This document shows positions 1 through 39,076 of a DNA stretch of 39,076 nt, piece by piece. The translations under genes and the position numbers were made by a program. The notes beneath the pieces are model-generated. The model saw only the letters and a list, made by a program, of their open reading frames with translations, was not told the DNA's origin and did no database searches. Each line of letters begins with the position of its first letter. Positions within the stretch are counted from its first letter, which is position 1. Source of the stretch: a virus; the IMG/VR virus record IMGVR_UViG_3300009093_000082, positions 1-39,076 of that record; one strand, 5' to 3'.

Positions 1-203
1 AGCGTCATAGAAGAACCGTTACCGGTGAAAATCAATGGGCCGCTGTCCGGCGTCGATCCGTGCTTGAATGTAATACTTGTGGCCGCATCGACAGTAAACA
101 GAATTCCATAGACGTTGATTTGTCCGTTTGAAACCGCCGCTACCACTGTGTTGTCGCCTGTGGTATTGAAACTGATTGGAATGCTTTTGGTTTTGCGTGG
201 CAT
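1..203 (-). CDS. Virion-associated small protein, 3' end cut by window edge
   Basis: Open frame of 67 codons beginning MPRKTKSIPI and running off the window edge. The start ATG directly follows the TAA of the tailspike gene upstream, so the two are probably translated together. The visible part is rich in Thr, Ser, Gly and Val in alternating pattern, typical of beta-structured virion decoration or tail proteins. No family is recognised; position after the tailspike is the only functional clue. Confidence 0.6.
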   Translation of the reverse strand, partial: MPRKTKSIPISFNTTGDNTVVAAVSNGQINVYGILFTVDAATSITFKHGSTPDSGPLIFTGNGSSMT

Positions 204-2915
204 TTAGTTCTGGATGAATTCGATGACTGCCTGCTTGAACGTGCTTGTCGTTGTGGTTGCCGCGCTCTTATAACTCACACTCAGAATATTGCTGGCCGTG
301 GTCGTGTTGAATGTGCTCATCGCCGGAAGGATTATGGCCGGAGTCTGGGCCGCGATAATTCCTGTCAACCCTTGGCTATCTACCTGAAGCGTGATAAATC
401 CTGTTCCAGATGCGCCGATTGTTCTAACCGTGAAGTCAATGACTGCTTTAAACGGAATCGCCGCCGCTCCCGTTCCAGAAACTCCCGTTACTGCTGTGGC
501 AATCGCGGTATCTCCTGTGGTTCCCAATGTTCCCATGCGAACGGTAAACGTGCTGGTATTCGCTACTGAGGCATTGCAGGTTCCGGTCAGGATCATGCGG
601 ATATGCGTTCCAACTATCAGGCGGTTGGCTATAAGAGCCGGGGTTTTGGCGATTATGGTTTCAGTGGTGTTGATACCCGCTGAGTCTGCTACGATGTCGG
701 CTTGGCCTGTCTTATTCAGCCCGCGACTAAACTCCATTCCGCCAACTTGCGGAGGAAACAAAGCATACGTCGTACCAGTACCGGCATCAGTCAGGATATT
801 TGCGAGAACATCTGTTGTCGGCTCGTAGCGGTTGTATCCGATATTTGTGTTGGTCGCGTTCGCCGTCGTGATAATGTCCACGCCTGTTCCGCCAGAGCGT
901 GTAATGGTATTGCTATGAATGTTCGTGTTGTCGGCAAAATTGACGCGTATATTATTGATATTCGTGGTGACGGCTTGGATGATATTGCCGTAAATCTCCG
1001 CTCCAAGTATGTGATGGGCAGTGACACCATCGAGGTCGATTGAGGCTCCGTTCGAACCTACATCAGTTGCGCCGACGCCACCTTCACAGAAGTTCCGCGT
1101 AATCACCGGATACTGAGCGCCAGAGCCAAGGTGAATACATCCGCCTTTGGTCTGAGTGATGTTGTTGCCGTCAATGATGAAATTGGATGAACCTACGTCG
1201 AAGGAAGCGTCAATAGCCGCCGTCGTCGTCTCTGTACCTGAACCAAAAGCAATCGTATTGCTGATGATTCTTACCGTGTCTCCAGCATTTTGGAGCAGGA
1301 TGCCATTCTTGATTAGATTTTCCGGCCCAATGGTGGAAGTAAAGAAGCCATTGAGTAGCGGCGTTGGATTTGTTGAACGTATGCCGTAGCTGCCGAAGGA
1401 GCCATATTGTCCTACTCGCCAAAGCGAAAGGCGATTGATCGGAAAAGATGTCGTATCAATATTGATGGGACTCCGCCCACATGGGCCGGTATTGCACTGA
1501 ATAGCAAAGTCGTGAATGTTGTATCCATCTGAGCCGTTCGCATCGCCAACCAAGCGAAGCAGATCAACTGTACCAGCAACGGTGTTCGGAAAACGCAGGA
1601 CGGAGCCAAATGATTCCGAGTTCATTCCTGTACCGCGAAATTCTATCGGATAGGGAATCAGCAGACATGTGCTCGATACAGGTGTACCGCAGTTGATGAA
1701 GTATGTGCGCGGCCCAAGATTCAGGCATCCGCCATGCGGGGTAGCGTTAATTGCCGCCTGCATTGCTGCTGTGTCATCAGTTGAATCGTCACCCTTCGCC
1801 CCGTAAGTAGGGTGTGTTGGATCAATGCAGGAATTAGGGCCCTTCGCTATAAAATCGGTTCCCGTAATGGTTGTTGTGGCCGAGATCGCGCCCGTGACCG
1901 TAGTCTTGCCGGTTACGTTCAATGGTTCGGCCAATGTGACGCTGTTTGCCGTCATGCCGGTGCGCGAAACCGTTAGCCATGTCGTTGCTGCGTTTACGGC
2001 GTCATTAATAAGACGCATTTGCAAATCCGGTGTGGTGGTTGCTGTGGTGTCCCAGGTCTTAGCGTCTACAGCAGCTCCGGTTTGGGAAACAGTAATCGCC
2101 GGATTCCCTGACACTGCCGCGATCGCAGAAGCAGGCCCTAGGGTTCCCGCTGTTCCTTGAATCTGTACCGCGCTGATATTTCCGGTAAACGTCTTATTCC
2201 CGCCGATTGCGCCCTGTGCGCTTGAGAGATCGACATAGCCGTTCGTGACATCTCCCTGCACAACCGCACCGAACGAAGGATTCCCTGCAGCATTGCCGTG
2301 TAAAACCGTGGTCGTGGTTCCTTGATTCGCAAAGTCAGCCGAAGCCAATGACGCTTGTGCGCCGGAAGTGACAAGACCTTTCGCGTTGAAGGTGATTTTT
2401 GTATTTGTTCCCGGAGTTGCAACTGTGGCAAGAGTAGTTGCTACTGTTCCCGCCGAAGTCGTAATGTCTCCGGTAAGCGCTGGCATTTGCCCTGCCGCCA
2501 CCGAACCTGCCAAGTCGGTAAAGTTGGGCTGAACATAAGCAGGAGCTGCGGAGATTCCGGTATTGTTTCCTAAAAACGCATGAGCGCCCGCATTACTCAA
2601 AGAAAAACTCAGTGCTGGAGTGGTTGTCGGTGTGGCTACCGAAGTAGTCAGAAGTGGAGACAAATTCCCAGCACTGAAACTAGTTACCGTTCCCGTTCCG
2701 CCTGCTACCAGAGTTGACCACACAACATCCGTAGCAGTTGCGTCCATTGAAAGAACCTGATTCGCTGTACCTTTTGCAAGGCGCGTCCACAGCGGAGTAA
2801 CGCCTTGGGCAGTAATCAAGTCGCCGCGAATTGGGTTTCCGGGTGTGACATCCGTAAAGTTTACGGAATCCAAGAACGGCTGCTTGGTTGTCAAACCCTG
2901 ATTATTGATGGACAT
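204..2915 (-). CDS. Tailspike / tail fibre protein with pectate-lyase-like beta-helix
   Basis: 903-residue virion protein. Residues 1-360 are low-complexity Thr/Ala/Gly/Ser sequence of tail-fibre type. From about residue 365 comes YGAKGDDSTDDTAAMQAAI, the N-terminal signature of the Pectate_lyase_3 right-handed beta-helix found in phage tailspikes, and the following 350 residues contain many N-I-x-x-N turns expected of helix rungs. The C-terminal 170 residues are a second Thr-rich beta-type region, plausibly trimerisation or receptor binding. Inferred role: host surface polysaccharide binding or depolymerisation. It heads a leftward run that continues into the cut gene at the window edge. The fold is well supported; substrate and active site cannot be read. 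Confidence 0.88.
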   Translation of the reverse strand: MSINNQGLTTKQPFLDSVNFTDVTPGNPIRGDLITAQGVTPLWTRLAKGTANQVLSMDATATDVVWSTLVAGGTGTVTSFSAGNLSPLLTTSVATPTTTPALSFSLSNAGAHAFLGNNTGISAAPAYVQPNFTDLAGSVAAGQMPALTGDITTSAGTVATTLATVATPGTNTKITFNAKGLVTSGAQASLASADFANQGTTTTVLHGNAAGNPSFGAVVQGDVTNGYVDLSSAQGAIGGNKTFTGNISAVQIQGTAGTLGPASAIAAVSGNPAITVSQTGAAVDAKTWDTTATTTPDLQMRLINDAVNAATTWLTVSRTGMTANSVTLAEPLNVTGKTTVTGAISATTTITGTDFIAKGPNSCIDPTHPTYGAKGDDSTDDTAAMQAAINATPHGGCLNLGPRTYFINCGTPVSSTCLLIPYPIEFRGTGMNSESFGSVLRFPNTVAGTVDLLRLVGDANGSDGYNIHDFAIQCNTGPCGRSPINIDTTSFPINRLSLWRVGQYGSFGSYGIRSTNPTPLLNGFFTSTIGPENLIKNGILLQNAGDTVRIISNTIAFGSGTETTTAAIDASFDVGSSNFIIDGNNITQTKGGCIHLGSGAQYPVITRNFCEGGVGATDVGSNGASIDLDGVTAHHILGAEIYGNIIQAVTTNINNIRVNFADNTNIHSNTITRSGGTGVDIITTANATNTNIGYNRYEPTTDVLANILTDAGTGTTYALFPPQVGGMEFSRGLNKTGQADIVADSAGINTTETIIAKTPALIANRLIVGTHIRMILTGTCNASVANTSTFTVRMGTLGTTGDTAIATAVTGVSGTGAAAIPFKAVIDFTVRTIGASGTGFITLQVDSQGLTGIIAAQTPAIILPAMSTFNTTTASNILSVSYKSAATTTTSTFKQAVIEFIQN

Positions 2916-2931
2916 TTTAGGGAGTTAAAAT

Positions 2932-3093
2932 CTAGTGGTTAATTTCATTGCGCCGGTAACGGGCATCGAGGACTTCACGGATGATGGCAGCGTGCTTGTC
3001 AGCTACTTCAAAATGGCGGAACATTTCAGCCAACCGCCACCATTGCACATGCGCCATCAACCTGTAATCGTCACGCTGCAACTGTGTGGTCAT
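2932..3093 (-). CDS. Small hypothetical protein (53 aa)
   Basis: Begins MTTQLQRDDYRLMAHVQWWR and ends in a basic amphipathic helix. The ATG lies one base after the TAG of the membrane-protein gene upstream, and the stop lies just before the tailspike start, so it fits the tight leftward operon. Predicted all-helical. No family recognised. Confidence 0.6.
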   Translation of the reverse strand: MTTQLQRDDYRLMAHVQWWRLAEMFRHFEVADKHAAIIREVLDARYRRNEINH

Positions 3094-3094
3094 A

Positions 3095-3529
3095 CTAATC
3101 TCCGCTTGCTGCTTGCGTCTGCTGCGGAGCGTAAATCATTTCAATGATCTTTTCCATTTCCTGCCGATTCAACTCTACGCGGGTCACGGAAAACTGCCCT
3201 GCCTTATTCAATTCAACGGAAAACATTCTGCCGCGAGATTCAACCCTTTTTGTCGTGACGCTCTCAATGTGCCAGAGATAAACCCATGCCAAAGCGAAAG
3301 GCCAGTTAAGCCACGGAAGATGATGTGCCCAGCCGGAAAACTGCGAACACGCCAGCAACGCTGTACACCACGCCCCAGCCCAGACGGAAAAGCAACGGGG
3401 GCAAGAGAGAATGTAGGTATTCAGCTTGGTGCGTAATTTCCCCGTGATCCGGTCTTGAGTAAAGAGGTCAGTTATTCTCCATACTGCAAAACAGGCCGCG
3501 AGAACATGAAAAGGGAAGAGAAGTTTCAA
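3095..3529 (-). CDS. DUF1360-like inner-membrane protein
   Basis: 144 residues from a TTG start that overlaps the TGA of the upstream gene (TTGA); a longer start at 3592 would overlap that gene by 67 bases and is less likely. Sequence shows WRITDLFTQDRITGKLRTKL, then a C-P-R-C-x-x-V-W motif near residues 43-50 followed by two hydrophobic segments. This order matches my knowledge of DUF1360 phage and Bacillus membrane proteins, whose function is unknown. The C-terminal 45 residues are soluble. It sits among tail-side genes, so a role in lysis or virion exit is possible but unproven. Confidence 0.7.
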   Translation of the reverse strand: MKLLFPFHVLAACFAVWRITDLFTQDRITGKLRTKLNTYILSCPRCFSVWAGAWCTALLACSQFSGWAHHLPWLNWPFALAWVYLWHIESVTTKRVESRGRMFSVELNKAGQFSVTRVELNRQEMEKIIEMIYAPQQTQAASGD

Positions 3530-3720
3530 GACTTGGGATCTTCTTTGCTGAATACTGCGCTCTTTCCATAAGTGAAACTGTAGCTTATCCACCCGCCATT
3601 AGAACCCGCTATCTCTGGTTTTACGCGCTGCTCAATTACTTCGGGAATCCGGTTGTAATAAATCCAGTGCCACAATCTCTCAGCCGTATCATGCGCCCAA
3701 CGCCAGAATTTCAATCTCAT
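3526..3720 (-). CDS. Small hypothetical protein (64 aa)
   Basis: Begins MRLKFWRWAHDTAERLWHWI, a Trp-rich amphipathic helix that could associate with membrane. Coupled upstream (ATGA overlap with the coiled-coil gene) and downstream (TTGA overlap with the DUF1360-like gene). No family recognised. Confidence 0.55.
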   Translation of the reverse strand: MRLKFWRWAHDTAERLWHWIYYNRIPEVIEQRVKPEIAGSNGGWISYSFTYGKSAVFSKEDPKS

Positions 3721-3917
3721 GCTTGATCCTGTACCGATGCAACTTCTTTCTTGATCTCATCCGCCCTGCGGTCAATAAACGCGCCGGGAACTATTTTCTT
3801 CATGTACTCGAAGTCTTTTACGGCCTGAAGCGCAATCTTCTTGTAGCCTTCCTTCGCTGTTCTCAAGTTGGCATTCTGCTCACGGAGTTCGAGGAGTTCG
3901 GCGGATGGGTCGCTCAT
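3717..3917 (-). CDS. Small coiled-coil protein (66 aa)
   Basis: Residues 5-30 (AELLELREQNANLRTAKEGY) form a clear heptad coiled coil followed by a charged helix. ATGA overlaps on both sides place it in the same translationally coupled chain. No family recognised; resembles small accessory phage proteins. Confidence 0.6.
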   Translation of the reverse strand: MSDPSAELLELREQNANLRTAKEGYKKIALQAVKDFEYMKKIVPGAFIDRRADEIKKEVASVQDQA

Positions 3918-4201
3918 TTGGCTCTAACCTGATCAAACCACAACCGCAGTCTTTGCCAAATGGTAAGTCTGACCTTAGGCGGCTTCATGGCATCCAGCCT
4001 ACAATTCAGCAAATCATTGTATTTCTGCTGTAGTTTTATGGTTTCTTGGCTAATCATTTCGTCTACGGAACGGCAAGCGTGACAGCGGCCAAGTGGGTCA
4101 GAATTCGATAACGCGTGAGCATCAAACGGCTCATCACAACTTTTGCAAATACAGCGAACAAGAAAATTGCCATCGGCCCGGAATTGATAACCTAGGCTCA
4201 T
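3914..4201 (-). CDS. Small zinc-ribbon protein (95 aa)
   Basis: Two CxxC pairs, RCICKSCDEPFDAH and GRCHACRSVDE, separated by about 18 residues form a probable zinc ribbon in the N-terminal half; the C-terminal half is helical and basic. Its stop overlaps the next start by 4 bases. Function unknown; one of many zinc miniproteins in this window. Confidence 0.65.
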   Translation of the reverse strand: MSLGYQFRADGNFLVRCICKSCDEPFDAHALSNSDPLGRCHACRSVDEMISQETIKLQQKYNDLLNCRLDAMKPPKVRLTIWQRLRLWFDQVRAK

Positions 4202-4216
4202 TCGTTCCTCATCCTG

Positions 4217-4513
4217 TTATCTTCCGCCTGCTGCCGCTCGATCTTCATTTTTGCCTTTCATGATGACCTTCCAGCCGCCGCCCTTATCGTAGGTGGCGTT
4301 ACCCTTGAAAAGTACCGTGCCGTCATCGCAGAGAGCGTACAAATCCGTTACCATTCCGTGTACTGCAGTGGCAATCCCCGGAACTTTTCCGCCTTGCATC
4401 TGTATCGCAACCTGCCCATATTCCCGCAACTGATGCAAAACCGCTGTCAGCGTAAGCGCAGAAAAATCCTCGCCCGTGGCCAAAATTATTTGGTGCTCAA
4501 TCGGTACATTCAT
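4217..4513 (-). CDS. Hypothetical protein (98 aa)
   Basis: The start chosen is the ATG that overlaps the TGA of the RHH gene (ATGA); an ATG three codons upstream is the alternative. Sequence MNVPIEHQIILATGEDFSAL then GKVPGIATAVHGMVTDLYAL and a C-terminal beta-hairpin (GTVLFKGNATYDKGGGWKV). Mixed alpha/beta, no family recognised. Translational coupling to the RHH regulator suggests co-expression. Confidence 0.55.
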   Translation of the reverse strand: MNVPIEHQIILATGEDFSALTLTAVLHQLREYGQVAIQMQGGKVPGIATAVHGMVTDLYALCDDGTVLFKGNATYDKGGGWKVIMKGKNEDRAAAGGR

Positions 4514-4905
4514 TTCCAACACCCCCGATCACACCAGTACAGCATGTGCCTGCACGGTTTACCGTCCGGCGATGTGCGGAACTTGCTAGGCGACTCAACT
4601 TCAGGAAACGGCTTATTCAAATACTGATCTTCAAAAGTTGGACGCGGTACAACCTGCCCTGACTCAATCTTGAAACTTCCCGGTTCCATGTCAGCATCCG
4701 CAACTACTGGCTGCCCTAAAATTTTCAGCCCCTCCGCCTCGCCCGAGACTCCAGCCGATTTTTCCTTGACTTCCACGCTATACGGAACCATTTTTCGCAA
4801 CTCCCGGTTTACCACATGCGACATCGTCACCTTCTCAGTTTGCATCACTGCCTCAACTGCCTGTAGGACATCGTCGGACAATCTCACCGAAATCTTCTTA
4901 CTCAT
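4510..4905 (-). CDS. Ribbon-helix-helix DNA-binding protein
   Basis: 131 residues from the ATG giving MSKKISVRLSDDVLQAVEAV; residues 2-45 are a classic RHH fold (beta strand KISVRLS, two helices) as in CopG/Arc-type repressors. The C-terminal 85 residues carry Pro-rich stretches and end in CRHMLYWCDRGCWK, possibly metal binding. Alternative in-frame starts exist at 4914, 4962 and 5031. No Shine-Dalgarno precedes 4905; instead a tandem 10-bp repeat covers the start region, suggesting that the protein represses its own gene and possibly the coupled tail-side genes. Fold is clear; target is inferred. Confidence 0.75.
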   Translation of the reverse strand: MSKKISVRLSDDVLQAVEAVMQTEKVTMSHVVNRELRKMVPYSVEVKEKSAGVSGEAEGLKILGQPVVADADMEPGSFKIESGQVVPRPTFEDQYLNKPFPEVESPSKFRTSPDGKPCRHMLYWCDRGCWK

Positions 4906-4934
4906 GTCGGACATTGTCGCACATTGTAGGACAG
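4862..4934. promoter_or_regulatory. Five 10-bp repeats at RHH gene start (candidate operator)
   Basis: Plus-strand decamers TGTAGGACAT (4862), CGTCGGACAA (4872), TGTCGGACAT (4905), TGTCGCACAT (4915) and TGTAGGACAG (4925). Three are perfectly tandem over the start codon and two are tandem inside codons 8-14. A 10-bp period puts them on one face of DNA, the spacing expected for cooperative RHH dimers. A TACAAT -10-like hexamer for the minus strand lies at 4923-4928. Confidence 0.5.
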
Positions 4935-5031
4935 AACGCCAGTTTTGCTTTACGCTACCCATGAAACCATAACCTCGTTTTTGGCAGGGTGGGAGAGGAT
5001 TTCCGCCGGTGCCCGCTAAAGAGACTCCCAT

Positions 5032-5281
5032 GATTTATTCCACTTCCTCCGCCAATTGGCTGCTAATCTCACATAATGGGCCCTGTAGCGCATCCTTCAG
5101 CGCAAGGTGAAGCGTGAGGGCGTGCAGGGTCAGGAGGGTCAATCAGCAGGTTCCCGCCATAGGCTAGATACGCAGCGAAACGCGCAATACTATCTGCACA
5201 ATTACCTACTCCGCTGTGACATGTTAAGTCCTTTGTTATCATAACCGTTTACGCTGCACAATTACGCAATGATGGTCTACC
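5032..5281. other. Intergenic region with a 12-bp direct repeat
   Basis: No convincing gene. It contains CTGCACAATTAC at 5194-5205 and again at 5254-5265, exactly 60 bp apart, upstream of the RHH gene and downstream of the DUF5681-like gene. Possible protein-binding sites; nothing else recognised. Confidence 0.4.
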
Positions 5282-6043
5282 TTAATTGCCATCATCGGCC
5301 CACGATTCCAGCGCGTTAGTCACAGATTCAGCCGGAACCATCACCATTACGCCGCGAACGTTCGAGGTCTGCACCGGCTTACCCTCTACACGATCCGTAA
5401 TTTCTCTGATAGCCGCTAAGCTCAGGTAACCGTCTTTCTCCTGTTCAGCATGACTCATGAGCTTTTTACCCAGTCTTTCAGCTCCAGTGCGAGTGTTAGT
5501 ATCCTCGGAAGACAGTATTTCCTTCAATTCTTCAGAAATTAGCCTGCTTTTTGGTCTTCCGCCTGGATTCGCGCAGTTTCCAGGCAGAAATTTCCCGTCC
5601 GGGCCCTTCATTGCGATAACTGGCCGATTCTCTGGTTTGTCGAGTGAACCGCCCGCTGACTCCACAAGATCACGAATTGAGTCTTCTTTATCTGTACGTA
5701 TTTCGTTGATTATGGGTGAGTTAATGATTATCGGCTGACTAGTTGGTGATTTCTTAGGGGGTTCTTTTTTAGAACGAACCGCTTTTTTTTCTTTTACCAC
5801 CTCAATCTTTGGTTCTTCGGCTTGTTTCTCGTGAGCTTCACCAACGTCAGCGGGTTTACTCTGTCTTGGTACGATCTCAGTTTGGGTTTCTTCCGCCGAA
5901 ACCTCTGGAATTGACATGGGAGGATGGATTGGCTCGACCGAGAACTCTTCTGTTGCAGCTTGAACCACAGGCTTTACCGACTCGCTTGGAGTCTGAGGGT
6001 TTAATGCTTCTTTGATCTTACCGAAAATAGAAGATAAGTTCAT
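5282..6043 (-). CDS. DUF5681-like phage protein with acidic/basic linker
   Basis: 253 residues. Residues 15-125 are low-complexity Pro/Glu/Lys sequence, probably disordered. Around residues 150-165 is GPDGKFLPGNCANPGGRPKS, the hallmark of DUF5681, followed by a helical tail (SEELKEILSSEDTNTRTGAE... AIREITDRVEGKP). In phages such proteins often sit next to terminase genes and may help DNA packaging, but that assignment is from general knowledge, and no terminase large subunit is in the window. It is the most upstream gene of this leftward run. Confidence 0.65.
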   Translation of the reverse strand: MNLSSIFGKIKEALNPQTPSESVKPVVQAATEEFSVEPIHPPMSIPEVSAEETQTEIVPRQSKPADVGEAHEKQAEEPKIEVVKEKKAVRSKKEPPKKSPTSQPIIINSPIINEIRTDKEDSIRDLVESAGGSLDKPENRPVIAMKGPDGKFLPGNCANPGGRPKSRLISEELKEILSSEDTNTRTGAERLGKKLMSHAEQEKDGYLSLAAIREITDRVEGKPVQTSNVRGVMVMVPAESVTNALESWADDGN

Positions 6044-6068
6044 TTATTTTCAACGGTTTAAATAGTTG

Positions 6069-6107
6069 CACTTTTAGCTTGACACTAAAGTGTAAATTTG
6101 CGATACT
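6069..6107 (+). promoter_or_regulatory. Promoter with overlapping dyad for the recombinase cassette
   Basis: TTGACA at 6079-6084, 17-bp spacer, GATACT at 6102-6107. CACTTTTAG (6069-6077) and CTAAAGTG (6085-6092) form an inverted repeat with one bulge that brackets the -35 box, so a repressor would block it. It drives 6173-7732 after a leader of about 60 nt. Confidence 0.6.
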
Positions 6108-6172
6108 TTGGATGTTCTTGAGAGCCGTTAACTCTTGAGAGCAAATTCAAACTCTAAACAGGAGAATTTGAT

Positions 6173-6496
6173 ATGACTTCCGCTGAATATCTCGCCAATC
6201 TTGAACCGTCCTGCCGCGTTTCTTGCTTTGTTCGCACACCTGAAAAACTTGCTGAAGTTGTTGATGCGCTTGATCCTTTTGATGATACCGTCCCGTGTTG
6301 GTTGCGATTCCCGACTGACCCAGCGCAGCAGCACGCTATCAGAACACTCATAAATACATGCATGTATCTTTCGCCGCATGGCAGGGAGATTACTGAAGTT
6401 CATGCCCAGGCTGTGTTTATCATCGCCGATGCTATGTGCCAAGTATGGCTTAATGTCCCCTCTTCATTTCGAGCGCGACCAGCCAAGCTCCGTTAA
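6173..6496 (+). CDS. Hypothetical protein (107 aa)
   Basis: Starts MTSAEYLANLEPSCRVSCFV after an AGGAGA Shine-Dalgarno 7 bases upstream and downstream of a good promoter. Predicted mixed alpha/beta, soluble, with three Cys. First gene of a three-gene plus-strand cassette with an HNH nuclease and a serine recombinase. No family recognised; orientation opposite to its neighbours suggests it moved in with the cassette. Confidence 0.6.
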   Translation: MTSAEYLANLEPSCRVSCFVRTPEKLAEVVDALDPFDDTVPCWLRFPTDPAQQHAIRTLINTCMYLSPHGREITEVHAQAVFIIADAMCQVWLNVPSSFRARPAKLR

Positions 6497-6562
6497 AGCC
6501 GACTGGTCGCTAACCTTCAACAGCCAAACAGGAGCCATTGAGGGCTTCGAGGATTTTACAAC

Positions 6563-7123
6563 ATGCGCAAAGTCGTTGATTTGACTGGACAAACTTTTGG
6601 CAGGCTTAAAGTCGAATCCTTGGCTGAACCTAATTCCATGGCAAGACGTGGCGCTCACTGGAATTGCTTGTGTATCTGCGGAAACCGAAAGACGGTTCAT
6701 GGAACTACCCTGCGTAGAAAACAGACTACCAGTTGCGGTTGCTGGCGAAAAGACAGAATGCACCAATCCAAGTTTGGCGCTAAGGCTCCTAATTTGGCCG
6801 CTTTCATGAAACTCATTCACTGGGCTAAGTCGAATGCGGATCGTCGCGGAATAACCTTTTCTCTCACTCATGAAGAATGCCGAGAATTGTTCAAGTCCAA
6901 TTGCTTCTACTGCGGGATTGAGCCGCACAGAATGTCAAGAACGGCAATGGGGGCAATCAGATACAACGGAATAGATCGTGTTGACAGTTCCAAGCCATAT
7001 ACACCGGCAAATTGCGTTGCGGCTTGCTCAGAATGCAACCGTGCTAAACGTAACATGCGCCTCTGGGATTTTCTCAACATGGTAGCCAGAATTTACGATT
7101 TTTCGCTGAAAGGAAGAATATAA
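6563..7123 (+). CDS. HNH endonuclease with N-terminal zinc-binding region
   Basis: 186 residues. The N-terminal part has NCLCICGN (35-41) and SCGC (57-60), a four-Cys zinc site common in phage HNH proteins. The C-terminal HNH core has CxxC at 114-117, then NGIDRVDSSKPYTPANCV with the conserved Asn, and CSECN at 155-159. This belongs to the homing-type HNH family and probably nicks or cleaves DNA. It ends 3 bases before the recombinase start, so the two are co-translated. Confidence 0.85.
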   Translation: MRKVVDLTGQTFGRLKVESLAEPNSMARRGAHWNCLCICGNRKTVHGTTLRRKQTTSCGCWRKDRMHQSKFGAKAPNLAAFMKLIHWAKSNADRRGITFSLTHEECRELFKSNCFYCGIEPHRMSRTAMGAIRYNGIDRVDSSKPYTPANCVAACSECNRAKRNMRLWDFLNMVARIYDFSLKGRI

Positions 7124-7126
7124 GCC

Positions 7127-7732
7127 ATGCAAATAGCCCTGTATGCCCGCGTGAGCACTTCAGAACAATCCAGCGCCATGCAACTCGATGCGCTTCGCAA
7201 ATACGCCGGTGCTCGTGGCTGGAATATTCATGCCGAATATGTGGACGAGGGATTTTCAGGCGCGAAAATGAATCGCCCCGGACTCGAAAGACTACTTAAC
7301 GACGTTCGCAAAGGTCGTGTTGATGGAGTTGCAGTTTGGAAATTTGACCGCTTCGCCCGCTCAACCAATGAGCTGATTAAGCACATGCTAGAATTCCGCT
7401 CGCGCAAAATCATATTCTGCTCATACACCGAAAACCTAGATACTTCAACTCCGATGGGCGAAGCCATGTTCACGATATTGGCCGCTTTTGCGCAATTCGA
7501 GCGTGATTTAATCCGTGAGCGCGTCAAAGAGGGAGTCAAGCGAGCAATGGCGAAACCTGGAGTAACCTGGGGCCGTCCCTGCAAAGTCTTTACTGATCCC
7601 GGCGGCTCAATCCGTCATGCTGTAGAAGTCACAGGCGTAAACCGTGAAACCATCCGCCGGCATCGGCTGAAAAATGGCTACAGATACGTTCAGGTTGAAG
7701 TGCCAGACGTTACGCCGCCAGAGCAGCCGTGA
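7127..7732 (+). CDS. Small serine recombinase (resolvase/invertase family)
   Basis: 201 residues, the size of Hin/Gin invertases and Tn3 resolvases. YARVST places the nucleophile at Ser10 with Arg8; the conserved WKFDRFARS gives Arg75 and Arg78; the long E-helix follows (FAQFERDLIRERVKEGVKRA) and a C-terminal helix-turn-helix (residues 160-190). It could invert or resolve DNA; with the tailspike 4 kb away a host-range switch is conceivable, but I identified no paired crossover sites. The tail end overlaps the convergent gene at 7710 by 23 bases. It coexists with a separate tyrosine integrase. Confidence 0.9.
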   Translation: MQIALYARVSTSEQSSAMQLDALRKYAGARGWNIHAEYVDEGFSGAKMNRPGLERLLNDVRKGRVDGVAVWKFDRFARSTNELIKHMLEFRSRKIIFCSYTENLDTSTPMGEAMFTILAAFAQFERDLIRERVKEGVKRAMAKPGVTWGRPCKVFTDPGGSIRHAVEVTGVNRETIRRHRLKNGYRYVQVEVPDVTPPEQP

Positions 7733-7964
7733 CCTTGGCTCCTACTGCATTGATTGCGTCTGTGATGGTCTGCGCCTCGGCAACGGTGATTCCGTGAGGC
7801 TTTGCCGCGAGTGCGTCTACATCGGCTGAAAGTTTGGCGATTGCTTGATTGATCTGATCCACGTTAACTCCTTGTTCTGCAATGAAATTGATGCGTTCTT
7901 GAATTGCTTCAATGAGGGCCGCAATATGCCCTAACTCGCGCTCGAAATTGTGGTGATTGCTCAT
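7710..7964 (-). CDS. Small helical hypothetical protein (84 aa)
   Basis: Begins MSNHHNFERELGHIAALIEA; nearly all predicted helix with heptads through residue 55, then TVAEAQTITDAINAVGAKV. Convergent with the serine recombinase, overlapping it by 23 bases. Similar short helical proteins accompany phage tail/lysis modules. No family recognised. Confidence 0.6.
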   Translation of the reverse strand: MSNHHNFERELGHIAALIEAIQERINFIAEQGVNVDQINQAIAKLSADVDALAAKPHGITVAEAQTITDAINAVGAKVTAALAA

Positions 7965-7967
7965 GGA

Positions 7968-8147
7968 TTAAGCCGGTTTCGTATCTGGGGCTGATTTTAC
8001 GCTGGTGTCGCTGGCTACTTGAGCACCAAATTCTTCAGCTTTCTTGTTGATTGCCGCATGCAGTGCGAGTTTGCAGGTATTCACCGTGTCCGTGGCCGTT
8101 TTTAGCCCTTTGAGCGCTTCTTGGTAAGCAGTATATTCAGCGTCCAT
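7968..8147 (-). CDS. Small helical hypothetical protein (59 aa)
   Basis: MDAEYTAYQEALKGLKTATD through KSAPDTKPA, Lys/Ala-rich helix. An AGAGG Shine-Dalgarno lies 6 bases before the ATG, and its stop lies 4 bases before the next gene. A direct repeat TTTTAAGCCT (8148-8157, 8162-8171) lies in its leader. Function unknown. Confidence 0.55.
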   Translation of the reverse strand: MDAEYTAYQEALKGLKTATDTVNTCKLALHAAINKKAEEFGAQVASDTSVKSAPDTKPA

Positions 8148-8192
8148 TTTTAAGCCTCTGATTTTAAGCCTGATAAAGTTTGGTTATTTCCC

Positions 8193-8221
8193 TTGACATC
8201 AATAAGCGCTTATTGTACTAT
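8193..8221 (+). promoter_or_regulatory. Promoter whose 17-bp spacer is a perfect palindrome
   Basis: TTGACA at 8193-8198 and TACTAT at 8216-8221 are separated by 17 bp, of which 8200-8215 is the perfect 16-bp palindrome CAATAAGCGCTTATTG. A dimeric repressor bound here would sit exactly between the two promoter boxes. It drives 8240-9123. Confidence 0.65.
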
Positions 8222-8239
8222 ATTGACATGGAGGACGTT

Positions 8240-8671
8240 ATGACAAACCTTGAAAAAGCTGCTGAGTGCGAACGCCGCGCTGCCGAGTCTTTTGAGCGTT
8301 GCGATACCGATGGTTTCCTGAGCCAGTGGGCCGATGGATTGAATGCCCGCAAGTATCGCCTTCAGGCTGATATTGATGCCAATGGCGGCATGTGGGATTT
8401 TCCGGCATTGTTTGATCTTTCCGGCAAAGAAGTTCCGGCTAAGCTTATTAGAGGTAAATATGGGTTAGTATGGTCACTCACCGATGCCGATGGTAAATTC
8501 ACCGGCCAGTTCGTAGCAGCCTTCCCGAAGCGCGAGGCCACAATGACGGCTAAGGGCTACCGGGAAGGCTCAGTATCGCGCCCAGCCATTGCCATAATCT
8601 CAGCCCCAAAGGGAGCACATGGCCTCTCCGGTGCATCGTCATGCACAGTAATCGCTGTGGAGAAAAAATGA
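8240..8671 (+). CDS. Hypothetical protein (143 aa)
   Basis: Start chosen at MTNLEKAAECERRAAESFER because GGAGG lies 5 bases upstream and the promoter at 8193 predicts transcription from about 8228. N-terminal helical region, then a beta-rich C-terminal half (KYGLVWSLTDADGKFTGQFV). The palindrome-controlled promoter suggests it is turned off in lysogeny. No family recognised. Confidence 0.65.
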   Translation: MTNLEKAAECERRAAESFERCDTDGFLSQWADGLNARKYRLQADIDANGGMWDFPALFDLSGKEVPAKLIRGKYGLVWSLTDADGKFTGQFVAAFPKREATMTAKGYREGSVSRPAIAIISAPKGAHGLSGASSCTVIAVEKK

Positions 8672-9123
8672 GCAAGAACCCTCACGCTGTTTCCCTCGGT
8701 CGCAAAGGCGGCAAGTCTACCTCAGAAGCCAAGAAAGCCGCCGTCCGCCAAAATGTTGCCAAAGCCAGAAAAGCTAAACAGGACAATCTCACAAGTGTTT
8801 GCGTCTGCGGTCATTACCGTGGCGATCATTCTTCCGGAAGCCTCACCGATTGCCAAAACAATTGCGGATGCCTGAATTTTAAAGCTGTACGCCATCAGAA
8901 ACGTGAAGCTGATGGCAAATATGCTTTTGACGGAAACCTTGAACGCCTATGCGTTTGCGGTCACACTCTAGGTCGCCATTGCGCTGGTAGTCCTGCCGAT
9001 TGCCTGTTCTACTCTTTGCCATCCCATGAACGTGAGGGCCAGCCGGGGGCCGATAAACCTGAGTGTGGCTGCCAGAAATTCAGAGAATCACGCGCCAAGA
9101 TTAACTCAAATCGTACGGCTTAG
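8668..9123 (+). CDS. Protein with two tandem CxCGH zinc modules
   Basis: 151 residues, ATGA-coupled to 8240. The first 40 residues are basic (GRKGGKSTSEAKKAAVRQNV) and could contact nucleic acid. Two repeats follow: VCVCGHYRGDHSSGSLTDC...CGCLNF and LCVCGHTLGRHCAGSPADC...CGCQKF, each with the ligand pattern C-x-C-x-x-x-x-x-x-H then C then C-x-C. The same module occurs once in the protein at 17731-18138. The duplication is visible directly; the function is unknown. The 3' end overlaps the convergent holin candidate by 23 bases. Confidence 0.65.
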   Translation: MSKNPHAVSLGRKGGKSTSEAKKAAVRQNVAKARKAKQDNLTSVCVCGHYRGDHSSGSLTDCQNNCGCLNFKAVRHQKREADGKYAFDGNLERLCVCGHTLGRHCAGSPADCLFYSLPSHEREGQPGADKPECGCQKFRESRAKINSNRTA

Positions 9124-9529
9124 AACCTGTTGCGGTTTTGCTCTGTGCCGCGCTCAGATTAAGCGCAGTGCTACCGGTGACAGGCACGGGCGCGTCCACC
9201 TTCGGCCCTTGTCCTAACACCGTCTGTAATGCCACTGGAGCAACATTCTGTACTGTTCCGTGTATTCCTGCCGAGCCCGCTGCCTGTATTCCTGCCAGCA
9301 ATACGACCATAAGCGTTCCCATTGAAAAGAATGAGTTTGGCGGGATGATTACCGCTGCACCGACAAGCGACATGGCCACATTCAGGACGATGGCCCATTT
9401 CCCCGTAAGCGCAGGAAAGGTCTTCTTGACTCCCTGCAACAGACCGTAAACCGCTGTCATTTCGCCCAGAATCTTACCAGCGGTTGCAGGGTCAAGGCTT
9501 ATTGCGGCTATGAGGTAAAGAGAGTGCAT
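9101..9529 (-). CDS. Membrane protein, putative holin
   Basis: 142 residues with hydrophobic segments at about 1-12, 44-62 (KWAIVLNVAMSLVGAAVIIP) and 68-85 (SMGTLMVVLLAGIQAAGSAG), then a polar Ala/Ser/Thr tail. Size and topology fit a class I/II holin, and it lies in the tail-side leftward unit, with a lipoprotein that could be a spanin 1 kb upstream. The M15 endolysin is at the far edge of the window. Another small phage membrane protein would look the same. Confidence 0.5.
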   Translation of the reverse strand: MHSLYLIAAISLDPATAGKILGEMTAVYGLLQGVKKTFPALTGKWAIVLNVAMSLVGAAVIIPPNSFFSMGTLMVVLLAGIQAAGSAGIHGTVQNVAPVALQTVLGQGPKVDAPVPVTGSTALNLSAAQSKTATGSKPYDLS

Positions 9530-9532
9530 TGC

Positions 9533-9691
9533 TTAACGTCCAAATTCGTACATTTTGCCGCCACAATCAGGTACAGGACAGCCTAGCGAACCCTCTCCAT
9601 CAACATCCGGTTCGCATTCTTTTACAGTACAGGTTGAACCACACGTAGAACAAAACATAGGCTCATCCCAAATTGACTTCAATTCAGCCAT
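9533..9691 (-). CDS. Zinc-ribbon miniprotein (52 aa)
   Basis: MAELKSIWDEPMFCSTCGST, then CTVKEC and CPVPDCGGKMYEF: paired cysteines of a zinc ribbon. Its ATG is one base after the upstream stop, and its stop is just before the holin candidate. Function unknown. Confidence 0.6.
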   Translation of the reverse strand: MAELKSIWDEPMFCSTCGSTCTVKECEPDVDGEGSLGCPVPDCGGKMYEFGR

Positions 9692-9692
9692 T

Positions 9693-9911
9693 TTAATCAG
9701 CGGCAAAGATGTCGAAATAGTATTCCTTGCCCATCTCGAATTGAGCGGCAGCGACAGCGTTTACCGTGTAAAAGGCGAATTGTCCGCCCGGAGTCGCATT
9801 AAAGAACTGCTTGTTTTCTTCACTGCCAGAATACACAGGGTTGAAAGTAATCTGTGACATTCCGGGCCGTGAATCCTTGTAACTGCATACCACTTTCACT
9901 CTTGTTGACAT
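9693..9911 (-). CDS. Conserved small phage protein (72 aa)
   Basis: MSTRVKVVCSYKDSRPGMSQ, then ITFNPVYSG..NKQFFNATPGGQFAFYTVNAVAAAQFEMGKEYYFDI. The pattern (F.P.Y....EN..F.NATP.G...F...N..A...F..G..YY) is one I recall as common among tailed phages without assigned function. All-beta with one helix. Part of the leftward tail-side unit. Confidence 0.65.
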   Translation of the reverse strand: MSTRVKVVCSYKDSRPGMSQITFNPVYSGSEENKQFFNATPGGQFAFYTVNAVAAAQFEMGKEYYFDIFAAD

Positions 9912-9934
9912 AAGACCATCCTTTACGTTTGGGT

Positions 9935-10156
9935 TTACAGTGCCGGGAGTCCTGCCGCCACGCGCTCAGCGTTCAATACGTCAATGGTTTCTTTGTCGAA
10001 CTGCTGCGCTGTTGCCTGAAGGCTTGCCACGTTATCAGCCACTACAGGGCCTAGCGTGTCAATTGAGCGAATCGCGTTCAAGTCTTCCACGCCGATTGCC
10101 GTAAGAGCGGCCAATAGTGCAGCCAGTTTTAATGCTACGTCAGTAGGTAATGCCAT
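9935..10156 (-). CDS. Small helical hypothetical protein (73 aa)
   Basis: MALPTDVALKLAALLAALTA followed by a second helical half ending AERVAAGLPAL. A strong GAGGAG Shine-Dalgarno lies 7 bases before the ATG, implying high expression. Ala-rich, probably a helical bundle. No family recognised. Confidence 0.6.
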   Translation of the reverse strand: MALPTDVALKLAALLAALTAIGVEDLNAIRSIDTLGPVVADNVASLQATAQQFDKETIDVLNAERVAAGLPAL

Positions 10157-10172
10157 GAAATTCTCCTCGTTC

Positions 10173-10379
10173 TTAAATATTCATCAGCGTTCTAAGTTCA
10201 TAGACGATGGCGACATTGGCCGCCTGCCACTTTTTCATGTAGGTAAGTTTGCCGTGCCCGCAGTTCATTGATTCTGGCGAACCACATTCATAGCAGGCTG
10301 AAATCATTTGATCGGGCATGGAATTCTTGTCGGCTTCGGCGGCTTCTCGATTGCGTAACTCTTGGGCTTCCCAAGTCAT
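10173..10379 (-). CDS. Small protein with Cys cluster (68 aa)
   Basis: Starts MTWEAQELRNREAAEADKNS; the ATG overlaps the TGA of the gene above. The centre reads CYECGSPESMNCGHG, a compact zinc-binding knuckle, followed by a helix. Function unknown. Confidence 0.6.
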   Translation of the reverse strand: MTWEAQELRNREAAEADKNSMPDQMISACYECGSPESMNCGHGKLTYMKKWQAANVAIVYELRTLMNI

Positions 10380-10543
10380 TTGTACTGGGCAAACCACTGC
10401 CGCGAAAGGAAAATCCACCCGCCATGCTGATGCTTATCCGTTCCCGTGTACCACCAGCGCAAACTTGGCTGCCCATACAAATGCTGGCCGCGAATATGGT
10501 TAAATGTTATGAGTTCAACAAGCCACACGATGAATGTTTTCAT
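10376..10543 (-). CDS. Small hypothetical protein (55 aa)
   Basis: MKTFIVWLVELITFNHIRGQ gives one hydrophobic N-terminal helix, then a Trp/His-rich soluble part (SLRWWYTGTDKHQHGGWIFL). The ATG overlaps the stop of the lipoprotein gene by 4 bases and the stop overlaps the next ATG. Possibly membrane anchored; position beside the lipoprotein suggests an envelope-related pair. Confidence 0.55.
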   Translation of the reverse strand: MKTFIVWLVELITFNHIRGQHLYGQPSLRWWYTGTDKHQHGGWIFLSRQWFAQYK

Positions 10544-11031
10544 TTCAGCACTCCCGCAGCGGTAAGCGTGGAACCAATTGAGTTTGCCAAAGTGATGATT
10601 GACTGAATCTCAGAAACGATTCTCTGCTGAGCAGTCGGATTCTTTACCCCTGCCGTTCCATCCGCTACCATGCTTGCGCCAATGTCGCCAATTTCCTTCA
10701 AAAGCCCTTTGATCTGTGCCGCATTCGCTGCAACAGGCTGAGCCAAAAGCGGAGTCAACTGCTCATGAATGCGCGTGATCTTGATTTGGCCAGCAGAGAG
10801 ACGGTCAAAATAGCTGGTTTCCAGGAGTCCGCTTTGGTGGGCCGCGACGAGTGCCTCACCGACTGCATGGTTATGCACGGAAATTTCCGCGTTAGAAGCG
10901 TTCGCGCTCTCTAGCTGTGTCACTGGAGCGGTTGGCGTACCGTCCGCGTTCGGCGTGCGGTGAAGTTTTGCGCAGCCCACCAGCATTACCATTGCCAGCA
11001 CACTTGCCAGATACTTTGATTTATTTCTCAT
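10540..11031 (-). CDS. Lipoprotein, possible spanin or envelope protein
   Basis: 163 residues from MRNKSKYLASVLAMVMLVGC: basic n-region, hydrophobic core and lipobox LVGC with Cys20, so a signal-peptidase-II lipoprotein. The mature part is helical and Ala/Gln-rich, ending in a helix with SIGSTLTAAG. AAGGAG precedes the start by 5 bases. In this lysis/tail-side unit it may act as an outer-membrane lysis spanin, but it lacks the Pro-rich signature of Rz1, so exclusion or adhesion roles are open. Confidence 0.7.
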   Translation of the reverse strand: MRNKSKYLASVLAMVMLVGCAKLHRTPNADGTPTAPVTQLESANASNAEISVHNHAVGEALVAAHQSGLLETSYFDRLSAGQIKITRIHEQLTPLLAQPVAANAAQIKGLLKEIGDIGASMVADGTAGVKNPTAQQRIVSEIQSIITLANSIGSTLTAAGVLK

Positions 11032-11345
11032 GAAATCTCCTTTACTTTCTAAAAGTTTCCGCAGGTTGAGCAGCAACCTCTCGCGTTATCTGCCATTCTT
11101 GGAACCCAGCCCCAATGTCGCCACAGCCTCAAGTTCAATGGGGCATGGTAAAAATTGGTTCTGCGCTTTCACGCCTGTGACCTTCTGGCCTTTCACACTT
11201 AGCGGCTTTCACCGCTCATTCCTATGGCGCGTTTTCCCCTCCAGCCTTGCGGCCTTTCATCACCAGCGCTTCCGGTGCGTAGCGTAGGGTACGGCTAACT
11301 GCCACAACCGTTATGTCTGCTTTTTGCGGAAAATCAAAATCTTTT
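11032..11345. other. Leader region with repeated CTTTCA motifs, no clear gene
   Basis: 314 bases between two leftward genes. Read on the minus strand it holds only very short frames (for example 36 codons from a GTG near 11196). CTTTCA occurs at 11166, 11190, 11206 and 11254, spacings 24, 16 and 48 (multiples of 8), and AGCGG-CTTTCA-CCGCT at 11201-11216 can form a hairpin. It may be a structured leader for the lipoprotein gene or decayed coding DNA. Confidence 0.35.
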
Positions 11346-11534
11346 TCACTGGCTCAACTCCGCTTTCTTCTGCTCCGTCATGCCCGAAAAGTCTGGCAAA
11401 TTCAGTGTTTTCTCCCGATTTACCGCGCCTGATGCCGTGTAGAAAACTGGCGGCGAGGGCTTAATTCCTGAATCGTTGCCAACATCCAAAAAGGATTCCA
11501 GTTCTTCGATAAATTCAGCGTCGGTAAACTTCAT
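11346..11534 (-). CDS. Small hypothetical protein (62 aa)
   Basis: MKFTDAEFIEELESFLDVGN, acidic N-terminal helix, then a Pro-rich middle and a short basic end. Follows the 67-aa gene by 21 bases in the NusG-headed unit. No family recognised. Confidence 0.5.
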   Translation of the reverse strand: MKFTDAEFIEELESFLDVGNDSGIKPSPPVFYTASGAVNREKTLNLPDFSGMTEQKKAELSQ

Positions 11535-11555
11535 TCTTCGTCTTTCGAATAGGAT

Positions 11556-11759
11556 TTATGCAGCATTCCCCAGCTTGCCGATTCCAACATTCCAAGCCGC
11601 ACAAACGTGTCTTCCGTATTGCTCACCCCAGCCGAAGCCGTCTGAATCCGCGCCGTTGTTGTCTTTCATGCGATAAATCACTACCACTTCGGCCATGTCG
11701 TCTGCCGTTTCCATTGCGCGGACAATCAAATCAGTGGCAGATTCTCTTAGCACGCTCAT
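11556..11759 (-). CDS. Small conserved-looking phage protein (67 aa)
   Basis: MSVLRESATDLIVRAMETAD, then DMAEVVVIYRMKDNNGADSDGFGWGE: helix, beta strand and acidic/Gly loop, with the YRMKDN.G.....G.. pattern I recall from small phage proteins of unknown role. Start fixed by the ATGA overlap with the NusG-like gene. Confidence 0.6.
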   Translation of the reverse strand: MSVLRESATDLIVRAMETADDMAEVVVIYRMKDNNGADSDGFGWGEQYGRHVCAAWNVGIGKLGNAA

Positions 11760-12292
11760 GCGCTCACCAGCTCCCCAAGCCCAATCTCCAAACTCATTGC
11801 CGCCCCGCGTGTTACCTGATAGCAGGTTGTGTTTGCGCTGAAAACCGTATTCAACATGATCTTGGCGCGCTGTTTCCCCGGTATCCGGCAATCAAACATT
11901 CCTTCCCAGCCATCGAAAGCGCCTGAAGTCACTCTCACGCGATCCCCGCGCTTAAATTGGCTCATGGTAAACTCTCTCGCCGCCACTCTATTCCTTATCT
12001 CCTCAATCACGCTTTCTGCCACTTCAGCCGGAGTCTTGCCGAATTGCACAACGCGCAAAACTCCATAGGCTGAATTGACGGATGAAAGGGAATTGAGAGA
12101 GAAATTGCCGAACAGATAGCCGGGGAAGAGAGGCTTAGATTCTATGCGCGGGCAGAGTATTTCAATGCCAATATTGGTGAGATTTTCGCAGGCGCGGTCT
12201 TCTTGAGAGGATTTCGAGCGGATTAGCCACCATTTTGGGCGATAGCTACCGCACATTTGCTCGTAAGCAGAGCTGTGGTTTGTCAGTCTCAA
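11756..12292 (-). CDS. NusG/RfaH-like transcription elongation factor
   Basis: 178 residues. Residues 20-105 match the NGN domain: KWWLIRSKSSQEDRACENL (strand and first helix), then PLFPGYLFGNF (the conserved F-P-G-Y-x-F strand) and GVLRVVQFG. Residues 112-150 are a KOW domain (FKRGDRVRVTSGAFDGWEGM). This is the architecture of NusG paralogues such as RfaH, LoaP and UpxY, which bind RNA polymerase and suppress termination in specific operons. It heads the leftward unit that leads into the holin candidate and small tail-side genes, so read-through of that unit is the natural inference. The start could also be the Met at residue 13. Confidence 0.85.
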   Translation of the reverse strand: MRLTNHSSAYEQMCGSYRPKWWLIRSKSSQEDRACENLTNIGIEILCPRIESKPLFPGYLFGNFSLNSLSSVNSAYGVLRVVQFGKTPAEVAESVIEEIRNRVAAREFTMSQFKRGDRVRVTSGAFDGWEGMFDCRIPGKQRAKIMLNTVFSANTTCYQVTRGAAMSLEIGLGELVSA

Positions 12293-12317
12293 TAGCCTCT
12301 TAGTCGCTTAACCCTCA

Positions 12318-12353
12318 AGGTGCGGAATCGAGATCGGGTCGGACTCCGCACCT
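12318..12353. promoter_or_regulatory. 9-bp inverted repeat in the NusG-like gene leader
   Basis: AGGTGCGGA (12318-12326) and TCCGCACCT (12345-12353) form a perfect stem with an 18-nt loop, 25 bases before the NusG-like start. There is no T-run on the minus side, so a leader hairpin or protein site is more likely than a terminator. Confidence 0.45.
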
Positions 12354-12382
12354 CGTTTTCAGTTCCGGGGAGCGATAGGCTA

Positions 12383-12413
12383 ACTATATGACTATTATGG
12401 GGGTACTCGTCAA
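12383..12413 (-). promoter_or_regulatory. Candidate promoter for the NusG-headed unit
   Basis: On the minus strand TTGACG (12413-12408) and TATAGT (12388-12383) with a 19-bp spacer. The spacer is longer than ideal, so it is weak or activator-dependent. It lies in the only sizeable gap (12293-12433) between the early operon and the NusG-like gene. Confidence 0.35.
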
Positions 12414-12433
12414 AAATAAAACCGCTAGCACTT

Positions 12434-12646
12434 TCACAGACTTTTAGACTTCATCATTCGCGGAGCCGCGAAGGTTATCATGTCGGAAACTACCTTATCT
12501 TTCGATAGTTTGCGGCCATTTTCATCATAGGAATTGAATTCCACTAGATCGTGTATTTCCTTAGGTACTCTAACGTTTAACTGCCGCATATTCTTAGAGT
12601 TGCAGTTAGTCCGGTACTTTCTTCGCGGTGGCACCTTTGGAGCCAT
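12434..12646 (-). CDS. Ribbon-helix-helix-like DNA-binding protein (70 aa)
   Basis: A basic N-terminal arm (MAPKVPPRRKYRTNC) precedes RQLNVRVPKEIHDLVEFNSY, the beta strand and first helix of an RHH fold, followed by a second helix KDKVVSDMITFAA. It is the last gene before the candidate promoter at 12383, making it a likely local regulator of the NusG-headed unit. The ATG lies one base after the upstream stop. Confidence 0.7.
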   Translation of the reverse strand: MAPKVPPRRKYRTNCNSKNMRQLNVRVPKEIHDLVEFNSYDENGRKLSKDKVVSDMITFAAPRMMKSKSL

Positions 12647-12647
12647 T

Positions 12648-13169
12648 CTATTTGCTCTCCGTGAAGATGCCGTTTGCTTCTTGGATCATGATGCGCCGAT
12701 AGGTCTGGGCATACTCGCGCATCTTGGCCAGAGTTTCTGAATCAATTCCTTGCCTGAGACTCTTAGCTATCCTGCCTATCATTCGGCTTTCGCTTCTGTT
12801 GGGGAGAGGCAATAGGCAAGGTTTACGCGGTTCTAGTTTGATTTCGCCCGCAGTCACCATCCGGTGATGCTCATGGCAGAGCCAACGCACATCCAAGGGG
12901 AAATCATAATCCTCATGGTGTTTCTCTGTCTCAGGGTCGCCGCAAACTTCACAGGGCTGCTTGGTAAGTTTTCCGCCGCGCTGATATGACGCGGCCAATG
13001 ATCTAGCTTTTTCGGTTTTCTTCCCCCAAGGGGTTTGACGCCACTGCTTACGATACTCAGAACGGGATAAACGTGTAGAATCTTCGGCGGGGCACGTGGC
13101 CGGAGTGGTGTTTGCGCACTGCTCTGGCCTGCCCGCAATTATCTCGCTATTTGCCTGAGAATTCAACAC
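12648..13169 (-). CDS. HNH-like zinc protein
   Basis: 173 residues. A CEVCGDPETEKHHEDYDFPL segment (93-112) and WLCHEHHRM (118-126) give a CxxC...HH...CxxHH cluster, typical of short phage proteins related to HNH/treble-clef nucleases (C-x-x-C...HH..Y..PL.V.WLC..HH). The core Asn of HNH is not obvious, so catalysis is uncertain. The first 60 residues are basic and low complexity and the real start could be further in. Confidence 0.7.
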   Translation of the reverse strand: MLNSQANSEIIAGRPEQCANTTPATCPAEDSTRLSRSEYRKQWRQTPWGKKTEKARSLAASYQRGGKLTKQPCEVCGDPETEKHHEDYDFPLDVRWLCHEHHRMVTAGEIKLEPRKPCLLPLPNRSESRMIGRIAKSLRQGIDSETLAKMREYAQTYRRIMIQEANGIFTESK

Positions 13170-13189
13170 TTTTCCGTGTTTCTATCGCC

Positions 13190-13462
13190 CTAGTTTTGGC
13201 TCCGCTTGGACATAATTTCCCCAAGCGTTTCACTCGCGGTCTTGTGAAACATAAATTCGTGCGCCCAATCCTGACGGTAGTCGCAATATGGGCAAATCCA
13301 TCCGTTCGGAGTTGCAAACAAAACTCCTTCGCCGTCAAGATGGTTAGCGTCTGTGCGATTACCGCTGCCACAAGTGAATGGGTGCATTCTGCCATTCGTC
13401 TGAAAGTGGTTAAGTGCATCAGCCTGTTCTTGTGTCCAGGGCTTTTCGATTGTGTCGCTCAT
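13190..13462 (-). CDS. Small zinc-finger phage protein (90 aa)
   Basis: MSDTIEKPWTQEQADALNHF leads into HPFTCGSGNR...L and WICPYCDYRQDWAHEFM: a four-Cys zinc ribbon of a kind common in phage early regions (HPFTCG....H..L......W.CP.C.Y.Q.WAH..M). Function unknown. The start is fixed by a 4-base overlap with the gene upstream. Confidence 0.7.
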   Translation of the reverse strand: MSDTIEKPWTQEQADALNHFQTNGRMHPFTCGSGNRTDANHLDGEGVLFATPNGWICPYCDYRQDWAHEFMFHKTASETLGEIMSKRSQN

Positions 13463-13737
13463 TTCCGCCCCTCCACCTGCGCGTCCCCGGCCAGACTTTC
13501 AAGAGCGTGCTTTGTTCCATCTCTCATCTCTTGCTGCACCATTCCTGTCGAAATAGTTTGCACAGCTTTATTCTTACTGTGTCTTGCCTTAGCGCCCTTC
13601 TTTCCAGCTTCCGACCGCTGCTTGCCTCGCCGCACAATCCATTGGTGCCACTCCCGTTTCTCTTTGGCAGTCATCGGAGAGCCAGAACGTATTTCTTCTA
13701 ACCGTGTCGGCATGATTGGACATGTACCAAATTTCAT
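13459..13737 (-). CDS. Basic hypothetical protein (92 aa)
   Basis: MKFGTCPIMPTRLEEIRSGS then a very basic middle (EWHQWIVRRGKQRSEAGKKG) suggesting nucleic-acid contact, and an acidic C-terminus. ATGA-coupled on both sides. A second in-frame Met at residue 22 is an alternative start. Confidence 0.6.
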   Translation of the reverse strand: MKFGTCPIMPTRLEEIRSGSPMTAKEKREWHQWIVRRGKQRSEAGKKGAKARHSKNKAVQTISTGMVQQEMRDGTKHALESLAGDAQVEGRK

Positions 13738-14090
13738 TTCTTCTCCGTTGGCGCGTCCCTGCGTGACTTAGCAATTTCATTCACCAGCCTGTCAAACCTT
13801 GAATCTGACACGCCATCGGGCTTAAGCAGATTGCCAGTACCGCCTTGTTCGTTGATCTGCGTCCAGATGTATTCGTGCAATCTTTCATCAGGCCACGGCT
13901 CAACCTTGGGCGCGGATGGCTCAGACAGGTTCTTTAAGCATCTGTTCGCGGTTAGGCAAGCTTCTTTCTGAGTACAATCTCCTTGGAATGGGAAATCACA
14001 GAGCTTCGCGGATGGCTCAGAGTGAAGCGAGATAGCCTCGCTGCTATTCTCCACTTGAAGCGAGTTCTGATCTCTTTTCAGGTCACTCAT
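13734..14090 (-). CDS. Hypothetical protein (118 aa)
   Basis: Begins MSDLKRDQNSLQVENSSEAI. A middle C-x6-C-x5-C-x6-C run (LCDFPFQGDCTQKEACLTANRC) may bind metal; the C-terminal half is helical. Its Shine-Dalgarno AAGGAG is supplied by the 3' end of the TnpB element immediately upstream. Confidence 0.6.
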   Translation of the reverse strand: MSDLKRDQNSLQVENSSEAISLHSEPSAKLCDFPFQGDCTQKEACLTANRCLKNLSEPSAPKVEPWPDERLHEYIWTQINEQGGTGNLLKPDGVSDSRFDRLVNEIAKSRRDAPTEKK

Positions 14091-14094
14091 GGAA

Positions 14095-15186
14095 TTAAAT
14101 CTCCTTAGTTACGATCTGACAGGCTCTTCCAGCCTGAAGTATGACCATTGCCGACACGACATCCCGCGATGCGGACAAACCGCACTCTGGGCATTTATGC
14201 CATCGGTCACTTAGTTTTTTGGATACAGATGCGCCGCAGATGCAGGTTTGCGAAGTACCCCTTGGATTGACTCGTACCAGCGTCCTACCAGCATCTGCCG
14301 CTTTGTAGGTAAGCATGTTTACGAATGCGGACCATCCTGCATCGTGGATTGATTTGGCCAGCCGGGATTGCGCCAGCCCTTTGACGTTCAAATCTTCAAC
14401 TGCAATTAGTTGGTTACGATTGACGATCTGCCGAGACAATTTGTGATGGAAGTCGCTACGCTGATTGCGAACCTTGACGTGATGCCGCGCCACCCGCGCT
14501 ACGGCCTTCGCCCTGCGCTTGCTGCCACGTTTACAGCGGGCAAGATGCCGCTGCGCTCTGCGGAGCTTCGCCTGGGCTTTACGGAAGAACTGCGGGGCTG
14601 GCACTTCTGTCCCATCAGACAAGGCCACAAAAGAGGAGAGGCCGACATCAATGCCACAATCTTTTGCGGAGGGCGGCAGCGGGTTTACCTTAATCTCGCA
14701 AACTATAACTACAAACCAGCGGTCGGCCTCGCGCTTGACCGTGGCCATTTTTATAGTCCCGTCAACGGCACGGTGTAGATTAATCTTTATAAGCGAAGGG
14801 CATCCCTGTAAGCGCAAGCGGTCACCGTAAACGCTGAAACCCTTGGTATGTTTCGGAAAGGTGATGCTGTCAAAGCGCCGGAGAGAACGGAATCGTGGGA
14901 AACCATAGCCGCGCCGGAACAGGGCAGAGTACGCACGATCCAAGCGCTTCAATATCTCTTCAGCGCAGTTGAAATTGGGTATCTTCAGCAGTCCTTGCGC
15001 TCTGAGGTCTTTCAGTTGGCGAGACTGCTCATAGAAGCTGACGCGTTTCCGGCAAGTCTTCCATGCGTCTCTGCGCTCTTGCAGCGCGTCATTGTACAGG
15101 TCACACGCTTCGCGGAGTTGGCCTGTGAGCCATTCGGCCTGCTCTTGATTGGGATAGAGGCGGTATTTTAGACTTCTAACGGGCAT
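14095..15186 (-). CDS. tnpB: TnpB RNA-guided nuclease, catalytic residues intact
   Basis: 363 residues from MPVRSLKYRLYPNQEQAEWL, chosen because GAGGG lies upstream; an in-frame extension to the shared left-end block exists. RuvC-I Asp180 (CGIDVGLSSF), RuvC-II Glu264 (IAVEDLNVKGL) and RuvC-III Asp342 (SASRDVVSAM) are all present, with a zinc ribbon C315/C317/C332/C335. Family knowledge: TnpB is guided by an omega RNA from the element's 3' end and cuts next to a short motif, helping the element persist. No tnpA is visible, so it depends on a transposase in trans or is domesticated by the phage. Confidence 0.92.
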   Translation of the reverse strand: MPVRSLKYRLYPNQEQAEWLTGQLREACDLYNDALQERRDAWKTCRKRVSFYEQSRQLKDLRAQGLLKIPNFNCAEEILKRLDRAYSALFRRGYGFPRFRSLRRFDSITFPKHTKGFSVYGDRLRLQGCPSLIKINLHRAVDGTIKMATVKREADRWFVVIVCEIKVNPLPPSAKDCGIDVGLSSFVALSDGTEVPAPQFFRKAQAKLRRAQRHLARCKRGSKRRAKAVARVARHHVKVRNQRSDFHHKLSRQIVNRNQLIAVEDLNVKGLAQSRLAKSIHDAGWSAFVNMLTYKAADAGRTLVRVNPRGTSQTCICGASVSKKLSDRWHKCPECGLSASRDVVSAMVILQAGRACQIVTKEI

Positions 15187-15271
15187 CGGCAGACCCTCAT
15201 CCGGTCTGTTGACATGGGCCGGGATCGTGTTCAAGCACTTTCCCGACCCGCCCATTATACCGAACTTTATG
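14095..15271 (-). mobile_element. TnpB-only IS200/IS605-type element 1
   Basis: A tnpB gene with no tnpA transposase beside it. A left-end block at 15240-15271 (minus strand includes TATAATGGGCGGG) matches that of the second element at 24 of 32 positions. Near the right end is a hairpin AGGCT-CTTCC-AGCCT (14121-14135), followed by AAGGAG. The exact ends, and any omega RNA, are inferred. It sits between two small operon genes without disrupting either. Confidence 0.6.
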
Positions 15272-15282
15272 CAGTTTTTCAC

Positions 15283-15585
15283 TTATTTTTCACTGTCCTG
15301 AGCTGGGGCTGGGGCAAAGAACTTCCGGAACGATTCAAGTGTAGATACATCAAATGAATGCTCTGGATATGGCTTACCTTGGTAGCAGAAAATTACAGTG
15401 CGACCGTTTGACCATCGCAAATCCGTCCCTCCGCATTCAGGACATCCAAGCGGCGGCTGCGGAGAGGCTGAGACTGCGGCCCCCAGCTTTGCAAAATCTC
15501 TTAATAGCAATCCAAGCTGATCGAGCGAGTTCAGCGGATCGCGTGCCTCGTCAAGCAATTCATTTAGCGTCATCTTCTTTTCCAT
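15283..15585 (-). CDS. Hypothetical protein with zinc knuckle (100 aa)
   Basis: MEKKMTLNELLDEARDPLNS then GCPECGGTDLRW...IFCYQGKPYPEHSF: a CPEC zinc knuckle plus later Cys/His. The N-terminal half is helical. TnpB element 1 begins about 12 bases past its stop. The start at 15591 is an alternative two codons longer. No family recognised. Confidence 0.6.
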   Translation of the reverse strand: MEKKMTLNELLDEARDPLNSLDQLGLLLRDFAKLGAAVSASPQPPLGCPECGGTDLRWSNGRTVIFCYQGKPYPEHSFDVSTLESFRKFFAPAPAQDSEK

Positions 15586-15601
15586 CCCCATTCCCCCAGC
15601 G

Positions 15602-16075
15602 TCACGCCTGAATTTTTTCGGTCTCAACAACCACGTGCGACTTGAGCAATTCAACGGTATTGTCGAACGCCTTGCGCAATACCTCTGGATTGAGATTGAG
15701 CGCATACACGGAGCCGGATCGCGCCATGCCAGCCATTACGCAATCGGCAATCATGTCCAGTACGTCGATGAGGTTAACGTCGGCGGGAACTCCGTCATCA
15801 TTGAGCAGATGGTGACGGTTGACCTTTCTATGGTTGTCCCACCACTCCGTGCGCGCAAATCCAGTCACGAAATCGCGGTGGAATCCGTCAATGTCAGATA
15901 GCTTGTCGTGATCGTGCGCGTTGGCGGCTTCCACCAGAAGCTCTCGAAAGAACTCGATGCCTTGCTGCACATCTCCAATGTGTTGAACGCTGCTGTCAAA
16001 TAGGGTTTGCTTGCTGATATTTGCAAAATCGCACGTTCTGGTGTCTGCTGTTGGACTTTTCTTAATGCTAATCAT
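15602..16075 (-). CDS. DUF5662-like phage protein (HD-type motif)
   Basis: 157 residues. ANAHDHDKLSDIDGFHRDF and NRHHLLNDDGVPADVNLIDVLDMIADCVMAG match the layout of DUF5662 proteins (H-D-x-S/K ... HH ... D-x-x-E/D-M-x-D), which resemble HD-domain phosphohydrolases. Probable metal ligands are the His/Asp clusters. A role in nucleotide metabolism is possible but unproven. Long helical C-terminus. Confidence 0.7.
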   Translation of the reverse strand: MISIKKSPTADTRTCDFANISKQTLFDSSVQHIGDVQQGIEFFRELLVEAANAHDHDKLSDIDGFHRDFVTGFARTEWWDNHRKVNRHHLLNDDGVPADVNLIDVLDMIADCVMAGMARSGSVYALNLNPEVLRKAFDNTVELLKSHVVVETEKIQA

Positions 16076-16096
16076 TGTTTTCCTCTCTCCACACCT

Positions 16097-16354
16097 TTAC
16101 CGTTCGCCGCGAGCGCGGATCGCCTTTGCAATCATCCGAGTCAGAGGCCGTACATCTTTGCGATTCTCGATCTCGCTGCATTGATACGATTCCACGATCT
16201 TCACGGCTTCCTTTATGGCTGAGGAACGTTCGGATTCGGCAAAAGCGGCCATCAACTGTTCTGTGCATTCCTCCGAGTACCAAAGTCCGCTAGCATCTTG
16301 GGGTATCGGCGTTGGCTTATGCGACCACTGTTTACGAAACTCAGATACCGTCAC
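16097..16354 (-). CDS. Hypothetical protein (85 aa)
   Basis: Starts at a GTG preceded by AGGAGA at good spacing, giving MTVSEFRKQWSHKPTPIPQD; a longer ATG start at 16402 would overlap the upstream gene by 62 bases. C-terminal helices are basic (RPLTRMIAKAIRARGER). No family recognised. Confidence 0.55.
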   Translation of the reverse strand: MTVSEFRKQWSHKPTPIPQDASGLWYSEECTEQLMAAFAESERSSAIKEAVKIVESYQCSEIENRKDVRPLTRMIAKAIRARGER

Positions 16355-16568
16355 GTAGAAATCTCCTGTATTGGCGGGTTGACTTCTTGAACGCTTCGAC
16401 ATCCAGCGTTCGCTTGTAGGCATTCATGTAAGAGCGTCTATATTGCTCTTCGTTTTTCTGCCATCCATCACGTACCGGAGTGCTATCCCGAAAATCCATT
16501 GCCCTCTGGTACATGCCTTCTATGCGCTCCCGCGCTTTCGCTGTCCGCTCGTCCGCTGGTTTGGTCAT
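16341..16568 (-). CDS. Small helical hypothetical protein (75 aa)
   Basis: MTKPADERTAKARERIEGMY followed by Tyr/Arg-rich helices (EEQYRRSYMNAYKRTLDVEA). ATGA overlap with the gene above and a 14-base overlap with the gene below. No family recognised. Confidence 0.6.
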   Translation of the reverse strand: MTKPADERTAKARERIEGMYQRAMDFRDSTPVRDGWQKNEEQYRRSYMNAYKRTLDVEAFKKSTRQYRRFLRDGI

Positions 16569-16738
16569 GGCTTTCTCCGCGTGAAAAATGGATTGAAGTT
16601 TTGCTTGAGAATCCTTACGACTCGATCTACCTCGTGTTTCGGCGCAAGAATCTGCCCAATGATCTCTTTGGCAATCGACCGATACGTTTTGTCGCTCGGC
16701 TTTTCGATGTAGCGCGGCTTCCGCCCTGAGTCTGTCAT
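16565..16738 (-). CDS. Small basic hypothetical protein (57 aa)
   Basis: MTDSGRKPRYIEKPSDKTYR then a helix and a basic end FNPFFTRRKP. The start is fixed by an ATGA overlap with the zinc protein upstream; longer in-frame starts lie inside that gene. Function unknown. Confidence 0.55.
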   Translation of the reverse strand: MTDSGRKPRYIEKPSDKTYRSIAKEIIGQILAPKHEVDRVVRILKQNFNPFFTRRKP

Positions 16739-17052
16739 CGGGTCACCGCCCGCGCAGCACGTTTTCTGAATGCTTCTTTCCTCGCGTCCTCTGGCAATGG
16801 AACCAATGAAGCGTTTCGCCGCTTTCCGGTGTAACCGCATTCGGAGCATCCGCTCGGCCCGTAAGCAAGCTGGCCTTCGACGTATTCGGTGCATCCACTA
16901 CAGGTGTGAGTCCAGCGGCATACCATCATCGGTTCGCCTTTGTGCCAAACCACCATCACGCGCTGCTTTACGCCGCCATCTAAACTTTCATCCACGGTCA
17001 CAAACATCCGTTTGCGCTTCCGCTCCGTCTTGTCCCGCTCTGCTAAGCTCAT
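16735..17052 (-). CDS. Basic zinc-binding protein (105 aa)
   Basis: Starts MSLAERDKTERKRKRMFVTV (a TTG start 4 codons upstream is an alternative). VCRWTHTCSGCTEYVEG and SGCSECGYTGKRR provide two Cys pairs for a zinc ribbon, like phage proteins with a C-x4-C-x2-C...C-x2-CG arrangement. Basic ends suggest nucleic-acid binding. Confidence 0.6.
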   Translation of the reverse strand: MSLAERDKTERKRKRMFVTVDESLDGGVKQRVMVVWHKGEPMMVCRWTHTCSGCTEYVEGQLAYGPSGCSECGYTGKRRNASLVPLPEDARKEAFRKRAARAVTR

Positions 17053-17085
17053 AGGTCGCCCCAACTTCTTTCCTTTTTCTATTTG

Positions 17086-17601
17086 TTACAGTCGTGCTCC
17101 GGTGAAGCTACGTTCTGGGTCCCTTACCCGCGCTCTCTTCGCACCTGGTTGATCCCAGCTAGATACGTATGGCCGCCACCAGGTAGATCCGACTGGCCCA
17201 ACCTCACCGCCGCTGAATACCACGATGGCATTACCCCAGAACGGAACGCCTTTACTCTCTCCGGCAAAAGATAGTTTTGAGCGCACGAATCTAATTTCTG
17301 TCGCCTGCATTACGTAGTCATGCCACCACGGCGGATTATTGCGCGCTGGTATGAGACACACCACGCTCCCCTCTGAGCGAAAGGCGACTTGATGGGCCTT
17401 GGCAATCCATGGATCAATTAGTTTTCCTCTGCCATAGGGCGGATTCATGAAACACATTCCCGTCCATTCCTCATGTAATCCGCGCTGCCGCGTGTAATAT
17501 TCCCCGCATTTCGCATTGTCAGGATCGGCACACACGTCGATTTGAAACTCGAACTCATCATTCAATTTGTCGAAAACTCGCTGAGGTGTTGACCAAATCA
17601 T
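17086..17601 (-). CDS. dam: Phage DNA N6-adenine methyltransferase
   Basis: 171 residues, the usual size of the phage Dam family (DNA_N6-adenine MTase). MIWSTPQRVFDKLNDEFEFQ and IDVCADPDN form the start of the SAM fold, and NPPY at 53-56 is the catalytic motif; WWHDYVMQATEIRFVRSKLSF and WGNAIVVF complete it. It methylates adenine in DNA, probably protecting phage DNA from restriction or marking it for regulation. Single gene within the early operon. The 129 bases downstream of its operon neighbour (17602-17730) hold no convincing gene. Confidence 0.9.
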   Translation of the reverse strand: MIWSTPQRVFDKLNDEFEFQIDVCADPDNAKCGEYYTRQRGLHEEWTGMCFMNPPYGRGKLIDPWIAKAHQVAFRSEGSVVCLIPARNNPPWWHDYVMQATEIRFVRSKLSFAGESKGVPFWGNAIVVFSGGEVGPVGSTWWRPYVSSWDQPGAKRARVRDPERSFTGARL

Positions 17602-17730
17602 CCTTGCTCTATTCCATTCGTTTCAGATTGTGGGTAGGGACCCAGAAAGGGCCTACTCACGCCATGCTATTTCAAATAAAAAGCTCTTACGTCCCCTCCA
17701 GCGCTATCCTCTGCGCCCCTGAAGTGTCAG

Positions 17731-18138
17731 TCACAGCGTTTCACCAAACCAGTATCGTTTGCATATCGTCCCACTTGGGTGCTCAGGGCCTCCGCACCAG
17801 CGGCACGCGTTGACGGGAATCGTGCGCTTAGATTGCAGCCGTCGCGCAAGTTCGGCCCTGAAAAGGTCATAGTATTTTTCGTCATCGCCAGAGGGTTGCG
17901 ACCAGTGAAAGTTATCCAGCAACAAATCGTCGCTCAGGGTTGTCACGTCAAGAAATCCGCTACAGGCGCATCCGATCTCAAGGCAGCCTCGCCAGTTTTC
18001 GTTTGGTTGACCATGCCTGCTCCATCTGTGTCCACAGCCATTAGTGGCACAGTGAGTTCCAGCAGAAACTCCCAAGTTGGATGTTGTGGCAGTTTTCTGC
18101 GCCCCTGAATCTGGGCCTGATGTCTGATTGGGTTTCAC
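17731..18138 (-). CDS. Zinc-module protein (135 aa)
   Basis: HCATNGCGHRWSRHGQPNEN...GCLEIGCACSGFLD is a CxxxxCGHxxxxH...C...CxCxxF module, the same pattern as the duplicated modules of 8668-9123. A second Cys pair lies in ACRWCGGPEHPSGTIC near the end. Helical middle. Function unknown. Starts in ATGA overlap with the gene upstream. Confidence 0.6.
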   Translation of the reverse strand: MKPNQTSGPDSGAQKTATTSNLGVSAGTHCATNGCGHRWSRHGQPNENWRGCLEIGCACSGFLDVTTLSDDLLLDNFHWSQPSGDDEKYYDLFRAELARRLQSKRTIPVNACRWCGGPEHPSGTICKRYWFGETL

Positions 18139-18446
18139 GCGATTCTCCTCTTACTCGCCCAAGCCTTGCATTCCTTCAGTTCTTCCCGGTGTGCCGCTAT
18201 CGCTTCCTTGGCCAGTACCAGGATTGCATCTGTGAGCGATGCAGCATTGCCGCAATTACTGTCACGGTGATGGAGCCACTCGGCATCAGCCTGTATGCGC
18301 TCCATCCGCCGAATGTCCTGAGAGATATATCTGGCGTGGCGCTTCATGCCCTTGGCGATTCGCTCTCGATCTTTCACCGTGAGCCGCTTTGGTTTGTTAT
18401 CGGTGATCTCCCTGTTTTGCCTAGGGTTTCTAGCGCTATCTTGCAT
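18135..18446 (-). CDS. Basic helical hypothetical protein (103 aa)
   Basis: MQDSARNPRQNREITDNKPK, then basic helices (ERIAKGMKRHARYISQDIRR). Its ATG lies inside the last codons of tnpB-2, with AAGGAG 8 bases upstream, so the transposon end supplies its ribosome-binding site, as in the other element. No family recognised. Confidence 0.6.
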   Translation of the reverse strand: MQDSARNPRQNREITDNKPKRLTVKDRERIAKGMKRHARYISQDIRRMERIQADAEWLHHRDSNCGNAASLTDAILVLAKEAIAAHREELKECKAWASKRRIA

Positions 18447-19597
18447 GTGCAAGACTCCTTTCGTGGGCCGATCCAGCCCCGGCGAGTAGCGTATTGATGG
18501 CCGCGTTTACATCGCGGTCATGCTGCGCTCCACAGGCGCAACGCCACTGCCTTACCGCAAGCCCACTCAATCCCGTAGGGCCAGATTGCGCCCCGCAGTT
18601 CGAGCAGGTCATGGTGGAACCTTTGGAATCAACTTCGATGTACTCAGTACCGCCGATAAGGCTCTTGTATGTGAGCATCCGCCGAAGTTGCGCATGGCCC
18701 GAACTGGCCACACTTTTCCCAAATCTCTTCGCTATTCCCTTGATGTTGTCAGAACTAAAAACTATGGTGACGTTCTCGGCTACCAGCCGCCGCGATAGCT
18801 TGTGGTTGCGATCCTTGCGCTTATTACGGATACGCTCTTGAATCCTGGCACTCAGTCTCTTGTTCCTGCCTCGATGCGCCTGTGCGAGCCGTGTAGCTCC
18901 AGCCTCAAGCTCTCTGGGGTGCTCTATGACTTCGCCATCTGAAGTCGTGAGTAGGTTGCCAAAGCCGGGATCAATGCCGATAATCCCACTGGCTGTGCGC
19001 TCAATCGGTTTTGGCTGCCCTTCGATGATGAGGCATAGATACCAGCCGGAAGCACGTTTGCAGATGCGACCGCGCTTTATCCTCCCGGCTGGCAAGTCCA
19101 TTTTGTGAAAACGAACGCTACCAAAGGCAGGGACGTAAATGCGGCTTCCTTTGGGCGCTAAAAATGGATCAGGAAATGGAATTGAACTCAGCGGTCTACG
19201 CTGCCCCTTCAGCCGTGGTTTTCCTGCCAACCGCTTGAAGCAGCGCGACCAGGATTCGTATGCGGTCGATAGAACCCCTTGAATCACATGGGATGGGACG
19301 CCGAGCTTTACACTGTGACCTGCTAGCAGGTTATTGAAGTCACGAGCAGAGAAATAGACTCTGTCTTTGGCATTTAGCTCGATCTTGCGGATTGCCCAAT
19401 TCCACACGGACGTTAGGTGATAAATCCACGTTTCCAGTTCGCGCTCTTGCGCCTTCGTAAGACGCAGCTTTAGCTGGCATTGAACGAACTGTGATACGCT
19501 TTTGTCGGGCACAGGCAGCAGCCTCAATCTGCTGTTTGCTGGGTCAGGACGGCGCGCTAACGCTGTTTCTGACTCGCCCATTATAGCAGATTTTAAG
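18436..19597 (-). mobile_element. TnpB-only IS200/IS605-type element 2
   Basis: Second tnpB element, without tnpA. The left-end block at 19566-19597 shares 24 of 32 positions with 15240-15271, including the core CGCCCATTATA. A right-end hairpin GGGCC-GATCC-AGCCC (18465-18479; G-T closing on the minus strand) and AAGGAG (18455-18460) parallel element 1. The ends are inferred from the comparison of the two copies. Confidence 0.55.
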
Positions 19598-19614
19598 TGC
19601 GTGTTATCGCTCAT
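18436..19614 (-). CDS. tnpB: TnpB-family protein with altered RuvC-II motif
   Basis: 392 residues from the ATG after a GAGG Shine-Dalgarno; 19581 and a GTG at 19512 are alternatives. RuvC-I Asp215 (GIIGIDPGFGN) and RuvC-III Asp368 (CGAQHDRDVNAAINTL) are present, with zinc ligands C337/C340/C359/C361. In RuvC-II the usual V-E-D-L-x-V-K-G aligns without gaps to F-S-S-D-N-I-K-G (286-293): the catalytic Glu becomes Ser287. It is therefore either nuclease-dead, as in TldR repressors, or a member of a clade with a rearranged acidic residue (Asp289). I recall similar S-x-D-N motifs in other database TnpB proteins. Follows the DUF1064 gene by 6 bases. Confidence 0.88.
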   Translation of the reverse strand: MSDNTHLKSAIMGESETALARRPDPANSRLRLLPVPDKSVSQFVQCQLKLRLTKAQERELETWIYHLTSVWNWAIRKIELNAKDRVYFSARDFNNLLAGHSVKLGVPSHVIQGVLSTAYESWSRCFKRLAGKPRLKGQRRPLSSIPFPDPFLAPKGSRIYVPAFGSVRFHKMDLPAGRIKRGRICKRASGWYLCLIIEGQPKPIERTASGIIGIDPGFGNLLTTSDGEVIEHPRELEAGATRLAQAHRGRNKRLSARIQERIRNKRKDRNHKLSRRLVAENVTIVFSSDNIKGIAKRFGKSVASSGHAQLRRMLTYKSLIGGTEYIEVDSKGSTMTCSNCGAQSGPTGLSGLAVRQWRCACGAQHDRDVNAAINTLLAGAGSAHERSLAHAR

Positions 19615-19620
19615 TGGGCC

Positions 19621-20049
19621 TCACACCTCGATTACTTCTAATCCAAAAATTGCCTTCAATAGCTTTTTCTTCAGCCGATAAGCAGGAGTCTTGGTCGCTT
19701 TCGATTTCACATCTTCCACAATCCTCTTGCCGTCTTTGTGATAGTCGAAGTCTGATTTGTAATCGCAAATATGCACACCGTTAACTACCAAGGCAAAGGC
19801 TGTCTGCCGCGCCAAGTAAGAAATAATTCCGCTGTTTCGCGCTACAGAAAGCTCGAACCATCTCCGCGCCTCTTTTGCACTGTCGAACGTGATGCCATCC
19901 ACAACTGTTTTCCGGTTTCCGTACTTGTTCCTCTTTTCGCGGATGTCCACCTTTACGCCACAGGTCTTGCAATGCAGAGTCTTGTCGAGTTTTGGATGCT
20001 TGCAGGGCTTTGCCGTCATGCCGTGACCTTCCGAAACGTAATTGCCCAC
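19621..20049 (-). CDS. DUF1064 family, PD-(D/E)XK-type phage nuclease
   Basis: 142 residues. An N-terminal zinc-like pair (HCKTCGVKVD) precedes the DUF1064 core: NKYGNRKTVVDGITFDSAKE, then HICDYKSDFDYHKDGKRIVEDVKS, in which D, E and K of the last block fit the PD-(D/E)XK active site. Family members are phage endonuclease-like proteins, often beside replication and recombination genes as here; Holliday-junction or debranching activity has been proposed in general terms. The ending YRLKKKLLKAIFGLEVIEV is typical. Confidence 0.8.
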   Translation of the reverse strand: MGNYVSEGHGMTAKPCKHPKLDKTLHCKTCGVKVDIREKRNKYGNRKTVVDGITFDSAKEARRWFELSVARNSGIISYLARQTAFALVVNGVHICDYKSDFDYHKDGKRIVEDVKSKATKTPAYRLKKKLLKAIFGLEVIEV

Positions 20050-20051
20050 AC

Positions 20052-21281
20052 CTAAGGGTTAGACTCCCAGCTAGCAAACGGAATCTCTTTATCGCCGTCA
20101 GGAGGTTTTATCGTGCGTTTGCCGTTGATTGAGTCCCAGAGGCTGATGAATGCAAGGCGATGCGTCAGTGAAGTTTGCCCGCTTACAATCACGCCTTCTG
20201 CTTGGGCATCCTCTTCGCTGATCTCCTGCACTCTCTCAACCTTTACGCTGACTATTTCAAGAGTGAGACGTGAGGCCCAGCGCGGCATATGGATGGATGG
20301 TTGCCATGGGCTTGCACAAATATCTTCGCTGCCGCAGTTGTGGCGCGGATTTTCCGGGCAGGTCAATTCTGGCTGAGGATCGGTTGCTCTGTAATGCGGT
20401 TGCAGCCAGCCGCTTTCATCTTCATTGTCGAATCGCTTGACTGGACGGCCATCATTGAACGGCGGCTCATCATCTTCAACGTTTTGCTGCAAGGCGAACG
20501 TTTCTCGCACCCAGAGACGATCTCCCGGCTGCTCAGGAATGTAAGCCGGTAAGTTTCTAGGTGGCTGGATGTGATTGGCCCACGTCTTGCCGTTCAGTAC
20601 ATCGCGCACCGTTTCAACGTCAACATCGAATAGCGCGGCTAAATGCGGTATCGTGGTAATGCCACGTTGCTGGCGAATATGTTCCACGTTTGCATCGGAG
20701 AGCCTTGCGTGTGGACTAGATGAGCCAGTCAAACTGCCATGCGCCGATGAATCCGCCCTGTTTTGTTCAGGCGTTCCCCAATCAAGGTTCATTGGCGTGT
20801 TGTTTTTGGAATTGCCGTCCATGTGGCGCACCTGGGGTAAGCCTTCAGGAGCGACACCATAGAATGCCTCGCATATGAGCTGGTGAACATATTCTTTGCG
20901 AAGCTCACCAACCGCTACCATCTGATAGTTTTGCTTGTAGCCACCTAGCCACGGCGACATCGGCTTGCGGTCTGAGTTGTAAATTACCCCATCGTCTCCG
21001 GCGAAGTATTTACCGTTTGTCCGGGGGATTGGCTTGAACGTGACACGCGGCCCACGACCGTAGGGACAAAACGCGGCAATGATTTCACCCTCAGCAGCGG
21101 TATCGAGAAACACATCTCCGTTCCTGCGCTTAAATAGCAGGCGCGTGCAATCCATACCCTGTGCGGTATCGGCCTTTATTACTCGCCGTGTCTGAGTCTT
21201 CCTGCCCTCAAGAATGGCTCTGACCATTGCGCCGCTAAATAAAATAGGTTTCTCTTGAACTGCAATCGCTGTTGCCGTCAT
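20052..21281 (-). CDS. ASCH-type phage protein with in-frame HNH homing nuclease insertion
   Basis: 409 residues. Residues 11-75 (KPILFSGAMVRAILEGRKTQ...FCPYG) and 251-409 (QPGDRLWVRETFA...WQPSIHMPRWASRLTLEI...ISEEDAQAEGV...LWDSIN) are the two halves of a common phage ASCH-like protein whose uninterrupted form reads CPYG-QPGDRLWVRET. Between them, residues 76-250 are a complete HNH homing-type nuclease: a strand region NGKYFAGDDGVIYNSDRKPM, HNH core VHQLICEAFYG...VRHMDGNSKNN...LDWGTPEQN, and a helix-turn-helix (ARLSDANVEHIRQQRGITTI). Intein splice residues are absent, so a true fusion is expected. ASCH proteins are thought to bind RNA or modified nucleotides. Confidence 0.85.
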   Translation of the reverse strand: MTATAIAVQEKPILFSGAMVRAILEGRKTQTRRVIKADTAQGMDCTRLLFKRRNGDVFLDTAAEGEIIAAFCPYGRGPRVTFKPIPRTNGKYFAGDDGVIYNSDRKPMSPWLGGYKQNYQMVAVGELRKEYVHQLICEAFYGVAPEGLPQVRHMDGNSKNNTPMNLDWGTPEQNRADSSAHGSLTGSSSPHARLSDANVEHIRQQRGITTIPHLAALFDVDVETVRDVLNGKTWANHIQPPRNLPAYIPEQPGDRLWVRETFALQQNVEDDEPPFNDGRPVKRFDNEDESGWLQPHYRATDPQPELTCPENPRHNCGSEDICASPWQPSIHMPRWASRLTLEIVSVKVERVQEISEEDAQAEGVIVSGQTSLTHRLAFISLWDSINGKRTIKPPDGDKEIPFASWESNP

Positions 21282-21541
21282 GCTCTGCTCTCCCCGCCCG
21301 CCGCCGCGCCCGCGCCCGATTCTGCTTTCCTTTGAGCGTCTAAAGTTTCCTCAGCCAGTTCGCGGACATTTAGAAATTTCATGCCGCGTTCAATCAGTTT
21401 GGCTCCCACTGCCGAAGCGCAAAGCTCAGATGTGCAATTTTCAACCGAATGCACGTAACTCAGCTCTCGAATGCACTCATAAAGCAAACTCTCTGCATCT
21501 TCTGGAAATACGTCAATTTCCGTTTTGCTATTCTCTGCCAT
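21278..21541 (-). CDS. Small hypothetical protein (87 aa)
   Basis: MAENSKTEIDVFPEDAESLL, acidic helical N-terminus with three Cys (CIRELSYVHSVENCTSELC), then a charged helix and Gly/Ala tail. ATGA-coupled to the ASCH gene; its own ATG directly follows the TAA of the 47-aa gene. Function unknown. Confidence 0.6.
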   Translation of the reverse strand: MAENSKTEIDVFPEDAESLLYECIRELSYVHSVENCTSELCASAVGAKLIERGMKFLNVRELAEETLDAQRKAESGAGAAAGGESRA

Positions 21542-21685
21542 TTAGTTCTTCATCTCCTGCTCCCATGCTTCCCAAAGAGCCTCAGAAATCAGTAATGCGG
21601 TTTCTTTGTTAAGCAGGTAATCCCACTCATTCATGATTCTTTCTGCTCCGCGCTCAACTAAGGCCTTGCGTTCGTGTGGGGTCAT
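21542..21685 (-). CDS. Miniprotein (47 aa) between helicase and ASCH genes
   Basis: MTPHERKALVERGAERIMNE then WDYLLNKETALLISEALWEA: two amphipathic helices. The ATG overlaps the helicase TGA (ATGA) and the TAA abuts the next ATG, so it is well supported by context despite its size. No family recognised. Confidence 0.6.
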   Translation of the reverse strand: MTPHERKALVERGAERIMNEWDYLLNKETALLISEALWEAWEQEMKN

Positions 21686-23001
21686 GCCTCCCTCGATTCA
21701 TACCGCTGAAATTTTCCAAGGTACCTCACAGGCTCATCCCATGTTTCTCCGTTGCGCTGCTTCAAAATACAGAGCCATTTTTCATCAATCACGATTCCCT
21801 GATCGTCCATTGGCCACCATGGAATTATTGCGATGTGTGCGGCCTGTTCAATCTCTCCAGATTCCATGAAATCGTGCATCGTTGGCCGCTTGTTTTTATC
21901 GTGCTGCGCAGGTCTTGGCATCTGAGAAAGCGCGATGATTGCTATGTCTTCAGATTTTGCCAGTCTGCGCAGCCTGCGAATTACCCGCGTGACTCTTTCG
22001 CGGGGGTCGCGGCCAGTAGCATTTACAAGTTGCAGAAAGTCGATAATGAACAGCCGGACTCCATTCTGTCTTTTGAGTAGCCGAATTCTGGCGCATAATT
22101 CCGAAAGCGTTAATCCGGTTTCTCCATTCGCATCATCGTCAATAAAAAGCGGCCACGAATCTACCTCTTGCTTGATCTGTCCCAGCGCATAAGTGTCCAC
22201 ATCCGTCAACAGAAACGGGACTCGGATGCGCGTAAAGTCAATCTGGCCATGGCAGGAATAAACCCGCTGCAAGAGTGATTCTTTGTCCATCTCAAGAGAA
22301 AAAATTCCTACCGCCGATCCCATCAGACAGTTATCAATGGCAATCTGGAGAGCCCATGAAGTCTTCCCCTGTCCTGGCCTGCCGCCGATGACACAAAGCT
22401 CTTTTTTGCGTACTCCTGTAGTCTTGTGATTCAGCCCTTCAATAGCTAAAGAGAATCCAATCAGACGAGAACGCTTTTCTTTCATCTCTGTCATGTTTGC
22501 CATGACTTGATCGGAAAACTGTTTTGGAGTTGAAGCGAATTCCTTCACCGCGTTCGATTGCAGCCCGAGAAGTGTTTCCAATAAATATTCAAGACTTCTC
22601 TTGCCAGTATCAGATTGTTCGTAAGCCGCTTCAATGGCAGAATTGGAAGCGTGAATAATCTGCCGCGAGATGAACTTGTCCAACAGAATGTCGCAATATG
22701 AAGTGATATTTTTTACTCGCGGTAAACCATCGGTAAGACTTGTTACGTAAACCACTCCGCCAACGGATTCGATCTCCGCGTGCTTCCCAAGTTGCTCTGT
22801 CAGAGTGCTAAAGTCTATCGGCTGCCCCGCCTCTGATAGTTCCTGCATCCGCAGATAAATTCTGCGGTGCGAATCGAGAGAGAAGCAATCCGTTGTCAAC
22901 TTGGCCGCTGCCTGATCGAAAGATGAATTATCCAGCAGAATTGCCCCGAGTACGGCGCGTTCGCAATCTAGTGAAGCTGGCATTAATTTTTCTGTAATCA
23001 T
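21682..23001 (-). CDS. dnaB: Replicative DnaB-like helicase
   Basis: 439 residues, near full DnaB length. The N-terminal domain (ASLDCERAVLGAILLDNSSF) binds primase in the family; the RecA-type ATPase has Walker A GGRPGQGKTS (206-215) and Walker B LFIIDFLQL (Asp320), and later RRLRRLAKSEDIAIIALSQM and the C-terminal ESGEIEQAAHIAI. It unwinds DNA at the phage fork. The start at 23001 is fixed by an ATGA overlap with the replication-initiation gene upstream, a classic initiator-helicase pair. Confidence 0.93.
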   Translation of the reverse strand: MITEKLMPASLDCERAVLGAILLDNSSFDQAAAKLTTDCFSLDSHRRIYLRMQELSEAGQPIDFSTLTEQLGKHAEIESVGGVVYVTSLTDGLPRVKNITSYCDILLDKFISRQIIHASNSAIEAAYEQSDTGKRSLEYLLETLLGLQSNAVKEFASTPKQFSDQVMANMTEMKEKRSRLIGFSLAIEGLNHKTTGVRKKELCVIGGRPGQGKTSWALQIAIDNCLMGSAVGIFSLEMDKESLLQRVYSCHGQIDFTRIRVPFLLTDVDTYALGQIKQEVDSWPLFIDDDANGETGLTLSELCARIRLLKRQNGVRLFIIDFLQLVNATGRDPRERVTRVIRRLRRLAKSEDIAIIALSQMPRPAQHDKNKRPTMHDFMESGEIEQAAHIAIIPWWPMDDQGIVIDEKWLCILKQRNGETWDEPVRYLGKFQRYESREA

Positions 23002-24014
23002 GCGACTCCTTTTGGCGGCGGCGGGCAAATAAATCCCGGTATACGCCTGCCTGATTTGTTAACGTAAATCCCGTCTGGCCCTAAGTGGCCACCCTGCCAG
23101 TCAATATCCGGCTTAAATTCAACTGGCTTTTTTATCTTCCAATCATCCGAGTCGATAAATCTCCCCAAAGTCTTTAGCCAGTTATGGAGGGCTATCGGAG
23201 CATGATGACCCTGAACGCAATATTCTTTCCACAGAACCACAATGGCATCGACAATCTCAGTGCGCCGCTTACCCTTCCACCGCCTTTCAGCTTGCTCTAT
23301 TGCGGAAGTGAGCATATGTAGTCCTCCGCCCCTTGCGGACATACCTATCAGTTCACCAAGCCCCTTAGCGGCGGAATAAACATCGAGGTCGATTACCTCT
23401 TGTGGCCCTTTTGAATTTTCGTCTTCTAGGTTCTGTTCCGAAGGAACCGGTTTTTCCAAAGGGGGTAGGGGGTTGTATCTCCCTCTACCTCCTCCAACCC
23501 CACTACCAACCCCAACCCCACGCGAAATTGTTTCTAGATTTTCAGGGTTTTCATTAACATTTTGTAAAATTTGTGAAGTGTTTGATTCTTCGGTAGTTAC
23601 CGTTTTAGGACTAAGTGACCAATGGAACATCCCCCAATCTGTAGGGTGTTGTTCTTTTAGCCATTCCTGATATTCAGGCTCGGGAGGATTAGGGGATCGT
23701 TTACTTGGAGCATCCTTGTGGCGAACGGTCTGTTCCCGCCTACAGTCCCATTGGCCCCAAATTTTACTACCTACCTGATAGACGAAAATCAGATGATTTG
23801 ATATGTACGCCTTGAAGTCTTTTTCAATATCTTCCGCCGTTGGACAGTTACCGCGAAACGATACGAAGTGCAGGGCAATGGCCTCGTAATCGAGTTCAAT
23901 CCTGGCATAGGCATTTGACAGTAGAAAGTAGTAAGGAAATCTCCAACGTGCTTCGGCTGCACAGCGATTAATGCGCTTTCCGCCCAGTAATCCTTTAATG
24001 TCAATATTCGCCAT
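22998..24014 (-). CDS. Replication initiation / helicase-loading protein (O- or DnaD-like)
   Basis: 338 residues. Residues 1-105 resemble the winged-helix N-terminal region of phage replication proteins (RFPYYFLLSNAYARIELDYE ... VYQVGSKIWGQWD). A linker includes a Gly-Val-Arg tract (RGVGVGSGVGGGRGRY), and residues 215-290 form a helical domain (SAIEQAERRWKGKRRTEIVD...WKEYCVQGHHAPIALHNWLK) like DnaD/helicase-loader C-termini. Immediately precedes dnaB with a 4-base overlap. The role as origin binder or loader is inferred from order and shape; origin sequence not identified. Confidence 0.65.
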   Translation of the reverse strand: MANIDIKGLLGGKRINRCAAEARWRFPYYFLLSNAYARIELDYEAIALHFVSFRGNCPTAEDIEKDFKAYISNHLIFVYQVGSKIWGQWDCRREQTVRHKDAPSKRSPNPPEPEYQEWLKEQHPTDWGMFHWSLSPKTVTTEESNTSQILQNVNENPENLETISRGVGVGSGVGGGRGRYNPLPPLEKPVPSEQNLEDENSKGPQEVIDLDVYSAAKGLGELIGMSARGGGLHMLTSAIEQAERRWKGKRRTEIVDAIVVLWKEYCVQGHHAPIALHNWLKTLGRFIDSDDWKIKKPVEFKPDIDWQGGHLGPDGIYVNKSGRRIPGFICPPPPKGVA

Positions 24015-24179
24015 CTACTTCTTCACCATCTCCCCGGTTCGATCCATTTTAAGTATCGCGGCCTTGTCATTCAGTACCTTGATTGCTCCGGAGATGATTT
24101 TTACGTCTGCCGCTTCACCTTCCCGGTAACAGTAATTCGCTAAAGTCTGGGCCGATTCTGCAATGTCTTTGACTGTCAT
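24015..24179 (-). CDS. Small helical miniprotein (54 aa)
   Basis: MTVKDIAESAQTLANYCYRE then IISGAIKVLNDKAAILKMDR. The TAG abuts the ATG of the replication protein. Predicted helical bundle; no family recognised. Confidence 0.55.
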   Translation of the reverse strand: MTVKDIAESAQTLANYCYREGEAADVKIISGAIKVLNDKAAILKMDRTGEMVKK

Positions 24180-24212
24180 TTACGCTGCCTGTATTTCCCT
24201 GTGATCGAATTT

Positions 24213-24950
24213 TTACGCGATGTCTGATTCCGTGATGTAAAGCTCTGATTCCTCGGGATGGTAGCCCTTGGCTTGCCTTACACTTTCGCGGAGTTTATCT
24301 TCTAATGTTGGCAGTTTGGCGTTAACCTTCAGCCGCTCGGCCATCTGTGCCACTTCTGAAAGAAACTCGATTGCCTGTTCTTCCATCTCGGCAATGCGCT
24401 TATCGTCCCGCTCGTAGCGAATAACAAAAAGCTGAAGTTCCTCCACTAGACGCGGATCAAAGGAAACGAAGTCCACATACTCAATCTCTGGCCCTGCACA
24501 GGCCATCTGCCAAGCCATCTGCGGGACATATTCGACAGGCACGATGCCAGAGTCTATGTATTCAAGATGGTTGTGAGTTTCAGGGCACTTAATCTCTAAG
24601 AGTCCGTTCGGAGCAATGTATCCGTCCGGGGACGCTCCGCAACGATCCAGGGTAGGGTGAAAAATGAATCCCAGCGGCTCTACAGACTGTCCGGTGCGTA
24701 TTTCGTACTCAGCCCTTGCCCGTGGCTCTTGCTCGATGCCCCAGTCCATATATGGGCTAACATAGTGGTCTGTAGTCTTGTCTCTTAATATCTCTGAGAG
24801 CAATTCAAAGCGCATATTCCTACGGGCAGCAAGTTCGCCCGTTCCGCGCTTCCGCTGGCCCGTAGCAGCAGCAATTTTGGATGCTGTAAGGTTTCCCCGG
24901 CGCACGGCATACCATTCAGGCGAGTGCTGGATACAGTCAAAGACGTTCAC
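24213..24950 (-). CDS. YqaJ-type viral exonuclease (lambda Exo superfamily)
   Basis: 245 residues. HSPEWYAVRRGNLTASKIAA is the conserved N-terminal helix with the R..R.G..T.S motif; GASPDG (105-110) and LLEIKCP (Glu119, Lys121) are the PD-(D/E)XK catalytic motifs, followed by VPQMAWQMACAG. These enzymes resect double-strand ends 5' to 3' for single-strand annealing. It lies directly after the ERF annealing protein with a 4-base overlap, the standard two-component phage recombinase. Confidence 0.92.
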   Translation of the reverse strand: MNVFDCIQHSPEWYAVRRGNLTASKIAAATGQRKRGTGELAARRNMRFELLSEILRDKTTDHYVSPYMDWGIEQEPRARAEYEIRTGQSVEPLGFIFHPTLDRCGASPDGYIAPNGLLEIKCPETHNHLEYIDSGIVPVEYVPQMAWQMACAGPEIEYVDFVSFDPRLVEELQLFVIRYERDDKRIAEMEEQAIEFLSEVAQMAERLKVNAKLPTLEDKLRESVRQAKGYHPEESELYITESDIA

Positions 24951-25702
24951 TGGGCACCCGCTTTCTTAAGTTCCAGCTTCCGCTTGTCCTTGGCGGCAAT
25001 GAATTGGTTCTCGGCGTAAACATCCCCAATTTTCTTAGCTTCCCTGTAGGAATTGGCAAAGTGCTCCTGAAGCTCGGCAAAAGTCTCACACTTCGGGAAG
25101 TGAGCAAGACGTTCGTTCTTTTCGTCCGCGTCCATTTGGGGGGCATTGTTGCCGTCGTTGTCTTCCTCTCCAATTGCGATGTTGAAGATATTCTTCAGCA
25201 TGTACCGCATCCCGTAAGACATCGCCGCGCCCGTGGCATGGGTCTTGGTCATCACATCACCGCCCTTGGCACCCTTGCCATCACAGGGAATATCAATCTG
25301 ATAGCGTCTGCTGTGGCCTGAATTGGATACGTAGCACACGGCGCGAACGTGATCTGCCAAGGGACAGTCTGCGGTATCGAAGGAAAGACTGAAGCCGAAC
25401 TTGGTGTAGATCGGCCTGATAGCTTTGTCGAGCTTGGCATAAGAGGCATACCGGCTCTTGGTCTGAGGATTATTCAGGTCTGGAGCAATGCGCTCAAGTT
25501 CGGCTTGGGCCTGATTCATTGCCTGATTAAAATGGACTTCAGCTTCCCACTTTATAGCCTTTTCCTGAAGTGCTGCCAGCCGCTCAATTACGTCAATGGC
25601 AGCTCCGTTTGTAAGCGCGATGTTAAGCAAATCCATCGGCGTTGATTGCCTCACGGCCATTTGCTTCGTAACTTCTGGAAGTTCGTACTGCTGTGTCGCC
25701 AT
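24947..25702 (-). CDS. erf: ERF-family single-strand annealing recombinase
   Basis: 251 residues. The core AQAELERIAPDLNNPQTKSR YASYAKLDKAIRPIYTKFGF followed by CYVSNSGHSRRYQIDIPCDG and TKTHATGAAMSYGMRYMLKN is diagnostic of the ERF superfamily (P22 Erf-like). It anneals complementary single strands exposed by the coupled YqaJ nuclease. Residues 190-251 are a charged helical tail typical of protein-interaction regions. Confidence 0.92.
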   Translation of the reverse strand: MATQQYELPEVTKQMAVRQSTPMDLLNIALTNGAAIDVIERLAALQEKAIKWEAEVHFNQAMNQAQAELERIAPDLNNPQTKSRYASYAKLDKAIRPIYTKFGFSLSFDTADCPLADHVRAVCYVSNSGHSRRYQIDIPCDGKGAKGGDVMTKTHATGAAMSYGMRYMLKNIFNIAIGEEDNDGNNAPQMDADEKNERLAHFPKCETFAELQEHFANSYREAKKIGDVYAENQFIAAKDKRKLELKKAGAQ

Positions 25703-25727
25703 GTTGATGCTCCCCGTCCCGATAAAT

Positions 25728-25913
25728 TTATTTCTGCTTTCGTACTAACTCTGCTGGAATAATCGCTACTGTGTGGCCAGCGTGAGGCTTATCGCCCGCT
25801 GAAAAATGAGTGTCGGCCATTGCCTGTGCTTCTTCCATCGTGTCTACTGCTGTACCTTTTCCGCCGTGGCATTCCATACAAGCAACAATGAATCCGGGTG
25901 TTTTGGTTATCAT
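25728..25913 (-). CDS. Small hypothetical protein (61 aa)
   Basis: MITKTPGFIVACMECHGGKG then DTMEEAQAMADTHFSAGDKP. The CMEC pair and His residues could bind metal. The start is fixed by an ATGA overlap with the HNH-like gene upstream. Confidence 0.6.
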   Translation of the reverse strand: MITKTPGFIVACMECHGGKGTAVDTMEEAQAMADTHFSAGDKPHAGHTVAIIPAELVRKQK

Positions 25914-26314
25914 GCTACGTTCTCCTTCAATGATTTCTTGGTAACGGTTATCGGCTTCCCGCCGCAGTTGTGCCGCTTTTGATGGCATTCTGTACAGCTT
26001 GCTATCGAGCACGCCCCTTTCGCTGTCGGCGAATAGCAATCACATTTCCGTGCGCCGTGTTTTGAGTGACTCCATTCCGTCGCTCGATTCAGGCATCGAA
26101 CGCGGCCCCAAGACAAATCGCCGTTATCCGCGACAGGAATCATTTCTTCGCACCTTCCGCCTGCACGCTCAAATACTTCTGCCCTGCGCTTATCTCTCGC
26201 TGATCCGTACAGCCTCACGCGCTTGTGGCCTCCATTCAGGTGGGCCGTGCGCTCAGAATGAACCACTCTGGGCCTTGCGCGCTTTGTCGGAATCCGCTTG
26301 CTCTGGCGTATCAC
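25910..26314 (-). CDS. HNH-like endonuclease
   Basis: 134 residues from a GTG start overlapping the upstream TGA. A basic N-terminus (MIRQSKRIPTKRARPRVVHS) is followed by AEVFERAGGRCEEMIPVADN, then EWSHSKHGARKCD and SCTECHQKRHN: the C...H-S-H..R...C..C....H layout of HNH nucleases from phage recombination loci. It sits next to erf and yqaJ, so a role in phage recombination or packaging DNA ends is plausible. Confidence 0.75.
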   Translation of the reverse strand: MIRQSKRIPTKRARPRVVHSERTAHLNGGHKRVRLYGSARDKRRAEVFERAGGRCEEMIPVADNGDLSWGRVRCLNRATEWSHSKHGARKCDCYSPTAKGACSIASCTECHQKRHNCGGKPITVTKKSLKENVA

Positions 26315-26460
26315 TTTTTAATCCTTGTAATTTCGCAAAGTTCCGCCGTCCATCCGCGATCAAAATATTTCAGATACCACGATTTGAACTGCTCTTCCGT
26401 GAGCGTGGCATCAATGAATTCTGGTTCTCCGTCCTCGTTGAATAGAATCCATGCCTTCAT
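26311..26460 (-). CDS. Miniprotein (49 aa)
   Basis: MKAWILFNEDGEPEFIDATL then EEQFKSWYLKYFDRGWTAEL. Beta-hairpin and helix. The ATG directly follows the upstream TAA and its TGA overlaps the GTG of the HNH-like gene. Function unknown. Confidence 0.6.
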   Translation of the reverse strand: MKAWILFNEDGEPEFIDATLTEEQFKSWYLKYFDRGWTAELCEITRIKK

Positions 26461-26661
26461 TTACTTTCCTCCGCTCAGGTATTCACTAAAAGCTTTAACT
26501 GCGCATTCGTGTCCGCAATAGTGCTTGTATTCTTTGATCTGCAAAGTCTCATTCCATGGCAGCACCCAAAAACCATCATGCACAGATGCCAGCCACCAAT
26601 GATTTACGGACTGCTTCTGTTTGCCGCACACGTCACACGTTATTTGCCCGACTAACGCCAT
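26461..26661 (-). CDS. Zinc-ribbon protein (66 aa)
   Basis: ITCDVCGKQKQSVNHWWLAS, then HYCGHECAVKAFSEYL: two Cys pairs spaced about 40 residues, as in small phage proteins with a C..C......W......C...C....F.E.L pattern. Its ATG abuts the stop of the 30-aa membrane miniprotein. Confidence 0.65.
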   Translation of the reverse strand: MALVGQITCDVCGKQKQSVNHWWLASVHDGFWVLPWNETLQIKEYKHYCGHECAVKAFSEYLSGGK

Positions 26662-26754
26662 CTACTTGCTCATCTCTGCCGCCATAAGAGCGAAGAAAAT
26701 AGTCAATAGCGCAAAGGCCAGCACCAGCTTGAAAGCAGTGGATAGGCGGCTCAT
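26662..26754 (-). CDS. Single-span membrane miniprotein (30 aa)
   Basis: MSRLSTAFKLVLAFALLTIF followed by FALMAAEMSK: one continuous hydrophobic helix with a basic start. Very short, but both junctions are perfect: the ATG overlaps the upstream TGA (ATGA) and its TAG abuts the next ATG. A role at the membrane during early infection is conceivable. Confidence 0.6.
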   Translation of the reverse strand: MSRLSTAFKLVLAFALLTIFFALMAAEMSK

Positions 26755-26987
26755 GCGGAATGCCTCAGAATTAAATCAATCTCCTTGATTCTGTTTTTGG
26801 CCTTTACTTGCGCGGAAAAGAGAGCATTACGCTCAGCCATCATCGAATCCCTGAGAGCCTGTTTTTGCGCCTGCTCCGCCAATTCAGCCCGGAACGCATG
26901 GAACTCTCGATGCGCCCAAGTAACAAATGCTGAATCCCCTGTAGCCTCGATGCTGTCAGTCCCGTTAGACCACCTTGCCGTCATCAT
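26751..26987 (-). CDS. Small helical hypothetical protein (78 aa)
   Basis: MMTARWSNGTDSIEATGDSA then a long charged helix (FHAFRAELAEQAQKQALRDS). Coupled to neighbours by 4-base overlaps. No family recognised. Confidence 0.6.
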   Translation of the reverse strand: MMTARWSNGTDSIEATGDSAFVTWAHREFHAFRAELAEQAQKQALRDSMMAERNALFSAQVKAKNRIKEIDLILRHSA

Positions 26988-27406
26988 GCAAATCTCCTAT
27001 CGCTTCCCGGATCGGGATACCCACTGGCTTCAATGGCCGCGCCTTCTTCGGCAGCAGCTTCTTCTTCCATGCGGTATTGCGCAGTTAATTCGCGGCGTTC
27101 AATCTCGGCAAGGATGAGCGGAATTAGTAGTTTTCGGCGTTCAACATCTGTTTTTCCGAGATGCGAAAACTCGGATTCTGCGGCGTATGCATATGGAAGT
27201 TGTCTAGCTATCGAGAGATGTTCATCTCCGGTAACATTCCTGTCTTTAGGTGCAGCCACTAATGCGTGCATGGCTGTAGCGGTTCCGACCAAACAGCAGC
27301 AGGAATAAAATCCTAGCTTGCCATCTTGGGCGTGCGCCAACAGAGCCGCCAATTTTTCGTCGCTGTATGCTGTCTCTAAAAACTTCACAATGTTTTCGGT
27401 GCTCAT
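26984..27406 (-). CDS. Hypothetical protein (140 aa)
   Basis: Starts MSTENIVKFLETAYSDEKLA; the ATG shares one base with the upstream TAA (TAATG). Contains FYSCCCLVGTATAMHAL and a long acidic helix with EEEAAAEEGAAIEA at the end. Helical throughout. No family recognised. Confidence 0.6.
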   Translation of the reverse strand: MSTENIVKFLETAYSDEKLAALLAHAQDGKLGFYSCCCLVGTATAMHALVAAPKDRNVTGDEHLSIARQLPYAYAAESEFSHLGKTDVERRKLLIPLILAEIERRELTAQYRMEEEAAAEEGAAIEASGYPDPGSDRRFA

Positions 27407-27906
27407 TACTCTCTTCCTTTCGTTACGATGTCCACAATTTCCGCAGCAGTTAGGTAAAGCGGCGAGTGAGACGGGCACCCGCCGCCATTGCCGACCATAG
27501 GGCTATCTTTTTCTGGCGCACTGCCAGTAGCCATGCCAGCAACTTCTGAAGTTTGAATTGCTGGAGAGTAAATCAGCGTCCCCGAAGCAGCGCACGTCTG
27601 CGCGTTCGGTAGATTGCCGCCCTCCCCAGCAAGGTCGAGACATGTTTTGCATTTCTGGCTTGGGAAAATCTGCGCTGGGAGAAGATGAAAATTGAAGTCA
27701 CCCGCTGTTCCGCAAATTGCTTTGAATCCCTGCCCGCCATTCGCCGCTGAGTCGTTCGTTTCGATGTGGTACGGGCCTTCTTCCACGGCTGAAACCCATG
27801 CGTATTTAGCTGGATTCTTTGGAGCGTTTACGTAAGCAAACGTGATTGCCTTCGCTACTTCCAGCCATTCGTCGCGGGCGATAAGGTCTTTGAGTGCGTC
27901 GCTCAT
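27406..27906 (-). CDS. Hypothetical protein (166 aa)
   Basis: MSDALKDLIARDEWLEVAKA; middle region QKCKTCLDLAGEGGNLPNAQ with a CxxC pair, and Gly/Ser-rich C-terminal half. Coupled on both sides. Probably soluble, possibly metal binding. No family recognised. Confidence 0.6.
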   Translation of the reverse strand: MSDALKDLIARDEWLEVAKAITFAYVNAPKNPAKYAWVSAVEEGPYHIETNDSAANGGQGFKAICGTAGDFNFHLLPAQIFPSQKCKTCLDLAGEGGNLPNAQTCAASGTLIYSPAIQTSEVAGMATGSAPEKDSPMVGNGGGCPSHSPLYLTAAEIVDIVTKGRE

Positions 27907-28139
27907 GCGGACACCGCCCGATTCTTGGTTTCGGCCAAAACGTCATCGCGCATATTCTTGAGACGGGCAATCTCTTCGTCTTTTGCGGTAATGTCCGTAA
28001 GGTGCTGTTCTATAGCCCAATTCTTTAGGTCTTTAACGCGGTAAGTTTGTCTGCCTAGCTCTGGATAGATCGCCTCAATCTCCCGCATGAGACTGGCGAT
28101 TTTTTCTTCTATTGATTTCATAAATTCTTCGATGGTCAC
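27903..28139 (-). CDS. Coiled-coil protein (78 aa)
   Basis: GTG start after GGGAGAG. MTIEEFMKSIEEKIASLMRE and DEEIARLKNMRDDVLAETKN are heptad helices. Its TGA overlaps the next ATG. Likely a dimeric accessory factor; function unknown. The 59 bases upstream (28140-28198) hold no gene. Confidence 0.6.
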   Translation of the reverse strand: MTIEEFMKSIEEKIASLMREIEAIYPELGRQTYRVKDLKNWAIEQHLTDITAKDEEIARLKNMRDDVLAETKNRAVSA

Positions 28140-28198
28140 TTTGTCTCTCCCACAGGCGTAAGCCGCTCTGATTTTCTATTGCGCTTAATTTTCTTGGG

Positions 28199-28318
28199 CT
28201 AGGTCTTTTCGCACTTATGGTTTTCGCCCGATTTAACCAGCACTCCACACAGAGGGCAGTTCATGTCCATGCCCAGCACATACATCGAACACTGGCCGTA
28301 ACTGACCTTCACTTTCAT
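28199..28318 (-). CDS. Zinc-knuckle miniprotein (39 aa)
   Basis: MKVKVSYGQCSMYVLGMDMN then CPLCGVLVKSGENHKCEKT: a CPLC pair plus terminal H/C, enough for one zinc. ATGA overlap with the winged-helix gene upstream. Confidence 0.55.
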   Translation of the reverse strand: MKVKVSYGQCSMYVLGMDMNCPLCGVLVKSGENHKCEKT

Positions 28319-28920
28319 TTGCGCAGCCTCCATACCAAACAATTTCTCTTACTCGCCGTTTTGCCCGTTATGCCCCAAGTAGTTCCGTCTTCATTGAATC
28401 CACCAGCAGCTTCAACAAAGCCTTGATCGACTAACCAGCTTCGGCGCGACCTAAGTCCGGACGGCGAAGCACGCTTTTCGCCATAGAGTTCTAGAAATTT
28501 CTTAGCTATCTGCTCATCCGTTTGTGGCCCACAGGTGCGGAGAATCGACAGAATGCAGTTTTTAGTTCTGCCGAGATTTACAAGGCTTACGCTGGCCGCT
28601 GCCATGTGACTCGTGGGCCTGTCCGTTTTGCGTGCATTGGCTTTATCGGCGGGGCCGTCACTTGACCCCGCCGCAGTGCTAGTCTCTAAGTTTTTATATA
28701 AAAATTTAGTATTAGAAGTTTTATTGGTAGGACGCTTTTCCGCCTGCCGTGAATCGGCTTTAACCAGCGGTTCGTCCATCATAGGCACCTCCTCACGACG
28801 CTGGGGTATATCAGCATCGTGAGCAATGGCCTGTTGCTGCTCAAACTTGTAGAAACTCTGCTCGAATAACGGAAGCTCTCGGTTTGGGCGTATCTCCGGA
28901 TTTTTCTCCGCGTGCTTCAT
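28315..28920 (-). CDS. Winged-helix DNA-binding protein
   Basis: 201 residues. The first 110 are charged and low complexity. Residues 112-185 look like a winged helix: RTKNCILSILRTCGPQTDEQ, IAKKFLELYGEKRASPSGLR, SRRSWLVDQGFVEAAGG, a layout common in phage proteins of the early left operon. Probably regulatory or replication-associated. The last 15 residues are basic. Confidence 0.65.
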   Translation of the reverse strand: MKHAEKNPEIRPNRELPLFEQSFYKFEQQQAIAHDADIPQRREEVPMMDEPLVKADSRQAEKRPTNKTSNTKFLYKNLETSTAAGSSDGPADKANARKTDRPTSHMAAASVSLVNLGRTKNCILSILRTCGPQTDEQIAKKFLELYGEKRASPSGLRSRRSWLVDQGFVEAAGGFNEDGTTWGITGKTASKRNCLVWRLRK

Positions 28921-29282
28921 TTTGTTTCTGCCTTTGCGATGGCATCACGGATTTCGATATGCACGTCAACGTTTCGATTTGAGCGTGTCCCGCCTTGACC
29001 GTCATGTTCTGAGATTGCACCCCTTTGCCACGCTTCGCGCAGTTCGGCAATGTGAAGCTCAGCATCCTTCAGCGCGGCCAACATGTCATCGAATGAATTG
29101 ACAGCACGAACGATGTAATCCCGCTGCGCTGCTGTTTCAGGTTCGCGTTCATCGCCGTAAAGCGTGGCAAGAGGATTGTCCCTGCTATCAACAATGTCAT
29201 CGCCGTAATCGCCTGCACGAACCGGTAGAGCGATAAATTTCGTCTCTTTGGATGGCACGGTATCCGCCTTTTGGGTGCTCAT
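28917..29282 (-). CDS. Hypothetical protein (121 aa)
   Basis: Starts MSTQKADTVPSKETKFIALP; start fixed by an ATGA overlap. An acidic middle (YGDDIVDSRDNPLATLYGDE) is followed by long helices (VRAVNSFDDMLAALKDAELH). Similar helical ends (F..ML.AL......L) are frequent in phage single-strand-binding neighbourhoods. No family recognised. Confidence 0.6.
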   Translation of the reverse strand: MSTQKADTVPSKETKFIALPVRAGDYGDDIVDSRDNPLATLYGDEREPETAAQRDYIVRAVNSFDDMLAALKDAELHIAELREAWQRGAISEHDGQGGTRSNRNVDVHIEIRDAIAKAETK

Positions 29283-29467
29283 GCGCGGCCCCAATTCTTT
29301 GCCAGTAATGCCCAATATTCCGACTGCTCTCCGGTTGCACGGAATGGCCATTGAATCTCGTTAGCGTAGGCTTCAAATGCTGCCATGCTCTCGTATGTGC
29401 GCTGTGCATCATCTTGGCCGGCGAGGTCGGTAAGTCTGTGAAATTGCTTCATAGAAATCTTTTCCAT
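29279..29467 (-). CDS. Small hypothetical protein (62 aa)
   Basis: MEKISMKQFHRLTDLAGQDD then YESMAAFEAYANEIQWPFRA. Helical. Two Met starts (residues 1 and 6). First gene after the repeat array; no family recognised. Confidence 0.55.
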   Translation of the reverse strand: MEKISMKQFHRLTDLAGQDDAQRTYESMAAFEAYANEIQWPFRATGEQSEYWALLAKNWGRA

Positions 29468-29480
29468 TCGGGTGTTATTG

Positions 29481-29501
29481 GGGGCCGAATTGCTCAGCCC
29501 C
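29481..29501 (-). promoter_or_regulatory. Intergenic RNA hairpin after the repeat array
   Basis: On the minus strand GGGGCTGA-GCAAT-TCGGCCCC gives an 8-bp stem (one G-T), which is perfect only in the minus transcript. No U-run follows, so it is more likely an RNA-processing or translation element than a terminator. Two GGGGC-type hairpins precede genes in the rightward operon. Confidence 0.4.
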
Positions 29502-29523
29502 GGTTATGGGTTAAAATCTTCAA

Positions 29524-29799
29524 TTAGCCTGTCCCGCCACGCCTAGACGTGCCTCCGCTCGCCATGCCTGCCATGCCGCAACTCGCCACTGCTAGCCGCA
29601 CACTACCTGGCCCCGACTCGCCGTGCCGTGGCTGCCTTACCAAGCCAAGACTGGCCCTGCTGTCCGCGCCATGCCTGACCATGACTGCCAAGCCGTAACG
29701 AACCTCGCCACGCCTTACCGATTCCGGCCTTGCCTGACCTAGCCTGCCGTGCCCGACCTGACCATGGCTTCCATGACAAGCCTTGCCTAGGCTATTCAT
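29524..29799 (-). CDS. Low-complexity G-x-R-H-G repeat ORF (91 aa)
   Basis: Frame MNSLGKACHGSHGQVGHGRL through TSRRGGTG, built of 5-residue repeats such as VRHGA, ARPES, GLVRQ, because the pentanucleotide array repeats every 15 bases in any frame. Its ATG overlaps the stop of the truncated gene upstream by 8 bases (ATGAATAG). I recall comparable Arg/His/Gly repeat ORFs in other tailed phages near recombination genes, but cannot cite them. It may be a genuine basic disordered protein or only the by-product of a DNA/RNA element. Confidence 0.45.
   Translation of the reverse strand: MNSLGKACHGSHGQVGHGRLGQARPESVRRGEVRYGLAVMVRHGADSRASLGLVRQPRHGESGPGSVRLAVASCGMAGMASGGTSRRGGTG
29525..29790 (-). repeat. 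Degenerate pentanucleotide array, consensus NNGGC
   Basis: About 50 consecutive imperfect pentamers with GG in a fixed register on the minus strand (NNCCN on the plus strand), with a few one-base phase slips; for example GGTCAGGCAAGGCCGGAATC. It covers the low-complexity ORF beginning at 29799. No other part of the window has this periodicity. Confidence 0.85.
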
Positions 29800-30127
29800 C
29801 TAAAACTCCGGCAACATTGCTGTCGCAAAGCATTTCCGCCGACTTGAAGGCAACGGCAGGGAATCCATAACCGCCTTCAGGATGTTCATAGAGCGTGTCC
29901 ATAAAATCTTGCTCGGGATTTTTCGCCTCCCGCGCAGACTTGGCTTTCTTCATCTGCTTATCCAGCATTTCCTTGCGGGCCTTTTCGCTCCAGCGATGGC
30001 AAATTAAAGAGCTATCGCCAATCAAGGGAATACGTAGGCGCTGAATGTTTAACTTAGGGAGGTTGATAACCATCGGCCCAGGCTGTGTCGCCGCCTGAGC
30101 ACCGTTACTGACTTCTTTTTTCTTCAC
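29792..30127 (-). CDS. Truncated conserved phage early protein
   Basis: 111 residues from a GTG preceded by AGGGAAG; an ATG start within the attachment site at 30235 is less likely. VINLPKLNIQRLRIPLIGDS SLICHRWSEKARKEMLDKQM KKAKSAREAKNPEQDFMDTL Y...GGYGFPAVAFKSA is the N-terminal half of a widespread phage protein of about 200 residues that normally continues (A-V-x-A-C/A) into a beta-rich domain. Here it ends after AEMLCDSNVAGVLDE where the pentanucleotide array begins, so roughly 90-100 residues are missing. Function of the family is unknown; it usually accompanies recombination genes. Confidence 0.7.
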   Translation of the reverse strand: MKKKEVSNGAQAATQPGPMVINLPKLNIQRLRIPLIGDSSLICHRWSEKARKEMLDKQMKKAKSAREAKNPEQDFMDTLYEHPEGGYGFPAVAFKSAEMLCDSNVAGVLDE

Positions 30128-30210
30128 TCTTGCGCTTCCCTTCGGGGGTGAGGGGGCTTGCAGTGCGCTCAGATTAAAAGAGAAGCACGAAGCCCGTGGA
30201 TTTATAGGGC

Positions 30211-30321
30211 TTCCGTGTAATTGGTGGGCGATCACGGACTCGAACCGTGGACCTCCTGCTTGTAAGGCAGGGGGTCAAAACACTTAAGAAGGTGTTCTAA
30301 AATCGCTTCAATTACACGGAA
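30211..30321. repeat. 13-bp perfect inverted repeat enclosing the attachment site
   Basis: TTCCGTGTAATTG (30211-30223) and CAATTACACGGAA (30309-30321) are perfect complements. In the minus-strand RNA they would close an extended cloverleaf: inside lie GCGAT:ATCGC, an AACAC:GTGTT hairpin, the tRNA anticodon arm and the T arm. Confidence 0.7.
30222..30271 (-). other. attP: Phage attachment site attP: 3' half of a tRNA-Val(TAC)
   Basis: On the minus strand: anticodon arm CCTGC-CTTACAA-GCAGG (anticodon TAC, valine), variable loop AGGTC, T arm CACGG-TTCGAGT-CCGTG, acceptor strand ATCGCCC, then ACCA. The 5' half of a tRNA (acceptor GGGCGAT and a normal D arm) is not present, which is the signature of a phage attP that restores the host tRNA gene upon integration. 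The integrase gene lies 340 bp away. It could alternatively be an attL/attR end if this window is an integrated prophage read through. Confidence 0.8.
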
Positions 30322-30329
30322 ACCGCTGG

Positions 30330-30551
30330 TTAAGCTACAACTTCGTAAACATGCTCAGTCGGAATATTCTTCCTCGCCAAGCCCAACTTTTCGAGAACAG
30401 CGGGGCCGGGAAGACGCTGCCCTTTGTAAATGTCCCAAAGGTAGGGAGCGGAGATGCCAAGCTCAATTGCAAACTTCCTCATGCTCTTATCTCCCTGTTT
30501 GCGTTTTAACATCTCTAGGACATCTGCCGTTTTGTAGGTTTTGCGTCTCAC
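30330..30551 (-). CDS. Leaderless helix-turn-helix (Cro/CI-like) protein (73 aa)
   Basis: MRRKTYKTADVLEMLKRKQG then DKSMRKFAIELGISAPYLWD IYKGQRLPGPAVLEKLGL: an XRE-type helix-turn-helix with the second and recognition helices at about 25-43. The GTG start at 30551 coincides with the predicted transcription start of the promoter at 30558-30586, so it would be leaderless, as lambda cI is from its maintenance promoter. First gene of the long leftward operon; the attachment site follows immediately. Likely a Cro-like or lysogeny regulator; target operator not determined. Confidence 0.75.
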   Translation of the reverse strand: MRRKTYKTADVLEMLKRKQGDKSMRKFAIELGISAPYLWDIYKGQRLPGPAVLEKLGLARKNIPTEHVYEVVA

Positions 30552-30557
30552 GGGCAG

Positions 30558-30586
30558 ATCATAAGCATTGCTAGCTAACGTGTCAA
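30558..30586 (-). promoter_or_regulatory. Leftward early promoter
   Basis: Minus strand TTGACA (30586-30581), 17-bp spacer, TATGAT (30563-30558): 11 of 12 consensus bases. Predicted start at about 30551 is the GTG of the HTH gene. Strongest promoter I see in the window. Confidence 0.75.
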
Positions 30587-30612
30587 GAGAAAAATTATCC
30601 CGTTTGTTTTCA

Positions 30613-31830
30613 TTAGCCAACATTGGGCACCCGCTTCTTTCCGGATGCGTTTTGCACAGGCTTCTTCGGGACGATGGCCTGTAACGCTTCCATCTTACGG
30701 TCAACCCGAATGCGCGAGTAAAACCTGCTCATGCGGATGCTCTGATGTCCCGCTATTGACATGATCGTTTCATCCGGAGTCCCGGCCTCGAACAGTTTGG
30801 TTATGATCTGGTTTCGGAAGTTTCGCGGCTGAAGCCATTTGTATTCCGGCCCCATTGCGTCTCTGATTTCCCTGAAAGCGCGTCGAATGAATGAGCGACT
30901 CCCCGGCTGCGTTACGTCCCACTTGTTTCTCAGAATGCGCTTTGGGAAGATGTAATGATCTGGCAGTTTGGCCCCGAGACCATCGGCACGTTCGACGATC
31001 CATCGCATTGACTGCTCTGCTATCGCATTCAAAGGAACCACTCTCGCCCGAAACTCATTCTTAACCTTGTCGTCTGGTATGTGAATCTTCGGCGGTTTGT
31101 GCTCCAAGAAAACGTGCTTTAGCTGAAGGTGCCGAAGTTCTGTTCCTACAGCGGACGTGTTGTTGGTCAGGTTCGCCGCCCAATGTGCTACTCGCCATTC
31201 CTGACAGCTTGCCGCCAGCCGAAAGAACTTATCTTCCTCATCAGGCGTTAAAACCTTAGGCGGTGTCCAGTTGCCAACCGGTAATGGTTTGTAGTGCTTT
31301 TCGATCAAGTCCCACAGCTCAGCGCGGGTCAGGATTTGGGCCAATGTGTTCGTTTCATGGTTCACGTAGGCCGCACAAGCCCCTTCAGCGCGTCTGGCCT
31401 GCTGATATGTCAGGATATGCCCAATGTGAAGCTGAGAGAGCTGCACAGCCCCAAGGTGGCGTTTCAGATTGCGGATGTAGAGCTGGTAAGCCTCAAGAGT
31501 GCGGTCTTTTTTAATGTGGAGCTTCTTACCCTGAAGCCAAAAATCAGCAGCCTCAGAAAGGGGTAATAGCTTGAACTCATCAGGGTGTTGCTTCATAGCC
31601 CGTCCTAATGTTTCAGCCCTGGTACTGAAGTCGTCGGGTCTAAAAGCTCCGAAGAGCATTTCGGCGGGGCGGCTACGGCCAGATAGCCCGGATTCGCGTA
31701 TGTTCTTTATTGAACATATCGCAGTGCGCGAATCTAACAGAGTTGATGGTTTAGAAGTGTAAAGAATCTCACTTTTTCTGTGGAAATTATTCCCGATTTG
31801 AAAATGAGGATTTGCTAAGAATTGCTGCAT
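30613..31830 (-). CDS. int: Tyrosine site-specific recombinase (integrase)
   Basis: 405 residues from an ATG after GGAG; starts at 31659 or 31596 (AGGAC upstream) are possible and would leave the dyad at 31691-31734 non-coding. Core-binding domain from LSEAADFWLQGKKLHIKKDR; catalytic domain with Arg233 (GTELRHLQL), Lys255 (DDKVKNEF), Arg339 in R-N-F-R, His362 (AGHQS) and nucleophile Tyr371 (SRFYSRI). The first position of the usual H-x-x-R box is Arg336 rather than His. It integrates the phage at the neighbouring tRNA-derived attP. Transcribed toward the HTH gene. Confidence 0.9.
   Translation of the reverse strand: MQQFLANPHFQIGNNFHRKSEILYTSKPSTLLDSRTAICSIKNIRESGLSGRSRPAEMLFGAFRPDDFSTRAETLGRAMKQHPDEFKLLPLSEAADFWLQGKKLHIKKDRTLEAYQLYIRNLKRHLGAVQLSQLHIGHILTYQQARRAEGACAAYVNHETNTLAQILTRAELWDLIEKHYKPLPVGNWTPPKVLTPDEEDKFFRLAASCQEWRVAHWAANLTNNTSAVGTELRHLQLKHVFLEHKPPKIHIPDDKVKNEFRARVVPLNAIAEQSMRWIVERADGLGAKLPDHYIFPKRILRNKWDVTQPGSRSFIRRAFREIRDAMGPEYKWLQPRNFRNQIITKLFEAGTPDETIMSIAGHQSIRMSRFYSRIRVDRKMEALQAIVPKKPVQNASGKKRVPNVG
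31691..31734. promoter_or_regulatory. Nested inverted repeats at the integrase 5' region
   Basis: Outer arms GATTCGCG (31691-31698) and CGCGAATC (31727-31734) enclose TATGTTC (31699-31705) and GAACATA (31712-31718). Two concentric dyads suggest an operator or an integrase accessory site; location within the longest integrase frame favours a downstream start. Confidence 0.45.
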
Positions 31831-31865
31831 TGTTTCGCTCCATGAATGAATAAGGGATTTTGCGA

Positions 31866-31905
31866 CCGTCCCGGCGGATAAGAATTTTATTAAGTGCCGA
31901 GACGG
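31866..31905. promoter_or_regulatory. Inverted repeat between int and the rightward promoter
   Basis: CCGTCCCGGC (31866-31875) and GCCGAGACGG (31896-31905) match 9 of 10 in inverted orientation around an AT-rich 20-bp centre. Likely a regulatory site in the control region. Confidence 0.4.
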
Positions 31906-31924
31906 GATGGATTATTGCAAAAAT

Positions 31925-31996
31925 TATCACCGCTGGCAACAATTATTTTCTTGACACGGTTTTCGCGTTGTGCGATATTGTCACTGGCGGTGATAA
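31925..31996 (+). promoter_or_regulatory. Rightward early promoter flanked by lambda-like operators
   Basis: TTGACA (31952-31957), 17-bp spacer, GATATT (31975-31980). TTATCACCGC (31925-31934) and GCGGTGATAA (31987-31996) are a perfect inverted pair around it. Read on the minus strand, the right site is TATCACCGCCAGTGACA, 15 of 17 bases identical to lambda OL1 (TATCACCGCCAGTGGTA); the left has the TATCACCGC half-site only. Confidence 0.65.
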
Positions 31997-31998
31997 AT

Positions 31999-32154
31999 AT
32001 GGCAATACAGATTAAAGACTCTGCTCTGCTGGCCGAATGCCACGAATGCGAAAACCTAACCAAGAGCCTGTGGTCTACGGAGCGCGGAGAAATCCGGGCA
32101 TGTTCTCAGAAGTGCGCCGATGACTATGAGAGCGGGGCTGGTGCCGAGCAATGA
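31999..32154 (+). CDS. Zinc-ribbon miniprotein (51 aa), first rightward gene
   Basis: MAIQIKDSALLAECHECENL then ACSQKCADDYESG: two Cys pairs. The ATG lies about 12 bases past the predicted transcription start, so the leader is minimal. First gene behind the lambda-like operator/promoter, so it should be strongly repressed in a lysogen. Function unknown. Confidence 0.65.
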   Translation: MAIQIKDSALLAECHECENLTKSLWSTERGEIRACSQKCADDYESGAGAEQ

Positions 32155-32387
32155 GCACTGGCGATACAATACTGGCCATGACTCCCATTGAACCCGGATT
32201 CTATTGGCGTTGCCAGCGGAAGAAATGCCAGCATAGATGGCCATGCGATGACCCAAACAATCCACCTGATCGCTGCGCTAAATGCAAGCGGAAAGACTGG
32301 AACAGAGAAACCATGAAAGTTGGACGGCCCCGGAAGCGCGGCCCCAAGCCCGGAACCCCACGCAAGACTAAAAAGAGGAGAAAGTAA
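32151..32387 (+). CDS. Zinc-ribbon protein with basic AT-hook-like tail (78 aa)
   Basis: RCQRKKCQHRWPCDDPNNPP then CAKCKRKDWN: a four-Cys zinc ribbon, then a tail KVGRPRKRGPKPGTPRKTKK with a G-R-P-R AT-hook-like core. Probably binds DNA or RNA. ATGA-coupled to the first gene. Confidence 0.65.
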   Translation: MSTGDTILAMTPIEPGFYWRCQRKKCQHRWPCDDPNNPPDRCAKCKRKDWNRETMKVGRPRKRGPKPGTPRKTKKRRK

Positions 32388-32867
32388 ATGCTTTATGAAA
32401 TTATCAATATGAGCGATGCCTACACGATTGAAGCCAATGATTTAGAACTGGCTTTTGTAGCGTGCATTTTGCTGGGCAGAGGGCAATATGCCTTTGAGCC
32501 ATTGAGCGATGACGGTGTAAAGGTGCCGTTTTTTATGTTCGGCGGGATTGATGAATTCTGCCAGAAGCACTTTTCCAAATCATCAGGCGCGATTTTGGAT
32601 GGTGTTATGGAGACGCGCAGCAACGAACTGGCCGATTGTCTTGACTCATGCCTGATAGGTGGAAAAGATAACCGCCAAACCTACTTTGATGGACTCGCCC
32701 TAATTGACGATCCTGCGAAGCGCGAAATATGGCGCAAAAAGTGGCACGATGAGCGGCGTAGTTCCTTGAATGACATTGGCGGTCGGGCCTATGAAATGGC
32801 CAACAAGCTACGCGCCAAAGCAGAGAATCCAATCGTTACGGCCCCACAACAAGTATTCACGCACTAA
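32388..32867 (+). CDS. Hypothetical protein (159 aa)
   Basis: Starts right after the upstream TAA with GAGGAG as Shine-Dalgarno. MLYEIINMSDAYTIEANDLE, then helical segments and a polar C-terminus rich in Lys/Arg/Ala. The form LELAFVACILLGRGQYAFEP is one I have seen in phage proteins of unknown function. No enzyme motif. Confidence 0.6.
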   Translation: MLYEIINMSDAYTIEANDLELAFVACILLGRGQYAFEPLSDDGVKVPFFMFGGIDEFCQKHFSKSSGAILDGVMETRSNELADCLDSCLIGGKDNRQTYFDGLALIDDPAKREIWRKKWHDERRSSLNDIGGRAYEMANKLRAKAENPIVTAPQQVFTH

Positions 32868-32870
32868 GCG

Positions 32871-32916
32871 GCCCGGAACCCCACGCCGCAAAGCGAAAAG
32901 GAAAAGAGGATGAGGT
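32871..32916 (+). repeat. Copy of a 16-bp segment from the basic tail gene
   Basis: GCCCGGAACCCCACGC occurs at 32348-32363 inside the zinc/AT-hook gene and again at 32871-32886 in an intergenic stretch. In one frame the second copy reads R-P-G-T-P-R-R-K-A-K-R-K-R-G before a stop, like the first copy's tail. It looks like the remnant of a duplicated gene end. Confidence 0.5.
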
Positions 32917-33294
32917 ATGGCCACCTTGCAGATATGTGCGGAGAACGGCATGAGCGTTAAATCTTTCATGGATGATTATTTTGGCAGCACAGATACAAAC
33001 CCGTTCGCGCATACTGAGCAGATTTGGGATGGCCGCGTAGCCTTCGATTGCCGCCCGATGAATGGCTCTATCCGCTTTTCTCTGCGTTCTCTGGTGAGAG
33101 GCAAGGGCCACGGAACAGAAGGGTTGCTTTGGCTTTGTGGCCTTGCGGACAAGCACAAGGTCATGCTCACAGGAAACGTAGTGCCTTACGGCACAATGAA
33201 GCCGCGCCTAGATAAACTCCAGCTCAAGAAATGGTATGAAAGGCACGGATTTTTGGTTTCACGGAACGGAGAAATTGCAAGGCTAACGAAGTAA
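32917..33294 (+). CDS. GNAT-like acetyltransferase-fold protein (125 aa)
   Basis: Residues 53-110 (SIRFSLRSLVRGKGHGTEGL LWLCGLADKHKVMLTGNVVP) followed by KPRLDKLQLKKWYERHGFLV resemble the end of GNAT folds in phage proteins: the R-x-G-x-G acetyl-CoA loop, L.WL...AD.H.V.L, and W-Y-x-R-H-G-F. Substrate unknown; possibly acetylates a host protein. Fold assignment is moderate. Confidence 0.6.
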   Translation: MATLQICAENGMSVKSFMDDYFGSTDTNPFAHTEQIWDGRVAFDCRPMNGSIRFSLRSLVRGKGHGTEGLLWLCGLADKHKVMLTGNVVPYGTMKPRLDKLQLKKWYERHGFLVSRNGEIARLTK

Positions 33295-33327
33295 CCGCGT
33301 TGGCACGTAAGGGGAGAGATAAACAAA

Positions 33328-33744
33328 ATGGCGAATGTTTATATGGTCACGGCTGGATGTTACTCGGATTATGGCGTTAAGGGGCTTTTTACCACTCGCG
33401 CTAAAGCCGAAGAATATATTCGCAAATGCAAAGGCTCTGATGCCTGCTCCGAAAAAGACTTCAATGAGATTGTTGAATGGCCATTGAACCGAGAGTTACA
33501 GGAATGCGAGTTTACGCGCTGGTCAGTCGGCATCATGCTTGACGATGGCTCAGTCGCGGAAGGCCCACATGAGCAGCAATATTGGGGCATCCCAGAAAGC
33601 AAGAGCTACATTGCTGAAAATGTTCCCTTCTACAAAGGGCGCGGCATCGCCAGAGCGGAATCGCACAAATCAAAAGAACATGCTCTAAAGGTAGCTATTG
33701 AAGCGAGACAAGAATACCTCAGGAAGGCCGGGGGAGGCCAGTGA
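33328..33744 (+). CDS. Hypothetical phage protein (138 aa)
   Basis: MANVYMVTAGCYSDYGVKGL FTTRAKAEEYI: the V-Y-x-V-x-x-G-x-Y-S-D-Y-x-V-x-G-x-F-T-T-x-x-x-A-E opening is common in small phage and plasmid proteins of DUF7336 type. Alpha/beta, soluble, function unknown. The stop shares bases with the next ATG. Confidence 0.65.
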   Translation: MANVYMVTAGCYSDYGVKGLFTTRAKAEEYIRKCKGSDACSEKDFNEIVEWPLNRELQECEFTRWSVGIMLDDGSVAEGPHEQQYWGIPESKSYIAENVPFYKGRGIARAESHKSKEHALKVAIEARQEYLRKAGGGQ

Positions 33745-34043
33745 TGCCAGAGGGTAAAACGGGGGAACGTATGGTTTTTGACGGAGACGCGCGCTCTACG
33801 GAACGTCTCTTGAAGTGGGGCGACCGGAATGATATTGGCATGTGTGCCGATTACACGCCGGGAGAAAACTGCAAATGTTGCGGCTCTTATGTTGCACCAC
33901 TGCTGAAATATCGCGGCCTGTCGATTCACACCGATAAGACGGGATGGCTTGAACTGGAGATCGGAGATGCCATCGTAATCAGCGAAGATGGAAACCTGCA
34001 AATTGAACATTTCGCCGCTGCCGGGAAAGGGGAAATCAAATGA
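33744..34043 (+). CDS. Hypothetical protein with CKCC motif (99 aa)
   Basis: MPEGKTGERMVFDGDARSTE, then GENCKCCGSYVAPLLKYRGL and a beta-rich C-terminus. The Cys cluster may bind metal. A GTG one codon upstream is an alternative start. TGATG junction with the previous gene. Confidence 0.55.
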   Translation: MPEGKTGERMVFDGDARSTERLLKWGDRNDIGMCADYTPGENCKCCGSYVAPLLKYRGLSIHTDKTGWLELEIGDAIVISEDGNLQIEHFAAAGKGEIK

Positions 34044-34195
34044 TTCATTATCGTTACGCTCCGGGGCAGTTTGATGGCTTCATTATCGAGCGCAGCAAGA
34101 ACGGCGGGAAGACTTGGCATCCGATTGGCGAATGGTGCGCCACTGAAGATGAAGCGCGGAGCATCGTAGACCACCTGAACGAATTGGAAGAGTAG
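34040..34195 (+). CDS. Miniprotein (51 aa)
   Basis: MIHYRYAPGQFDGFIIERSK then TWHPIGEWCATEDEARSIVD. Beta-hairpin plus helix, ATGA-coupled to the previous gene. Function unknown. Confidence 0.6.
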   Translation: MIHYRYAPGQFDGFIIERSKNGGKTWHPIGEWCATEDEARSIVDHLNELEE

Positions 34196-34214
34196 CCGGG
34201 AAAGGGGATTAGAA

Positions 34215-34415
34215 ATGCCGAAGCCAACACGTAAGGAAATGGATCGCATGGTTGCCGGTGCCAAGGTTCGGCTGATTGGCGAGAGGGAAACCGCGACAAT
34301 AGAACTCGTATATTCCGACATTAAGGACGGCGTGAGGCTAGACCGCATCCTTGCTGGATTTTGGTCATGGAATCGCGCCGATTTACGACTCGTGAAGGGC
34401 GGACAAAGTAAATGA
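34215..34415 (+). CDS. Small basic protein (66 aa)
   Basis: MPKPTRKEMDRMVAGAKVRL then a beta-rich half (TIELVYSDIKDGVRLDRILA) with Trp-rich turn FWSWNRADL. Possibly a small SH3/OB-like fold. ATGA overlap with the next gene. Confidence 0.55.
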   Translation: MPKPTRKEMDRMVAGAKVRLIGERETATIELVYSDIKDGVRLDRILAGFWSWNRADLRLVKGGQSK

Positions 34416-34729
34416 GCGACACGGATAAGGAACGGGCGATAGCGGAGAAAATCATTTCAGATTTGGCTGTTAAATGCGCAAAGGCTTATGGCATGGACGC
34501 TACCACTTCTACCGATTATCCGGGGGTGGGTTCTATCACATGGACTGTTCGTGAGGCTTACGAAGCTGGGCGGAAGGCCGGGATAGAGGACGCAGCGAGG
34601 TTGGCGGTCGCAAGGATGACATACTGGCCAAGCGCGGATAATAACAAGTCCCAAGATTTTCGGGATGGAATAGAAACCGCGTGTTCGCAATTGGCCGCTG
34701 AATTTCGCAAGCTGGGAGAGAAACCATGA
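34412..34729 (+). CDS. Hypothetical helical protein (105 aa)
   Basis: MSDTDKERAIAEKIISDLAV, centre SITWTVREAYEAGRKAGIED and a helical C-terminus. Resembles small helical phage proteins with E-A-Y-E-A-G-R-x-A-G-I-E repeats. No family recognised. ATGA overlap downstream. Confidence 0.6.
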   Translation: MSDTDKERAIAEKIISDLAVKCAKAYGMDATTSTDYPGVGSITWTVREAYEAGRKAGIEDAARLAVARMTYWPSADNNKSQDFRDGIETACSQLAAEFRKLGEKP

Positions 34730-34968
34730 GCGACACCAAGCCGAGCAGGGCAGCAATGAATTTAGCCAGAGAGGTTGATGATGATCTGGTCGATATGTGC
34801 GGCGAAACCGTGCCTAACTTTCAGGCAAAATTGGCGGTTATGCTGGATTCTTCCCTTGCTAATCTACTGGAAGTGTGCGAGGCAATTGCGACCGCTCCAC
34901 ATCTTAAAGTTTGGCCAACTGTTCAAACATTGGCAGAACGTCTAGAACCTTGGAAGCCGGAGAAATAA
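34726..34968 (+). CDS. Hypothetical helical protein (80 aa)
   Basis: MSDTKPSRAAMNLAREVDDD, then LAVMLDSSLANLLEVCEAIA. Its start MSDTK echoes MSDTD of the gene before it, but the rest differs. Helical bundle; function unknown. Confidence 0.6.
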   Translation: MSDTKPSRAAMNLAREVDDDLVDMCGETVPNFQAKLAVMLDSSLANLLEVCEAIATAPHLKVWPTVQTLAERLEPWKPEK

Positions 34969-35006
34969 CCCTATGCAGCTTAACAACTTGAGCGTAAACT
35001 CTGGGC

Positions 35007-35162
35007 ATGAAAAGAATCTTTTTATCGCTCCTTTTTGTGGCAGTAATTGTTCTGCTCGGCTGGGGAGCCTGCCATCCATCGTCAATCAGAACGTCTCAAC
35101 CCCGGAGAGTTGCGGACGGCCCGCGTCCGGGTTGCGGAGATCCATTTCCCTGCAAGTTGTAA
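35007..35162 (+). CDS. Small membrane or lipid-anchored protein (51 aa)
   Basis: MKRIFLSLLFVAVIVLLGWG-A-C: basic start, hydrophobic core and Cys22 in a lipobox-like position (W-G-A-C, weaker than consensus). The mature part holds two more Cys. Paired with the membrane protein beginning 14 bases downstream. Possibly superinfection exclusion, by position only. Confidence 0.55.
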   Translation: MKRIFLSLLFVAVIVLLGWGACHPSSIRTSQPRRVADGPRPGCGDPFPCKL

Positions 35163-35175
35163 CCTGGAGGGCGGC

Positions 35176-35850
35176 ATGATAGTCCATCTCATGCCGCTCG
35201 ACTATGCCCTCTGGCTTGTCGAGTTTATTATCGAAGCGGCAATATTGGCAGTAGCTTTTCGCAAGAGCCTTTTCCCTCTCTCGGCATATGCAGCCTCTCG
35301 CGTGATTTTCGATGTCATCACATTTGCATCGCTATTCATTGGCAATTTTTATGATCTGGCCTTTTGGATCGTCAAGCCGCTGGAATATTTCTTTCAGATC
35401 GTATTGACCGTCACCTGTATCGGTTTCATGGTGAAGGAAAGCAGAATGTATGTGCGCCTGCTTTCAATCGTGCTTTCCATGCTGGCGACTATGGGTGTCA
35501 TGCTGGCCTATGGAATGGCTCCCCTCAGATATAGCCGAATGCTTGATATTGAGATGTCGCTAAACCTATTTTTGGCAATTGGGCTTTTTGTCGCACTAAT
35601 GAGTGGATTCCCTGAGAGGGCATGGAAGCGCGTTGCTTATGGGCTGATCATTCTGGGTTGCTCAGATTCGATTCTGGGTGTGCTGGCAGCCAATTTTAAG
35701 GGCCATTGGGATTTGGTAGCGCGGATGTATCCCTTGTGCGAGATTGCGGCTCTAGGGACGCTTCTGTGGGCAGCAAGAGGCGTTGTGTTGTGCTGTAGCG
35801 CGAGTTTGGGGCATGAGGTCAAGGATGCCCAGAATGTGAGCGTGTGCTAA
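35176..35850 (+). CDS. Seven-helix integral membrane protein (224 aa)
   Basis: From MIVHLMPLDYALWLVEFIIE after a GGAGGGCGG Shine-Dalgarno. Seven hydrophobic stretches are visible, the last near CEIAALGTLLWAARGVVLCC. No catalytic motif. It resembles host-encoded membrane proteins rather than phage core genes, so it is a candidate lysogenic-conversion (moron) gene. An in-frame extension upstream to 35047 overlaps the small lipid-anchored gene and is unlikely. Confidence 0.75.
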   Translation: MIVHLMPLDYALWLVEFIIEAAILAVAFRKSLFPLSAYAASRVIFDVITFASLFIGNFYDLAFWIVKPLEYFFQIVLTVTCIGFMVKESRMYVRLLSIVLSMLATMGVMLAYGMAPLRYSRMLDIEMSLNLFLAIGLFVALMSGFPERAWKRVAYGLIILGCSDSILGVLAANFKGHWDLVARMYPLCEIAALGTLLWAARGVVLCCSASLGHEVKDAQNVSVC

Positions 35851-36104
35851 TGAGAATAAAAATTGTAAAAGTAGTCATGTTAGTTGAAGTTAGCGGGTCC
35901 GACGAAGACACGCGAGAGAAGCTTGATTCTTTTCTCGAAGATACTGAGAACGACACTGACCAGCCATTTTACGAGGGTGCTGATACGCTGGTTAAGGCCA
36001 TGCTGAAAAACGCAAAGAAGTTAGGCATCGACATGAAGGACAAGAGTACACCGCTTCACGATTTCGATATTAGCGTTAATTTTGGCGTTGTCGAAAAACC
36101 CTGA
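35850..36104 (+). CDS. Acidic hypothetical protein (84 aa)
   Basis: MRIKIVKVVMLVEVSGSDED then acidic helices (KLDSFLEDTENDTDQPFYEG). The start codon shares bases with the upstream TAA (TAATG). No family recognised. Confidence 0.55.
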   Translation: MRIKIVKVVMLVEVSGSDEDTREKLDSFLEDTENDTDQPFYEGADTLVKAMLKNAKKLGIDMKDKSTPLHDFDISVNFGVVEKP

Positions 36105-36166
36105 GCTGAGTGCAGGGCTGATCTGGGAAAGAAGTTTGGAGAGATTCAGAAAGTGCAGGTGATGTG

Positions 36167-36280
36167 ATGTTTGACGAAACTTATTCTGTAGAAGATGCAA
36201 TTAGAGATTTACGCGACCGCGTTTCACAGCTCGAGGAAAGGGTTGATGAACTCGAGGAAGATAAAGATTTAGGCGCGTGA
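36167..36280 (+). CDS. Leucine-zipper-like miniprotein (37 aa)
   Basis: MFDETYSVEDAIRDLRDRVS then QLEERVDELEEDKDLGA: ideal heptads for a short coiled coil. Probably dimeric. Below usual size cut-offs but coding is convincing. Confidence 0.5.
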   Translation: MFDETYSVEDAIRDLRDRVSQLEERVDELEEDKDLGA

Positions 36281-36282
36281 CC

Positions 36283-36297
36283 GGGGGCTCGTCCCCC
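36283..36297 (+). promoter_or_regulatory. Leader hairpin GGGGG-CTCGT-CCCCC
   Basis: Perfect 5-bp stem directly upstream of the Shine-Dalgarno of the gene at 36317. The sequence GGGGCTYGTSCCCCCAGA with purine-rich follow-on recurs at 36894-36907, so this is a repeated leader unit. Confidence 0.45.
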
Positions 36298-36316
36298 AGA
36301 ACAGAAGAGGAAGGGA

Positions 36317-36469
36317 ATGAATTGTACTTTTTGCGGCAAGAATGCGGATGATTTGGCGAAGCAGTTGATTAAGCGGCGTGACGGAACAGAGCAGGTATTT
36401 TGTTCGCAGGCTTGCCGAAGTGATTACGAATCCGACGCAGAGGAGTTTTACAGATGGCACAAGAAATAA
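36317..36469 (+). CDS. Zinc-ribbon miniprotein (50 aa)
   Basis: MNCTFCGKNADDLAKQLIKR then VFCSQACRSDYESD: FC-type zinc ribbon (CxxC...CxxxC). The 3' end overlaps the next start by 16 bases. Function unknown. Confidence 0.6.
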   Translation: MNCTFCGKNADDLAKQLIKRRDGTEQVFCSQACRSDYESDAEEFYRWHKK

Positions 36470-36669
36470 AGTCTCAATCCACCATTGGACACGTAGTTGG
36501 CGAGGGCGGCATCTGTTGGTGCGGAGTGATTCACGCATTCTCTTGGGAGTTCCGCAGATTCTATGTTTGCCAACATCTTGCGAATGGGAAGCGCTGCACT
36601 ATTGAGATTAAAAAAGGAGATATATTCTGCGGTAAGCATTGCGGTACAAGAGGCATGTTGGAACTTTGA
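36454..36669 (+). CDS. Zinc-binding protein (71 aa)
   Basis: MAQEIKSQSTIGHVVGEGGI then CWCGVIHAF, VCQHLANGKRC and IFCGKHCGTRG: three Cys pairs, enough for one or two zinc ions. GAGGAG Shine-Dalgarno inside the previous gene. Function unknown. Confidence 0.55.
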   Translation: MAQEIKSQSTIGHVVGEGGICWCGVIHAFSWEFRRFYVCQHLANGKRCTIEIKKGDIFCGKHCGTRGMLEL

Positions 36670-36705
36670 TGTCCAATCTAATTCGAGGGGAGGAGAGAGA
36701 ACAAA

Positions 36706-36882
36706 ATGGCGATTATCGAAGATAGCGTTTCGGCAACGGTTGATTGCAGCTATTCCAACATTGGCGAGGAGTGGTGTGCTGCGCTGTTGGACGAAAACGG
36801 CAGAACGCTGGTATATGGCAAATCGTCAAACAGGGCAGATGCGCTGCGAAATCTGGCCGATGCGATAGACGATACTTTTTAA
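36706..36882 (+). CDS. Miniprotein (58 aa)
   Basis: MAIIEDSVSATVDCSYSNIG then EEWCAALLDENGRTLVYGKS and a C-terminal helix. Double-stranded RBP- or dinB-like small alpha/beta fold is possible. GGAGAGAG Shine-Dalgarno. No family recognised. Confidence 0.55.
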   Translation: MAIIEDSVSATVDCSYSNIGEEWCAALLDENGRTLVYGKSSNRADALRNLADAIDDTF

Positions 36883-36893
36883 GTAGTCTTTGT

Positions 36894-36907
36894 GGGGCTT
36901 GTGCCCC
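36894..36907 (+). promoter_or_regulatory. Leader hairpin GGGGC-TTGT-GCCCC
   Basis: Second copy of the hairpin leader, between the 58-aa gene and the ASCH gene, followed by CCAGATAAGAGAGAA. Likely an RNA element that controls stability or initiation. Confidence 0.45.
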
Positions 36908-36930
36908 CAGATAAGAGAGAAGAACAAACA

Positions 36931-37431
36931 ATGAAGATTAAAGTTTTGTCTTTGTGGCAGCCATGGGCAGAAGCAATTCGCGTAGGAGCGAAGCAAGTAG
37001 AGACGCGCTCATGGTTGACAGGTTATCGCGGTTGGCTTGCGATTCATGCCGCCAAAAAATCTGTCGAATCGGCAATCCGTCAATCGTGCGGATCAGACGC
37101 AGATGGGTTTAAAGACTTTGCGAAACATTGGGTAGGCGATCTCGACAAGCTAGATTTAGGCGCAGCCATCTGCATTGTGAAACTCACCGATTGTCGGCCA
37201 ACAGAAGCTCTCAGGGAAGAAATCGGAGAGGATGAGGAATTGTGGGGAAATTATGACGATGGCCGCTGGGGATGGATGCTAGACGGTGGCCCAGTGATCG
37301 ACCTCAATCCGGCGATTCCATTACGAGGCCATCAAGGGCTGTTTGATTGGGAAGTTCCGGAAGAAATTGCCCAGAGAATCAAGCGGTGGGACGAAGGCGG
37401 ATCACTGGAAAAGTTAGTCCGTGGCGCGTGA
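36931..37431 (+). CDS. ASCH-domain protein (166 aa)
   Basis: MKIKVLSLWQPWAEAIRVGA KQVETRSWLTGYRGWLAIHA is the ASCH/EVE-like opening (S-L-x-x-P-W-A-x-x-I-x-x-G-x-K-x-x-E-x-R). The rest (GAAICIVKLTDC ... GPVIDLNPAIPLRGHQGLFDW) matches the phage ASCH proteins known to bind RNA or modified nucleotides. It is uninterrupted, unlike the ASCH protein at 20052. Confidence 0.85.
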   Translation: MKIKVLSLWQPWAEAIRVGAKQVETRSWLTGYRGWLAIHAAKKSVESAIRQSCGSDADGFKDFAKHWVGDLDKLDLGAAICIVKLTDCRPTEALREEIGEDEELWGNYDDGRWGWMLDGGPVIDLNPAIPLRGHQGLFDWEVPEEIAQRIKRWDEGGSLEKLVRGA

Positions 37432-37477
37432 TGGGGTTCCATGGTGGGGCTCAGGGGGACGCATAGAGGGGGAACAA

Positions 37478-37606
37478 ATGAAATTCATGGATTTACTTCG
37501 TTCGGCGTGCACCAAGAACTTGAAGAATCTGACTGCCGAAGAATTCCTGACCGTGGCAGCGTGGCATGAATTTCTGAGATATGGCGGAGATGATCCGAGA
37601 AGCTAG
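37478..37606 (+). CDS. Miniprotein (42 aa)
   Basis: MKFMDLLRSACTKNLKNLTA then EEFLTVAAWHEFLRYGGDDP. Helical. GGGGGAA lies 5 bases upstream. Overlaps the end of the convergent secreted-protein gene by 4 bases. Confidence 0.5.
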   Translation: MKFMDLLRSACTKNLKNLTAEEFLTVAAWHEFLRYGGDDPRS

Positions 37607-38055
37607 GGCAGCTTGGCCACTTTGTACACAACGTGCAGTTCATTATGCTGGTGGGCCGTGTCATTCACGTAATCTCCTGTCACTGCTACTCGGTTGCCTA
37701 CTTTTATTCCTGGAAAGCTCTGGCTAAATCCTTTGCACGCCTGTACTGCATCCTTTTGTGTTGGCCGGTTTACGCAAATTGGCTCAAAGACTAAATCGCC
37801 AAACTCGTGCTTCATGTTGGCTGAATTCAGCATGTACTCGAATTGTTTATCCACTTTCAGGAAGCAATGCAAATCTCCGTCGTGCTCTTTGCGGCAGGCG
37901 CGGTCTATTGTTCCTGTGACCGTGACGCACTTTTTTATTACGTGCAAGCGTGATTTGTTGTAGACGTGGTTCCAGAGTGTAGCATCACATTGCCCGAAGG
38001 CAGAGGCTGAAATAAGCAGTAGAAATGCGGCGTTTAGAGTGTATGATGTTTTCAT
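37603..38055 (-). CDS. Secreted cysteine-rich OB-like protein (150 aa)
   Basis: A signal peptide MKTSYTLNAAFLLLISASAF is followed by a mature part with six Cys and the pattern CVTVTGTI...DGDLHCFLKVD... and VGNRVAVTGDYVND...HNELHVV, which resembles a small OB-type beta-barrel known from secreted proteins of Gram-negative soil bacteria. It is on the minus strand inside a plus-strand region, so it is probably an independently expressed moron gene from the host pool. No phage function assigned. Confidence 0.7.
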   Translation of the reverse strand: MKTSYTLNAAFLLLISASAFGQCDATLWNHVYNKSRLHVIKKCVTVTGTIDRACRKEHDGDLHCFLKVDKQFEYMLNSANMKHEFGDLVFEPICVNRPTQKDAVQACKGFSQSFPGIKVGNRVAVTGDYVNDTAHQHNELHVVYKVAKLP

Positions 38056-38067
38056 AGAGAGGGTAGC

Positions 38068-38496
38068 TTGCTAGAATTATTCCCAGTCATTGACGTTGAA
38101 GGGTTGTTGAAGCGCATTCCACGCCCCGAACGTTCGGGTTACATCTCAGTGGTAGTTATGCTGTTCTCGCTTTATACGATTCTTCATCCACATTTCGGGG
38201 GCATTGATTGCGGTAGATTTTCTCTATATCCCTGCGCCGTGGCCAAAGAAGAAATTACACAAGAGGAAAAGAAACATGTAACACTTCTATATTTCGGCAG
38301 AGGCCATGGAGGAACAGAAGACTTTTGCCACCTGGACATGCGCGCCGTGGAAGAACGCCACCATTGGATTAGACGGTTTTGCAGTCCGACATTCGCAGTT
38401 AAAAAATCCGACATTAGCAGGGAAGGATTATGGGGCGTAACCATCGACAAATGGAGCAAGACCGATATGATACACTACCCCAGATTCAGATACTAG
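38068..38496 (+). CDS. Doubtful ORF between moron and endolysin
   Basis: 142-codon frame from a TTG (MLELFPVIDVEGLLKRIPRP...); another frame nearby codes MEEQKTFATWTCAPWKNATI (38308 on), and a third ends in I-A-V-D-F-L-Y-I-P-A-P-W-P-K-K-K. None has a clear family or strong Shine-Dalgarno, so which one is translated cannot be decided from sequence. Confidence 0.3.
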   Translation: MLELFPVIDVEGLLKRIPRPERSGYISVVVMLFSLYTILHPHFGGIDCGRFSLYPCAVAKEEITQEEKKHVTLLYFGRGHGGTEDFCHLDMRAVEERHHWIRRFCSPTFAVKKSDISREGLWGVTIDKWSKTDMIHYPRFRY

Positions 38497-38558
38497 ATGG
38501 GAAGAACGCTGGCATTGTCCCAAGTCGCAAAGCAAATTTGACGGCATACAACTTAACT

Positions 38559-38575
38559 AGCACCAATAAGGTGCT
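38559..38575 (-). terminator. Hairpin overlapping the endolysin stop
   Basis: AGCACC-AATAA-GGTGCT is a perfect 6-bp stem; on the minus strand it is followed by only a weak T-rich run. It may end endolysin transcription, or be a bidirectional site between the convergent units. Confidence 0.35.
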
Positions 38576-39072
38576 CACACGTTCTCAACTTCTGGCACGT
38601 TCGGCACTATGGCATCCCACACTCCCTGTAAGCCGCCTTTAGTGTAAAGCTCTCGCACTTCGGTATCAGGCGCACCTTCAGGAAATTGCGTTTTAAGCTG
38701 GAAATGCGGAGCATCTACGAACCTTACCCAATTAGCTCCTGAAACAAGGCCCACTGCTACCCCAGCGGCTTCCATGGCCTTCCATTGCGGGTGTGAGGCA
38801 TTCCAGTCAATAGAGCCGTCCTTATTTTCTGGCGCACAATCTACGGCACAGCCAAAGCAATGCCAACTTTGCCCACCTTTGGCGTTCGTTACGATCTTGC
38901 CCGGAGCCGTGCGTCCTTGAGCGTACAGCGCGTCTTGCTCTGCTACTGTGCGCAGACCTTGGACAACGATTATGGTTATCCCTTGAGCGGCAAGGGCTTC
39001 GGCCATAGACCTGACCTTTGCCGCCAAAATGGGATTTACTTTAGAGAGAAGTGCTTCACTGTGAGGATTCAT
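38575..39072 (-). CDS. Endolysin: L-alanyl-D-glutamate peptidase (M15/VanY type)
   Basis: 165 residues from MNPHSEALLSKVNPILAAKV. The M15 motif SWHCFGCAVD places zinc ligands at His71 and Asp78, and APHFQL gives His123; GLRTVAEQDALYAQGRT is the conserved peptide-binding helix. These endolysins cleave the stem peptide bond of peptidoglycan (as in ListeriaPly500 or T5 endolysin). It would act with the holin candidate at 9101-9529. Upstream sequence is off the window. Confidence 0.93.
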   Translation of the reverse strand: MNPHSEALLSKVNPILAAKVRSMAEALAAQGITIIVVQGLRTVAEQDALYAQGRTAPGKIVTNAKGGQSWHCFGCAVDCAPENKDGSIDWNASHPQWKAMEAAGVAVGLVSGANWVRFVDAPHFQLKTQFPEGAPDTEVRELYTKGGLQGVWDAIVPNVPEVENV

Positions 39073-39076
39073 TATG

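Follow-up and report, generated by a model that had tools for sequence, protein, structure and literature searches.

An I-HmuI-like HNH endonuclease carried in frame within a phage ASCH-type gene, with no detectable intron or intein

Homing endonucleases situated inside coding genes are usually thought to require an intron or an intein, which spares the host gene. The ShiLan domain, an HNH module that lies out of frame within the DNA methylases of actinophages, leaves the host frame open and shows no signs of splicing (PMC11855218, PMC9957025), raised the question of whether unspliced insertions can persist and, if so, how. A gene in the IMG/VR viral record IMGVR_UViG_3300009093_000082, of which we studied positions 1 to 39,076 on one strand (this whole stretch of 39,076 nucleotides being the window), poses the same question in a different form. 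Its open reading frame, at positions 20052-21281 on the minus strand, encodes a protein of 409 amino acids with the architecture ASCH-HNH-ASCH. In the literature that we searched, HNH elements have not been reported from ASCH genes. Here we analyze the anatomy of this gene, ask whether the insert could be spliced out or separately translated, and describe related insertions in the same gene family.

Anatomy of the interrupted gene

The PHROG 874 profile matches residues 1-75 and 251-409 of the window protein (E=1.9e-52), and this match across both halves, along with the motif KTxT...WVRE, places it in that family of phage ASCH-type proteins. Alignment with uninterrupted relatives sets the insert, of 175 residues or 525 nt, between CPYG and QPGDRLWVRE. 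Within it, the HNH family phrog_59 is found at residues 81-237 (E=1.3e-28), and the Pfam family HNH_3 at residues 131-175 (PF13392; E=6e-10, above the cut-off). A comparison with the I-HmuI profile (E=1.8e-7) spans residues 4-160 of that enzyme, nearly end to end, and the predicted fold of the insert aligns with I-HmuI in Foldseek (E=4.6e-6 over 171 columns); both the HNH_3 motif and the C-terminal helix-turn-helix (HTH) region that aligns with I-HmuI are present. Judged by profile and predicted fold, the insert is thus a complete I-HmuI-like HNH-HTH endonuclease, its cleavage activity and homing being inferred. The features of the locus are as follows:

21057..21281, minus: ASCH-type N-terminal part, residues 1-75, ending in ...AAFCPYG (matches to phrog_874, phrog_27495 and phrog_28019; alignment with uninterrupted relatives)
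within 21057..21281, minus: K28 and T31 of a putative K-T-E triad
20532..21056, minus: in-frame HNH homing-endonuclease insert, residues 76-250 (not present in uninterrupted relatives; 55% identity with the same-site insert of locus L133)
20757..20891, minus: HNH_3 nuclease core, residues 131-175, VHQLICEAFYG...RHMDGNSKNN...NLDWGTPEQN (PF13392; alignment with I-HmuI, 1u3e)
20595..20651, minus: C-terminal HTH of the endonuclease, approximately residues 211-229 (phrog_3642 HTH match at 193-233; helices in the predicted model)
20055..20531, minus: ASCH-type C-terminal part, residues 251-409, QPGDRLWVRE...SWESNP, with E260 of the putative triad (phrog_874 match at 248-389)
20052..20054, minus: premature amber stop TAG replacing a W codon of the conserved NPWVW (relatives have NPWVWxxxF)
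20016..20051, minus: lost ASCH tail VWAITFRKVTA and ancestral TGA stop (translation in the same frame past the TAG)
19621-20019: next gene, DUF1064, its ATG overlapped by the ancestral ASCH TGA

A first-pass annotation, made from the sequence alone, had read residues 1-75 and 251-409 as one ASCH-type protein and the 175 residues between them as a full HNH-HTH nuclease, and both readings are borne out by the family match, the seamless join of CPYG to QPGDRLWVRE and the two alignments with I-HmuI. The alignment to uninterrupted homologues that it had proposed gives the CPYG/QPGDRLWVRE boundary listed above. Its description of the C-terminal half as running to residue 409 holds for the family match but overlooked the amber codon, by which the last 11 residues of the ASCH domain are missing. 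An assembly chimera or artefact can be ruled out, as the same 7.4 kb recurs at 100% identity in a second IMG/VR contig, 3300025913_000116, and the independent relative L133 has the same fusion.

Across 44 sequences of the family G253, W257 and E260 (window numbering) are invariant. K28, T31 and E260 are conserved in PHROG 874, and a triad of K21-T24-E74 has been described in YqfB (PMC6972931); the equivalence of the two sets of residues is an inference. The Pfam ASCH model (PF04266) does not match the window protein, and 18 of 44 relatives match it, with a best E-value of 2e-4.

The stop codon of the window gene falls at the first W of the NPWVW of its relatives. TAG also terminates 11 of the 51 longest non-overlapping open reading frames of the window, and looks like an ordinary stop in this phage, which rules out amber readthrough or recoding. 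Past it the frame runs on as VWAITFRKVTA to the overlapping TGA, so that the ASCH half of this copy ends 11 residues short. The complete C-terminal strand NPWVWxxxF is thus a family feature that the window protein does not have, the corresponding sequence in L133 being NPFVW. Most occupied genes score near the range of uninterrupted ones against a C-terminal-half profile trained on uninterrupted genes; the window protein scores lower than most of them because of the amber codon. The function of the ASCH half of this copy is doubtful: it is probably impaired by the late nonsense codon, and may be decaying. The endonuclease part lies upstream of the amber codon and is unaffected.

Structure prediction gave AlphaFold models of moderate quality (pTM 0.50-0.52), with the HNH domain confident in one model and the ASCH halves only in the other. 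The first alignment had set the WVRE of uninterrupted proteins against HNH residue 101, making the ASCH half of that model unreliable; a cleaner alignment mended the ASCH halves at the cost of confidence in the HNH domain. Foldseek searches with this cleaner model of the interrupted protein recovered no match to an ASCH fold or to a fold in the PDB. With models of this quality, a clean loop-out of the insert, which the first-pass annotation had proposed to look for, can be taken only as a possibility.

The same phage encodes two TnpB-like proteins. One of these, at 18436-19614 on the minus strand (guided_TnpB, E=1e-56), has IVFSSDNIKG in the RuvC motif where active TnpBs have VEDLN, and retains both Asp motifs; going by this motif, its catalytic Glu appears to be lost, and it is possibly a nuclease-dead, TldR-like TnpB. 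The second, at 14095-15282 on the minus strand, has an intact VEDLNVKG motif.

Splicing and separate translation

On the usual view, a homing endonuclease within a coding gene spares its host by being removed from the RNA or the protein. Rfam searches with the insert returned no intron even at E<=10, the sole hit being an unrelated sub-threshold sRNA, and those with the window and eight related loci likewise returned no intron. The RNA fold of the insert is no better than that of shuffled sequences (z=-0.9). Only about 5 residues at one end and 13 at the other, or about 15 and 39 nt, lie outside the HNH fold, which along with the absence of an Rfam match rules out a group I or II intron. At the protein level, no intein family of Pfam or NCBIfam matches the window protein. 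The insert begins with R76 and ends with E250, followed by Q251 at the +1 position; an intein is excluded by the absence of Cys, Ser or Ala at position 1, of a C-terminal Asn, and of Cys, Ser or Thr at +1.

Separate translation of the HNH domain from an internal start can also be rejected, as the insert contains no in-frame ATG, GTG or TTG upstream of residue 108, itself a position inside the HNH fold; the HNH domain would therefore be made only within the ASCH polypeptide. In the absence of protein data, the product expected from the sequence is a single fused polypeptide. The first-pass annotation had anticipated these points, namely the lack of intein splice residues, flanks too short for a group I intron and a single fused protein, and each withstood the searches described here. 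Its broader proposal, that a homing nuclease colonized the gene by in-frame fusion rather than splicing, is supported by the same fusion in L133 and by the open host frames of the out-of-frame relatives considered below.

Related insertions and the open host frame

A search for homologues with and without the insert, which had likewise been suggested at the outset, was carried out with degenerate DNA patterns and alignments, and recovered uninterrupted genes as well as 19 more cases of an HNH inserted in this gene family. Scans with the single protein recovered only the window sequence from viral contigs, and nothing from genome contigs. These insertions fall into three classes.

Class I comprises the window gene and that of a betaproteobacterial MAG, L133, which share the insertion site. 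The L133 protein (373 amino acids) has an intact ASCH C-terminus and is 50% identical to the window protein overall, with 55% identity in the HNH domain; third codon positions are the most diverged in all three segments of the two genes. Both class I fusions retain K28, T31 and E260. The insert of L133 ends (PPNMPRYQRPPGQRLWVRE) in PPNMPRY, akin to the NMPRW junction of class II, which hints that class I may stem from recombination, at the NMPRW repeat, between a class II element and an intact gene.

Class II has five members (Aeromonas phage ST4, L012, L105, L109 and L156), with the HNH domain again in frame. Here it runs from directly after GDRL to NMPRW in place of the segment WVRE...SIH, so that the putative catalytic Glu borne by WVRE is lost. 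The boundaries were set by comparing L109 with two close uninterrupted genes, L090 on the 5' side (87% DNA identity) and L059 on the 3' side (95% DNA identity). In the cultured phage ST4 the class II gene, ST4_051 (WNL63609.1), is annotated as a single CDS, whose unspliced product would be a fusion of 368 residues. Seven genes with an in-frame HNH preserve an open frame through ASCH-HNH-ASCH.

In class III the HNH domain lies inside the ASCH gene but has its own reading frame, out of step with that of the host. When only the class III HNH served as query, 17 loci were found, all 17 of them inside ASCH genes and with an identical frame offset, and 13 of these are distinct. In L169, L175, L181 and L182 a short common 5' leader (approximately DILYRLTD in the ASCH frame) precedes the HNH in differing ASCH backgrounds; it probably belongs to the element. 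The gene at 3370-4560 of L110, which is the same as the L181 record, has its ASCH N-terminal and C-terminal parts in different frames, and is the only occupied gene that we found with a broken host frame.

Across the HNH open reading frame, the ASCH frame is free of stops in each of the 13 distinct elements of class III. When the codons of these HNH frames were shuffled synonymously, the ASCH frame remained open in 0-2.15% of the shuffles, with about 3-9 stops expected; among control HNHs (free-standing, adjacent or in-frame) that frame was open in none of 12. The 13 elements are related and do not amount to 13 independent trials. Pairwise comparison of five of them gives 54-66% protein identity and differences at 50-65% of third positions, and because they are so diverged an unconstrained host frame would be expected to have closed. 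The results of the codon shuffles point to a host frame that is kept open across the insert. Translation of the host gene through the insert is the one condition under which an open frame would be expected in every case; it is the simplest reading, and the ASCH gene is probably so translated. In classes I and II the problem is solved in another way, the HNH and its host having one frame in common.

Inferred homing, its alternatives and known systems

In a tree of the HNH domains class II and class III each form a clade (98/96 and 100/99, respectively). In a tree of the ASCH flanks, in contrast to these coherent HNH clades, the occupied alleles are scattered among empty ones, with 5 changes over 5 rows for class II and 4 changes over 4 rows for class III. 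Over 78 uninterrupted genes, conservation is highest in the two 24-nt stretches that encode GDRLWVRE and SIHMPRWA, and these coincide with the boundaries of the elements. Coherent HNH clades, scattered hosts and conserved target codons make up the pattern expected of homing, as far as sequences alone can tell; cleavage has not been shown. We found no empty allele nearly identical to the window gene itself, the nearest relative of its flanks, L015, being distant.

HNH genes also occur immediately downstream of intact ASCH genes in L002, L007, L073 and L090, as in p14-p15 of Myxococcus phage Mx8, and such HNHs form a further clade of the tree (100/99). It seems that the ASCH gene attracts neighboring free-standing homing genes too.

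The course of events that we propose is that an I-HmuI-type HNH gene, without any splicing element, would insert in frame beside the most conserved stretch of the ASCH gene and be translated as an internal domain of a single ASCH-HNH-ASCH polypeptide. In a co-resident phage whose ASCH allele is uninterrupted, this HNH may then nick or cut that allele near the CPYG-QPGDRLWVRE codons, and its repair would bring in a copy of the insert. Because nothing removes the insert, the element would persist where the host frame is open, either by sharing that frame, as in the window gene, L133 and the ST4 type, or, as in class III, by keeping a second frame free of stops across an out-of-frame HNH. We consider it likely that the window gene is such an unspliced homing element with the host gene translated through it, its DNA cleavage and homing and the folding of its ASCH halves being inferences.

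The seamless join of the flanks as normal ASCH sequence would also be expected if an unrecognized mini-intron or intein-like process removed the insert and restored CPYG-QPGDRLWVRE. We regard this as very improbable, given how few residues are left outside the HNH fold, the lack of an Rfam intron, junctions with neither nucleophile nor Asn, and the conservation in class III of an open host frame, which would be needless if the insert were spliced. The loss of the last 11 residues to the amber codon might instead mark the window gene as a decaying pseudogene, a dead-end insertion whose open frame over the HNH is merely left over; this too is quite unlikely, since the HNH motif is intact and the frame open, L133 has the same architecture without the lesion, and substitutions are biased to third positions in all parts of the gene.

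A further possibility is a domesticated fusion in which ASCH, a member of the PUA superfamily and possibly a sensor of modified bases, directs the HNH domain. The joining of a PUA-type sensor to an HNH nuclease is a known restriction architecture, as in the EVE-HNH and SRA-HNH enzymes and other PUA-superfamily modification-dependent nucleases such as VcaM4I (PMC7897488), and the seven open in-frame fusions would accord with it. We nonetheless think it unlikely. The HNH of the window protein belongs to the homing I-HmuI/HTH type; in PADLOC it matched no restriction model, only that of a homing endonuclease. Different HNH clades at different sites, some of them out of frame, would break the coupling of sensor to nuclease, and class II lacks the WVRE segment with its putative catalytic Glu. 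The known PUA-HNH modification-dependent enzymes are, to our knowledge, end-to-end fusions, whereas the window HNH, besides being of another type, interrupts the PUA-type domain rather than following it.

Among known systems the unspliced element proposed here most resembles the ShiLan domain: an HNH module, missing from homologues, lies in a conserved phage gene that reads open across it, neither an intron nor an intein can be detected, and the distribution is patchy and homing-like. It differs in its host, an ASCH gene rather than a methylase, and in being in frame, so that we would file the window gene as an in-frame variant of the ShiLan-type element that fails the out-of-frame feature. 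The ShiLan arrangement itself is matched by the 13 class III relatives, in which the open host frame has here been tested statistically. I-HmuI (PDB 1u3e), with which the insert can be aligned almost from end to end in sequence as well as in predicted fold, from HNH to C-terminal HTH, is encoded in a group I intron, unlike the window enzyme, which has no detectable intron and is an internal domain of another protein. Gene 31 of Salmonella phage epsilon34, an eaE-HNH fusion (PMC2629481), likewise joins a phage protein in frame to an HNH homing endonuclease; it keeps only the N-terminus of the phage gene, whereas the nuclease of the window protein is internal and both host halves remain. ST4_051 and the rest of class II also have in-frame HNHs in the same PHROG 874 family; their HNHs belong to another clade, and the window gene, unlike them, keeps all of its ASCH sequence up to the amber codon.

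The same solution thus recurs within one phage gene family, both in frame and out of frame, and the question raised by ShiLan becomes testable in the cultured Aeromonas phage ST4. With somewhat less assurance than for the window gene, we favor the view that ASCH genes host specialized homing elements that need no splicing, translation of the host running on through the endonuclease, either as an in-frame domain or under selection for a stop-free second frame. The in-frame fusions provide natural cases in which a nuclease is borne as an internal domain. If this interpretation is true, homing endonucleases would have a third means, after introns and inteins, of residing inside a coding gene.
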